From Escallonia rubra (lineage: Eukaryota; Streptophyta; Magnoliopsida; Escalloniales; Escalloniaceae), in the NCBI GenBank assembly GCA_033065855.1, contig JAVXUO010000497.1:154001-218000 (forward strand): a stretch of 64,000 nt of DNA, written 5' to 3'. The notes beneath the pieces were generated by a model, which saw only the letters and a program-made list of their open reading frames with translations, did no database searches and was not told the origin of the DNA. This document shows, piece after piece, positions 1 to 64,000 of the stretch (positions are counted from its first letter, which is position 1; each line of letters starts with the position of its first letter). The position numbers were made by a program, and so were the translations under genes.

Positions 1-53
1 AATTAGTTTCAATGCAATTGGCAGTCAAATAAACTGGAGTCGACATGTTGCAG

Positions 54-128
54 ATTACTTTGGATGAAGAAGAAACTTCTAATTTTCGAGATCGGCTGCT
101 TCCCCTTATTATTGGATTGCTCAGAACT
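54..128 (+). CDS. VPS54: VPS54 visible exon 1
   Basis: Twenty-five codons in phase 0, reading [20 protein letters not shown] and ending GLLRT. The donor is CT|gtgagt. The acceptor chosen is ttgcag at 48-53. An in-frame TAA at 30-32 rules out extension beyond it, but an acceptor at about 39 (phase 2) cannot be excluded because the polypyrimidine tract is poor. Confidence 0.85.
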
Positions 129-3100
129 GTGAGTAATCATACGATTCTAATCTGTGAAACTTTCCTTATACATATAGCTGAACTCTATTACAGACTATGA
201 GATTATAGATGTAACATCTTGTTGTGCACACAATTTATTCTTGGTTTTCTGGTGAGATCACAGTTAAGATGATGTATTACCTGGACTATTAAAAAAATGG
301 TCTCAGCTATATGTGTAAGTGCACATTCTTTTTTTTAACCTTAGTACGAGCATACTGTTTTTTGTGTCAAGTGTTAAAGAAGGGTATTGAAGAACAACCC
401 ATTTCTTTTTGAATAAGTAAATACGTTCGCACGGGCATCTACGGCACCAACTTATCTATAGAACTCGCAGATTTCCCAAAAGAGTTATTTAAGGTATCTA
501 CAAAATCAATGCAATCTTTATCTTACCACAGAAATAAAACGTTCAAAAAGTGGATTTGAGTTTAGCAACGGAACTCTACCCCCTCAAAATCCGTACTACC
601 AATTAAAAGAAATGTTAAGGGGAGTCGATTTCGGAAGAATTATCCTCCTATGTTTTCTCTTGAGCGACCAGACTGCAGCAAGTTCACCATAATTTTGGGC
701 ATAGCCCAAAAAAACCAAATTCTAGATACTCTTAGCCTCAGAGTAGTGCAAAAACCAAATAAAGGTAACCCTTCATTACCCATTAGTTTGTCATAAGGTT
801 TCAAAAAGTTGAGGGAGTGTCACGAGGTTACAATATGAAGGGGTTCAGATTTGGATTCGTTTCAAGTGGTATGTAGCAAGAATTTTTGCAGAAGTGATTG
901 ATGTAATTTTTGGACAACAAGCTATTTGGGTGCTTTTGTAGTTTTTTAGACGTGTATTTGAGCACATATATATGTTTGTGTGTCTATATATATATATGTG
1001 TATATATGTACATGTATATGTATATATTCCGTATTACAACTGTGAAGTTAACATCTGCTATAAAAGCTTGATTGCACCAAAGTATATCCTGCTTAACCCT
1101 TCCCGCTGTGCCCCATCCCCCAATTGCATGTGAAGAGACAAATCTTTTAGAATAAAAGCATGGTGCACTATTACAGACTGCACATCTGCACAATGAAACG
1201 GAGTGCAAATTGCACTGACATAAGAGGACCCGCGAGAGAGAGGAGGGGGGTGGGGGGTGCGAGGGCCTTGCCAAATTGCAGAGCTCCGGCACAATAGAGA
1301 TTAGAGAATGGCCTTACAATGCATATTAGGTTAACATTAAGAAGACCAGAAAATACTGAATAAAGAGCTCAGTTATGGTCCAGCAAGCTCATGCAGTCGT
1401 CTTAAGTGTCGCCTCAAGGGCTGTGATGCTACTTTATTAGTGTTTGAGGGTATAACTTGGTGGAAAAGGCCAAAACAACACCAAGATAATGATCCTACGT
1501 GGAGGCTAGGTTTTGTCTTTTAATTTTGTATTTTGGGTTTGGTGGAGTGGGCATGCCGAGCGCCCCAAGATAAGCAGTGCGCTGCAATATCAAATATTTC
1601 TTTGTTTTTGTTGAAAGGGGCTGGCTCTTAGAGGAGCTATTTTTTCAGTCTTGCTTATATATGAAGCACGGGTGCGGCATTTTGGGTGAAGCACCAGCAT
1701 CGGGTGCTGCGTGGGTGCGCACTGGGTGCATGTCCAAATTTATTTATTTATGGTATCAGTTTCCTGAATTTCAGAGGCTGGGACACGGCTGAGATACCAC
1801 TAGGTACTTGCGGGGTCAAAGTCGAATTTTGAAAGATCTCTCAAGGGTGAAAATACAACAGTAGAATGTTAATGGAGATCACGAACGAGGGTGGGAGGCA
1901 TTGACCCAAGGCAATGTGCGGCGACCGAGAAGGTACGCTGATGGCGAGCAATAGCGGCACGTCCAGCAGTTATTTTTGGAAAGTGTGATCCCGGATAAGA
2001 ATTACCACCTGTCGATAGTGGGTGTTGCTTCCATAAAGAAGTGATTCACTTTTTGACAGCTGTATTCAACCTTTCTGATATTTTATTTAGGTGTCCACAT
2101 ATAAGCTATTACTTGAAGTAGCCCCAGACTTCATAGAAATAATACAGCTTTATTGGATTCAGCTATACAAAGTTCATGACTCACGAAACAGCCCATTAAA
2201 CTTAACAAATTCTCTCACTATTTCGTTTGAAATATTAGTAACTTTTTTTTCCCCCACACACATATGTAATGGATGTATTATATTATCTGCTGCGTATCCT
2301 GTAATATTAGAAAATGACGTATACGCGTGTCTGCACCCGTGTTCTATCCGCACCCGCCCCACAGTCCATGCTTCCTAGCTCATATGTTCTTGTAGTTTCA
2401 TTGGTTTTGAACTTCTCACTGCATGGCTTAGAACTCAAATTCATTGATTTCTCTCTCTCCCTGCCCGTTCTTTGCCCCCAGACACTGTTTTTTTGGTCTG
2501 CTACCGAAAATATAGTACCTGAAATTCAATTGTATTGTCAAAGTTGTGTATTGCTATTATTACAGAAGGTAACTCCCTGCAGATCTAAGTCGCTTTTGGT
2601 ATTTTTTCGCTTTGCAAACATTAAGTATTTAAATGATTGGGATGCGTAAATGGGCTCAGTTTGTCTTTATGGTGGCTGACATCAACTCAAAATGGTGACT
2701 GATAATATCTACACGAGGTTTTGGGTCATATTATGTAAAGAAAAATGCAGGACATTGGTTATTTAAATCTTAGTAGTAGGAAACTCATCATAAGGTGAAG
2801 CTTCTCTCTCGGAAACTCGCCTTTACGATCCCAAGTTAGGAGCTCCGTGGGATCGCATCCAAGCTAACGTGGGAACTCAATCTCGTCAGCTGGACAAAAA
2901 TGCAAGGACCAAGTGAGAGTACCTGAAAATCAAGCCTTTTTCAACTCAATTCCTTGTTCCCTTCTTCCTTCAAGTCCTTAAAGCCTGCTTGTGTGTTGCT
3001 GACTACCCTTATAGAGAAGAGAGCTTGTCAATCAGTATGCTCTCTCTCTTCAGTTCCTTGTTGGCCCCATGTCTAACCCTATTAGATAGGAGATGTGCCG

Positions 3101-6100
3101 CCTAGAAATGTCTCGAGAAACCCCTGTTACTTTCAAAGGCAAGTAGTTGGTAGCCACTCGACATGAGTACAATTAACAGTTCACTGTCGCTTATGGTACT
3201 TTGAAGAAAAAAAAGTTTGTACGCCATAATCAAGTGTATGATACATTAAGCAAATGGTAATACTCCTGACTCATTTATTTATCAAGCTGCTCCCAACCTT
3301 AGATTCTTCCAGGTGCTTACTCTCCCCCGCTCCCGCTCTGAACACCCCCCGCGCCCCCGCTTCATGCAACTAAGATTTAAATTAGTGGTGGTTTTCCATT
3401 AAGGGATGGGCTTGGACCTTTACAATGTCTTTAAGCTCCTAATGGGCCAATTGAAAAGGCTTTTTGCCCAGAACGAAAAGAGAGTAGCTATCACCTAAGT
3501 TGCTATATTTAGAAAAGCTTACCTTTCTGGCAAATTCATTTGGCAATTATTACATTAGATTAGATTCTCTTTTTTCAGTTCACATTTGAAGCACATATCT
3601 CAGAATTACGAGTTGAAGTTTGAGCGCATGCTCGATTTATGAATTCTCTATTAAAAACATGTTTTTTAGGCGAAACTTCCGGCTGTATTGAGAATATATC
3701 GTGATACACTTACTGCTGATATGAAAACTGCTATTAAGACGACAGTAGCGGAGCTGCTTCCTATTCTGGTTGCCCGACCACTGGAGTCAGATTATATGCC
3801 GGGAGAGCGAACAGTGGATGCAGATGGTAAGGTCAATTAGATAATCTGTCTGTCATGCATACTTTTATCTATTTAATTAGCTTTATTAAATTCCTCTATG
3901 CTGAAGTTCTTGACAGATGATATATTCTTCTGTTCTCACATTACATGCTGATCTCAGGTGGAAGCTCATCTCTTGCAAGTAAATTAAGAAGTCTGTCATC
4001 GGAAAGCTTCGTTCAACTATTGGGGGCTATCTTCAAGATTGTACTGGTAATGTATACTTTACTAATCATTTCTCTCTTTCTTGCTTTAAGTTGCAGGGTC
4101 TAGCCTCATATCTCCCTGCCATTTAAAGAGAGTAATTCAACTCTAACGAGGCATGGTCTTCTGGTATAAACATCAAAAACCATAGTGTGTTTGACTTAAA
4201 TAGGGTAATGTTATTTTTCCCACGGGTGTCCCCAAAAAACTATAAAAGTTGTTTTGTAAGAAATATGCAGCAGATACACGATTGTTGATAAACATTAAGA
4301 TAAGCTGCTGAAATAGATAAAGGAAATAAAGTGCAAGTAAAGTAGATTAAGAACGGAGAAAAAACACGTCAATTGTTCTTCCAGTGCAGCCCCTTGCCTA
4401 CGTATGCGCTCGTACTACTTTGGCCCCAGGATCACCTAACTCACTATACCAGTCAACTTTGAGGGCAAAGACCAAGCTATCCTACATTTCATGACCCGAA
4501 GGCGGTACATAGCAACTCCACGCCAAATCTACCATTCCAAGTCTCACATGGTGACACACAATGTTTCTCGGTGACAGATGCCAAATACAACCCTGGCAAC
4601 ACAAGCACCACGATAGGGATCGGACCTCAAAGCCTCGGGCTTCAAAGCATCTCATTAATATGTATTGTTTCTTTTGAGTTCTATTGCTTTTCGTTTTTGT
4701 CCTTGGTTGGACATTTTGTGTACTTTATTATTAGGGTTTTGGTCACTCCTATATAAATAAAGTGTAAAGGGTCACTTTTGGATATTAAGAATTTTATCGA
4801 CCCAGTTAGAGGAAATAGAACTTGAGAAAGAGTAGAAGTGTAGAGTTAATTAATAATCCGTCTTCTATCCTAAAAGGAATACTCATTCTTACGGCGAGCT
4901 GCTTCAGTCGGCGGCCATCATGGAGAGGCTGATCTTCCGGTTATGTTGGAAAACTTTTGATCATTCAGCAGATCCTCATGCGGAGAAAGCTTCTCAGGCT
5001 CATGGAAAGAGGTAAGGAAATCGTTAGAGAGGTGGGTTTATTCCTCTATGAAATCTGATGGATCTGCAAATGTATGGAGGCAGCGTCTATAGGTTGAGGG
5101 AGGCTCTTCGAGCAGCTTCGGGGCAGATCTATAGAGATCCTGGTCTTTTGTCGCTGGAATAGGGGAGATCGATTCCTCATCATCGAGTTGACAAACAAAT
5201 GGTGGAGAAGGTGACTGGTACCCACACTTCACTGAGGCGTTTGGGGTTAGGTTGGAGTCACGAGCAGGTTAGGCGGCGTACTAAGCACGGGCTGTTCTGA
5301 TTTTAGACCTAACTTTACCAGAGTGGGGTCTCATCGTGTTGGGGTCTAGAAATGTGAGCTTTAAGTCTTCTGGAGTGCAGCCAAGAGCTTAGTTCTTTTT
5401 AATCAAGAGCCTTTGCTGTAGAGGTAGTCTTGAGCTAAGTGTTTTAATCTAACACTTAAGGTCTCTGAGGCAACTGGGTGCAAAGTCTGGCCCTTTCCCT
5501 TCGGTGTCGTCTCCTAGTAATGTTGAGGTTCCACTTGCTGTTAATGCTTAAAATTTGAGGGCTATTTCACGCAATGACGGTTCTGAGCCGATAAAGGACC
5601 TGCTCCCTTCTTCTCCCGTGGTGAATCCTAGTGATCCTTTGACCAATAAGTTCTGGGTGGATCTGGAGTTTTTGGCTGCATGGGGGAGAAGTTGACTTGC
5701 GCTAAAAGCAGCCTTGGAGCTGATTTTGACTGGTAGCTTTACATTCTGGTGGTATAATTTGTATGCAGCTATACAAATTCATTTCTCTTGAAGCAACTCA
5801 TTAAACTTAACAAACTCTCTCTTAATTTGGTTGGAAATGTTAGTGTTTTTTCGCACAGATTAATAATTGATGTATTATGTTATTTGCTTTATCCCCGCCA
5901 AAACCCGTATCCTTTAATATTAAAAAATGACTAACTCGTGTATCCTCAGCCTCGTCGTATCTGCGCTCGCACCAAAGTCCGTGCTTCCCAGCCTATGGGC
6001 ATTTCGATAGGTATAATGGTTATACTGGGAAGGGAAATGTTACTAGGATGGTCAAGGTTGAAACACCTAATTACGATGGTCAGCTTGACCCACAAGTCAT

Positions 6101-9100
6101 CGTGGATTGGTTAGCTCGTATGGATAACTTCTTTGAGTGGTGTGAGATGAGTGATAGTCAAAAGATTAGGTTTGCTAAGATGAGGTTTGTTGGTTTAACC
6201 GAAGATTACTGGACTAGTGTGGAGAGGCAATTAGAGCAATGGGGTTAGAAATCGATTCAATATTGTGTTGACGTGGAACACAAGTTCAAGGAGAAGTATC
6301 TCCCCATTGTGTACAAGGATCGGTTGTTGCAGCAGATGACCAGATTGCATCAGAATAACATGTCAGTTGCCGAATACACTAGTCAGTTTGATGAATTGAT
6401 ACTTCGAAGTGAAATTAAGGAAGACCCTAGGTTCAATCTTTCTCATTTTTGTGAGGGTTTCAGGTTAGAAATTAGGAGAGAGATGGCACTGCATAGGGTT
6501 AATAGTGTAATAAGCTTGCCCCTAAGCTGGGAAGTGTATTTGAAGGTACTTCGTCTAGGCGAGCAAGTCAATACTTGGGTTACTCAAATGCTCGAAAATT
6601 TTAGTGGGGTTAACCACTAGGGTGTTCGGACTTTTCCTCTCGAGGTAATAATGCTGCTAGCGGAGCTATGAAAAACCCTATGCAAAAAGGTATTGCGAGC
6701 ATGTCCACTAAACTAGGAGAGGGAGAGAGGTGTTTACATGTAATGGTAGGGGTCATCGATCCTTCCAACACCCTTATGATAGGTGGCGGTGGAGAAAGAC
6801 ACGAAGAAGACTGCCTTGTAGATGACACGCAGTTAGAGGAAGATGTCCATGTCGCCGAGGATGGGGCGATTGATGCTGAGAATTCACTCGAGAGGGGGAT
6901 GTTCATGCGACCCTCAATGTGATGAGGTTTGTGCTTATCGCGCCCAAGATTGAGGAGGATTGGAGGCGCACTACCATTTTCCATATTTATGTTAGGTTCT
7001 GCACAAAGAGTTGTAAGGTTATTAATGAAGGTAGTTGCATGAATGTGGAGGCTAGGTCCGCAGTTGACTTGCTGAAGTTGAAGCCAGGCCACATCCTCAG
7101 TCCTACTGGGTTGCATGGGTTGACAAGACATGTTTGCTGGTCACTTGAAGATGTCTTGTTCCGATAGAGTTTTTCGGTTATGGTGATCACATATGATGTG
7201 ACATCCTTCCTATGGATGTTCCCCATGTTCTTTTTGGGCGACCTGGGATATGTGATGTTAATGTGACTCATTGTGGTAGGTCAACGCATATTGTTAAACA
7301 TAGGAAAAAGGATAGTGTTAGACACCATTCAAACCAAAAGAGAATCCTTTGTGGTGCCCAAAGGGAGATGCAATACTGGTTAAGTTCGTGAAACCCCTCC
7401 ATTTACTTCGTAAGAAGGCCTTTGAGAGGAGTTGTAGAGAGGACGGGGTTGTTTATTCTTTATTGGTTATGGAGACCTAGGATTCCCTTATGAGCTGTTT
7501 ACAGGAGATCCTTAGGGACGTTAATCAGTTTCTCTTCGAGTTTAGCGAGGTTATGCCTAGTGAGTTACCTGATCAGTTACCAAACCTTAGGGATATAAAA
7601 CATGCCATAGATTTAGTCCCAGGCTCATTGTAATCCAATCAACCACATTACTGAATGAACCCTGCAACTTAGAGCTGAAGCCTCAGGTGGATGAGCTATT
7701 GCGGAAGGGGTTTGTGCCAGGAAGTCTTAGTCCTTTTGCCGTTCCGCCCTTGCTCACTCTTAAGAGAGATGGAGTCAGAGGATGTGTGTAGATAGTCGCG
7801 CTATCAATAGAATCATTGTCAACTATAGGTTCCCCGTACCAAGACTTCAATGATATGTTAGATATTCTCACAGGTCTTTACTAAGATAGATCTACGGAGT
7901 GGGTACCACCAGATCCATGTTTTGAGAGGGTGTGGAAGACCGCCTTCCAGATGAAGGATGGTCTCTACGAATGGCTAGTCCTGCCATTTGGTTTATCCGG
8001 TGCACCTAGTACCTTTGTTATTCATCAGGTGCTTCGTCCCTTCATTGGTTTCTCTAGCGTTGTCTACTTTGAAAGGATATAAATGATGGGAAAAATTGAG
8101 TCCTACTTTTATTTAGCTTGTTGGAGTGGGCTTTATGAATTGTACTTGTTAGGAGTTTGAGATATTTTAATAATGGTTGTGTTGTGTGATGGAAGTTCAT
8201 TATTTTTTCAACTTGTACTCGGCACTCGGTGTGATGTAACTTCAATTAATTCCTTTTAGTGATTGCAGGCCCACCTGGTGCGGGCTGCTGAAGTTAAAAA
8301 AGCCATTGAGTGGATTATGTGCAATCTTGATGGACACTACGCTGCTGATTCAGTTGCTGCTGCAATTGCAGTTGGTGCAATAGCTGCAGAGACAGCTCAT
8401 GAGACTGATGGTCAAGTTCCTATATTTCTGCCCTATTCTCCTCAGAGGAATGCTACCAATGTTCCTTCACTTCACGGAAATGGAAATGATGCAACTAGTC
8501 CATCAAACATGTCAAAAAATTTCAGGTCATCTCTTTGTCCTTTGGTTTGAGGTTTTTAAATTGATCATATGCTTCTTAGGTTCATATGTAATGGTCATCA
8601 TTTCGAGCCGACATCATTTGCAATATTAGAAATTCCAATGTGCCTTGATATTCATTGTTTTAATTATAAATATCGGTTTCTCTTTTCTATGTTTCAAAGA
8701 AATATGAAGTAAATGTTCAGCAGAAATTTGATTATGTTGTTTTCAATCCTCATAAATCATTGACTTTAATAAACAAAGTGAAGGATCTGGCCAAACATCA
8801 TTGTTATTTGAAGGGAACATATTTATTTGTGTTTTTATGATTTTTTTCTTGGGTGGAGTTAGTTGGTGTTGATATGGACAGATAGGAAGGTGCATGCTCA
8901 GTTTGTCATGGAAACAAAAACTTCCTCTGTCAAATATCATTCTGTGTTTGCATTCGGCCTCTATGGAACTTTTACAGGCATGTATACGAATAATCTAGGT
9001 ACATTCCCTTCTACATACATCCCCAGCACGCTATGTTACATGGACTCAATATGAGTGTCCGAGTCGGATACGTGTCCAAGTGTTGAATTCGTCTATTTCT

Positions 9101-12100
9101 CAAAACCCAAGACACGGGGACACGGCAAAATATGCCTACCCATTCTTGTTTCTTAGTTATTTCTTAGTTAATACAGTGTTTTATGATACACATACTGTAT
9201 TAATTTAAAGCTAATATCATCTCAAAGCAATAACGAACTAAAAGAAACACTATAACGTAGTGTCCCTGGTGGCATATCCTATGGGATGTGTCGGACACGT
9301 ATCCCATACCCATGTCAAAGTGTCGAGTGTCCGACACGGGTACTTCATGCATTTTGAAGAGTCCATGTAATATAGCTAGCACGTGTAGGTTGAGCCATAA
9401 GCTGATATTCTGCTGCGTGAGAGCTGCACGAATATCCATCTTTAGCTGGAACTGCATATATTCAATCTTGAGGAAAGGTGTATCCATCGAGGCTGCTTTA
9501 GAACTTTACAGGAATTGGTTGTTCGGTTGCTCAATTAGTGGTGAGTTTTTCCATCTCTTCAAAATTTTGCAAGGCATTGTCTGCAGATTTTTTACAAGCG
9601 AGGAATCCAAATTTAAGATGGCTCTTGCGAATGATGTTTTTTTTGGCGAGGAATCCAAAATTTGTTTTCTTGAAATTCTACTTATCCCGCTGTTGGCACT
9701 TAAATTTCAACCCAAAAGTTATTTTGGATTCGTACTGGACGGTTTGGACGAGGCAAATTGGTTTCGAACTTTATCAAAGTTTGAATCCACACCATTTGGA
9801 TTGAAGATTAAATAAAGGTGCACAAGGTTCACTACCGACCGGTGGGCTGAAATTCGAAGGTTTTGTGGGCCTGACAAGGTCTCGAACCCCACTGAAGTTC
9901 GAACTCACACGTGGACTCGAAGATGGACTTTGTAAATCGATGGGCCATTGTCCATTGAGGTTTCGAACCCTTTAAGTTTGAACCATTCCAACTTTACTTA
10001 AAAGTCCGAAGCCCAAAACCGAAAAGAAGGGTATTCATCACATGATTGAATTATCTTCTGGAGAGGATAAGCCAAATAGAGGAAGACTTATCTGGAGAAC
10101 TATGTTACACAGACTCTTCGGTTTGCGTGAAGTACCCGTGTCGGACACTTGGCATTTGGACATGGGTATGGGATATGTGCCCGACACATCTCATAGGATA
10201 TGACATTATCAATACTATATATAGTTTTTTGTTTAATTAGATATTGCTTTGATAGGAGACAAGTTGTCAATTAAAACCAAGTGCATCACACAAAACACCT
10301 TTTTACCTTCGAAATAACTGAAAGCAATAACAAATATAAACATTTTGCCGTGTCCCCGTGTCTTGCATTTCAAAATTAGACGAGTCTGACACTTGGACAC
10401 GTATCCGATCCGGACACTCATACCGAGTCCATGTAACATACCTGGAGAAACAACCTGATAAGCTTGAAAAGATTCTTGTGGAAGCCTCTATAAAAGGAAG
10501 AGGTAAATCCTACAAAATGGGGGAGTGAAGAGAGAAGTTTCAAAAAAAGAGAGAAAGAGAAGAGAGAAAACATAAGCTCTACAAAAACCTTCAAGCGCTA
10601 TGGCTTACAGGTATAGGGTTCCAACCACCGGTTGGTGGAGAACTTTGTACCTTAGGGGTTAATTCCCGCCTTCAATAAAGTTTTGTTCGTCTCTTTTAAA
10701 ATTCATGTTGGTTTCTTATTTAGCTTATCTAGAATCGGAGGTTTTTGTCGTTAGTTCGTTCGACGATGTAATTAACGATCTCATAGGTGTCTGATCGGAG
10801 ACGGGATCCCCACAACCATAAAGTAAACATCGACAGAAAAACTTAGCGTCGATGGATGTTTGTTTGCGTTTGATTTTTGATCGACCCTTTATTCTTTAAG
10901 GTCTCAAAATCAGCGCTAACACCCGCAATGTGAGCATCTTGGTGGGTGCATGTGCGTATGGGCCGCGGGGGTGGGGTGGGGGGGGTGGGGTTGGGGGTGG
11001 TTGGCATAGATGGTGAATGTCGGGATTAAGCATTGTCATGTTTGTTTGTGCATAAAGGAACCTAATTTTTAGCCATCAATCATCTGCACTATCAATTGTG
11101 TAGTGAATGCTACATGTAACAATAATGAGGTGGTGAAAAAGCAACTCTTCTCTCATTGAATGGGTGACCTGCAAAGAAAGTACAACTTTGAAATTCTGCT
11201 TTTTGAGTATATTGTCCATTCTGATGAGACTCTTCTGTCAGGAGAGAGATGATATGTACTTCTTAAAACTGTTAGTGACCTTTTTTAACTCTATTTCTCT
11301 AGGGGGTTATGGTCCTATTCCCATATTTGCATCAAATATGTCACCAAATACTTTGTACTCACAACATTATTCTTAACAGAGCTGACGTATTGAGAGAAAA
11401 CACAGAAGCGGTGTTTGCAGCTTGTGATGCTGCACATGGAAGATGGGCAAAGCTTCTTGGGGTCCGTGCCCTCCTTCATCCCAGGTTGAGGTTGCCGGAG
11501 TTTTTAAGCATATTCAATATATCTCAGGAATTTATAACCGCAACTGAGAAGGTACTTGTTTTGTTTTTTGCTTTTCCCTTTGCTCTTGTAATCCATGTTT
11601 CAAATTGTTTTTTAATTGTGCATTCTGTATATGTTATGCTAACATAAGCAGATTGGTGGAAGGTTGGGATATAGCATTCGAGGAACATTGCAGTCGCAGG
11701 CTAAAGCTTTTGTTGATTTCCAGCATGAATCTCGAGTCAGTTTGTAGTCCTGCCGAGTTTATCAGTTTCTAATGTACTTAAAACATTTTGTTAATACAGA
11801 ACTGTGTAACTGGTTTGTAGATGGCAAAAACAAAGGCAATACTTGATCAAGAAACTTGGGTTGAAGTAGATGTTCCTGATGAGTTTCAGGCCATCGTGAC
11901 TTCACTTTTTTGTTCGGAGCCCCTAAGTACTGGAATGTTGGATGATAGTCCCAGCAGTACTATTGCATGCGGCAGTAAAGTTACGTCGAGTAATGATGCT
12001 TCGGCCATAACCAACAGTGTAGTATCAAGTTCTAAGCAGCACGTTGAGCAGACTGATTTTAATGAAGCACCTGCTGATAGTATGGCGCAGGTAAAATTGA

Positions 12101-15100
12101 CGTCTTCAAGTAGGCCCACCAATAATGGTGATGTTAATGCTATCACTCTTTTGCCTCAGGCTAACAATAAGGATCGTGGAAAAACGTCTTCTCAAATGCT
12201 TTTCTTCAATGGAGTTGGATATCACATGGTAAACTGGTTAGTTATTTTGTCTTATTTGTTTTGATTTTATCTTCTAGTGTCGTTTTTTCATCATAAACAT
12301 TTTTATCATCAGCATCGTCTCCCTTCTCCTATCCACTTCCTATTCCTTTCCAAAACTTGTAGATACATCTGATGCTTCAAGTCCTGATTAGAAACTAGTG
12401 CCTGTCTGTCTTTTATTTGGATTGGTGTTTACTATGTTTTTGAGCTCTTCACTCTGGCTCTTATATTGTGGGTGATAAATAAATCTCTAATCATGTTAAC
12501 AGATTCATCTTCTTATAGTTCTGTCTATCTTAGCTATAAGCCCTTACAACATAATTTATTGGACTTTTACTACTTTTCAGTGGCTTAATCTTGCTGAAGA
12601 TGATGTCAGAGTACATTGATATGAGTAATTTTTTGCCAGCATTGTCGTCGGAGGTTATTCATCGTGTTGTTGAGATCTTGAAATTTTTTAATACTAGGAC
12701 CTGTCAGCTTGTTCTTGGTGCCGGTGCCATGCAGGTATTTATCTTGTTAACATTTATACAATGTATTTTCATCGTACTCGTTTGGGTGCTGAATAGGGTT
12801 ATACTTGCCAAATTTTAAGTTATATTATTTGATGTCAGCAGTTCTTGTATGTACCTGTCTATGCTACTGTGCACAAACTTTAGTCTGGTTTGTTATGTCA
12901 AACCTTGTTATTTTCTAGCGCCAACTCCCCACCCCCCCCCCCCAGGATTAGTGTGGTGAGAATGACTTAAGAATTACAACTTTGCTCTTGGCCAAACAGC
13001 CTTTCCTATACAGTGGACTGAATGAGAAGATATGGAAATAAGAACATAACTATGCTGTCTGCAACACACTTTGTGGTACTCTTAAGCGCAATACACATTT
13101 ATCCTCAGCTTCATAAAGATTTACGATGCCATTTGAATAGTTTATACACAGCTGAATTCGTAGGAAGTTGCGTTTATGATCCATAAGGTCTTGCAATTAT
13201 TTGCAACACATCATAACTACTATCCCATGCATTTATCTTGTGCCTCACTTGTGGCTTGAGGGAACTCATTACCTTTTAGAACTTTTAATAAATTATCAGT
13301 TGGGCAAGTTTGCTAGTCATAATGATTAAACAGTGCTAACGATTTTTCAAAGCTTGGAGTCCAGGTTAGAAATAAGTCTTCACCATTGTTTTTCACCCTT
13401 TCTTTAACGAACAGTTGCATGGAAAACCCTCTTTTTTCGGTCAAAAGCATGTTAGGCATAATTCTTTCTGAGTAATATGTCCCGAATCCGTCCACCGCTC
13501 CCTCACGCATGTCCATGCTTTCACACATGCACTGCAGCCCCGTTCAGGATATATCAAAGTGCTCTGGCAGGAGACTTCTCCTTCACGGGATGTTTGGTCG
13601 TGACTCCTACGCGCCAACATTACCGATTCTCGCAGCGGCTCTGCGGGATGCCTTACTATCTCCGCCCGGGTGACTCACCTGATGCTTGGGACTTCAGCAG
13701 TGATATGTTTACATCCACGTTACTGATGCTCAAGTACCTCTATGGATAATGACCTCCTGGTTACTCTGGGATGGGAGCAGTTGCCTTGTCCGCTTGGCAT
13801 GTCGGTCGCGAGCTTCCCCGCTACTGTCAGGTTCTCTTTTGTTTCTTGACGCCTTTGTGGGACTTAGCAAGGGCACTGGACGGGTGGCTGGATCGAGGGC
13901 ATACACCACCGCAACGGCGTTGTGTGGGTCAAACTTCCTGGGCAGATGTAGTGAAGCTGTAGGGCGCAAAGCAAATGAGTGTAGCGGTGCACCAACATAT
14001 TGTGCACCCTTAGTGTGTCACTCTGAGGTTTTGCCATATGGCATAAGAAGGCAAGCTACATTAGTGGCCTATAAATGGAGGTCTTTGGAGAACTCTCATT
14101 TGCACAACAGTTCACAATCTTCTTTCTCACTCTAAGATCGTAGAGCGTAGAGAAATATATAAAGAGAATACTGTTTGGGCAGCGGTTCCCTAGCATTGGA
14201 ATTGGACTGCCGTCTCCGTACTCCCTCTGTGGCTTTGCCCTTCACACCACTGCCAGTCCTCAAGCTTCGCCGTGGTTGCCACTTTCCTTCCCTTGATCCA
14301 AAGTATTTTCCATAACCTTAATTCTTATGAGGGTACTTATTTCACTTGGATTATACTCTCTTGTGGCACCGTCACGTGTATACGAACGCAAAATATAGAC
14401 GAAAATAACTTTATAAGCAGAAAAGGCCGGTAGAGCAAAAATGGAAGAAAATCTAGAAATTTGGGCCAAAAGAAAAAAGACTTCAAAATCCACCATATTT
14501 GTAGCACCTTCTTTGTTGAGCTTTACATGGTTTATAAAATTGACATTTGAAGTTCAAAATTTGAGAAGCTGACAAAAGTAAATATATGACAAGTTCAGCT
14601 GCAGCTAACTCAACATGTGACATGCACGTGTTGCTCACTTTCAAATGCTCCAAATTTAGAAAGGGTTTTTGGCACGATAATTTACACAATTATACTTGAT
14701 CGTGAGGTGTCCTGTGCTTGTGTCATTCACTCTTCCTTTAAAAGCCTCCTCTATATGAGTAAAGTGGCGCAGCGATTTCTTGAGAACCTCCCAGTCTTCC
14801 CCTGTAAAATCTTCACCAAGCAGGTTCGACCACGCAACCAATACTTGAGGCACAACTGCATTCCCTTCTTTGATCAGTTTTCTGTGAAGTATTTGAAGTG
14901 GCTCCAATAGTAATGGTACCTCTAACATGAAGGCAATTTCTGATGGGTTGGTGTGCTTGCCAACTTGGATCTCAAGAGTATAACATGGGATGCAGGGTGA
15001 ATATGTGAATAGGAAGGTTAGTAGTCTCAAGGCCATTGTCCCAATTTTTTCAATGTTTATAAAAGGGGGAAGAACTTGGCCATTGAACCGCTGGAAAAAG

Positions 15101-18100
15101 CCCGGGCTCGCTTATGGAAAGTGGAAATAGACAATTTGAGGTCATACCCGAGAGCCAAAATACATTGCCTATATGGCTAGAGTTTGAGGTAGATGCGATC
15201 TCCCAGCGCAAACACCTCTCAGTTCTATTATGATCTGCACAAAAGTTCGTTCTTGAGCAAGCTGAAGTGAAGTTCATTAACTAGATCAAGTACCCTCTAT
15301 CTTTCCTGGAGATAATTGTCGACAGCCACAACAGTTAAAGTTTCTGATATAGTGAAAGCTAGGGCCTTGGGTGCATAGCCATACACAGCCTCAAAGGGAG
15401 TGAGTTGGAGGGAACTATGGAAACTGGTATAGCAAGTATTCAGCCAGGATAGTAGTATATACTGAGACTAGCTTGGTGTCCATCAGACTAGACATCTTCT
15501 CCATTATTGGATGTAAACACACTGCCCCTGCCTGTGATAATCCATGCAGCTTGAAGATATTGTCAAAATATAGCCTTGATGCATATGAAGCTATGAATTG
15601 AGACCGTTGACTAAGCCTATCAACTATAACAAAAGTTTGACTTTTGAAGACCATCTATGAGATCCGTGAAAACAATTGTTCACATTTGAGTACGAATAGG
15701 CAATGGTTGATGGCGTCCAGGATAGTGTACATGCTCAATAGTGCCACACTGTCTAACCCCAATCATTTAAATCTCAATCTTTGCTGTGTCTCCTAAGTGT
15801 AGGCCAGTAAAAATGTTTGTAATCCTTTTATAAGTAGCAGCAACATCTGTCGTCCAATGCCTGATGCATGTAGTTCAAGAAAGTTTTCCTGCCTCAAATT
15901 GATGCTAAGACCATCAATGAGATCCATGAAAACACTTCTTCACATTTGAGTAGGAACAGGTAGTGGTTAAGGCCCCGTACGCTTACCATATTTGTTTTCT
16001 GTTTTCATTTTCTGTTTTCATTTTCACGATTTTCATATTCAGTTTGAAAACATGTTCCTGTACTTTTATCATTTTCACAAAAAAAAATTTAGCTATTTTT
16101 TCTTATGTTGGGTTAAGTTTGAGTGAAAAACAACTGAAAACACCTAAAAGGTGTTTTCAGTTTTTTGTTACTATTTGAGTAATTTTATCCAAAACGAAAA
16201 CAGAAAATGGTAAAAGTACGCAAAAAAAGAATCTTTTTCATCATCATTGCTAAAAACAGAAAACGAATATGGTAAACGTACGGGGCCTAAAGGAGTCCAA
16301 GACTAGTGTACATGCTCAATAGTGCCATACTATTTAACCCAATTTATTTAAATCTCAATCATTAATATGTCTCCTAAGTGTAGGCCAGTAAAATGGTTTG
16401 TAATCCTCTTACAAATAGCAGAAAAATCTGACTGTCCTCCAATGAATGATTCATGTAGTTCAAGAATTTTTTCCTGCCTCAAGTTGGGGCTATTTCCCAC
16501 GCAAAGCTTGCCTTTGTACTTGAGGAGACCATGGTCAAATGAGAACCTAGATGTTTCATAAGGCTCCAATAATAGGTGTTGGAAGTCTTGTTCCCCTTTC
16601 AAACTGTCTTCAAGATCAGCCACCCTTGTTTGTTTTACTGTATGATAAGCACGGCGTTGATGGCTTTTTGTTGCATATTCAGGCAACCTAGACAATGCAT
16701 CAGCACCAACTTAAATGTCAATTCCATATTTCTAATGGATCTCAAAGTCAAAGCCAGGCAACTTGGCCAAACAGTTTTTTCTTAAGAGGGAAGTTAGTTT
16801 TTGACCGAGCAGTCTTTGAGTCTGGCATGATCAATATGGATTTTGAAGTGATGGTGGCTCAGTTAGACACTCCAGTCAGATATAGCTTCATGGATCTATT
16901 AGCTTTTTATGCCAAAGGAACAAGTGTTCTCTTTCCTTGTGTTAAACTGCTTCAATGGCATGATCACTTGCATCAACTTTTACTTTTTACGGAACGCAAA
17001 AGTCTGGCAATGTTAAAACTGGAGTTTGTGTATGTCAGTCTTCATTAAGTGGAATGCAACTGTTGCTTCTGTTGTCTGATAGAATTTGTCCTTTTGAAGA
17101 AGCATTGTCTGGGATTTGCTGAGTTCTCCATAATATGCTATGAACTTCTTGTAGCCATTAAGTGCTAAGAAAGGCCGCAGTTGTTTAGTGGTGGCATGGA
17201 ATTAGCCAATTGACCATGGCAGAGATTTTGGAGAGGTCAGCTGACACCTCTTTTCCAGAAATAATGTGCCGAAGCAAATGAGCATTTTGGACCTTTTTAC
17301 AAACAGTTGATTTTTTTTTTTTAGTATGAAGGACAAGGGGACAGATGGTGGAGGCCTTCTGTGTAGGATATAATATAGATAAGAATGTCATTAAATAAAC
17401 AAGAATAACAATTCAAAGGAATATTTGGAAAGTCGTGTTTATAATGGAGCATTATATAGGCCAAAAGACATGACCTGGAGAAAGCAGCTTTTGGGATTTC
17501 TTTGGGAGAAACACCTAATTTGGTGATAGCCACTCCTAGGGTGTAATCTACTGAAGAGAAAAGCTCCCTACAATTCATCATACAAATTATCAACTATTGG
17601 TATGGGAAGTTTGTTTCTAATGGTGGTTTTGAAGGCCCCTCAATAATCCACACAAAGTCCCAAGGACCATCTTTCTTCTTGACCAATAAAACTGGGAAAC
17701 TGAAAGGAGATGTACTTGCTTGAGTGATTCTCCAACATTTCGTAAGCAATTCTCTCTATCTCAGTCTTCTGACTGTAAGGTACCTAATAGGTTCGGCATT
17801 AGGAATAAGAGGAAATTTGATGGTCTTGGGGTCTACGAAGGAAGTGATTCCGGCTGATAAATCATTCTACTTATGTTAAAGTGCAGTAAGTTGTTGCTCA
17901 TCAATGCCAACAGCAGGAAGCTATGTGCAAGTGTATAGCTGACCAAAGGAAGCCCCTGAATTATTGCAGAGATATTGAACATAGTTGGAGCAAAGGTTAT
18001 CTTAGGCTCTGCCTCCTTTCAATATCCATTGAAGGTGACTTGTACTCCTTCATAATCAATAGTCATCAGCTTTTACCAGAATCCTAAATTCTCTGAGCCC

Positions 18101-21100
18101 TTGAATTCCCAGTACAAGTCACACCCTCCAAGCATAGCAACATCAGCTCAGTTGTAAATGCTTTCCCTTGCATTGTCCAAAAGAACTCAGGGCAGTGAGA
18201 ATCACTGACAACCTTTCCATCAGCTACCATGGTATTCAGTCAACCTAGCTTCTTAGCTGTGCTTGGATCTAGGAAATTGTAAGTAGATCTCTGTCAACTA
18301 GGATGGTGAAAGACTTGTTACCATAGTGGCCTAGCTTCTTGTCGTTATTTTGATTGATACTCCTAGCTAGGGCACTCGCTATGATTTCTATTTTGTCGTT
18401 CCTTCACTTCTTGTCGGCACTGGTTGCTGAGGTTCTTCATCATAGGAAGGTGGGTGGTACTAATACAGTATCTATGATTATCACTTGCAGTTTTTTGTTT
18501 CGACAATTATGAGTAGGCGTGAAACTTTTACTTCACGAATAACATAATCCTTTCTCCCTCTTGTCATCATTATAGGTCCTCTTATGCCTTTGATAGTTCT
18601 GATTTAAGGTGGTTGTGGAAAGTTTAGATAATATGGCTTTAGGAATATTGGTATTTGCTGTCCGAAGGGTGAGGCTGGAGAGAAAGTATTCAAAGAATTT
18701 TGCATGTGGACAGTGCTTGGAGTGTGAGGTTTATATGGTACGAATTTAGAGAAGTGGTTGTGTTTATGCTCTTGGTATAAGAACTGCAGAATGTCAGAGG
18801 TTATTTAGATCGGCTTCTTCATTTTTTAGCTAGGTAGATGACCTATGTTAGGTTTGTTAGTTCAAATTTCTCCAGTAATCCTCCTACAAATCTTTGAACA
18901 AGATAGACCTATCAAACACATAGCCTTGATTAACAGGCAATGATCTTGGAGTTTCAAATTCAGTTATATCTTGTTCAGCTGGGCTTGTTTGTCTTAATTT
19001 ATGAAACTACCCCACTGTACTATCTCACTAAATAGTTCAGCAATTCTTGAGTAAAGATCTTTAATGATATCCCCAATATACTCTCATTTTGGCCTTAATA
19101 TATGTACCATAACAATATTCAGCTTTACGTTGTGTTTGGATACAAATGACACCTTATAATTTTCATCCATTGGTAGGATTTTGAAATACCTTTCAGCTTT
19201 TCTAATCCATCCATAGGGATCTGCACCAGTAAGCCTGGGAAATTTAAATTTAGGGTGTTGGGAGAAGGAATTACCATTTTGGTAGTGGATCGGTAGCTTA
19301 ATAGGCTACAGTGCTTGGTTGACTCTGGAGATAGTAGGATGGTTTGTGGTTGTTGGGTGGTTGTTTTCGGCTTTTCTTTTGTTTTCTTTTTTGTTTTGGT
19401 TTGTCCTTGGTATACTTCGTTTATGCTTGCTTTGGTCCCCCCTTTTGCTTAAAGAATGCTACAAATAAATTATCTATTAGGACAGTGTGGACGATTGAAT
19501 TCATATGTAAATTTTCATTTGTCAAGAATGTAATGCGAGAAAGTGATTCTCAAGAAAGAAACTTACTTTCTTGACATGTTCATTTGATTGGAAAAACTTT
19601 CAGCAAGATGAAGTTTTAATTGGCTAAAGTTTGCGTAAAACTAAAACAGTTGATTATTTGAACTGTGAAAAAAGTTAGTTATACTAGCACACTATGTTAC
19701 ATGGACTCGGTACGAGTGTCCGGATCGGATACTTGTCCAAGTGTCGGATTCGTCTAATTTAGAAAACGCAAGACACGGGGACACGGCAAAATGTTCATAT
19801 TTGTTGTTGCTTTTTAGTTATTTCAAAGGCAAAAAGGTGTTTTATTTGATGCATTTGGTTTTAATTGACAATTTGTCTCGCCTCAAAGCAATAACTAACT
19901 AAACAAAAGACTATAAGATAGTATCATAATGGCATATCCTATGAGATGTGTTGTACACATATCCCATACCCATGTCCAGGTGTCGAGTGTCCGACACGGG
20001 TACTTCATGCTAACCGAAGAGTCCATGTAACATAGCTAGCACATTATCTGACAAAAAAAAAAGAAGAAGGCAATTTGCATGTTAAAGTCAAAACATAAGA
20101 TAAAATTGCATTCGCTTATTAATCTTGCAAAGAAATCATCTCGTTTTTGAAAAAGAAAAGGGTCAAATCCTTGTTTAATAAAGAAAGAACGAATAGTCTT
20201 TTTTCAGGAGAGAAGATGTGCCCATTTATAAGATTCCTGCAAACTCCTATCATTTTTGCAGGATGTACTTTTCTAGAGAACTCAATTCTTTGGCAAAGTA
20301 CGTTGTGGTTTCACAACTTTCTTGCTATAGGAACACCTGAAAGCCGCAAGAAAGTTAACTTTCCTTTACTTTTCCACCACCTCCTTTCATTTCTCATCAA
20401 AGGAACGAGGCCTTCTAGCATCTTCGCTTTTAGAATCCCTTAGGCATCACACTTTTGTTAGGATCAAGTGGTGCTGTGAGTAAGGCTTACAAACTGGCAC
20501 AACATCTAGAGCACAGGGTCAAGCACACGAGGGAGTTGATAGACGCGTCCCACCTCCAATCTGCCAACAATCCCTCCCCTAAAAACACCTTGTGGGACTT
20601 GAAGCCATAACCTGGTTCAGATACCACTTGTTTGGATCAAGCACTACCATGCACCGAGGTTACTTGGTACTTATAGTGAAATGTAATAGGTGACAGGCAG
20701 GTGACCATGGAGCCAAAAGTAACCCTTTAGGTGTACAACGAAAAGAATAAGGAATACCTTTTCATTACAACCTAAGGAAAAATAGAAGACAACTTGAAGG
20801 GAAGACTCTTAGTGGTATCTAAAAGACTAAAACCTTCTAAAAAGGCTGACCTTCATCAAGCACGTGCTAGATGAACCCTTGAGCGTTCGACATCCACGTC
20901 TCTTAGTAATTTTAGTGATTTTTGCCATTTTTTTTGCCGCTTTTTGCAGCAAAAGCTACGGCTCTATGGGCAGTAACCCCCGTTTTTTGTTAACCTTAAA
21001 CCCTAAACCCCATTAAGTGGAGATTTTAATAAGGACTACCAGCTGACCCTTTTTCAAGGTTTTATATTTCTGAATCCACGAGGTTAGGGGATAATGCCAC

Positions 21101-21663
21101 TCATATCCACTATCTACAAAGTAGCAAATGCGTCATTTGACCGAATGGAATTCACCTGGATGTACTGGTTTCGATGAAATGATCCACATAGTCCTGCTTC
21201 TTCTTTCTTTTTCTGGGTATGAGAACCACCTTCTTCCCAGATCTATATTTTAACATATCCATGCCAAGAGTTGAGCTACCAAAAGCCAAATCCTCATATC
21301 CACACAACTCCAAGGTCATAAGCTATAGTAGACCTGGCAAAAAAGTACCCGGACCCACGGGTATACCCGGCCTGTTCCCGGGTACGGGTGCAATAAACTA
21401 GACCTGTTAAAATTTTTGCCGTACCCGACCGCACCCGTAAATTCCGGTTCAGTCCGGTCCGGTACGAGTTACCCAGGTTAGCTGGTTATCTAGGGTATCT
21501 ATATTTATGATGTTTTAGGGTTTGTGTCATTCGTTTTCCTCATCTCATTCTCTTCTCAAGTCTAGTCTCAGTTTGCCACCTGTTCACTGCCGGCCCGCCG
21601 CCCCTTCTTCTCTGCCGCTGCCATATACCCTATAAGCCTCCACCATGTCTCTCTCTCTCTCTG

Positions 21664-21701
<38 letters not shown>

Positions 21702-24700
21702 CCCTTACTCATCATCCCTACTACCCAGCGCAAAGTCGGTGATTTTTGGGCGTGGGCAGCGGCGGAAAAGGTGACAGTGGCGGTCATTTTTGATGATGAG
21801 AACGTTATGATTTGGCTAAAAATTAGCGAGGACTCAGTAGCGGCGGTGTTGCCACTTGCCGACAGTTGGTCTTGGCCGCAAATTTGGTTTTGGTGGTTAG
21901 TTAGATTGTATTTGTGGGGTGTGAGTGTGTGTGGTATCTTGTGTTGTATCTTCAGATTAGTATTGAGCTTAAGATTTGAGATGTGTTGGCATTTGGTGGT
22001 GTGTTGTGGTGGAGTTGAACGAGGTTCTGATGCTGGTCTGGCGGTGGCTGTGGAGTTGGAAGAGGGCAGTATGGCGATGACCCATTATAGACTACTCCAA
22101 CTCGTCAACCTTCTTCTTGACAGCCAGTTTCAAATCCTTCACCATCGCTGAATTCATCACTGCAACATCTTTACCAGCGCAGAAAAGCCCACAAACAAAA
22201 CGATTCGCAACGACATTCGTGAATGGAGGCCAGGTGTTTGTCAAAATGGCAAGCCCACTACAAAAAATTGTGTATTAAAAAAACCTTAAATTTACCCCCG
22301 GTATTAGCTGATCCGTCCGGGTAGGGTATGGGTACATAAAAAAGCGGGACAAATCCAGGTATTTTTTTTTAACGGACCCGTTTTACCCGGACCCAACTTG
22401 GTATCACCTGTACCCGGCGGATATATCCGTTTGCCAGGTCTAAGCTATACAGGGAACTTATGGTACATGGACTCTTAAAAATGCTTGAAGTAACCGTGTC
22501 AGACACTCGACACTTAAACATGGGTATGGGATATGTATTTGACATCCTTTAGGATTTGCCACTAAGAACACTATATTAGTGTTTCTTTTGCTTTACAATA
22601 TGCTTAACTTAAAACACCATGTAAAATAAGGAACAACTAAAATACAAGAACATATAGGAATATTTTGCCGTGTCCCCGTGCCTTGGGTTTTGAAAAATAG
22701 ACAAATCTGATACTTGGACACGTATCCGACTGGGACACTCGTACCGAGTCCATGTAACATAGTGAGGAAAATATATCAATCTAATACCTCATGACTCAAT
22801 GAAAGACAAGCAATCAAACCAACTTGAGATTTAGGCTGGAATGGTTCAGAAAATAAATTGTTATTTGACTGCAAAATGTTTTATTTACTTACTACCTATA
22901 GATACCCATGTAAAAATCTGTTATAATCTTTGCTTACTGTTAATAATTGTTGGTAATCTCAATTTTTTGTTGTTATTTGGTTGATTGGTTAAGGTTGTTA
23001 AAAGTGTTCAAAGAAACAATCTGCACAGGGTGTACTGCTTGCGGGGTAAATGCATGGATGGAAGGGTTTAAAGCTTTTGCCAAGCAAATGGGTTTCTGTG
23101 AGGATAAGAATGAAGAAGCAAAGGAAAACTCTGCTACTGCTGTTGTGGGCTACATGGTGGTGGTGGCTAGAGTCAAACCCATAGTCGCTTTGCGTGGTTG
23201 ACAATGAGATTTGGCAGTTTTGGCAATGGATCATGGTGATATGGAGATGTATCTTGGTAAAATTGGCATGATGGATTTTGGTGGTGTGGTCTTCGATCCA
23301 ATCGTGGAGGCTGCGAGGGGTGGTAAATCGTGATGGGTAGAGGGCATGCTGCCGTCGGCAATGAAGACAGATGGTGGTGAGAGAATGAAAGGGAGAGGAG
23401 ATGTAGAGATAGAGGTAGATAGAGAGAGGAGGGTCTGTGTTGGTATTTTCAAAAGACAACTAACTGGTGTAAGCATATATTGTGAAAAAGCCACGGGCAA
23501 TTAACGGAATGTATAATCGAAACAAGAAGTTAAGAATTTGGACTGATATTCAACATTTTTTTAGTCATTAAAGTTGACCGATATTACCCCCTCGGTGGGT
23601 TTTAATATTATTACCTTTTAAAAGTTTTATTAATATAAACCCCCGATAGATGTTGGTGTTGTTTTCATTTTAATACCTTCTTTTTCGTTCCGAAAATTTA
23701 TTGTCAAACTTAATGTTATATAGCTGAATTTCACTTCTACTGATATTTGTTGTTCTGTAAATTTGAATTTTCTTTTCCCTTCATTATGCTCACTTGTTGG
23801 ATCACATTTTGAGCTTTTGTAATGTGGTAGTGTTTAACGAGTTAACTTTTCGTTACAGGTATCTGGTTTGAAGTCCATTACCTCTAAACACTTGGCTTTG
23901 GCAAGTCAGGTTATCAGTTTTATGTATGCTATTATCCCTGGTAGGTGATGAATTAAGTGCCGTTCCTTCCAGAATTTTCTTTCCTGTATATTATTGTAGA
24001 ATATTCTTTTTGCAATCATATTTGTGCACGTTTTCCTACCTAAACACTTATACATGTACTTATGCTCATCTCCCCAAGACCTCATCGTTCCACCACCAAG
24101 GTTCTATACCTGGGAAAACATTATTTCTAGATTCGCTAAGGAATTGTCTAGGAACTCCCTTAAACAAGTAGACGTCTCAATCCATGTTATATTGAGTGAT
24201 CATCGAGACTCAACATCTTACTCGATCCAACGTTCTCTAGAGTACAAAGTTTCCCCATTATTATGCCACCACCTAGTATGCGGATGCCTCAAATCTTTTT
24301 ATTCCAACTTTGGATTTTTACCTGCAACACCATCAACGAAACAGCGTACCTAGACACTCTCCAGGATTGACATGACATTCTTTTAGACAAAGCTCTGTCC
24401 TCCTTTGCAGTATGGAAAAGGTGTATGTCTATTACCAATTAAAGGTAATTAAGTGTGCGTACTATGTAGGGATTGAAATGAAATTCTTTTAGACAAAGCT
24501 CTGTCCGCCTTTATAGTAAGGAAAAAGTGTATCTGGCTATAACCAATTAAAAATAATTAATCGTGGGTACTGTGTCCCTTTTCCTAAAGAAGGTGGTTGC
24601 TGCCTTGAATCATAGGCCACCACATATTCTTGAATATCGTCTCCTGTACCCTCCCAAACCCTCCAGTTGTTCTTCTGATATTGTGTATTCCCTGGCCAGC

Positions 24701-27700
24701 TCCATCCATAACATCCCTAAATTCCTTCTTTAGGGATTCCACTAGTTCTGCCTAGTGGCGCTACATATGTTGATTGTGTTTTCCTATTACCAATTTGCCT
24801 AATATAAGCTTTCATCTGCTAGAATTCCTCCTCCATTTCTATTTTAGCCATGCCCACGCACCACAACTAATGCCTGTTCCTCTATCTTGCTAGATTTTCC
24901 TCCTACCCACTTGGGGCGCTAAATACACGCTATAGCAAGTATTTGTTATACTTATTGAATCAGCTGAGTCCCTCAACCTAAGTTCCTACTAGCTAGACGA
25001 ATGTTTTCCCAAACCCAAGATTGTCATTTTGGAGTAACTTCTTTACCCACACTCTCCCAATGTGATGCGGGAACCTGGCAATTTCCGCAACAGGATCTTT
25101 ATCTCACTGATAAAACCTGAGATTATCATATTCCCAAAATAGAAGCGGTTTTTAGGTAGTATCCGGTCGGCGGCAGTGTCAAATGAATTCAGATGCGGCT
25201 CGCCAAAGCCGTCGAAATACTAACAACAAATGCATTGTGTTCCCTTGGCTTGTCACACGAGTCTGAAGTTTTTTTCTTTTTTTGGGTAAAGGTCTGTATA
25301 TTCCACTAAAGCTCAAAGTATACAGAGGCTATAGAACATTACAATGAGAACACTCTGAACATTAACCACTTATCAGCCAAATCAGCATCCACCAGACTTC
25401 ATTTAATTTCGCAGAAAATAGTTGCCTATGCCCCAACCCTCATACAGCTCCCTGTTTTTTAATTTAGAAGGGACTTGATGCCAACTGCTTACACGAAAAC
25501 TAATCCATTACTTATAACACAGAAGCAACCCTGAGGACTTGTGCTCAAAGATCCTCACATTTCTCTCCTTCCAAATGTCATACACAGCAGTTGCAGCAGC
25601 AAGCTTGCAAATACTAGTCCTGAAGCTCTTGCCCCTGAATTATTGAGTGGCATATTGTAAGAAGTGCGTCCATGACTGCAAAGACACATCAATCTGCAGT
25701 TTTCCAAAAATCAGTTTCCAGATATCTTGAGCATAAGGCATTGCACAAACAGATGGTCTCCAGTTCCCTGATTATTATAACTTAAAGAGCAGTTATCATT
25801 TTGAGTACATTCCAAGTCTTCAGCGTATCCTTGGTTCTCAGACCTCTTTGTATAACATCCCGAGAATCATGGGGCATTTAGGGATGTGTGTGGTGAACCA
25901 AGTCAGCCTATCGCTAACCCTCCTTTGTCTGGGGGTGGACCAGTTGCGTACAAAAGATAAAAGCACGGCAATGGTATGAGATGAGGATCTTATTTCTGAG
26001 TGCTAACTAGTGTTGGCTTCTTGAGGATATTGTAAGATGGAATACAAGCTCAGCAATGTTGTGGTTGAATCTTTTCTCGAGGTGAATGTGACAGATATGG
26101 CATTGTTATTGGGCTTTAGTTGTAGGGTAGCACTTAATATGATTGTAACAATGGTTATCAATATGGTTTTGTACCAGACGGTGCGGGCGAAAACATACTG
26201 CTTAGACACTACAGAGGTACATATCAAATATCGCAAACCATCTTGGTCTGAATACCCGCTCGGTTTTACGGGCCAAAACTTCATGTTCTGGACGAGACCA
26301 TCAAGGTGGTCTGAAATTCTCTATAAGCGGGTTATATATTCCCATCTCCCTTTTGCATTGGCATTGCAAACCCACCAATAAAAGGTTCTTAAGCCACCCC
26401 CTCCCTTTATCTACTAACTGATTCATCTATCTAAATGCAGTCGCTTATATCATTTAGTCTGTAGTGTTCAGTGACATTCTTTCCTGAAATTTGTAGGTTG
26501 ACACATATGCATGTCTCTTAGATGCTGTATATTGCATTTAGAAACTGTCTTTCACAGAAAAATCCAAAATTTCGTAGTTTTTTTCTTTTTATGACTTATG
26601 ACATGTTATCTTGTTTGGAACTAAGAGATCAGGAGGGTTCTGTTCCGTAAAGTACCTGAGACAAGAAAGGCGTTGCTGTTGTCAGAGATTGATCGAGTGG
26701 CGCAGGTATTATTAATTTCGGTGGTCTTCACCTTTCTTCTTCAACTTGCTACATGGCTGAATATATATTCTCTTTGGTCACGATTGGAAGTCAGCACTTG
26801 TTCTTTGATTATGATAATCTTTTCTAGCTTCTATTTGATAAGCTTCCATCTTCCAAAGTTTTATAATGAAGTTGTTGGAAATTTTGGTTTAATAAGAGTT
26901 TCAGAAGCATCATAGTTCAAGGTATCCCCCTTACAAAGTATCTAACACTTATTTGCTTGACTTTAGGATTACAAGGTTCATCGTGATGAGATACATTCAA
27001 AGCTGGTTCAGATAATGAGGGAAAGACTACTGCATCATCTTCGTGGGTTGCCACAAATTGTTGAAAGTTGGAATAATCCAGAAGATAATGATACACAAGC
27101 TAGTCAATTTGCTCGATCCCTCACAAAGGTAATTAGCGTAGAGTGCTTTTGTATGATAAGTTCTTTGCGTCGATATTTTGGATTACTATTTACAAATTCT
27201 CTTGCATTCTGCAATATTGTACAATTGCTTTGTTTTTTATGTTGTGCTTCTTTGCATTAAATTCAAAGAAAGAATATTCAGATGCACTATTCATCAGGAT
27301 TGTAGAGAGAGAGAGAGAGGGAGGGGGAATATTTAGTGTTTGTTATGTGTTGTAGGGAGTAAGGATGATCTTGTTGAAAGGGAGAGAAGGAAGACTTAAG
27401 AAGCACGGACACTGCTAGGAGGGCAAGGTATGGTGTCAGACACCTACTGGGAAACCGACACGCCTTCAACATGGCCTGACACTTGTCAGACATGGCTTTC
27501 CGGTGTCCAAATAATTGTAATTAAAATTTAATTTCGGAAATGTTTGGGCACTGTCAGACACGCTGAAGAGCCCAAGAAGAAGAAGAAGAAAGAAGCACAG
27601 AAGCAGATCTAGATCTTCGGAAAAAAAAGAACATGTTTCTGATCGATCAGCAGCAATTTCGTTTGCTTTATGTCCTAGATCTAGATCGATTTCAACCTCA

Positions 27701-30700
27701 ACCTTGTTCAAGTCTTTGAGGGGGACTACTGCTCTTCTCCTCTGTATCAATCATCGATCTTTGGATATGGGAGAGTTATCCTGCCAGCGAGTACTGCAAT
27801 TGTATAAGTCAATGAAAACTTGGATATTGCAATTTGGCCCATACGCTTTAAGATATCTTCATACTGACCCCATAAATTGTACATTTTTCTACTAAACTTC
27901 AAAGTTTTACCATTTATTCTAATAAACCCTTTAAGTAATAAAGTTTTTCATTTTAAAAGTCCAGTATGTACTCAAACTTATACTGATTCAACTTTAGTGC
28001 TAAATTGGACTAAATGGTGATGCATATGACATTCGTTTTTCATATCTTGGCATAGCATGTAAACGATAATATTAGAAAAATAGCGGTGTCCAAATTCTGA
28101 ATGTTTGAAAAATGTGGTCTCCAGTGTTCCATTCGGTATCAGACATGGTGTATTGTGTCTGTGCTACTTAGATAGAGAGTAATAAACTTTGTGGAATCGC
28201 CATAGTGTGTACAACATTTCTCTTCAGCCTAATGCCTTCAACGCTATTCTGAGCCCTATATTTAATTACTATCAATTTCTGAAAGGAAAGTAAGAAACTA
28301 TGAGTTGGTGTTTATTATAAGTTTTTGGTTTTGTTCACAAGTTGATGTTTTAAAATGGAAAGACAAATCATCTGCTATTATCTAACCTTACTAGCTGTTG
28401 TTAAAGTCGGTGACTTCATAAATCTAGTCTCAACATCCCGTGGTCTCAATGACCAATTGTCTAATGCTCTTAAAATGTTAATACTAGGGAGACTCTGCTT
28501 GATGAGGTAAATAGGGAGAGCTGGATTGAGACACAAATCTGCTCGCTTTCACTATGCCTTCCTTCTTGTTCAAAATGTTGATTGAGATTAGCTCTCAAAT
28601 GCCTATTCTACGCGTTTACCTAAATTTTGCATTGCTCAATTGGTTTTGATTGGAATTTTTATTTGCAGGAAGTTGGTTTTCTTCAACGTGTCCTATCTCG
28701 GACTCTGCATGTGGTAGATGTTCAAGCAATATTCAGGTAAGGCTTAACATTAGGCTGAGATTCCAATTAGTTGTTTATTTAGGTCACTTCCAATGCATGT
28801 TTGGAATATACTAGGCTGAGATTCTTGGTTAATGTATCTGCCATACAAAATGAGGTATCACAGTCTGTGCTGTCTGTTAACAAAATTATGAGAATGTGTG
28901 TGTGCGCGCGCCTCATCTTTCTTTTCGTTCTCCCTGATTTTCTCTCTCCCATCTCTCTGTAGCCACCACTCAGAACCCACCACTGCCCCCCCACTTCACT
29001 TCACTCGATCGCCAACCTCCATTGTCCGCGACCCTCAAAAATCACAACCGTGGACCACCCACCATTAGAAGCCACTGCTACCATACAGGAAACCCAACAC
29101 CGCCAGTGCTCTCTTCTCCTACCACATCACAAAACCACCAACCATCACCTCGCCCGATTTTTGGCCACCATTGCCGGCCAGTCTCCAAGGCCGGTGATCC
29201 TCACAAACAACTGTCGAAGGCCACCCACCATCTCACACCACCACCACCATGTGGAAATCGATCACTGCCTGTGCTTTCTCCCCCCACCACATCTCACAAT
29301 AATCCGACACAGTGCAATCGAGTTATTAAAATCGTAAATTTCTATTTGATTAAACTCTAATGCATAATGATTTCAAAGGGACTGAATTGATGGGTTTTGT
29401 GTTGGATTGATTCGAAAGATTGAACTTTCACTACACTACAACAAAAACGAAATGGGTTTTGTGTTGATTTCTCTCGGGCATTTGAACAAAAGTACATGAT
29501 GCCCCATCGCAGGCCTCCATCGCCAGCTCCATTGCCGCTGATGATGGAGGCTCTCTCCCTTTATTAGTTGCTTGCACGTTGATGAAACACCAATGCTCGT
29601 AGGCTGTGGAAACTGTGGTGGTGGTGTATGGTGTGGGCAGTGGAAACGGTTTGCTGTGGGCAGGGCTGGCTGGTATGGTGGGGGTAGTGGTCTGCGACAG
29701 TGATTGTGAGGGTAGCCGGCTACGGAGGCTGGCAATCAAGCAAGGTGGTGGTTGGTTTTTTGAAGTGGCGAAGGAGGCGGCAGTGGGGGGTTCTGTAGCT
29801 GGCGGCAGAGAGAAGGGGGAGAGAGAGAAAAACAGAGGGAAGAAAAAGAAAGATGAGGTTTTTTTTAATCCAAAACTACATAGTTTTGGACGCTAGCCTT
29901 AGGCAACTTGCTTAAGGCTAGCATTTCTTCTGTGTGCGCGCGCGCGCGCGTGGCATATATATGTATATATGTGCAAGATCCATCACCGTCAAAAGTACTT
30001 TCTCTTGGTTAGAAACTGGTGGTGGGCCTGAATATGATTAATAAGATAAAGAAAAGAGAGGGGTCGGTGTGGGGCGAAGAAATTTGTTCCACAGGACAAC
30101 CCATAAGATCCCACATGCTCACTAGTGCAGACGTATTAATTGAGGAATATAGTAGTATAAACAAAGCAACTAAAGGGAGAAGAGAAAGTCAGAATTATGA
30201 CCAAGTTTCTTAAATTCAGTGCAAAATCAAAGGACTCATTTATACTGGGATGGAAGGAGTACTTTTTAACAGCTTTAATGTGAATGAGTTCATTGATTTA
30301 GGATAAACTGAATGTGTTAGTTACGATATTGACTTTGGTGGTGGACGGACTTTATGGTGCTGCATATATGAACACGAGATCGATGGTGCTGATGGCATTT
30401 GAATATTATGGAAGAGATTTTTCTTTTTTGCTTTTGGTTGGGGTGGGGGGAGGGCCTCTAGAGGTGGAGACAATTGACTTGTAGTTGATCGATTTTTGAG
30501 AGGGAAGTTCTCGTTCAAAGGCATTAAGGTGCGACGGTTCTGGTTTTATTATGTCCATACCTTGTAAACCCTCTTTTTATTGACAATCTAATATCAGCTT
30601 CGCCCGCTGTTCGTTTTTCATCAGTTCTAGGAGTACATGTTTTACAACTTTAAAATAGTGCTGAATAGGTAAAGAAGGTGCCTTTAGTGAACTCCTTCCG

Positions 30701-32026
30701 AGTTTTATCTGGTGCACTCACACTCCCAAAATAGGCCAGTTTTAATTTGGTCCAATTTCGTTAATGGTCATTCCCATAAGGTATGCTGATGTCTTCATGT
30801 GATGCAGCATTAGCGTCAAGCTCGACTACTTACTGAAATTATAGACCCCAATTGTTGTTGATTTCAAAATAAATTAAATGCTCTCAAACATACACAATAT
30901 TTTCTTATACTTCAGCCTGGATATTTTGTAAACTCAAAAGTTCCCACTCATGCTGACATTTCAAGAGTTTCATGTGCGGCCCTTCCTCAGAAGTTCAAAC
31001 TTCAAAGCACTAGCCAAAAATGGGAATTGTAACGGTTTATTTCGATTTTCGTTGTCCCTGGATTTAATACCAATACTAATTTACTTGCATGCATCCATTC
31101 TGTGAACCTGCATGCATCCACTTGAAGTAACCATGCCATTGCTGTGGTTTTGGCATGGTTCGAGTTGAGTACAGACATCTGTGTGGCTGGAGGGATTTTA
31201 ATATTCCTTTTATCGTTTTGAACTTTAGAAGATAATAGTTTGATTTAGAGAAGGGCAATTGAGGTAGATGATACTAGAAAATATGATATGGTCACTTTCT
31301 CTCAAAATGATTGATGGTTAGTTAACTGGGAAATGCAAGTGTAAGAAGGCAGCAAACCACAAGGGGTGAATTGTAATTTTAACTCTTTTGTAGCCGAGTG
31401 TTAAGTATCAAACCTAAATAGGGGTCATCATTCTTGTTAAGCCTTTCTCCTATTAAATTTAAATATCCGCCAGTCTTTTGTGGCCGACTGTTAAAGTCTC
31501 AAACTTCAATAGGGTTTATTGTAGTTAAGCCTTTCGGCCATTAAACTTAATTATCCACCTGTTGAGGAGTTGTTTGATAAATGCAAGCTTAATCTGATGA
31601 ATAGTGCTTGTGATGACGTTCATGGTTTAACCTTGGGACTATGAATAGTATAACTAGCTATGGATTCTCGCTTGTTGCTACATAGTGAAATTCATGTGAT
31701 CCAAATGCAGGCAAGTGGTTGTGATCTTCCACTCGCAGATATCTGAAGCATTTTCGCGCTTGGAGATCAGTACTCCACAAGCCAAAAACAGGTCTGTGAC
31801 TCACACCTTCTGCTTTAGACAGTGTGGGTCGTTCAAATTTCCAAATCTAAGATATTAACAGATCGTCTTGTGGATTTCTATGTGCAGGCTGCATCGCGAT
31901 ATTCAGCAGATTCTTGGTTGCATTAGATCATTGCCTTCTGATGATTTGAGTAAATCCAGTACCCAAAACTGGGGGCAGCTTGATGAATTCTTAGTCCAAA
32001 GATTTGGTGTTGAAGCTGGTCAATGA
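54..32026 (+). CDS. VPS54: VPS54, GARP tethering-complex subunit (3' part, 14 exons, 5'-truncated by the window)
   Basis: Spliced exons: 54-128, 3670-3826, 3958-4046, 8269-8525, 11380-11551, 11652-11735, 11821-12236, 12581-12734, 23859-23940, 26626-26705, 26967-27128, 28669-28736, 31711-31791, 31888-32026. They sum to 2016 nt, i.e. 671 residues plus TGA, and every junction is GT-AG and keeps frame. The product matches plant VPS54 as I know it: an N-terminal block ([28 protein letters not shown]), the conserved [15 protein letters not shown] segment, the Vps54 domain (about residues 230-300, including [13 protein letters not shown]), a Ser/Asn-rich linker (about 312-405), and the helical C-terminal CATCHR-type region ending [14 protein letters not shown]. 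In the GARP complex VPS54 works with VPS51, VPS52 and VPS53 to tether endosome-derived vesicles at the trans-Golgi. Plant VPS54 is about 1,000 residues, so roughly a third is upstream. Identification is by recognition, not a database search. Confidence 0.93.
129..3669 (+). other. VPS54: VPS54 intron 1 (3.5 kb)
   Basis: It holds a TA/TG-rich microsatellite (about 965-1030), an uncharacterised repeat at 2160-2379 that recurs in intron 3, and a C-rich run near 3320-3360. The short open frames here have no recognisable similarity. Nothing else in this stretch is supported. Confidence 0.7.
2160..2379 (+). repeat. Intronic dispersed repeat, copy 1
   Basis: It is alignable by eye with 5766-5992. 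Shared blocks include CAGCTATACAAA, CATTAAACTTAACAAA, GATGTATTAT and GTCC(A/G)TGCTTCC. I see no terminal inverted repeats, so the class is unknown. Confidence 0.6.
3670..3826 (+). CDS. VPS54: VPS54 visible exon 2
   Basis: The acceptor is ttttttag and the donor is G|gtaagg; the exon ends in phase 1. It encodes [19 protein letters not shown] through the motif [17 protein letters not shown], which continues directly from exon 1 in plant VPS54. Confidence 0.93.
3958..4046 (+). CDS. VPS54: VPS54 visible exon 3
   Basis: The acceptor is atctcag and the donor is CTG|gtaatg. With the last base of exon 2 it restores a Gly codon and reads [18 protein letters not shown], ending [10 protein letters not shown]. 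The intron before it is only 131 bp. Confidence 0.93.
4047..5765 (+). other. VPS54: VPS54 intron 3, left part
   Basis: This is non-coding sequence with a TATA-like stretch (tatataaataaag, about 4750) and a mildly GC-richer block (4880-5700). That block looks like degenerate retroelement coding sequence, but I cannot assign it to a domain. No intact frame is present. Confidence 0.45.
5766..5992 (+). repeat. Intronic dispersed repeat, copy 2
   Basis: Same orientation and length as 2160-2379. It lies immediately upstream of the gypsy gag at about 6048, so it may belong to the untranslated leader or LTR of that element, with copy 1 as a stray fragment. Confidence 0.55.
6048..8073 (+). pseudogene. 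Ty3/gypsy gag-protease-RT remnant in VPS54 intron 3
   Basis: Gag starts near 6048 ([18 protein letters not shown]), is interrupted by a TAG at 6246-6248, and continues at 6273-6620 ([17 protein letters not shown]). A protease-like stretch follows at about 6940-7160; its usual D-G/S-G triad reads INEGSCMNV, so the catalytic Asp is lost. Reverse transcriptase fragments at 7620-8073 include [18 protein letters not shown] and [20 protein letters not shown], with frameshifts between them. The element stops just before the YxDD box at about 8073. It has no LTRs that I can find and cannot be active. Confidence 0.85.
8269..8525 (+). CDS. VPS54: VPS54 visible exon 4
   Basis: The acceptor is gattgcag and the donor is AG|gtcatc; the exon ends in phase 2. 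It encodes [20 protein letters not shown] followed by the highly conserved [17 protein letters not shown] block, then a divergent Ser/Asn-rich stretch. It lies about 200 bp beyond a gypsy remnant that fills the preceding intron. Confidence 0.95.
9031..9375. mobile_element. hAT-like MITE, copy 1
   Basis: It is 345 bp, with terminal inverted repeats CTATGTTACATGGACTC / GAGTCCATGTAATATAG. The flanking 8-mers are ccagcacg (9023-9030) and ctagcacg (9376-9383), 7 of 8 identical. The subterminal sequence has GTGTCGGACAC-type palindromes. It has no coding capacity and lies in VPS54 intron 4. Confidence 0.8.
9691..10921. mobile_element. Solo LTR with perfect 5-bp target-site duplication
   Basis: It begins TGTTGGC and ends GCTAACA, flanked by cccgc on both sides (9686-9690 and 10922-10926). 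Inside are a TATA-like stretch (ctataaaagg, about 10490) and an AATAAAG (about 10674), placed as expected for a forward LTR promoter and polyadenylation region. MITE copy 2 is inserted in it, so the LTR proper is about 880 bp. No internal retroelement domain is present, hence solo. Confidence 0.85.
10100..10441. mobile_element. hAT-like MITE, copy 2 (nested in solo LTR, inverted)
   Basis: It is 342 bp and lies in the opposite orientation to copy 1. A perfect 8-bp duplication, ctggagaa, flanks it at 10092-10099 and 10442-10449. The terminal repeats are CTATGTTACA and TGTAACATAC, with one mismatch at the last base. This copy gives the clearest definition of the family ends. Confidence 0.88.
11380..11551 (+). 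CDS. VPS54: VPS54 visible exon 5
   Basis: The acceptor is ttcttaacag and the donor is AAG|gtactt. It completes an Arg codon and reads [20 protein letters not shown], then [18 protein letters not shown]. The Vps54 domain begins toward its end. Confidence 0.95.
11652..11735 (+). CDS. VPS54: VPS54 visible exon 6
   Basis: Twenty-eight codons ([20 protein letters not shown], then VDFQHESR) between an ataagcag acceptor and a CGA|gtcagt donor. It is part of the Vps54 domain. The flanking introns are 100 and 85 bp, the shortest in the window apart from the last (96 bp). Confidence 0.95.
11821..12236 (+). CDS. VPS54: VPS54 visible exon 7 (largest exon)
   Basis: It starts at [20 protein letters not shown] and holds the end of the Vps54 domain, then a long polar linker rich in Ser, Asn and Thr. 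The donor is TG|gttagt at 12237. An alternative GT at 12229 (ATG|gtaaac) was rejected because only the longer form joins exon 8 in frame, giving [18 protein letters not shown]. Confidence 0.93.
12581..12734 (+). CDS. VPS54: VPS54 visible exon 8
   Basis: The acceptor is tacttttcag and the donor is CAG|gtattt. It reads [20 protein letters not shown], then a segment ending [17 protein letters not shown], a strongly conserved plant VPS54 block. An 11.1 kb intron follows. Confidence 0.95.
12735..13439 (+). other. VPS54: VPS54 intron 8, left part
   Basis: Ordinary AT-rich intron sequence with a C homopolymer near 12930. I see no gene or element in it. Confidence 0.5.
13440..14395 (+). mobile_element. 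LTR-like fragment related to the 44.0-46.9 kb solo LTR
   Basis: By eye it is collinear with 46130-46912. Shared blocks include GGTTACTCTGGGATGGGAGC (GGGTCACTCCGGGACGGGAG in the other copy), a TATA box (tataaat at 14070, tataaata at 46574), a CTTTCTCACTCTA initiator-like run, and a closing GTGGCACC..CACGT..TACGAAC. It lacks the tandem repeats of the other copy. Both ends are uncertain and I found no target-site duplication. Confidence 0.6.
15649..16488. repeat. Tandem duplication inside the gypsy remnant
   Basis: Unit 1 is 15649-15908. Unit 2 is 15909-16488, enlarged by the MITE at 15971-16287. Matching starts are GACCATCTATGAGATCC and GACCATCAATGAGATCC, about 260 bp apart, and both units share a GTGTACATGCTCAATAGTGCC-like block. 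Only one unit carries the MITE. Confidence 0.75.
15971..16287. mobile_element. Tourist/Harbinger-like MITE
   Basis: It is 317 bp with terminal inverted repeats GGCCCCGTACGCTTACCATA / TATGGTAAACGTACGGGGCC. The target-site duplication is TAA at 15968-15970 and 16288-16290. A 3-bp TWA duplication with GC-rich ends fits the PIF/Harbinger group. Secondary internal inverted repeats (GTTTTCTGTTTTCATTTTC and its complement) make the whole element foldback-prone. It has no coding capacity. Confidence 0.82.
19321..19490 (+). other. Possible L1 3' tail
   Basis: A T/G-rich run (ttttgttttctttttt) is followed by TTGGTATACTTCGTTTATG and a CCCCCCTTTTGCTT block, which resembles the 3' end of plant L1 elements. 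There is no coding sequence to confirm it. Confidence 0.3.
19692..20035. mobile_element. hAT-like MITE, copy 3
   Basis: It is 344 bp in VPS54 intron 8, in the same orientation as copy 1. A perfect 8-bp duplication, ctagcaca, lies at 19684-19691 and 20036-20043. The termini are CTATGTTACATGGACTC / GAGTCCATGTAACATAG. Confidence 0.9.
20440..21300 (-). mobile_element. Possible LTR/PBS junction of a reverse-strand retroelement
   Basis: Read on the - strand, 20626-20614 gives TGGTATCTGAACC, close to the initiator-tRNA-Met primer-binding site of plant LTR elements. It lies two bases beyond a CAAACA end that would close a 5' LTR running leftward from about 21300. No coding domain is recognisable to its left, and the right LTR boundary is not defined. 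Confidence 0.35.
21329..22442. mobile_element. 1.1 kb non-autonomous hAT-like element
   Basis: The termini are TAGACCTGGCAAA / TTTGCCAGGTCTA. The 8-bp flanks agctatag (21321-21328) and agctatac (22443-22450) match at 7 of 8. Subterminal sequence on both sides is packed with ACCCGG/CCGGGT hexamers. Inside is a (CT)n(CA)n microsatellite at about 21647-21701, then a GC-rich stretch whose 168-codon open frame begins in the microsatellite and has no recognisable similarity. It has no transposase, so it would depend on a hAT transposase elsewhere. Confidence 0.78.
22457..22762. mobile_element. hAT-like MITE, copy 4 (divergent)
   Basis: It is 306 bp and inverted relative to copies 1 and 3. The left end is CTTATGGTACATGGACTC with one inserted base, and the right end is GAGTCCATGTAACATAG. 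The flanking 8-mers (acagggaa / tgaggaaa) match only partly, so this looks like the oldest copy. It sits 14 bp to the right of the 1.1 kb hAT-like element. Confidence 0.78.
22763..23858 (+). other. VPS54: VPS54 intron 8, right part
   Basis: This AT-rich sequence holds a moderately conserved-looking open stretch at 22950-23200 that I do not recognise. No repeat termini were found here. Confidence 0.4.
23859..23940 (+). CDS. VPS54: VPS54 visible exon 9
   Basis: The acceptor is cgttacag and the donor is G|gtaggt; the exon ends in phase 1. It encodes [20 protein letters not shown] followed by FMYAIIP, continuing directly from exon 8 across the 11.1 kb intron. Confidence 0.95.
24363..24574. repeat. 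Two-unit tandem duplication (about 106 bp unit)
   Basis: Both units contain ATTCTTTTAGACAAAGCTCT then CCAATTAAA and a TACTATG/TACTGTG end. They begin at 24363 and 24468, lie in VPS54 intron 9, and have no coding content. Confidence 0.8.
25265..25860 (-). pseudogene. L1-type LINE 3' fragment in VPS54 intron 9
   Basis: The - strand has C-terminal ORF2 signatures: [20 protein letters not shown], the motif [15 protein letters not shown], and [12 protein letters not shown] before a decayed zinc-finger region. A 3' UTR ending in CAGACCTTTACCC plus an A-rich tail (T-rich on +, 25266-25285) follows. It is 5'-truncated, as is usual for L1 insertions. The right edge is approximate. Confidence 0.75.
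26626..26705 (+). CDS. VPS54: VPS54 visible exon 10
   Basis: It reads (E)[20 protein letters not shown], ending IDRVAQ, after an AG acceptor at 26624-26625 with a weak polypyrimidine tract. The next AG, two bases later, would break frame. The donor is CAG|gtatta. Confidence 0.93.
26967..27128 (+). CDS. VPS54: VPS54 visible exon 11
   Basis: Fifty-four codons starting [20 protein letters not shown], with a ctttag acceptor and an AAG|gtaatt donor. It is part of the helical C-terminal domain. In mouse, the wobbler substitution lies in this C-terminal region of the orthologue (established knowledge). Confidence 0.95.
27129..28668 (+). other. VPS54: VPS54 intron 11
   Basis: It has a GA-rich patch at about 27303-27325, the inverted-repeat element at 27402-28165, and otherwise unremarkable AT-rich sequence. 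Confidence 0.5.
27402..28165. mobile_element. Candidate hAT-like non-autonomous element
   Basis: It is 764 bp, with ends AGCACGGACAC / GTGTCTGTGCT. Imperfect 8-bp flanks are acttaaga and acttagat. Subterminal GTGTCAGACAC-like palindromes resemble those of the four-copy MITE family. No transposase is present. Confidence 0.5.
28669..28736 (+). CDS. VPS54: VPS54 visible exon 12
   Basis: It encodes [20 protein letters not shown] and ends IF plus a split Arg codon. The acceptor is atttgcag and the donor is AG|gtaagg. Confidence 0.95.
28905..29925. repeat. Imperfect long inverted-repeat element with terminal hairpins
   Basis: The left arm (about 28908-29030) and the reverse complement of the right arm (about 29862-29700) share CCTCATCTTTCTTTT, TTTCTCTCTCCC and GAACCC(A/C)CCACTGCC. 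The right end carries two perfect or near-perfect hairpins: 29870-29889 (CCAAAACTA / TAGTTTTGG) and 29892-29922 (GCTAGCCTTA / TTAAGGCTAGC). It looks like a foldback or MULE-type element in VPS54 intron 12. No target-site duplication was found. Confidence 0.5.
29926..31387 (+). other. VPS54: VPS54 intron 12, middle part
   Basis: It has a (GC)n run at about 29935-29950 followed by AT-rich sequence. No gene or element is recognised. Confidence 0.45.
31388..31562. repeat. Two-unit tandem duplication (about 87 bp unit)
   Basis: Units at 31388 and 31476 share TTTTGT(A/G)GCCGA.TGTTAA and GTTAAGCCTTTC blocks. They lie near the 3' end of VPS54 intron 12. Confidence 0.75.
31711..31791 (+). CDS. VPS54: VPS54 visible exon 13
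   Basis: It encodes [20 protein letters not shown] then TPQAKN, with split Arg codons at both ends. The acceptor is aaatgcag and the donor is AG|gtctgt. Confidence 0.95.
31888..32026 (+). CDS. VPS54: VPS54 terminal exon and stop
   Basis: The acceptor is tgtgcag. It reads [20 protein letters not shown], includes [14 protein letters not shown], and ends EAGQ with TGA at 32024-32026. Only 96 bp separates it from exon 13. Confidence 0.95.
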
Positions 32027-32560
32027 AAGTATTGTACAGTAGCAAGTTTGGTCATATTGATGGAGACTAGCCGGATTCTATTCAATTTTTTTGAAACCTA
32101 TTCATCAACTGCGTGCTACTGGTCAAGAGGTAAAATGATTATTGGCAGGTTTTTGTAGCTGTAAAGGGATTTTTAACCTGATTCTCTTTTTTAGCTGGAT
32201 GAGATGAGTAGACCTTAAGAACTAGGAGTTCTGATTGAGAGGAAGCAGAGAAGAAAGAAATTTTAGCATTAAAAATCTCAAATGATAGTCTAAATTATAT
32301 AAGTTTCCAATAGCCTGAAGTGAAAGCTCTTTTCAACCCTTTTGGTCAATTTGTAGATGGAATTGATATTTGTGCTCCGTTCTTTAGGCATTTTAGTGGC
32401 ACTTCATAGACACGTTCTGGGTATTAGCAACGAAAGTGGACCTCTAATGGCTAAAAGTGGAGCACATATATCTTCCTCTTTTAGTTAAGCAGTTAAACTG
32501 ATGGCCTTTTTGTCATTTCATTTGATTACTGTTTTTATGTTCTTAAAATGATAACCTCCT
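32027..32560 (+). other. VPS54: Probable VPS54 3' UTR
   Basis: This is the AT-rich sequence directly after the VPS54 stop codon, with no open frame of note. Plant polyadenylation signals are too degenerate to place the cleavage site, so the right edge is a guess. Confidence 0.4.
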
Positions 32561-34800
32561 CGGTACAATATTGCCTCCTAAATTATAATGCTACCTAGTG
32601 GCTAATGATAAATTTCATGTTTTCCATGTGCTTAATGGAGTTGACCTACCTTATGACGTGCTATTATTTTCTTTTAGACAGGTTTCGAGGTTCTTATAGT
32701 TACAATTCCAACTTTTCAGATCAAATACTACCTCATCACAATGAAATACTGCTGAGAAGAAGGCTCTTCACCGCAGTTTTTGTAGCGGTTACACAAAATT
32801 ATTCGGTTTTAAATGAAATGGACCCTCATTGCCATGCTTGAAGATTCTCCTATTAAAATGGGATCACCTGATCTTGTCCTTGTAGTAGCAAGAGGTAATT
32901 GTCTGAGTCTTAGCCTTCTTCCGTTTCTTCTTCAGGATGCAGCTACCATGTTACCGTCAGTCTCGTTATCTAAATCTGCTTTCTGGTATAGCAAGATCGA
33001 ATTCTTTGGGTCCCCTCATGCTGTTAACGAGATTGTATGGGGGTATGTTGTTCCTTTTTGCAATGTATTGAAAACATGATTAACTTACGGTGAGGTGTGT
33101 GTACCCGAGGATTTGCTGCATGCACTCTTAGATTGTTGTGAATTTTGTCAAGGGCATTCGTGTCTTAGCACTCGAGAGAGAGTGTTAATTCTGATCAACT
33201 GTTTCCGGAAAGAAGTTGTTAGTCACTGCTTGCCCTCTCCAAAAGGCTTAACATGTGGAAAATCCAAGGGTGATGGCATTTGCTTTACTTGTATGTATGG
33301 GTCAATACTTTGTTCAAACTCTCCGAGTGTGTGCGCAGCTTGATCCCTCGTAAACATTCAAGCAGATGCCATTTGCCACCAATTGTTTTTTTTTTTTTTA
33401 ATTGTAGAGTTGCTTTTCAAAATCAAGGAATCCATTACAAGAGTCGGTAGTCCAAGCATCTACACCTATGGAACATCCCAACTTTTCAAAACCTTGCAAA
33501 AATAAACCCATCGGCTTTAAATAGCCACTAAATTGGTTTTGCGCCAAAGTTCGTGTTGTCTAACCAATTTCAACAACTTATACTCCCAAAAATACTGGAA
33601 ACTGTAATGCTTTCTAATGAAAAAAATATACATTCAGTTTACAGGAGTGCTATAAGCTACCTCTTAAGCTGGTGACGAATTGCAATGTAATTTTTTTAAT
33701 GTGTCACAACAAAATGAATTGTTTATCGGTCCACACACCATGCTTCATTTGACTTCCTTTTACTAAAATCGCTAGATTTTAGAACCAAATACCCCATCTA
33801 CCATGCAATGAACTCCCAACATTGAAACAAAAGCTTAACCTACCAAGTGGGCGTTTGAAATAGATTTTGCACTGATTAAACTTGTTTTAAAACAGTCTAC
33901 AACAGGTATGTGTGGTGTTTTAGAAATAGAAATAAGTGTTTAAAACCATAAATCACACTTGTGGTTTATCGTTTTTCACACGTTTAGAGAAATAGTTTGA
34001 TCTACAAAAGAACTAGATTACCCTCGTATATGACATTTTTTTATTTTTTTGAGGCTGTTCAATTTAGTACTTCAGTAACCTTATTGCACACTACCAAGTA
34101 GAAAGAAAGGGTGGATATGATAATATACAAAAGGGTGAAAAATTTGTCATAATATTGAAATTTATTTGTAAGGGACATGATATTTAATATTTCTATAAAT
34201 TTGGTTGTTATATTTGAAATTATAAACTTCCCTTAAAAATTTTGGTAAAGAATGTATTAAGAATCTTGCATTTTCTTTTGACGCCCTTTGGTCATTTTTT
34301 CACATTGAAACTGTTTTCAGCACTTTACCGAAACGCCTTAAAGTATTTAACAAGTGTTTTCACAGCTTTTGTCAAATAGAAACTAATTTGCTAATAACTG
34401 ATTAAAACTGATTTTTACAAATTGTTTCGGTTTTAATCTAAAAAAAAAATTGAAAATCAATTTGAAACGGAATCCAAGTCTCAAACGAAATATAAGTAAA
34501 CCTAAAAAACAAAGGTGGCTTCACACTTAGAATGCGAGAAAAGGATCAAGTTTCTCTTGAGATAAGCGTTAAAGAAGTATCTTTTAACCAAAAAAAAAAA
34601 AAAAACTCCTCTTTTCAATGTTGAAACAGGCCAGATTCAAAAACAAAACAGAAAAGAAATTCAAAATTCGAAAAAAGAAAACAGAAGGCGCATGGGCATG
34701 GGCACGTGGAATCATATATGACTTTGTACACCCATGGAGTGCAAACATTGTTGGAAAAACCAAAAGGACTATTTGCATGCATATTTGCCTATAAACATAT
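32561..34800. other. VPS54 3' intergenic region
   Basis: AT-rich sequence without a recognisable gene. The open frames at 32605-33343 are short and adjacent, and I cannot place them. One (33095-33343) has a PEDLLHALLDC stretch that weakly resembles an L1 zinc-finger region. Poly-T and poly-A runs at about 33385 and 34592 suggest old retroposon tails. Confidence 0.4.
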
Positions 34801-34801
34801 A

Positions 34802-35107
34802 TTCTCTTCGTCCCTTTTTATTTGATCACCTTTGACATGTACGCTTATTTAGAATATGAATTATATTTTATGAGTTCCATTCTACCCCAAGAGAGAAAAA
34901 GAGATATGGAGGGAAGAAAATGGGCTAAAAGAGAGAAAAATGGGTTGGTGGAAGATTAAATGCGGAGAGAGAAATAAAATAAAAAAAGTGTAAAAAGGAT
35001 AAACATGAAAAAAAATACTTATGGAATCTTTCTTAATATAGAAAGTGATCACTTTTTTGGGACTACCGAAAAAGAAAATACGATCAATTAATTAGGGACA
35101 GATGGAG
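34802..35107. mobile_element. Stowaway-like MITE
   Basis: It is 306 bp with degenerate terminal repeats TTCTCTTCGTCCCTTTTTAT / AGGGACAGATGGAG and TA on both sides (34800-34801 and 35108-35109). The CTCC(G/A)TC.GTCCC start is typical of plant mariner-derived Stowaways. The interior is AT- and GA-rich. Confidence 0.6.
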
Positions 35108-35251
35108 TAAATGTCAATCGAAGGAGATCAAAAAAGCAAATCGGAGGAGGAGATCAAATCAAAGCAGAGACTAGTGTGTGTTTATGCATATAGTGTGTGA
35201 CGGGTTTGAACCCTTCAATATATTTCCTAAAAGTTTTCCCTACTTTTTCCT

Positions 35252-35255
<4 letters not shown>

Positions 35256-35296
<41 letters not shown>
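35256..35296. repeat. (TA)n microsatellite
   Basis: About twenty TA dinucleotides with one interruption. It directly abuts the 3' end of the large reverse-strand LINE and may derive from its tail. Confidence 0.9.
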
Positions 35297-35304
<8 letters not shown>

Positions 35305-35721
35305 AAAGAAGAAACAACAATTTTAACATATGCAAGGGGCATACCCAGGAATACAACAAGGGAACGCAAGTCTCGCAAAGGAAGGGCTAACAAGTACACA
35401 TAAACTAGGCTAAAACATGTCACACTGGCATTAATACAAAAGAGGTAATACATAACTACCGAAGCCAAAGCAACAATAGAAAAAACACTTTGGCTACCGT
35501 CTATCTGTAAACAGGTCGAAACAGTTGAGTGCAACCCTGGACAAATTCTGCCGATGCACAATAGTGACCACCATGAAGGTAACATGATCAGGTGAAGACA
35601 CTGGAGAGCTTGAAGATCCTGCTATAAAATGACCACTGCACTACAAACAACGACAAGTCACGCCAACCCATCAGATTCAATTTGGAAAAACCTGCCAATC
35701 CACAACAGTCAACATAAGAAT
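35297..35721 (-). pseudogene. LINE 3' UTR end
   Basis: The - strand sequence (a TATGCCCCTTGCATATG block, then TTTCTTCTTTTATATA) continues the 3' UTR at 40142. It is separated from it by the 35722-40136 solo LTR with agaat duplicated on both sides. Confidence 0.65.
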
Positions 35722-35723
35722 TG

Positions 35724-35998
35724 TCACGACCCGAACCCATGGATATCCATGAACTAGGTCCGTGACCGGCTGCAGGCTCACTAACTTCCAACATGGCTCT
35801 GCCAGACATACTACAACCTGTACTCAAGATTAAATCTAACACACTAGATTCGTGACCATGAGCTAGGTCACGACCTGAACCCATGGATGGCCATAAGCTA
35901 GATTCATGACCGGCCGCAGGCCCACTAAACCTCCAACAGGGCTCTGCCAGGCGTACTACAACCTGTACTCAAGATTAAATCTAACACACTAGATTCTA
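35724..35998. repeat. Tandem duplication of the LTR terminus
   Basis: Units start at 35724 and 35868, each beginning TCACGACC(C/T)GAACCCATGG and containing TACAACCTGTACTCAAG then CTAACACACTAGATTC. The terminal approximately 140 bp of the LTR has therefore been duplicated. Confidence 0.85.
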
Positions 35999-36177
35999 AA
36001 TTAATTACTTGGCAACTAAGAGCCGCACTTAGAAATTCTTCAACTGTCATAAATAAACTTCAATTACATGTCACTAAAATTTATAAATAAATTCGGGAGT
36101 CCTAAGTTCCCTACATAATTTCATCCAAGAATTAAAATGCCCTAAGAAAACTTCAATTCCCTAATGACCATCTCCTG

Positions 36178-36432
36178 TGACTCCATCCTCATGACCCTCA
36201 TGAATGTCGAGTTCAATTATGTAGTCACCTGAAAACATTTATAACAAAGTGAGCTTGGGGTTTTAATAAACCCCAAAAACCTATTTGAAGGGCATGGACT
36301 CCATCCTCATGACCCTCATGAATGTCGAGTTCAATTATGTAGTCACCTAAAAACATTTATAACAGAGTGAGATCGGGGGCCAGTAAGTACACATACCATG
36401 CCCTTAAAATAGGTTTTTGGGGTTTATTAAAA
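36178..36432. repeat. Direct duplication plus inverted repeat within the LTR
   Basis: The CTCCATCCTCATGACCCTCA block recurs at about 36180 and 36299. Between them, 36255-36298 is the reverse complement of 36398-36432 (CCCTTAAAATAGGTTTTTGG and GGGTTTATTAAAAC). This pattern suggests replication template switching. Confidence 0.75.
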
Positions 36433-37725
36433 CATACCATGGATTTTCTTTCCAAGATTAGGCAATCAATATCATCATAATGAAAATTGCTTTAATACAC
36501 ACACACACACACACACACACACAAGTACTTGCACAAAAAGATTCTCAAAACTGGGGTATGACATCAAGAAGCTCACAAAATAACTAACACAGCTCATCAC
36601 AACTTAGGTATGTTGCGGCAGCGTACAATCCACCCTAGCCCATAATCCCTACTTCACCCGGGATAAATATTATTGTTCGATCAGAGTACAAGCCCCCCTG
36701 ACTAGGGCCCACAATTCCTCTTCTGCCCGGGATACATATTATTGTGGATGCAGGGGCGAACCACGAGCAACAGTACTATTCATCAACATATGGTCCCGTC
36801 GACCAGGACCCACAATCCAACTTTCTCCCATGGATATGGGGCACAACAACCAAGCCAAATTTACTATCTCATCAACATAAACCAAATTTAAAACAACTAC
36901 TCATAGAAACATTACATGGCAATTTTAACTCATATTCTAGTCGAACAATTTAACATGAAAATATAAGCAATACAAAGACTTCAAAAACTTTCATTTGATG
37001 GAATCATGTCTATGTTTACATATATTGGAGAGTAATGTATACGAAAGAACATGGCAGAAGTACTTGCCTTACTCGACAACTGATTCTGGTACTTGCTCAA
37101 AAGCTAGTCCTAACTCTTGTCTATCGAAACCTAAACGACAAACCATACTGATGTTAATTCTTGATGCTCAATCATGCCTAATAGCTATTTTATCTTGAGT
37201 GAAATTATGAAAATACCCCCCCACCACTTGTGTAAAATTACAAAAATACCTCCGACTCCTAACATACCCATTCACACCCAAAAATAATCCAAAATACCTT
37301 TTTAAACTATTAGGTGGGTTTTTTGGACTAAAAAGTCCCTTTGGGAATTTCCGCTCAAAAACCCTAAATCGCTCCCTAAATTGAACGTTACGACTCAAAT
37401 TTCAAAAGCAAATCAATCGGCACTAGAATGCCGCAAAATTTCAGACACTCAAGTGTCTTAGTAAAATCAGATCACTGTAAATTGTTTGGCTAAAACTAAG
37501 TTTATTTACTGCATCAAATAATTCAAAAACTGGTTTTGAAATAAAATCATTTCAGACCCTTTGCATGCTCAGAAAAATCCCATAAAATTCCACGACATAG
37601 GTTTCATAAAAAAAAGGGAGTTTCAGTTTTGCACTTTGCCTAAATCAACCTCTAAACATCTCACACCAAAAAAAAATCAAAATAGGAACTGCCATCCAAC
37701 TTGTCACTATTCATCATCTTCTACC

Positions 37726-38936
37726 GGGTTAATTTTACGCTATACCCTGTACTTAGGGGTCAGTTGCACCCAGCACCCCAGGGTTTTTAAATTGGCACCC
37801 AACACCAAACAATTCAAAAATCTTGGCACCCAGCACCAGATGACGGTCAAAATATATGTTGACCAAATGACTGTTAGTTTTTTAGGGGCAAAAAAGTCTT
37901 ATCAACCAATTGTCACTCCACGTCATTTCCCTCCTCACGCACACCCACACACATACAGACTCAGACCGTAGCTGTCATTAGAAGGAAGAAGAACTCAAGT
38001 TTAACGAGCAAAACACGAAGGCCCAAAACGCGACAACGGCCCAGGCTCCGGCCCCGGCCTCCGACGCCTGCAATGGCATTTTCCTCTCCTACGCCATATG
38101 TCACCAGATCCATGGACCACTGGCCATCAGCTGAGTAAACAGTGATGGGTCTCTCTTCTTTTCTTCACCGGTCAACCACCTCGACACTGCCTTGCCGCTA
38201 CCAGATCGACGATCCATGATCTGCCGCCACTCAACCGCCGGGTCTCTTTGCCGGTGCCGAAAGTCGACACCTGTAAGAAAAAAAGTCTTCATCCGGTGAT
38301 TAATCGATGATGGCGACCGCGATGGGTCAACGACTGGCACATGATGATGGCAGCGAAGGCCAATGGGGCTCTTCGGGGGCTAACCTTGGTTAGCATGCTA
38401 GCTCGTGGTCTTCGGCAACAGATTTGGTGATCAAAGGAGTTGATTGCTACTGCAGGATTTGCAGCGGAGTGGTGGGGATCTGCAAATCTAGGTCGGCACT
38501 TGGTTGGAGAATTTGTAGTGGGTGGCAGTGGTGGGAAGAGGGGAGATGGTGGTTGGTTATGCTAGGGGGTGAAGGGGGAGGGCAAAGATTGGTGGTGGTT
38601 TGCGAATGTAACAGGTGGTGATGGGATGCAGTGGTTGGCTATGGTGATAAACTGGGAAAATGGGTTAATCAGTGAACGTGAGAGTGGGGTGGAGTTGCGG
38701 GGCGGGGGAAGAGAGTTATGGCTGTTGAGGGAAAATGATGACGTGGTGTGTATAGTTGCTGACTAGGATGGCAGGTGGATTCCACGGGTGAACATACCAT
38801 TTTGCCCTAAAAAAATTAACGGACATCTGGTCAAAAGTCATTTTGACCGTCATTTGGTGTTGGGTGCCAATTTTAAAACCCTAGGGTGCTGGGTGCAACT
38901 GACCCCTAAGTACAGGGTGTAGCGTAAAATTAACCC
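37726..38936. mobile_element. Mutator-like element (Pack-MULE candidate) with perfect 9-bp duplication
   Basis: A long terminal inverted repeat of about 85 bp begins GGGTTAATTTTACGCTA and ends in its complement. The 9-bp target-site duplication tcttctacc is perfect (37717-37725 and 38937-38945). The 1.2 kb interior is GC-rich, unlike its surroundings, carries no transposase, and includes a short COBRA-like fragment (38021-38098). It is inserted in the 35722-40136 solo LTR. Confidence 0.88.
38021..38098 (+). pseudogene. Captured COBRA-like (COBL7-type) gene fragment
   Basis: The frame AQNATTAQAPAPASDACNGI then FLSYA resembles the start of the mature N-terminal region of COBL7-group GPI-anchored proteins, which have APAP..S.CNGIFLSY. 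Similarity is lost after about 26 residues. This is a short match recognised by eye; chance or another family is possible. Confidence 0.4.
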
Positions 38937-40141
38937 TCTTCTACCTCAAGAAAACCCTAACCCTAATTTCTACTCTCTCTTTTTTTCCTCATCAAGCACA
39001 ACCACCACCCTTGCCATAGCTGTCCCACGACCACCATGGCTGTCATGGCAGCCTCTTTCTCCCTCTCTTTCCTCGACCTCAAACCACCACTCAAAACCCT
39101 AGCCCTAATTCCTTTTCTTTCTTTCTCTCTCTACACTCCACATACACCATCACCACCACGGCTGCACACCACAACGCCTCCCTCTTTTATTTCCCCATTC
39201 TTCTCTCATCTAAAAACCACAAACCACATACACAACACCTTCAAACACTGCTGTCCACACAATTGCCTGATTCCCCCTCTCTTCCCCCCCCCCCCCTTCT
39301 TCTTCAGAAAATACACAACACACACAACGCACGGCTACCCCATGGCAACCCCTTCCCTTCCCTTTTTACCCTCACATTGGCAGCCCCCAATGCACCACTA
39401 CACAACCCACACCACCACACTAAGAACCCCCCTATACGGCTGCCTACACGGTAGCCCTTTCTTCTCTCTTTTTTCACCTTTGCATGCACAAAAGAATCAC
39501 AGGAGAAGCAGCCCCTCTTGCTGTTGTTTCCTCCCTTCCCTTTCACTCATTTCACACACACAAACACCCATTCGCACTGCCGTAACAGCCCTCACACGGC
39601 TATCCTCAGCAGTCCCTCTTTTCCCCTTGTCGTTACCCGCATAACCCACCATCACCCACTTCACAAACAACACAACACCACCACCGCACAATCACCTACA
39701 TCACGACTGCCCTATGGTAGCCTCCGTTCATCCATTAACCCCCTCACAAAAATACCATCACACACTCACACCAATGAACACTAAATTCACACACAAAAAC
39801 ATGTTTAAAATACCCAATAACACGACCGAAATTAAAGAAGAAGGCTAAGAATTTTTACCTTGAAGTTTTCTTGACCTAGATGGGTTTTCCCTCATCCTTT
39901 CTCTCCCTTTTTCACGTAAATGGGGCTGGCAGAAATTCCTTGGATGGCTGCCTCCTTAAGATTCCTTTTTATATGGTTGCCTAGCTTGGAAGACTTTCTA
40001 CCACACCTAGCTATTTTTTCTCATTTCACCCATACTCTCTTAAAAGACCACCATATGATTTTAGATTAAGGTTAATGCAAATAAAGTTTTTCGACAATTA
40101 AAGTTTTTGTTGACGCAATAAAATATGGGCATTACAAGAAT

Positions 40142-41797
40142 ACACCATCATCAAGCGAGAACGCCACCTGGACCAAACCATCCCATCAAGCCAATCATTC
40201 AGCCTAACAAACTATGCCAGTACTTCTCAATCTGCCCATCGCCTAAGGCCAACGAAGGGGCACATGGAGATCGGGTGCACTTGGCATCAACTAGAGTCTC
40301 CACACGCTAGACATCAATGAGGAATACCACTCGCAGCAGAGTATAATGTACAAGGGGCATATGCAAGGGAGGGAGACCCCTCTGACAATACCAATAACAC
40401 CTCAAAGACAAGAGGCTAGATCAGAAAAGGCACATACATGCCCTCAGCAAAACAAGTACACGGGGCAATACCCTGGGATAACTAACAAATACAATGTACG
40501 CAGTGCATACCCCAGAGGCGTAGCAAAGCTCAATAATAGCTAATACATAGATCTGTAAATAAGGACAACCATATGCATATCTTAGGCCATATATCAACAA
40601 AAGTAAGAAAACCAGAAGTAAGCATGAAGAGAATATCAGGAATCAAATCCCCTCAACAAAAGACTGGGGGCTAGCCTATAAAAGGGTCCCTTGAGAGGAA
40701 GTAGAAATGGCATATCCAGCGGATGAAGACAAAGCATGGATACGGGTATCAACGCCAATCAACTCGAACAACAAGTGATTAGGGGAAAGAAGCCTGACAT
40801 AGCAAAGAGGCTACAAGGACCTAACCCCCAAGACAAGAGCCGGGGGTAAGGGAAAGAGCCATACTTGAAAGGATCTTGCACTCTACCCTCGGCAAAAGGT
40901 ATGATAACCAGAGGAAGTGCCGCATCAAACCATCACTGGTCCACACTCATCACTCAGAAAAGAACACTAATCCCTCTACCAAGCTACCCACGGTAGTGAC
41001 CCTAAAGTTCTCACATGACTGAAAGCCATATCTCACCAACCCAAGAAAGAGAAAGAAAAGGAGAAAGAAAATAAGTAAAAGATGGAGACTGAACCCCACC
41101 CAAAACCAAATATCACCAAAACTTTTACCAAGGCGGGATCAAGTGAAGATGGAGTCTGGGAGCTTCCATTCACCCTGGAACCATCGATTAATTGGTTGGC
41201 TACTTTCCTACAAGAGAACTAACAGAACAAGAAACCAAATCAGTATATTTATTCTAGAAGGAACGAAAATTTCGCTCTCTCCAGATGTTGTACTCCAGCG
41301 CTTGTAAAAGCTATCCAGCAAACCAACGCCGGGAATCCAGGGCTCTGCCATTCAGAGGAAGCTCTATCAATCGTACCTTGCCAACTTAACATAGGCCAGT
41401 AAAAGTTGCATTTCTTTTGAATAATAGACCATAATGTATGCATGAAAGGAAAGCTAAAAATAGATGATCATGAGACTCAAAAAGAAGGAGGCAGAAAACA
41501 CAACTCATGCTAGGAATGGACTGAAAAGAAAATAACCTATCTTGGGTGCTTAACCTCTCCCTAATGGCAAGCCACAAGATAAAGTTATGTTGTGGAACAT
41601 GCCACTTTCACGACAACAGGTAAGCCTAACTAATTACAAGTCGTTTAGGCCGTACGGCCTCCCATGTACTCACAATGGAGAACTCCCCAGAGCCACTAAC
41701 AGTCCAAACAATTTTATCAAGTATGTCCGGAGCATGTTGAAAGGAGCTTGGGGCACTCGCACAAAGCTCCATTAGCTTAAGCGTATTGGACACAAGC
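40142..41797 (-). pseudogene. LINE ORF2 zinc-finger region and 3' UTR
   Basis: ORF2 signatures are SGEFSIVSTWEAVRPKRLVI, WLAIRERLSTQDRLFSF, a CVFC..SHDHLF zinc-finger remnant and IIQKKCNFYWPMLSWQG. Below about 41150 the sequence is LINE-like 3' UTR with GTATGC..CTTGCATATG motifs on the - strand. Confidence 0.75.
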
Positions 41798-43717
41798 TGT
41801 AACGCCCCGAATTTTCGGAGCGTTAATATCGAATAAACAGAGTCAGAAAACCTTAAAGTATCAAAAATTCTCCCCAAGTGGTCATTCAGAGCATGTACTA
41901 ATTAATCCCAAATATACATCAATAAATTCCATAGTGGCATAAAGCATTTATATAATCCAAAGTACTCCGGCACGGAGTTCCAAAATAAAATCTTAACAAT
42001 TTCAATGTGTCTTAATTATTACATCTAGAGATACTAAAACTGAGTCTGAGATAAAAATCGCTACTTCTCAGTCACACAGCTAGCCCCGTAATCCAATCTC
42101 ACCTACTCATCACCTGAAAGGAAAAATAATAAGGGAGTGAGCCAAATGCCCAGTAAGGTCGCTCAAAGAACCAATCAAAAGGAATTAAAAAATGTTTGAG
42201 AAACGAGATTACGGAGATACAAAATTTTAACGGAACAGATACCAGACCGAATTTCAAAATGCAAAAATATATCTTTATACAGAAACAGATACTCGAGAGC
42301 CATTCAGAATAAGGTCACACATGCCATCACAGACACGTGTAACCAGGTTCAGAAAATAAGATCGCGATCTCTAACTCATCCCACTGAGCTAGCCCACGTT
42401 CCATTCCTAGCCCACGTTCCATTACACGTGGGTAAGTCAAAAATATAAAAGTCACATACAACGTGACATGACTCACCAAAACATATATTAGAGACAAAAA
42501 AAATTGTTTAAGCAATACTTAGTAATAGGCCGCACATAGTCGGTCAACCATTACAATAAACAGACATTCGAAGGTAGCGACACAATTTAATTGTGGATCT
42601 AGACGAGATCAACTGAAACTAAATACGTACGAGCATATTGGGTTACAGAATAGGAGACGGGTATACGAAACAGTGAATAACATGAAATTGTACGAGAGAA
42701 AATTGACGCGCAAAACAAATAAAGAATTGCATCCAACTGGCATGCACAAAGAAGGGAAATTTGTGACCTACGACAGCCAAAACAAGGCTAGTCAATGAAG
42801 GGATCTGTACCAATTTTCATGTAAAACAAAACCTAAATTCTCTTGGCCAACTGACACACACACACACACGAGTCAGCCACAGAGTAAAAGGCTTCTGAAT
42901 GTCTCTTCAAATATACTATATTACCAAAATGATGATGACAAAAGGGCATGATTTCAAGACAAACGTGGCATGCAATTCAAAGATGAAGACTATGAAAAAA
43001 GATCCAAATTTATATAATAAAAATCAAAAGAGATGAATCACATCATGGAATAAATCTAGTATAGCCACGTAATGGACTATTAAAATAAAAAAAACCAGCT
43101 TGGGGTTAGTTAGCAAACAGATTGTATATATGACGAGGCCAACATTCGACGGCAGAAAGGTTATGGATATAGGATTATGCACTTTTGAAGGATAGAAATA
43201 ATTATGTGCATCATAAATTTTAGATTTCAAAAAGAAATTAAACTCTTACGATATCGGATTGATTGATCCAATGCTGATTTAGATTTCAATAACAGTAAAC
43301 CCTTACCTCCAATTGTGTAATTCAATCCCAAAACTTTGATCTTCTAAATCAATGGCATCAAACTCCCTAAAAATCAATATACCCTAAAGTTATAGTTAGG
43401 GTTTCAGCAATAACAAAAATTCGTAAGGATTTCAACTACAAACCTCAATTCGATACCCGAAAATAAATTCTTACCTCGAAGTAATGATCAAACTCTCAAA
43501 AGGCTCTTCCTAGGGATTCTCTGGAGACTTTTATGAACTTTTGGTGTACTCTTTGGGTTCTTACAAAATATATATAATACGTAAAATGTTAATAACCTAA
43601 AGATATATACTTATATTCCTAAAATAAAAATTATAGAATACCCATTACGTCCCCAAACTATCTAGATTTTAATTTTCCTCTTTTTTTATAAGCAATTTAA
43701 ATATGCGGGGTCTAACA
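41798..43717. mobile_element. 1.9 kb solo LTR with perfect 5-bp duplication
   Basis: It starts TGTAACGCCCCGAATTTTCG and ends GCGGGGTCTAACA, flanked by caagc (41793-41797 and 43718-43722). The interior is AT-rich with a small (AC)n run, a short direct repeat (CCCACGTTCCATT at about 42393 and 42411), and no retroelement coding domain. TGTAACGCCCC ends are typical of plant Ty3/gypsy LTRs. It is inserted in the LINE ORF2. Confidence 0.85.
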
Positions 43718-43999
43718 CAAGCCAGGCCACGAGGAGCCCAATATCACATCTCAAACCCTAACTTTCCTATCCAACCCCGAGTAAGATATAATCCTATGAT
43801 CCAAAGTAGGAACGATAGGGCCGATCGGGTGCCACCAATTAAACCATAAAGAGATCCGGCTACCATCCTCGACAACATACTGGGGAAAGGAGTGGATCAC
43901 ATCCCTAACCATGAGAATCTTGTGCCAGGACCTGCTACAATCACTAGGGCGTGAGACTTCCCAAAAGCTCTTTCCAATTAGAATGTTGGACTTAACCTA
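43718..43999 (-). pseudogene. LINE ORF2 segment between two solo LTRs
   Basis: It reads VKSNILIGKSFWEVSRPSDC, then SWHKILMVRDVIHSF and SRISLWFNWWHPIGP. It joins the SLWSR end of the 46931-47340 piece; the codon at the join is TAG where Trp is usual. Confidence 0.85.
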
Positions 44000-44158
44000 T
44001 GTTCCCAACCTATTCTGGTCATACCCAAGGGCCCAATAGGAGTCCTATTTCACGCGAACACGTCGACATTGTCAACGGTCAATTTTCCAACGCATCAAAC
44101 CGGTCAGCGCCCGCGCGCCAAAGACACTTGTTTTTCTCGTTCCGCGCGCTTCGTGCGT

Positions 44159-45040
44159 GACTTAGACATTTTATATCACGTCGACGTCACTAACGCTAGC
44201 GCGATCGTCACGCCGAGACCATCCGAACACCTTTCCATCAAAAATATCGGCCGACGGCGCATTTGGAGAAGCTGGGTCAAGGGGGAAAATGGCCTTGGTC
44301 AAGCCCAGGAGGTCGGCCTCGGCCTTCCCCAGGCCATAGGGGTCGGCCTCGGCCTCCTGGGGGGCTTGGCCTTGGCCACTTTCCCCCGGTGGTTCACCCC
44401 TTCCCGCATACCCCTTTTTCGTACTTCTTTCCCCTCGTACGCTTCGTACGTAACCTTGATACCTTGATCGCTATGTGGGTATGATTCTTGGCAACGCGCT
44501 CGTCATAACGCAACTTTTGGAATCATCATTGCCCATCAAAACACCTACCGTCGGCGCGCCCGAAGTTCACCAAGAGGGGGGAGTGGCCCTGGGCTCCTTC
44601 GTGAGAGTTGGCCATTTGGCCTTGGCCAACCCCAGGGGGGTCGGCCTCGGCCTTCCCCAGGCCATAGGAGTCGGCCTCGGCCTCCTGGAGGGCTTGGCCT
44701 CGGCCATTTTCCCCCGGTGGTTCACCCCTCTGTGCAAACCCCTTTCCGCACTTTTTTCACGTGACTTTGACATCTCGTTCGTCATGTAGGTACGATTCAC
44801 GTCGACACGCTTGTCATAATGCAACTTTCGGATTTGTCTTTGCTCATCAAACCACCTACCGTCGGCGCGCCTGAAGTTCACCAAGATGGGGGAGTGGCCT
44901 TGGGCTCCTTCATGGGAGTTGGCCATTTGGCCTTGGCCAACCCCAGGGGGTCGGCCTCGGCCTTCCCCATGCCTAGGGGGTCGGCCTTGGCCTCCATGAG
45001 GGGTTAGCCTTGGCCTTCCCCCCATTTGGGCCAATGGTCT
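44159..45040. repeat. Class A tandem repeats, three units of about 310-330 bp
   Basis: Each unit has the core GGTCGGCCTCGGCCTTCCCC (starting 44311, 44639 and 44949) followed by a second GTCGGCCT(C/T)GGCCTCC. Units 2 and 3 also share CACCTACCGTCGGCGCGCC. They are very rich in GGCC and CpG. Confidence 0.85.
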
Positions 45041-45160
45041 CCCCTCCCGCGCGCACCATAACTACCAACTTGTCATTACTATATATTGCATTCATTATCT
45101 TGTTATGACAGGCACACTCAGCTCACATCTCGTCTTCAGGACACCCGATGCGCGCCCGAG

Positions 45161-45590
45161 CGCCATCGTCATGATACGTGCCCCCGGCACCAAGTATTGC
45201 TCCACGACGTTCGTTGCCGCGCCCTCGCGCCATTCTCATGATACGTGCCCCGGTACCAAATATTGCTCCGCGACGTTCGTCGCCGCGCCCTCGCGCCATC
45301 GTCATGATACGTGCCCTGGCACCAAATATTACTCCGCGACGTTCGTCGCCGCGCTCTCGCGCCATCGTCATGATACGTGCCCCCGGCGCCAAGTATTGCT
45401 TCGCGACGTTCGTCGTCGCACCACTTTCATAACACGTGCCCCCGGCACCAAGTATTGCTCCGTGACGTTCGTCGCCGCGCACTTGCGCCATTCTCATGAT
45501 ACGTGCCCCGGCACCAAATATTGCTCCGTGACGATCGTCGCCACACCACTTTCACAACACGTGCCCCAGGCACCAGGTATTGTTTCGTGC
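45161..45590. repeat. Class B tandem repeats, seven units of about 60-67 bp
   Basis: Units begin at 45161, 45228, 45294, 45360, 45420, 45487 and 45543 with (CGCC or ACCA) then a CATGATACGTGCCCC-like core, and carry GCACCAA(G/A)TATTGCTCC and GACGTTCGTCGCC. They are dense in CpG. Confidence 0.88.
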
Positions 45591-45630
45591 TATAGGCATC
45601 GCGCTCATGCGCCACAATCATGTTGCATGA

Positions 45631-46125
45631 TACCGGGATGGGCTCACAACTTTATAGCCATCGCCGTCTCAATCAAAATGGGGGCTTTGGCCTCGTACCG
45701 GGATGGGCTTACAACCTTATAGCCATCGCCGTTTCAATCGGCCTCGTACCGGGATGAGCTCACAACCTTATAGCCATCGCCGTCTCAATCAAAAGGGGGG
45801 CTTCGGCCTCGTACCGGGATGGGCTCACAACCTTATAGCCATCGCCGTCTCAATCAAAAGGGGGGCTTCGGCCTCGTACCGGGATGGGCTCACAACCTTA
45901 TAGCCATCGCCGTCTCAATCACAAGGGGGCTTCGGCCTCGTACTGGGATGGGCTCACAACCTTATAGCCATCGCCGTCTCAATCACAAGGGGGCTTCGGC
46001 CTCGTACCGGGATGGTCTCACAACCTTATAGCCATCGCCGTCTCAATCACAAGGGGGCTTCGACCCTCGTACCGGGATGGGCTCACAACCTCATAGCCAT
46101 CGCCGTCACAGTCACAGGGGGCTCC
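45631..46125. repeat. Class C tandem repeats, eight units of about 65 bp
   Basis: Units begin at 45631, 45696, 45747, 45812, 45877, 45941, 46005 and 46070 with TACCGGGATGGGCTCACAAC, then TATAGCCATCGCCGT and a GGGGGCTTCGGCCTCG tail. The period is 64-65 bp, with one short unit of 51 bp. Similarity between units is very high, pointing to recent homogenisation. Confidence 0.92.
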
Positions 46126-46569
46126 GACACAAGGACCCCTCGCCACAGACTCGGAGCACTGAGCTGCGACCATGTCCGTTCATGTTACTATCGATCTTCG
46201 ACACCACCAGGGCAATGACCCCCGGGTCACTCCGGGACGGGAGCAGGTCCTTGGAGGGCATCGCGCCTAGTCCGCCTGGCAGTTGGCTACAGGGGTAACC
46301 CTCACCATTGTCAGGTTATCTGCGCGTCTCTTGACGCACCTCATGGGATTCAGTAAGGGCTTGGATTGGTGGCTGGGGCAACGGGTTTACTCTGACCATG
46401 CCGTCATGGTATGGTCAGTCTTCTCAGACAGGCAGAGCGACGCTGTGCGAGGCAGGCAACGCGAATTTAGGAACCGGCGGTCCAACGGAGAACCGGTATT
46501 TTGGGACCCCCTGGTGACGTGTCATTCCGGGGGGACGACATGTGGCACTTTATGACATAAGCACATTAT

Positions 46570-46600
46570 TTTCTATAAATAGTGAACTTTACAACTCAAA
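46570..46600 (+). promoter_or_regulatory. LTR TATA-box region
   Basis: The sequence tataaata at 46574-46581 is followed about 30 bp downstream by a pyrimidine-rich run (CTTCTTCTTCATTCTC). The related fragment in VPS54 intron 8 has tataaat at the equivalent place (14070). Confidence 0.55.
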
Positions 46601-46930
46601 AAAGGACTTCTTCTTCATTCTCACAAAAATCACTTTCTTACTCTAGAATTGGAGAGCTCTTGGATTCTAGAGAAACATAAAATTGGGCATAGCTTAAGAT
46701 CGTAACATTGGACCTCGACTCGGACCCTGACTTGGACTATCGACTGCCGGCCCTGTTCGTCGTAGCCTTGCCTTCGCAGCACTGCCATTCCTCATGGCCT
46801 GTCTAGGAAGCCTTGCTCTCAGCCCTTACTCCGTCCTTGCTGTCTCTCACTTTGCATACTTGGAAGCTGACACGGACTGTAGCCTTTGTGGCACCTCCAC
46901 GTAAGTACGAACCCACTTTCCTTGGCATCA

Positions 46931-47340
46931 TCCTATCTCGACCAGAGGGACTCCTGCATGAAGGAGATGATGGACGAAATGTGCCTAAAAATGGCAGCGC
47001 AGTTCCACACCTCAATATGCTTAATGCCCAGGCCTCCCTCTTCCTTAGGATAGAAAACATCGGCCCAAGCCACCTTGGTTTCCTTTGTACAGAGCCATGT
47101 ACCCTTCCAAAGGAAAGCTTGAAAGATCTGTTCAATATCTAGAATCAATTTTTTTAAGGATAAATATGAGGCCTATTACACCTGGATAGAGAACAACACC
47201 GATTTAATCAGTTGAACCCTACGAGGGTACAACAGGTAATTATAAGTCTCATGCTTGACTTTCTTCACAATGCGATCAAGAAGGCGCTGGCAATCCCTTT
47301 TCCGCAGGCAAGTGAAGAGTAGAGGACTCCCAAGTACCTC
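46931..47340 (-). pseudogene. LINE ORF2 segment (RT C-terminal part)
   Basis: It reads RKRDCQRLLDRIVKKV, then LIKSVLFSIQV, FQAFLWKGTWLCTKETKVAW and FYPKEEGGLGIKHIEVWN. It is typical of the region after the RT palm of plant L1 elements. It continues, after removal of the solo LTR, at 43999. Confidence 0.85.
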
Positions 47341-50029
47341 TATAATGCCCTAATTAAATCTAAATGAGAGTTAGATTAATTAAGGGTATTATTTTATATT
47401 AATAATCAAGAATTGGTATAATATTAGGGGCTAAGATGACTTTGGGACCAAAGTACAATTATGTGAAGTTTTGGGGTCAAAATATAAATATGAAAAGTTG
47501 AGGGGCCACTTTGTAGATTTGAAAAATGCGTGAGTAGTGGCAATATAATATTATGAGGAATAATTAAGGAGGGGTGGCCACCTTCTACTTAAGGAGGGGG
47601 AAACTAATTAAAATAAATCGTAGGAAATAGAACTTATGGGATAAAAATATTAAAGAAATAAAAGAAAGAGAAAAAGAAAAGAAAGGAACGAAGAAAATAA
47701 GAAAGTAGAGAATAAGAAAACAGGGAAAAAAGAGAATAAAAAAAGAGTGAGGAAGAAAGAGAAGAAAGAGGAATTGGAAAGGTTAATCCCTTCCTTGTTG
47801 ATGTAAATTTAATGTGTAAATTAGTGTGTTAATTTTAGTATGTGTGTGTGTAGAATCTGTTGTGTGTGCGTGTGCGTGTGTGTGTCGGGGAGGGGGGAGG
47901 GTGCAATAGTGTGTGTGTGTGTGTGTGTGTGTGTGGTGCGGTGTGCAAGGTTTGTGTGGTGCAGTGTCTGTTAGTGTGTCTATATGTGTGAATGGTGAAA
48001 GGGAAGCACGATGGCAGTTGGTGTGTGTTCGGGTGTCTCTTTGTGTGTGTGTGTTCAGTAATGTATGGGGGGGGGTGTGCTATGTGGTGCGGTGTGCGAG
48101 GTGTGTGTGGTGCAGTGTGTGTTAGTGTGTCTATGTGCATGAATGGTGGAGGGGGAGGGGGAAGCATAATGGTTATTGGTGTGTGTTCGAGTTTCTGTGT
48201 GTGTGTGTGTGTGTGCGCGCGCGCCCGTGCGCGTGTGTGTGTTTTAACTGGAAAAAGGGGGCCTGCCGAGAGGAAGAAGAACATGGGGTAAACGGTACAT
48301 CAATTAGTGTTAAGGTTTTGAACTGCGAAGTGTCGCTAAAGACCATTAATCTTCAATAGTTTCACAGTTCGAATTTTTAAAAATAGTTCTAAGCATATTT
48401 TGGCTAAGTGCAAAGAAGAAACCCTATATGTTTTAACCCTATATGTTTTTGGGAAATCTACAATGTGGGAAACTTTTGGGATTTTTCCGGGGTCGCGAAG
48501 AGTGTTGAATGATTTTGTCCGTGAAAATATTTCCCGGTTGATTTAAATAGCTAATCAATGCAGTTTTGCCTAAAAATTTGATGATGGCCCTAAAGTATTG
48601 AGATGCTTCAATATCTAAAATTTCAGGACATTTTTTATACCGGTAACTATTTTTAACAGAACCGGCATCTGAGCACTCTATTAAATGTCGTTTGGGATTT
48701 TTCGCTTGAAAATCCCTAAGGACCTTTTAGTCTGAAAACCCAGTGTATTTTGCTTCAAAAGATGTTTTAAATCTGTTTTGGAATTTTAGTTGGGGCAATG
48801 GCTGCAGACGGTATTTTTGTAATTTTACCTAAGTCAGGGAATATTTTGGTAATTTTTCTTATAAAATTTTCCAAAGGTCTTTTAATTCTGAAAATTGTGT
48901 AGTGCATCTAAAAAGTTATTTTAAAGCAATTTTGGGGGTGTTGGTGGTGTAGAGACTGCTGCGTTGTTGTTGTGAAATGTCGACAATTATTGATAACTAA
49001 TATTTCTCCTATTCAAGAATGTTTTGAGGACTTGTGGTAAAGTTTCTCCTAAGTCCGCCCTATTGATGATGCTTATGTTGAAATCCTGTTGTTATATTTG
49101 AAATACCGGTTAATTTTATAACCCGGTACTTCTTGCTTGAGTTATGTTGTTGAGGACATAAGGTAGAATAATTTTCCTTAGTCCATCATGCTGATGAAGC
49201 CATGTTCTTAAGCTGTAACACAGTTAGGAACAAACACTCTAGATGAGTTCCCTTTTTGATGATCGTGTCTCTTTAATTACCTGAGACTGAGATGAACACC
49301 CCATATACCGGGAGGTCAAAATGAGGATGGCCTGCGAAATTGATCACTGGCAGAATAGAGGTATGGCGCTAGAGTCTATCAATTCTGGTCTGAGTCTGCA
49401 TTACAATTGATTTTGTTCGATGTTAGTAATTTTAATTACTTGCATTTCATTGATGTTCACTTTTGCAATTATTGATTTATTCTCCACTTGCATAGTCAGT
49501 CAGTCAGTCTTGTCCATGAGGAGGTGGCAATAGTGTTGTTCAGTTGGGCCTTGAAGCTGCTCAGTCTAACGAAAGATAAAGACTGTTTGACAACATACAT
49601 TGATGCTAAATTTATTACTAAAGTTTATGATTCATTGTTATCGTTGAGATGATCATTACTCCTCCGAGACTTTCGAATCACTTATACATGAATACTCCTC
49701 GTGTTGTCTTTACTGGGTGATTTGCGGTCATTCCTCATCTGTGTTGTTTCAGGTTGTAAGATTGAACAAGGAGAAACCTTTAGGAAGGGAAAGGAAAGTT
49801 TCTCTAAGACGTAGAGGCAGACGTAAAACGGTGACAACAATGCTTTTGGTTGTAGATGTGTGCTAAGACTTCCACTGTTTTCATGCTGAATGTTTTTAAG
49901 AAAATTTTTGTAAGGATGCATTTTTGAGGTTTGTGTAATTAGAATTACTCTCCATTCCATACATGGTTATGTTGGGATTATGATAGACAACTCAACTCGG
50001 ATGGTGTCACCAGGGTTGAGGGTGTCGCA
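47341..50029 (+). mobile_element. 5' LTR (2.7 kb) of a truncated Ty3/gypsy element
   Basis: It begins TATAATGCCC (probably a mutated TGTAATGCCC) directly against LINE sequence and ends GGGTGTCGCA, followed by the primer-binding site. Inside are purine-rich tracts (47640-47780), several GT-rich microsatellites (47850-48245), and AT-rich sequence that resembles, in reverse, the 35722-40136 and 56898-62010 LTRs. Confidence 0.75.
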
Positions 50030-50032
50030 AGG

Positions 50033-50044
50033 TGGTATCAGAGC
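50033..50044 (+). other. Primer-binding site (initiator tRNA-Met)
   Basis: TGGTATCAGAGC, the classic plant LTR-retrotransposon primer-binding site, lies three bases after the LTR end. It fixes the orientation of the element and the LTR boundary. Confidence 0.9.
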
Positions 50045-50165
50045 TTAGGCATATGATTTTGCAGACTTTAGGTGTAGAACGTTAGGTATCTATGAGAAAT
50101 GAAGTTATAAAGATGATGCATATAACCATGTTGTAAGCTTGATTGGTTCTGTGTTCTGCAGGTTA

Positions 50166-51950
50166 TGGCAGGAATATGAGGATGGTTGGAAGAAAATGTG
50201 ATGAACAGGTTCAAGCAAGAACACCCTTTTGACGAAGACGTAGAAGAGGATCCCGAAGAAGATCCTAATGACATAGAGGAAAATCTGTGGCCCATAGACG
50301 ATGAGCTAGAGGAGAAAGTCCTAGAGGGACCAAAAGGGGGGAAGAGGAAACCGAGCCCGATTCCCTGGTAGACTTTTGAAGGGAACGGTGAGGGATCGAG
50401 TAAGGTACTCGGGGTTGGGGATTTTTGGAATTAAAGTAGCTGGAGAGAGAGACTGACTGGGAAGCCAGTCAAAGAAGCTGAATTAATGAGGGCTAGAGGT
50501 AAAAAAAGGCTGGAGAGGTGTTGTAAAGGGGAAATGAAGCAGATGAAAAGGATGGTAAAGTAAACAATAAATGCTGGAGAGAGTTATTCAAGGAACGCAA
50601 TAGGTGGTCCGGAATAATCACCCTAGAAGAGTTATGTTGAGGGAAAGGCGACAGATGCTCCTTGATGAGGACTACCGGTGTACAGAGTTTTGTCGGGAGC
50701 GATGTAGGCTCTTCTAGTTGAGAGTGGAAGGAATTTCACAGTGTATATATGTGTAATGTAGAGGAGTTGTGTTTAAATGTTGTATGTAATAACGATTTTA
50801 GTTGTTTAAATTCTAGATGTTGAGTTTAAAATGTTAGTTATGTTAATTTGAGAATGGCACGATAATTGAGAAATCGTGTAGTACCTCATGCTGAAGGACC
50901 TCCTAATCCAGGAGAACCCCAGACTGAAGTATCAACATCAAATGCTGAGGGTATAAGTGTTGGTAAGAATGATGGTGGAGCTGTTAATAATAGGAAGGAT
51001 TTAAGGAGGTAATTAGTCGGACTGTTATAGGGAATCGTATGACCTCCCATAGCACACGTGGCAGCTATTGTTGCACCTGTCTCGGTAGAGGGGAAAAAGA
51101 TGGTCTAAATTTTGGGATTAGTTTCACGGGGGCAATGACCTTATCCGAACAGTGACTTGGATTAGGGAAATGGAGAAAGCCTTTAAAATAACGGGTTGCG
51201 GAAAACACCAAAAAGTAGTTTATGCCACTCATGTATTGAAAGGAGCAGCAAGATATTAGTAGGATGTGCAATCAATCAAACCTATATTATATGGAAGCGG
51301 TTCAAACAATATTTAATGAGAAATATTTTCTCATGGTGTGCAAAACAAGTTGGAAGCTGATTTTCTGAATCTAAAACAAAAGAAAAAAAAAGGATGGTGG
51401 GGGAACAAATAAGAGACTTTGACGAACTGGCTCGTTTCGCGACACAACAGGTGGTTACAGAGGATAGGAAAGTTAGAAGGTTCGAAGAAGGACTGAGACA
51501 AAGTTTAAGGAGGATTGTCAAGAGTTTCCAACTTAGAACCTTACTGAAGCTGTATATAAAACTCCATTGATTGAAGCAAAAAACAAGGAGGCATAGGAGG
51601 AAAGGAAGGAGCAAGGAAGAAAGAGGAGCAATAACCAAGATTGGGGAAAGGACAGTGGAAAGAAGTTTAGAAGGAAAATTGAGCAAGGAAAGTTCGAACA
51701 AAGTTCAGGCCAAGCAGGAAATAAAGAATGCAGGTGGTGTAGGTTGAAGCATGAATGCACAAACTGTATAAGGGCAATGCCAACATGTTTCAAATGTGGC
51801 AAGCAAGGTCAAAAGGCAGGTGATTGTATGATAAACCAGAGAGTTCGCTTTCAATGTCAGACAATGGAAGGGATAATGGAAGGAAGCCCTAAAATTAGAA
51901 GATATGGTCACATGCACTTTTCTTATATGCTCGCATCAGGCCATGGTGTT
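50166..51950 (+). pseudogene. Degenerate gypsy gag with zinc knuckle
   Basis: It starts with an acidic leader (DEDVEEDPEEDPNDIEENLW). The gag core at 51390-51560 (IRDFDELARFATQQVV, then RRFEEGLRQSLRRIV) is followed by a Lys/Arg/Gln-rich stretch. The knuckle at 51786-51827 reads CFKCGKQGQKAGDC, where the zinc-binding His is replaced by Gln. Multiple stops and frameshifts are present. Confidence 0.8.
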
Positions 51951-52059
51951 AATTGATTCTGGTGCTACCCACTCTTTTTTTTCACTAGAATTTGTTAATA
52001 AATTGATTGTGCCCTGGAAACCGTGTAGTACAGTGATAAATATACCTAGTGGACACTTC
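51935..52059 (+). pseudogene. Gypsy aspartic protease fragment, truncated
   Basis: It reads VLIDSGATHSFFSLEFVNKL with the catalytic DSGA intact (GAT at 51955), but the frame stops at the junction near 52060, where reverse-strand LINE RT begins. Everything downstream (RT, RNase H, integrase, 3' LTR) is missing. Confidence 0.85.
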
Positions 52060-52450
52060 TTTTTTGCCTCTAGAAAACAATCATAGGCCTTCATCAAATC
52101 CACCTTAATGGCACATTTACGACTCCTAAAATTCTCCCAATGATAATTAGGCATCAAATCCTGAGACCGGAGGATATTATCTGCAATACTCCTAAAGGCA
52201 ACGAAGGTCGTAGGGGAAGGGTCAATGAGGTCCCCAAGACCCACCTTAACACGATTAGCAATGATCTTGGCAATGCACTTGTAAATTCTATTACGACAAG
52301 AAATAGGCATGTAGTCAATAATACTCGAGGGATAGTTCCTTTGAGAATCAAGACAAGGAAGGTATGGTTAACTTTTTTGAGAAGGTGACTGTTCCTATAA
52401 AAATCTTGAATTGCCTCAACAATCTCCTCCCCCACAATATGCCATGCCTT
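52060..52450 (-). pseudogene. LINE reverse transcriptase N-terminal fragment
   Basis: It reads EEIVEAIQDFYRNSHLLKKV, then CIAKIIANRVKVGLGDLIDP, ending CAIKVDLMKAYD across one frameshift. This is the palm/finger start of plant L1 RT. It stops abruptly at 52060 against forward-strand gypsy sequence. Confidence 0.85.
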
Positions 52451-52649
52451 CTTAAAGAAGAGATTACAAACTATTTTTTGGGGAGACTTCTTTTTTTCTT
52501 CTTCTTATTATTAACACTAGAATCAAGACAAAGTGTGCTGGAGATGAAATTCGAGTCAGTATCTGAATTTGTGCCAGACTCGGGGTGCACATGCAAGCTA
52601 GAATGTAAATGAAAATTGGAGTGCACAACAGAATCAACAATAGGCATAT

Positions 52650-53500
52650 TCTAAATATTATGACAAATTACCTCACGTGGTATAGGTTGCTGAATACTAA
52701 CCTCCCGCTACAACTAGTCTGTTGGACACTAACTTGCTCCTGTTGAAAACAGATTTGTTAAATAACTTCCTGAGATGAAGAAGAGCCCTTGTTGACTTTG
52801 CTCTTCCTCTTGCTTTTCACGGAAGTGGAACCTGTCTCTTTCTCCAAAGCAGCAACCGGGACAGCTGATGTCGTGTCAGACCGGCTCGGAATAGAAACCG
52901 AAGGGGGCTTATCTACTTCAGCCTGAGCACATGACACTATAGTATGTCCAAAGCACTTACACACTGTTCAAATTGGATGGAGCCATTGATAATTTGCCCG
53001 GACAGTCATAGGATCAAGGGGGGATCCGCTTTCTGCAGGGTACTCAAGTCCGGAACAATGACAAACTCGTCCACAAGCTCCCTGGTGGCAGAAACCTCGA
53101 CACAAACTCGAGCGAAGCTTATTCTCTCACAAATATCCATAAGCAATTCAGTGTATAGTAGTTTTCAAATGCCACTCGGTACGTAACTCATGCCATTAGC
53201 TGTCAGATACTCAACTGGAATGCCGTAGAGTTTAACCCACAGTGTATAACATTAAGGGACTCTTTACACAAGTTCATTCTAAGCCTCTAACGTTGCAAAA
53301 CAAGTAATTTTCTTGCAAAATGCCACGATCTCGAATCCAGAATCTTATCAACCGCATCCTCATAGGAAAGTTTGAGGAAGTAAAAGCCATTTTCACTGAG
53401 TAAAACCTTTTGTAAGCCATCCCTCATCCAGAATATAGGTTACCGCCACTTCCTTAAACCGGTACCTCTCACAATAGCAAACAAAGCAGATGCCTTTTGG
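52650..53500 (-). pseudogene. LINE ORF1-like: DUF4283 domain plus CCHC-type knuckle
   Basis: The - strand carries a DUF4283-like stretch (VLLSENGFYFLKLSYEDAVD, then SRSWHFARKLLVLQR), then the ARVCVEV segment, then a CKCFGHTIVSC knuckle and a Ser/Lys-rich tail (MCKCFGHT at 52964 to the stop at 52758). Frameshifts separate the blocks. These domains are typical of the RNA-binding ORF1 of plant L1 elements. Confidence 0.75.
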
Positions 53501-53566
53501 ACTTGACACTATCAGACATCAAACCGCCTTCTCTTCGTCTTCTCTGTAAACCAAATTCACCCTTAT

Positions 53567-54086
53567 CTAATTGGACCAAATGGGCACAGGCTTGAGTAAG
53601 ATGCTCGCCGGAACGCAGCCGTGGAACTTGTTGTTCGCCAAAACTATCACTGAAACCGGCGAGTCACCGAAATTATCAGGCAGATCAAAGACGAAGCTGT
53701 TGTGGTTGATGAAAATGGTGTCCAGATCATTATCGAAGAGCTCCTTCGGCACGCCGCCTTCGAACTCGTTGAACCGCAGATCTAGGGACTTCAAATTGGG
53801 GCAGCTGAAGGACAACGCAAGGGAATTTACCGGTGAACTGGTTGTTACTGATGTCGAGCTCGAACAGAATCTTGAGGTTTTTGAACTTTTTGGGGACGTT
53901 CCCACAGAACCTGTTGAATCTCTCACACGAGTGAGATGCAAATCGATTCAATCGGGAAGATGTGGATAGAGAGGGAAGTGAGGGGATCGATATGGATGTC
54001 CTTGATGATGCAGCGTCGCCGGTGATGGCCAGCAGAAGTGGCGGCAGTAACTTGGCTTTTTCTAGTGAGAGGGAGGAGAAACACAT
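53567..54086 (-). pseudogene. LRR-protein gene fragment (At4g06744 / LRX-like)
   Basis: The - strand carries plant LRR repeats. One frame reads [15 protein letters not shown] after [14 protein letters not shown] second, one frameshift later, reads [20 protein letters not shown], then TIFINHNSFVFDLPDNFG and SVIVLANNKFHGCVPASI. This order and wording match the extensin-type LRR domain (LRX and At4g06744-like proteins). About 150 residues remain out of about 400, with no signal peptide, a frameshift and a small deletion. It lies between a LINE 5' end and MULE-like sequence, so it may have been captured by an element. Confidence 0.75.
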
Positions 54087-54273
54087 AGGGGTATTTTCGG
54101 TATATCATAATAAACCAAAGTTGCCCTAATTTTTTTCTCACGGTGCCCTAACGGAAATGAGTCTTGTGTAATAAAATGATAAACTACAGGGAGCTTAGTG
54201 TAATTTACAAAGACAGGAGAGTCCGTGTGTATTTTAGGGCAAAACTCAGGAGTGCCGTGTGTAATTTACCGTT
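54087..54273. other. MULE-like terminal sequence next to the LRR fragment
   Basis: On the - strand it reads GGTAAATTACACACGGCACT, with repeated variants of TAAATTACAC, a style I associate with long terminal repeats of plant Mutator-like elements. The opposite terminus is not visible. Confidence 0.35.
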
Positions 54274-55330
54274 TTGAAAATTAGAGGGGCAATTTTTCAA
54301 ATTGTGGAAACTTGTACCTAGGTGTCAAATTTTGGAAAATTGGTCACATGGTGCCACCTCCTCCTTTTTTAATTGATGACTAATGAAATATAACTATAAT
54401 TGAAAACAAAACAAAAAGAAAAAGGGAAAGAAATTAGGGAAAGATGAGGAAAAAAAGAGAGAAAGAAACGGTAAGAGAAAAGAAGCAGAAACAAAACAGA
54501 GAGAAGATAACTTCGGGGAGAAGGAAAAATCACAGGAAAGGGAAGAAATTGTGAGAATTGCAAGGGGGTAATCTCTCTACACATCTCAGTGTGTGTAATT
54601 TAGTGTGTATTCTATGTGTTTAGGGGTGTTCAGTGGGAGTTCTTCACTGTGTGTGCTCACTGTGTGCGTGTAGGTGCAGTGGCTGTGTGGGTGGATGAGG
54701 GATACTCCTAGGTTGTGGACGATTTTGTGAGTGTATGCGGGTGAGGATTCATGTGTTAGTGTGTAGCGTGTGTTTCAATGTGTGCCCGTGAGTGTGTGTG
54801 TGTGTGTGTGTTACAGGTGTGATGGTGTGTGTGTGTATATGTTTAATCATGTGTTGGGGTGTGTTTTTATGAAGTTTAATGAGTAATTGAGGTGTTTTGG
54901 TGGGTGTAGATGGCCGAGTGTAAGTCTGCGTGAGTTGTGTGTGTAAAATGGGTTGCGGCAGCTGAAGGTTGAAGATGAAGTTTGTATACAAAAGGTGAAA
55001 TACTATGTGGGTTGATTTGAACAGTAACCGTTTTCGTCACTAACTATTTGAAATTAATTAGGCAGTTTTTTCCATAAATTTTTATAATTAGTTATGATCA
55101 AAATTAGACAAAGTCCAAAACTATAACCCCTGATATTTTCACAAGAGGTACACTCTGGAATATTTTGGAAATTTTCGGAGTCCACAAATGACTCTAAATT
55201 AGGGTATCGATTAAACAGAATTAGCGAATTATTTTAGGCTAATCGACTTTAATGACTCTTCTATAGACTCGTACCTCTGTATCCTTGACTTTCCCTTGTT
55301 TTTAGGCTAATTGCAAATAACCGCTTAATC
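54274..55330 (+). mobile_element. LTR-family fragment related to 47341-50029
   Basis: It shows the same succession as the left part of the 47.3 kb LTR: a GAGGGGC(A/C)A block, TGGTGCCACC-like text, a purine-rich tract, then GT-rich microsatellites. Both ends are indistinct and no coding domain is present. Confidence 0.45.
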
Positions 55331-55617
55331 TTTACACTTCTTGGCAAGTAGAACCCTTAACTTCTAATATTAGGCATCTAGAACCCCAGGATGATCAATT
55401 TGAAGCAAGTTGGACCATAAACCCCAAATTTTTCAAAAAAAAGTTGGATGGCCATCAACGTGTGCCTTGCACCAAGGCACACGAGTTTTGCGACGGGCAA
55501 GCTGTTCATCACTTTTTTTTTCCTTTCCTTCTTCTTCTCTCTCTCTCTCACACACGCGCACGCGCGGGCGAGCGCACCCGCACCCGCACGCGCACACACA
55601 CACACAAATTAAAATTA

Positions 55618-56280
55618 GTGTAGTAAACTTATCGAAAAAATTCTACAGACATGAGGCGTGAGATGCACTGTCCTTAAGAGTAGTTTTGCTCACTCGGAGA
55701 TGATATCTCTATGCTCAAGGTCACAGATGGGTATCTTCCGGGATTCAACAATTTTTTCTTTGCTAATGAGCATTTGAATAGCCAAGGCTACAGGAACAGC
55801 TTTTGTGCTTGCTTTCATCACCGAAAATGGAAGAGAAGAAAAATGTATAGAGAGGGAAAGAGACTTCAGAATTTTTTTCTATAGAGAGAAAAAAAGCAAA
55901 AGTCAACTACGTAAATAGGGTGTAACGGCTAATTAATTTATATAGACTGGGCTTAAACTTCAGGATTTTCTGCTAATAAAATCACATGTGCAACATGTAT
56001 TCTTTTTTTGGTCAAGGAAAATTTCAGAAAATTCTACAAAAGACTAAACAAAATCGTAGCAAAAGAGAGCCACCATCGAGTAGGCTCGCCAAGGCTTTTG
56101 GGCCGGGAGTCACACATCCCCCCCCCCCCCCCCCCACCCCGTGTGCGAGTAACACATAAAGCACCCAATTAACTAGTTTTCCGTTGGATTTCTCAAATAG
56201 GCCTTAAAATGGCTTGGGCTTAAGCACAGCTCACGTGCGCGTGAGAGTCCACCTGTACTAGCTTGTTTCTAAGTCCAACA
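55618..56280 (-). mobile_element. Probable 3' LTR of the Ty1/copia element
   Basis: The - strand start, TGTTGGACTTAGAAACAAGC at 56280, is typical of copia LTRs. A candidate end (TGTAGTAAAC on +) lies at about 55618. The interior includes a C18 homopolymer at about 56119. The end is inferred because the 5' LTR is outside the window. Confidence 0.5.
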
Positions 56281-56892
56281 TGCCTAGCAACTTATAAACA
56301 TATGTGACTTCTCTAATCTCTCCAATGTAAGATTATGAGTGTTATATGACTTATACAAGTTCAAGCACGCAACTTTGAGGTAAATTCAAGGATGAAAACA
56401 TTTGATTTTTGGCATTGAAATACTTGTAATTTGTTCACAAAATATAACAAACTCCCGCATATTTCAAAGGAAAAAACATAAAGACTGGAGTTATGATAAA
56501 GGCATAAGCAAGCATGCGTAAGCCTGGTGTCTTTCAGACATAACTAATGCATGGGGTCGATAAGACTTGATCTGTAGGAACTTGGTGAAATATAAAATTT
56601 CTATGAACCTCCTTCCTGATTGTGGACCAGGAGTACATATCACCCACACTACGTACTCTGAGCAAGGGTATTCATCGTTGTTTGGCACGTGTTGGCCACG
56701 TGCCAAACCTGGATTTCATGAGTGCTCTAAAAAACTTGCCTAACCTCTAATAGAGGCGGCCCTACCTCGACACTATTAGGTGAATCCATTAAGTGTATGC
56801 TACAACCAAACACACCACCCAACTTGCGTTATGGATTTTCATTAGGAGCTAATGCTCCACCTCCAACATGGTAGTTATACACTATCCTACAC
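56281..56892 (-). other. Copia 3' untranslated region
   Basis: This sequence follows the split RNase H end on the - strand and precedes the LTR. The reading frame continues briefly after the ATAAG site (HVGGGALAPNENP) before stopping, supporting continuity across the insertion. Confidence 0.6.
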
Positions 56893-58928
56893 ATAAGAAT
56901 GTATTGTCACTACAAAAATTTGTGAGTGTTTCAATTGATCAACCAATGGCTTTTAATACCCATATGAATGTAATTCATGGGATCACCATTCACATAGGTT
57001 AGGTTCCCTCTAGGTCCGTGACCGGCCGCAGGCCCATCCGAACATCCACCCAGGGCTCTGTCAGGCCTTACTACAACCTGTACACAAGAATCTATAACCA
57101 AGTAATTTAAATCTATCTCCTTAATAATATTTCTAAAATCACGCTTATAAGTTCCCAATGAATCTCCAATGACATTCTTTATTTAACAACTAACATGGGT
57201 CATTTTAAATCCAGTAGAGATCTAAGCTCCAAAAATTCTCAAATTACAACTTTAGTACTAGCACTCCACCAAATGATTTATTAAGTAATATAAGAGGACT
57301 ACAACTCCTCTAGCAGTCATCTACCATAGCTAAATCCTTGTGGCCCTCATCAGTGCTGATTCCATCTAGATAATCACATGAAAACATTTATAAAAGAGTG
57401 AGCTTGGGGCCCAGTAAGTACACATACCAAATTCCTAAAATAGGTTTTGAGATTCATAGAAGCATGCCATGGTTTCTCTTCGATTTAAAACTGGTAAACA
57501 TTTTCACAGAAGATACTATACATATATACTTTATGAAAGCAATTCATCCAATATTTTCAGAACATAGGCATGACATTAAGAAGGCTCATTAACAACTATC
57601 ATAGTTCATCACAACTTAGGTATGTTGCAGTCAGCGTACATTCCCCCCTGACTAGGACCCACAATCCCTACCCCTTCCTGGGATAAATATTATTGTGGAC
57701 GCAAGGGCGAACCATGAGCAATAGTACTGTGCATCAACGTATCGTCCCGTCGACCAGGACCCACAATCCAACTTCCCCCGTGGATATGGGGCACAACAAC
57801 CAAGTCAGAAATACCGTCTTTTTTTCAACATAAGCGAACTTTAAAACACTACTCAGATAAATATTACATGGCATTTTTTATGCATTTTCTCATCAAACCA
57901 ATTTACACCAAAAAAAAGTAGCATGTGAAAGTCTTTAAAACTTCTAATTGGAATAAATCGTTTATACATTTACATAGAAGGAAAATAGGGTATACGGAGG
58001 AATATGGCAGGAGTACTTACCTCGCTGAATAACTGCTTTTGGTATTTGCTCAAAAGCCGGTCCTAGCTCTTGTCTATCGAAACCTAAATAAAAATTAACA
58101 CGGATGTTATTCATTCCCGTTCGAGTACACCTAACCATTAAGTTTTCCTCAAGTAAGTGAAATTACCAAACCCCCCCTCGACTTTAGTAAAATATCTATT
58201 TACCCCCGACCTCTAACGTACCGTTACATACTCCGATATAACCAAAAAGAATACTTTAAACAACTAGGTGAAATTTTTGGACCACAATGGCCTTTCGGGG
58301 AATTTTCCGCTCGGAATCTTAAGTCGCTCCTTAAATTGAGCGCTAATGTTTCTATTTTAAAAAATATATCAAACAGCACCGGAATGCCACGAAATTTTAG
58401 ACACTTAAGCCTCTCAGTACTTTTAGGTCACTATAAAATTCTAGGATAAAAATAATTTTTTTTACTATGTTAAATAATTCAAAAACCTGTTTTAAAAGTG
58501 AAATTGTTCGAGGCATTTTCCATGTCCAGAAAAATCTCAGAAAATTCCACGTCGAAGATTTCATAAAAATAAGGGAATTTTTAGTTTTGTACTTTGTCTA
58601 AATATACTCATAAGAGGTCCTTAAAAATAATTTAATAAACTATTGTAATAGTGAAGCGTTACGCTATATCCTATCGAGCGCTACACTGCTAATAACGCTA
58701 AAAATGGCAAACGACTTTCAAAACTTTTGATACTCTGGAATATACATTATCATAGCTACATAAGGCTATTATAAAAGTATCATAATTTAATAACTTAATT
58801 TACTATTTTAAAATACACCGAAAAACACTCCCTCCTTGCTGCTTACACCTTACTCCCATGCACACAAAACAGACACATCTAAGCACACTGAAAAACACTC
58901 CCCACACTTGCTGTCTTTCTCTTCTCCC

Positions 58929-59917
58929 ATGGGAGCTGATCCATTGATAGCGCTAGCAAAATAGGAGAAGTTGCTAGCGCGATCTGGCCGTCCACGCGCG
59001 ATCTGTGGACGGTCCAGATCTTTTTTTGCGTTTTTTTTAAGTACGTCCGCTACATTATGTAGCGGACAAGTTTTTTTGACAAAAATACCCTCCAACTTCG
59101 TCTGCTACATTATGTAGCGGACAGAGGCCATACTTTTTTCTGACTTTTTCTCTCTCTCCTTCTCTGACCACTTTTTCTGACTCTTTCTCTCTCTCTCTTG
59201 CTGGGAGATCGTCATATGCAGAGAAGCAACACGATGACCCAACTGTTCTCTTCCTGGTAAATTGATAACCAGCCTTGCTAACAAAATCTCTTGTACAATA
59301 ATAAGAATGTGCCGGCAAGGGAGCAAACCCAACTGCTCTCTTCCTGGCCGAGCCCTCCTCAGAATCAGAAGCCTTCTTCAATGGGGCTTCACTAGTTGTG
59401 CGCTTGTAAAGGCCAAACCACTTCACCAGCACGTACCCGTACCGTCTCCATGGCGGCATATGCATTTCCATGGTTTTCATAGACTCTTTGGTGGTGCTGC
59501 ACATTAGCTTCACAACCCGCTTCAGCTCTTCCGCTTTGCCCACGAAAATTGGAGGCAATTCATCGAGCATCGACGCGTAAAGGTCAGTTGGCCGGGCTAT
59601 TTTGAACTTGCCAGCAAGAAAAGCTTCGACTATGTACCGCGTTCCTGCAACGTTGACATCAACGTACTCGTAATCACCAGAAGGAAGCCGTCCGTTTCTC
59701 TCCCATAGATGCAGCGGTGCCCAATATGCTGAGGCTACGGCGGCGGCGCCGAGGCTACGGTTGTAATGTCGAGGCTGCTGTGGTGAACCTTGTGACTCTC
59801 TCTCTAAAGGTGCTAGTGATGATGATGGATATGGGGGTTGGGGAGGCGAATAAGAAGAACATGTAGTTCAGAGAGGGGAGAGAGAGATGAACAAGATATG
59901 GGTTTTTTTTCCTATAA

Positions 59918-59949
<32 letters not shown>

Positions 59950-60255
59950 TTGACGTGGGGTTGGCAGACTGTCTGTCTTTTCTGAAATATGGTCCGCTAC
60001 ATTATTTAGCGGACGATATTTTAGAAAAGACACTTGAAGATTGAGGGGTATATTCGTCAAAAATATCGTCCTCTACATAATATAGCGGACAGATTGAGGG
60101 GTATATTCGTCAAAAATATCGTCCACTACATAATGTAGCGGACAGACTTAAAAAAAACGCAAAAAAAGATCTGGACCATCCACAGATCGTGCGTGGACGG
60201 CCAGATCGCGCTAGCAACTTCTCCTATTTTGCTAGCGCTATCAATGGATCAGCTC

Positions 60256-60259
<4 letters not shown>
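58929..60259. mobile_element. Pack-MULE-like element with captured DUF506 fragment
   Basis: Terminal inverted repeats of at least 140 bp are about 95% alike by eye and start ATGGGAGCTGATCCATTGAT, with internal GCTAGC palindromes and five copies of a GTCCGCTACAT-type palindrome. The 1.33 kb element holds a GC-richer gene fragment on the - strand and no transposase. No target-site duplication is visible, because the right flank is an AT microsatellite. It is inserted in the 56898-62010 LTR. Confidence 0.82.
59055..59720 (-). pseudogene. DUF506 (PDDEXK-like) gene fragment captured in a MULE
   Basis: The frame is open through LPSGDYEYVDVNVAGTRYIV, then AGKFKIARPTDLYASML, PPIFVGKAEELKRVVKLMC, MPPWRRYGYVLVKWFGLYKR, and a tail ARKRAVGF..AHSYYCTRDF. 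Order and motifs match the plant DUF506 family. Similarity covers about 150 residues of the C-terminal half. The frame continues past the conserved end into the element's own repeat to a stop near 59055. There is no start or promoter of its own. Expression as a chimeric transcript is possible but not shown. Confidence 0.8.

Positions 60260-60300
<41 letters not shown>
60258..60300. repeat. (TA)n microsatellite
   Basis: About twenty TA units directly at the right end of the DUF506-bearing element. Confidence 0.9.
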
Positions 60301-60301
<1 letters not shown>

Positions 60302-62010
60302 AACACACCGTACACACTTATTATAAACGCGCACACATACAGAGCTATCCTACCATGTCACATATACACAAACTCACTACACTATCAAATTACACACCCA
60401 CTTCACTTACATGCTGCCTCATGACAGCCACCCCCAATCCAACACTACACACCTTCATTCACACACTATTTCACATGCCCTACATCCCACAACTTATACA
60501 CCAATGGCACAGGTTCCCCCTTCCTTTTGCACCTCTACACACGCACAATACCCCCACACGAAACCTCGCACAGTTGCTGCCCCTTGGCAGCCCCAAATAC
60601 AGCAGCCCCCCACTTCTTTTTTACACCTTTGCACACACACAAAAGCACCACAAAACACCTCACACGGCTGCTGCCCTTTGGCAGCCCATTACAGTAGTCT
60701 TTCACCTTCCTTTCACACCTTTGCATACATGCAAAAACACCACAAAAATCCCACGCAGCTGCTGCCCTTTTTCACCTTCACAAACACACAAAAACACCAC
60801 AAAAGCTTCACAGAGCTGCTGCCCTTTGACAGCTCTATTACAGCCCTTCCCATCCCCCTTTTCTTTCCACACTTCAGGGGTCCTTAACGCGCCATTACAC
60901 AAGCCACAATACCACGCCAACAGTCCCTTACCTGGCAGTCCTCACGGTACCCCTTCCTTCCCTCCTTTCCACCTTGCGCACACACCAAATTACAGCAGCA
61001 GTAGCAGCCCCTTTTCTTGTTGTTTTCCCCCTTCTTTTGTACCCCTGGCTTTCATGCATACAAACACCCTTACGCACTGCCGAAACAGCCTTCACATGTA
61101 TGTCCTCGGCAGTCCTCTTTTTCCCATGCCGTTACCCGCACTTCGCCAACAACACAGCCCCATCACGCACAGGGGCCATGTGCTGCTTCTCATCCCCTTC
61201 TCCTTCACACATAAACACATTGCACAATTAAATCTCATCATGGCTGCCACGACAAGGCAGCCCCACTACACAGCCAAAAATACCTACATATCTTGTCGGA
61301 TACATACGCATTACACAGAAAAAAAACACAGCAATCAAACACCCATGAATCTCCTTTCAAAATAGCATAACAACCCATTTAAATTATTCATTTTGATGGC
61401 TAAATGGGCAAGGGATCATACCTGGGATTTTCAGCCCTAAAGCTCTCCTTCTCTCTCTCTCCTTTCTTCCTGAATTTTCACGTAAAAGGGTTGGCAGCCT
61501 CTCTTCTTTCTCCTGCTATCTCCTTCTATCAGGAACCCGATTGAGTCTTACGGCTAGAAGGGTGGCTGCCCATACTTGTGTCTTATATATAAATACGTGA
61601 GATGAAACCCTAGTTAGAATTTGCAAGAAAAACCTACATGCCCATTTGTCGCTAAAACTCCTAGCTCAACTTATTATTGCGAAAAAAATGGTCCAAAATA
61701 AAATACTTACAATGAACTATATGTTAGCAATTTATTAACGACTGTTACGCTAACCCGCTTCACTATTGTCGCTAAAAAAATGTCATAAGTTATTGTTTCG
61801 CTAATTGCCGCTAATACCTCAATCCATGCTATTCATAATTGCTACCGTAAGTTATATCTTATGATTTCAATTTGTCGCTAAGATCGTAATTATAGGTTCC
61901 CCAAATTTTGTCGATGTAAGCCGCTCAAAATAATATACTAATGCTAGGTAATAGTTCGTCGCTAAAAGTTTTAAGTTGTTAAAAGTATTTTTAGGGTTCG
62001 GGGTATTACA

Positions 62011-63600
62011 ATAAGTCCCATTCCCCTAGATGTATTTCTCACTAGCTTCATGCTTAGTGGTTTTGCCAGAGGATCGGCCAAGTTCAAATGTGACTTCACA
62101 AAATTAAGGGATGTAATCGCATTATTCAGCAGTTTATGTCGAATATTATGCCGTAGGCAACTATGCATACTCTTGTCGTGATAGGCATTGTTCTTAGCGC
62201 GGGCAATTGCAGCCTGGCTATCACACAACATCAACATAGATGGAACTGGTCGCATCCACCATGGGATGTTTGCGAGCCACTCTGCTTCAGTACCTGCCTT
62301 TTCTAAGGCAATAAACTTGGATTCTGTTGTAGCGTGAGTTGTGCAAGTCTGCTTGAAGGATTTCCAAAAGACTGCTCCTCCTCCAAGAGTAAAAATATAG
62401 CCACTCGTGAATTTTGTCTAATCTGCATCAGAGATCCAGTTAGCATAACAATATCATTTTACACAGGGAGTCCATGAAAGCATAAAATAGTCTATAGTGC
62501 CTTTCAGATATTTAAGCACTCCAATGATCTTTACCAGGACTATATGTGTATCTGCTAGGTTGTTTATGACATATGATACATCAGGTTTAGTGCCACTCAT
62601 CAGGTACATAAGGCTATTAATAATTTGAGCATAGTTAGACTGAAATATACCATTATCTTTATTCTTTTTCAATTGAAGACTAGAATCATATGAAGTGCAA
62701 ACATGGGTAAAATCAAAATTACCAAATTTCCTTAACACTTTTTCCACAAAATATTTTGGAAAAATTGTGTAGCCGTTACTTATTTAATTTACTTCCAAGA
62801 ATAACGTCCGCCTCACCTAAATCTTTCATGTCAAACATAGAAGAGAGGAAGTCTTTAGTCTCGTTGATTACCTCAATGCTTGTTCCTATAATGAGCATGT
62901 CATCAACATACAAGCGTATAATAACACCAAAATTTTTATCAAAACTGCAAGATATGCATTTATCAACTTAATTCACAGAAAGCCCATTTGAGATCACACT
63001 ATAAAATTTATCATGACATTGCATAGAGGCTTGTTTAAGACCATAGAGGGATTCAACAAGTCTACACACTTTCTTTTCATTACCTGACGTCATAACCCAA
63101 TATGGTTGATGAATGTATTTTGCTTCCTCAAGTTCTCCATTAAGAAATGCATTTTCAACATCCATTTGATGTGTGATTAGTTTATCACTACATCTAAGGC
63201 AATTAATACTCGAATGGATGAAAATATGAGAACAGGTGAGTAAGTGTCAAAAAATTTCTTGGTCTTTCTTTTGAGTATATCCCTTCGCCACTAATCTAGC
63301 CTTGTATTTCTCTATTATAGCATTTGGTTTCAGCTTTCTTTTGAAAATCCATTTGCACCTGATTGGATTAGCACCTGATGGTAGGTCTACCGATTCCTAA
63401 GTATGATTTGACATTATAGATTTGATCTCGCTGTTTATAGCTTCCTTCCATAAAGGAGCATTAGGATAGGTTATAGCCTCTTTAAAGGACAGAGGATCAT
63501 CCTTCAAGAGTATGGCAAATCGCCTCGAAAAAAATCTTGTAAAGGGATTTAGATTGAAAGTCTCCATCTTATTTATTGAGGAAATAAGAAAAACCTAGAA
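62011..63600 (-). pseudogene. Ty1/copia pol remnant (RT and RNase H)
   Basis: In - strand order: RCKWIFKRKLKPNAIIEKYK (about 63355), KARLVAKGYTQ, MDVENAFLNGELEEAKYIHQ (63165), VCRLVESLYGLKQAS, an intact YVDDMLI box (about 62915), NSLMYLMSGTKPDVSYVINN (about 62620), and the RNase H end CDSQAAIARAKN, LRHNIRHKL, SHLNLADPLAKPL, SRGMGL (62030). Several stops and frameshifts separate the blocks. Integrase and gag would lie to the right but are not visible; 63600-64000 is different repeat sequence. Confidence 0.85.
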
Positions 63601-64000
63601 AATGACTCAAAGGTGTCCACGAAAGGCGACTTAGTCTATATAAATCGAGAGAAGTGTTTGGGGACTCAGTTACGCAATGAGAAAGTATTAGGCACCTGTC
63701 GTGCCCTTTCGGTCTTTACTTCATTTTTAATAAATTTTGGCTTTAAGAACACATAGCACACAAAGTATGAGGAAACTAACCCTAAGTTAATTTTTATGTT
63801 TTTGGCTTGTACTCGACATCAGTGGTCGAATCGCCTACGTATCTGATCGGACTAATCAGAATTAAACCACTGTAGTTCGACTCTGGTCCTATGGGGGTAA
63901 TCTACATTTCGAACTTAGATTGTAGAGAAAGACACATAAAAAGACTCTTTTAGTTGTTTTGGAATAGAAATGTGACTACCGAAAATAGGAGACGCTATAT
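63600..64000. other. Unclassified repeat sequence at the window edge
   Basis: It contains GGCACCTGTCGTGCCCTTTCG and TCGCCTACGTATCTGATCGG, wording I associate with plant LTR-element non-coding regions. It cannot be typed from 400 bp. Confidence 0.3.

Follow-up and report, generated by a model that had tools for sequence, protein, structure and literature searches.

Results

The Solo LTR and Its Insertion Site

The segment at 44000–46930 of the window, the 64,000-nucleotide stretch of Escallonia rubra DNA analyzed here, is a solo LTR derived from a plant LTR retrotransposon that is present in high copy number and, with gag only, is non-autonomous (Table 1). It comprises one LTR with a target duplication on either side and no interior. 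Its edges, proposed by an earlier sequence-only reading, are common to 20/20 copies read, none of which has other boundaries; the alignment is confined to 43997–44000 through 46930–46931, and all 20 share the end sequences TGTTNNCAAC ... TTGGCATCA. A second query places the LTR start at its first base in 39 of the 40 long rows and at base 3 in the remaining one. The eight other solo LTRs examined are all bounded by perfect 5-bp target-site duplications.

Removal of the LTR and one duplication joins the flanks into a single frame containing stops, which reads as LINE-type sequence. The Pfam search gave no domain match for the target pieces, so this label rests on motifs of apparent LINE type, on the continuity of the frame, and on an RVT_1 match, weak and below the cutoff, that lies farther along this strand. 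The solo state would have arisen by LTR-LTR recombination. A search of the window for Rfam families and tRNA genes found none, and a bacterial promoter scan was set aside as inapplicable to plant DNA.

Table 1. Features of the solo LTR, its surroundings, and a diverged relative in the window
Feature	Position	Strand	Remarks
Diverged LTR relative	13716..14390	+	Matches 46181–46915; 59% over 758 columns, E 1.5e-21, permissive scoring
Insertion target, rest of LINE-type frame	43700..43999	-	Continuous with the 46936..47335 frame
Left target-site duplication, ACCTA	43995..43999	.	4/5 bases equal to right copy
Solo LTR	44000..46930	+	TGTTCCCAAC...CTTGGCATCA, 2931 bp
Unique left end of U3	44000..44240	+	CpG observed/expected 1.75
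Class A array	44241..45055	+	3 units of ∼320 bp (spacing 310–328 bp); GGCC-rich, 30-bp subrepeats
A-B spacer	45056..45150	+	95 bp; ∼205 bp extra at left edge in most copies
Class B array	45151..45590	+	Period ∼66 bp; 7 matches to the core ACGTGCCCCCGGCACCA within 2 edits
B-like spacer	45591..45640	+	50 bp; near-identical to a portion of the 56-mer array in the sister subfamily
Class C array	45641..46130	+	8 units of ∼65 bp, one of 51 bp; unit matching, Tandem Repeats Finder
TATA box, CTATAAATAG	46573..46582	+	In 21/21 LTRs, 358–365 bp from LTR end
R-U5	46605..46930	+	Predicted from TATA position
Right target-site duplication, TCCTA	46931..46935	.	1/5 bases unlike left copy
Insertion target, first half of LINE-type frame	46936..47335	-	Holds stops

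Full-Length Elements Occur in a gag-Only Long Form and a Short Form

Full-length elements with two such LTRs, anticipated by the sequence-only reading, were found in C1307, C1071, C42, and C1005. Each has two direct LTRs with TG...CA ends, and each pair lies between perfect 5-bp target duplications (aaatt, atgtt, gactt, and cactt, respectively); the C862 LTRs were not paired because their target duplications differ. A PBS, TTTTGGCGACTC(C/T)GCTGGGGA, follows the 5′ LTR, and a PPT, a tract ending AGGGGGCTTA, precedes the 3′ LTR (in the 12 of 21 copies that have an interior side). The PBS may be complementary to tRNA-Arg, the primer type of Tat/Ogre/Retand elements.

The interior, of 3.1–4.7 kb, occurs in a gag-only long form (599–601 codons; gag domain PF03732, E 4.9e-10) and in a short form, represented by C1071 and C42, with no long gag frame. 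Judged by space and open-frame lists, the elements read contain no pol; only 2.6–2.7 kb separate the end of gag from the LTR in four sister copies. LTRs and interior sum to ∼9.6–11.3 kb (C1071, C42, C1307), and the 3′ UTR contains tandem repeats. The gag gene is abundant: the best 73 of 4817 first-look candidates match over the full length, 63 of these 73 without a stop. We found no description of this family in the literature searched.

U3 Is Mostly a Minisatellite Patchwork

Most of U3 is a patchwork of minisatellites, which runs from the left edge and stops ∼440 bp short of the TATA box. The three tandem classes lie where the sequence-only reading described them, inside the LTR and upstream of the TATA box, with 3 units of A, 6 or 7 of B (6 by unit matching, 7 by core motif), and 8 of C; the main rows of Tandem Repeats Finder score 511–677. 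Its description of the classes as unrelated is correct for A, B, and C compared with one another, which show no mutual similarity relative to 100 shuffles each, but not for class B relative to repeats elsewhere in the element (see below). The B-like spacer resembles both B and the sister subfamily's 56-mer (0/100 shuffles each). The A-B spacer has an additional 185–324 bp, mostly 204 bp, in 38 of 40 copies, between query parts ending at ∼1057 and starting at 1056, and is continuous only in the window and in C1457. By contrast with this patchwork, the last 800 bp, comprising promoter-proximal U3, TATA, R, and U5, show little variation across the copies found. The left end diverges more, with a mean pairwise K of 0.10 (280 bp) versus 0.024 (last 801 bp) in copies chosen by the right part of the LTR. 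Transcription is predicted to start ∼30 bp past the TATA box.

Short tandem units at high copy number could also be independent satellite DNA, captured by an LTR or merely adjoining one. We consider this highly improbable, since the arrays occupy fixed places inside the same LTR edges in all copies read, albeit with queries whose unique LTR sequence favors such copies, and since searches of both strands for A, B, and C units found none in the remainder of the window.

The LTR had also been described as having a very high CpG and GGCC content. It is indeed GC-rich (0.52–0.61, with 0.41 in the A-B spacer, versus 0.40 in the window upstream), but CpG is unevenly distributed. The observed/expected ratio is high in the left end (Table 1) and in class B (1.63), intermediate in class C with its spacer (0.92), and lower in the last 800 bp (0.74), class A (0.70), and the A-B spacer (0.59), the flanks being at 0.54–0.56; GGCC is a property of class A, and CpG of the left end and class B. 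The interior's last 700 bp are also CpG-rich (1.2–1.4). These values would suit a role for the arrays as a CpG-island shield or moving target, in which length-variable, CpG-rich sequence reduces or dodges promoter silencing rather than binding activators, and the excerpted text of PMC4029996 proposes the same idea for Del LTRs, whose 5′ CpG island varies in length. We regard this explanation as unlikely here. The copies are young, which leaves little time for CpG decay; transitions at CpG sites are already 1.5–1.8 times those at other C/G sites, which may point to some methylation; and CpG richness does not extend to class A or the promoter-proximal part.

Class A was also considered as a selected hairpin and rejected as functional evidence, without covariation support. 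Unit 1 folds into a hairpin with z −4.2 (0/200 shuffles). However, in 38 aligned units, 31 of them distinct, 84.0% of cells are paired versus 83.3% in shuffles (10/500 reach this), covariation is not above that of shuffles (75/500 reach it), and RNAalifold on the class A units yields a different structure. The alignment comprises 38 of 68 listed references, picked by hand; it leaves out matches below 75% identity, everything from L040, L042, L043, and L044, the second unit in both L045 and L046, and a further four matches, shifted and of 79–83% identity (two in L032, one each in L038 and L047), and the window's own units 2 and 3 are absent from the reference list.

Array Number Varies between Copies and within Elements

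Arrays A, B, and C are present in all 21 LTRs compared, none of which has lost one. Unit number ranges from 3 to 12 for B and from 5 to 12 for C, counts that leave out both C1005 LTRs (4 and 5 units of C, 4 and 5 of B), and explains 91% of the variance in LTR length. Solo LTRs and full elements show no difference in array number (p 0.18 and 0.19). Within elements, the number is unequal between the 5′ and 3′ LTRs in three of the four pairs: the pair with equal arrays is the youngest, with 5 differences over 801 bp, and the three unequal pairs show 9, 10, and 21. Older elements have two LTRs that differ in array number, and the units are inherited with the element; unequal exchange or slippage following insertion could account for this drift.

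The near-identity of class C units had suggested a recent local expansion, a proposal that we reject for the window site. Units are no more alike within LTRs than between them (0.899 versus 0.902 for C; 0.867 versus 0.864 for B), and the end units of arrays match end units across LTRs. Since C is also found in 21/21 LTRs, its array is best explained as inherited and then altered in number. Most of the class B unit is highly conserved within the class, which fits homogenization as well as constraint. The diverged relative at 13716–14390 does lack arrays, as had been noted, but this says little because its match is limited to the 46181–46915 part of the LTR.

Class B Shares a Core with a Sister Subfamily

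Class B has relatives among the repeats in the 3′ UTR of the element itself: in 7/7 interiors, none of 60 shuffles reaches the observed score, whereas none of A, C, and the last 800 bp stands out from shuffles against the 3′ UTR. In BLAST comparisons, the match is strong in four of the seven interiors (E 2.5e-7 or better) and weak in C2224 (0.002) and C42 (0.7), with C1071 unlisted. A B-type repeat is present on either side of the PPT.

In a sister subfamily, A- and B-like arrays are retained but a different array stands where C would be, indicating that the element does not depend on any one array type. The 56-mers of this subfamily are related to class B, and the B-type units of the two subfamilies have kept a 17-base core, ACGTGCCCCCGGCACCA. 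The core occurs in U3 of 4/4 sister LTRs (0/20 shuffles of each stretch); it was picked after the first sister array (C1453) had been seen, the later checks being C2050, C1933, and C1542, the last of which partly carries window-type B. Identity is 0.93 inside the core and 0.79 outside, above any slid position tried, in comparisons that are mutually dependent and leave out gaps. The core has an ACGT center, presumably like that of plant bZIP/bHLH factor sites. C1542 is a mosaic LTR in which window-type A and B are followed by sister-type 56-mers and 169-mers.

Several of these observations would also be expected if the arrays were neutral, that is, if U3 minisatellites arose as side products when reverse transcription slips or switches strands, like the hypervariable 3′ UTR repeats of Tat/Ogre, and were tolerated since nothing but TATA, R, and U5 matters. 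Array number varies freely, even between the LTRs of one element; class C is swapped for another array in the sister subfamily; and B is related to the 3′ UTR repeats. Conversely, the B-type core is more conserved between subfamilies than its surroundings and is present in all four sister LTRs, and not one of 21 LTRs lacks any of the arrays. We view neutrality as quite possible, though short of probable.

Discussion

We favor, with moderate confidence, an account in which the solo LTR derives from a gag-only element whose U3 arrays act as an enhancer scaled by copy number, with the core under selection. An enhancer role is plausible from the arrangement of the LTR: tandem units upstream of a TATA box and varying in number are a feature of enhancer-array LTRs and are found here. 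Under this account, the arrays would form a multi-site U3 enhancer, its strength scaling with copy number, that may help a gag-only element to compete for pol made by others, and the B-type core would be the part most likely kept by selection. New array types may reach U3 via exchange with the adjoining 3′ UTR, and might also be exchanged by template switching between subfamilies packaged together. A stronger version, which we hold only tentatively and consider somewhat unlikely, is that U3 is an exchangeable regulatory cassette, its minisatellite modules swapping through template switching between 3′ UTR and U3 and between subfamilies, while the core is kept inside units that otherwise turn over and array number sets promoter strength. 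Promoter evolution in a gag-only parasite would then proceed through the exchange of enhancer repeats and changes in their number.

Neither the 3′ UTR tandem repeats of Tat-type elements nor enhancer arrays in retroviral LTRs are new. What is new is that one abundant gag-only family links 3′ UTR repeats with U3 arrays, with a B-type repeat flanking the PPT, together with the kinship between class B and the 3′ UTR, the array swap in the sister subfamily, the shared 17-base core, and the mosaic LTR. Arrays make up most of the LTR's upstream part, and modules appear to be swapped between subfamilies. The copies also provide a natural series, from 3 to 12 units and with 5′/3′ pairs of known divergence, for testing U3 array number against transcription and for examining how satellites arise in retrotransposons.

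Among known systems, the TR-GAG class and LARDs likewise have LTRs, a PBS, and a PPT; gag without pol, the TR-GAG-like feature, is found in our long form only, the short form being without gag. TR-GAG elements are small, whereas here an LTR of ∼3 kb built from three arrays lies in an element of ∼9.6–11.3 kb. Tat/Ogre/Retand (OTA) Ty3-gypsy elements share with this family tandem repeats in the 3′ UTR beside the 3′ LTR and a long non-coding part, and some members are described as non-autonomous in excerpts of PMC7004042, PMC11963269, and PMC6317226. They differ in that the present arrays are located mainly within the U3 region and the elements read show no pol.

Sirevirus LTRs carry highly repeated short motifs, and these make up a CpG island immediately 5′ to the conserved TATA box (PMC2829016, in excerpt). 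Sireviruses, however, are Ty1/copia elements with palindromic CGG-CCG boxes, in contrast to the 65–320 bp units and different PBS found here. The PBS is not of the Sirevirus tRNA-Met type, as judged against the tRNA-Met sequence. Copia lineages with whole-tRNA primers use tRNA-Met, according to the excerpt of PMC6317226. The LTRs of Del (Ty3-gypsy) elements, like those here, have a length-variable, CpG-rich left part and a less variable right part (PMC4029996, in excerpt), but Del elements are coding, and that text never uses the term "tandem repeat".

A parallel in layout comes from human ERV9/LTR12, in which a U3 with 5–17 tandem units holding binding sites acts as enhancer and promoter, and many copies are solos (excerpt of PMC11853044). 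ERV9/LTR12 differs in being an animal retrovirus of unrelated sequence, with one U3 array of 41-bp units and NF-Y sites; it also has 72-bp repeats in U5. In plants, the BII boxes of tobacco Tnt1 are tandemly repeated, short, and located in a small copia LTR. These U3 boxes are bound by defense-induced factors (PMC3316501, in excerpt).

Boundaries and Copies of the LTR

The three mutually unrelated tandem arrays lie inside one 2931-bp unit, confirming its description, made from the sequence alone, as a single LTR-bounded element. A query with its right part (46130–46930) gave 5474 first-look candidates in the genome, and the best 40, which were scored, all match at 95–100%. The right edge falls at 46930–46931 in 28 of 29 other fetched copies, the remaining one stopping at 46924. 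A 5.4-kb reading of each of 20 copies puts the left edge at 43997–44000 and the right edge at 46930–46931 in every one, the LTRs starting with TGTTNNCAAC and ending with TTGGCATCA. With a second query, 44000–45140, the LTR start coincides with the first query base in 39 of the best 40 of 2192 candidates and with the third in the other. Since the copies share both edges, the boundaries first proposed, 44000 and 46930, are correct.

Coordinates of the LTR and of other features in the window
Feature	Position	Remark
Window	154001-218000 of contig C1862	source genome 566 Mb
Solo LTR	44000-46930
Array A	44241-45055
Class A unit 1	44281-44389	near-perfect inverted repeat, ~109 bp; fold z -4.2 (44270-44400); covariation support for the hairpin, none
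Array B	45151-45590
B-like spacer	45591-45640	50 bp
Array C	45641-46130
TATA	46573-46582
RVT_1-like fragment	51939-52367 (minus)	E 4e-05, below Pfam cutoff
Diverged LTR relative	13716-14390	aligned to 46181-46915
Inverted pair	58929-59097 / 60091-60259
Dispersed direct repeat pairs	36303-37541 / 57334-58497

The copies read and the window copy together give 21 LTRs. Nine have neither PBS nor PPT alongside, and perfect 5-bp duplications flank eight of these nine solo LTRs; the window solo has ACCTA/TCCTA. The other 12 adjoin an interior, with TTTTGGCGACTC(C/T)GCTGGGGA after the LTR or, ahead of it, a tract that ends in AGGGGGCTTA; among them, the C1308 copy is probably the C1307 site on an overlapping contig, its flank being the same as that of the C1307 3′ LTR. 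Full-length elements with two such LTRs, which the sequence-only reading had proposed as confirmation, were found on four contigs (C1307, C1071, C42, and C1005), each with matching duplications. On C862, the two LTRs lack a common target duplication, and the flank actgg is common to the C862 3′ LTR and the C178 5′ LTR (stretches L035, L036, and L037); this pattern would reflect either inter-element recombination or a contig mis-join.

Removal of the LTR and one duplication from the window joins the flanks into one continuous minus-strand frame, which contains stops. We take this frame, from its motifs, to be part of a LINE; it has no match in Pfam. The RVT_1-like fragment lies further along the same strand and may possibly belong to the LINE that the LTR entered.

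Array Number, Origin, and CpG Content

The arrays occur in identical order in all 21 LTRs, and CTATAAATAG, the TATA, is found in every one, 358–365 bp before the LTR end. Repeat number varies among copies, as the comparison suggested at the outset reveals: unit matching gives 3–12 class B and 5–12 class C units. Class A has 3–4 marker matches per LTR, several of them extra 30-bp subrepeats, and three full-size units in 19 LTRs but two in both C42 LTRs. LTR length ranges from 2794 to 3672 bp, and array numbers account for 91% of its variance. Between A and B, 38 of the best 40 of 2192 candidates for 44000–45140 carry 185–324 bp, mostly 204, that the window copy and C1457 lack.

The two LTRs of an element are identical when inserted. 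In three of four pairs the arrays are now unequal (B9/C9 versus B3/C7 in C1071, B6/C10 versus B8/C12 in C42, and B4/C4 versus B5/C5 in C1005), a comparison that rests on just four pairs and is open to array assembly errors, with no gap (N) seen in the loci. The arrays are equal in C1307, the youngest pair, which shows 5 differences over 801 bp; the other pairs show 10, 9, and 21. At a substitution rate of 1.3e-8 per site per year, these differences give ages of ∼0.2 to 1 million years.

Units are no closer within LTRs than between them (0.867 versus 0.864 for 146 class B units; 0.899 versus 0.902 for 177 class C units), and first and last units match their counterparts in other LTRs at 0.92–0.97. 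These values contradict the recent expansion at the window site that near-identical units had suggested; by unit similarity, the arrays were inherited rather than grown locally.

The CpG excess first described is real. Observed/expected CpG reaches 1.75 in the left end and 1.63 in B, but is uneven, at 0.92 in C with its spacer, 0.70 in A, and 0.74 in the last 800 bp, with flanks at 0.54–0.56. Transitions at CpG sites exceed those at other C/G sites 1.83-fold (right) and 1.45-fold (left). Youth and GC-rich modules may be enough to explain the excess.

The Interior and Its Relation to Class B

Five complete interiors span 3115–4670 bp. In the long form, a frame of 599–601 codons is open from the PBS onward and encodes a protein with a Retrotrans_gag match (PF03732, E 4.9e-10). 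This frame is open in C1307, C862, C178, and C2224, interrupted in C863, and absent from the short form (C1071 and C42). In a genome search with the gag protein, the best-scoring 73 of 4817 candidates, a selection favoring intact copies, all match at full length and 93–100%, and 63 are stop-free. In four copies at 94–96% (C1453, C2050, C1542, and C1933), 2.6–2.7 kb separate the gag end from the LTR start, which, given the usual pol length, we take to leave no room for pol; the open-frame lists of the interiors show nothing pol-like. Judged from this space and these lists, the family is gag-only; it is abundant, with gag open in many copies. An 86-bp repeat of about 2–3 units lies downstream of gag (stretches L051, L052, and L060), and the middle of seven interiors is pyrimidine-rich (72–76% C+T).

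In the interior, too, CpG is enriched over the last 700 bp (observed/expected 1.2–1.4). Local alignment of the B array to this 3′ UTR beats 60/60 dinucleotide shuffles in all seven interiors, with the largest margin in five long ones (26–32 versus a shuffle mean of 12–13) and a small one in two short ones (19 and 20). By BLAST, E is 2.5e-7 or better in four interiors, 0.002 in C2224, and 0.7 in C42, C1071 is not among the matches listed, and sequences read backwards give zero B matches. Against the 3′ UTR, no excess over shuffles is seen for A, for C (reached by 3–11 of 60), or for the final 800 bp of the LTR, and the left end stands out in one of seven interiors. Elements of the Tat type are known to carry tandem repeats in their 3′ UTR (PMC7004042). 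By its resemblance to the last 700 bp, class B is related to such 3′ UTR repeats, a kind that thus flanks the PPT on either side.

A Sister Subfamily with Different Arrays

The LTRs adjoining the 94–96% gag copies have the same ends, the same PPT, and a TATA box, but different arrays. In C1453, a GGCC array is related to A, a 56-mer to B, and a 28-mer to the 3′ UTR repeats (0 of 100 shuffles each), and a 169/38-mer unrelated to C stands where C would be; C2050 and C1933 have the same array kinds. The score of the 56-mer against the C segment traces to the B-like spacer, not to C units. The C1542 LTR (L063, C1542:534600-540125, minus strand) is a mosaic of window-type A and B on the left (81–94%) and sister-type 56-mers and 169-mers on the right. 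The subfamily appears to swap array modules. The left 280 bp of window-type LTRs are more divergent than the right 801 bp, a comparison biased by picking copies by the right part.

A 17-base core, ACGTGCCCCCGGCACCA, first noticed in C1453 (4 matches), was then searched for and found in 3/3 further LTRs (C2050, 2; C1542, 7; C1933, 4; all counts with ≤2 edits); 20 shuffled versions of every stretch gave no match. When unit boundaries are set by period instead of by the core, identity is 0.931 in core columns (1538 comparisons) versus 0.786 in others (3253), these comparisons being non-independent and leaving out gaps, and their Fisher value cannot be read as a true probability; eleven slid labels give 0.79–0.91.

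A Putative Multi-site Enhancer

A transcription start predicted ∼30 bp downstream of the TATA would place the arrays in U3, where they would serve as upstream elements for the promoter of the 5′ LTR and would also be carried near the RNA 3′ end. The arrays are most likely a multi-site enhancer in which ACGTGCCCCCGGCACCA is the leading candidate site, and their unit number is free to drift through unequal exchange. Close behind comes a neutral reading, in which the arrays are by-products of strand switching. Four precedents for this mode of action are described: 5–17 factor-binding U3 units in ERV9/LTR12 (PMC11853044), a CpG island composed of repeated motifs upstream of the TATA in Sirevirus (PMC2829016), a length-variable 5′ CpG island in Del LTRs (PMC4029996), and the BII boxes of Tnt1 (PMC3316501).

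The elements read offer no pol for tree placement. Their PBS resembles that of tRNA-Arg users, a pairing we presume. Such users are listed among non-chromoviruses in PMC6317226. The identity and boundaries first read hold, and the function of the arrays is putative. TR-GAG elements are likewise gag-only, although their LTRs are unlike the family's long array-built LTR. They are named in PMC10552921.

Elsewhere in the window, the diverged relative of the LTR's last quarter is 59% identical to it, with arrays absent and CpG observed/expected of 0.62. The inverted pair is 89% complementary over 169 bp, its arms 993 bp apart, and the dispersed direct repeats, ∼21 kb apart, agree at 74–88%.
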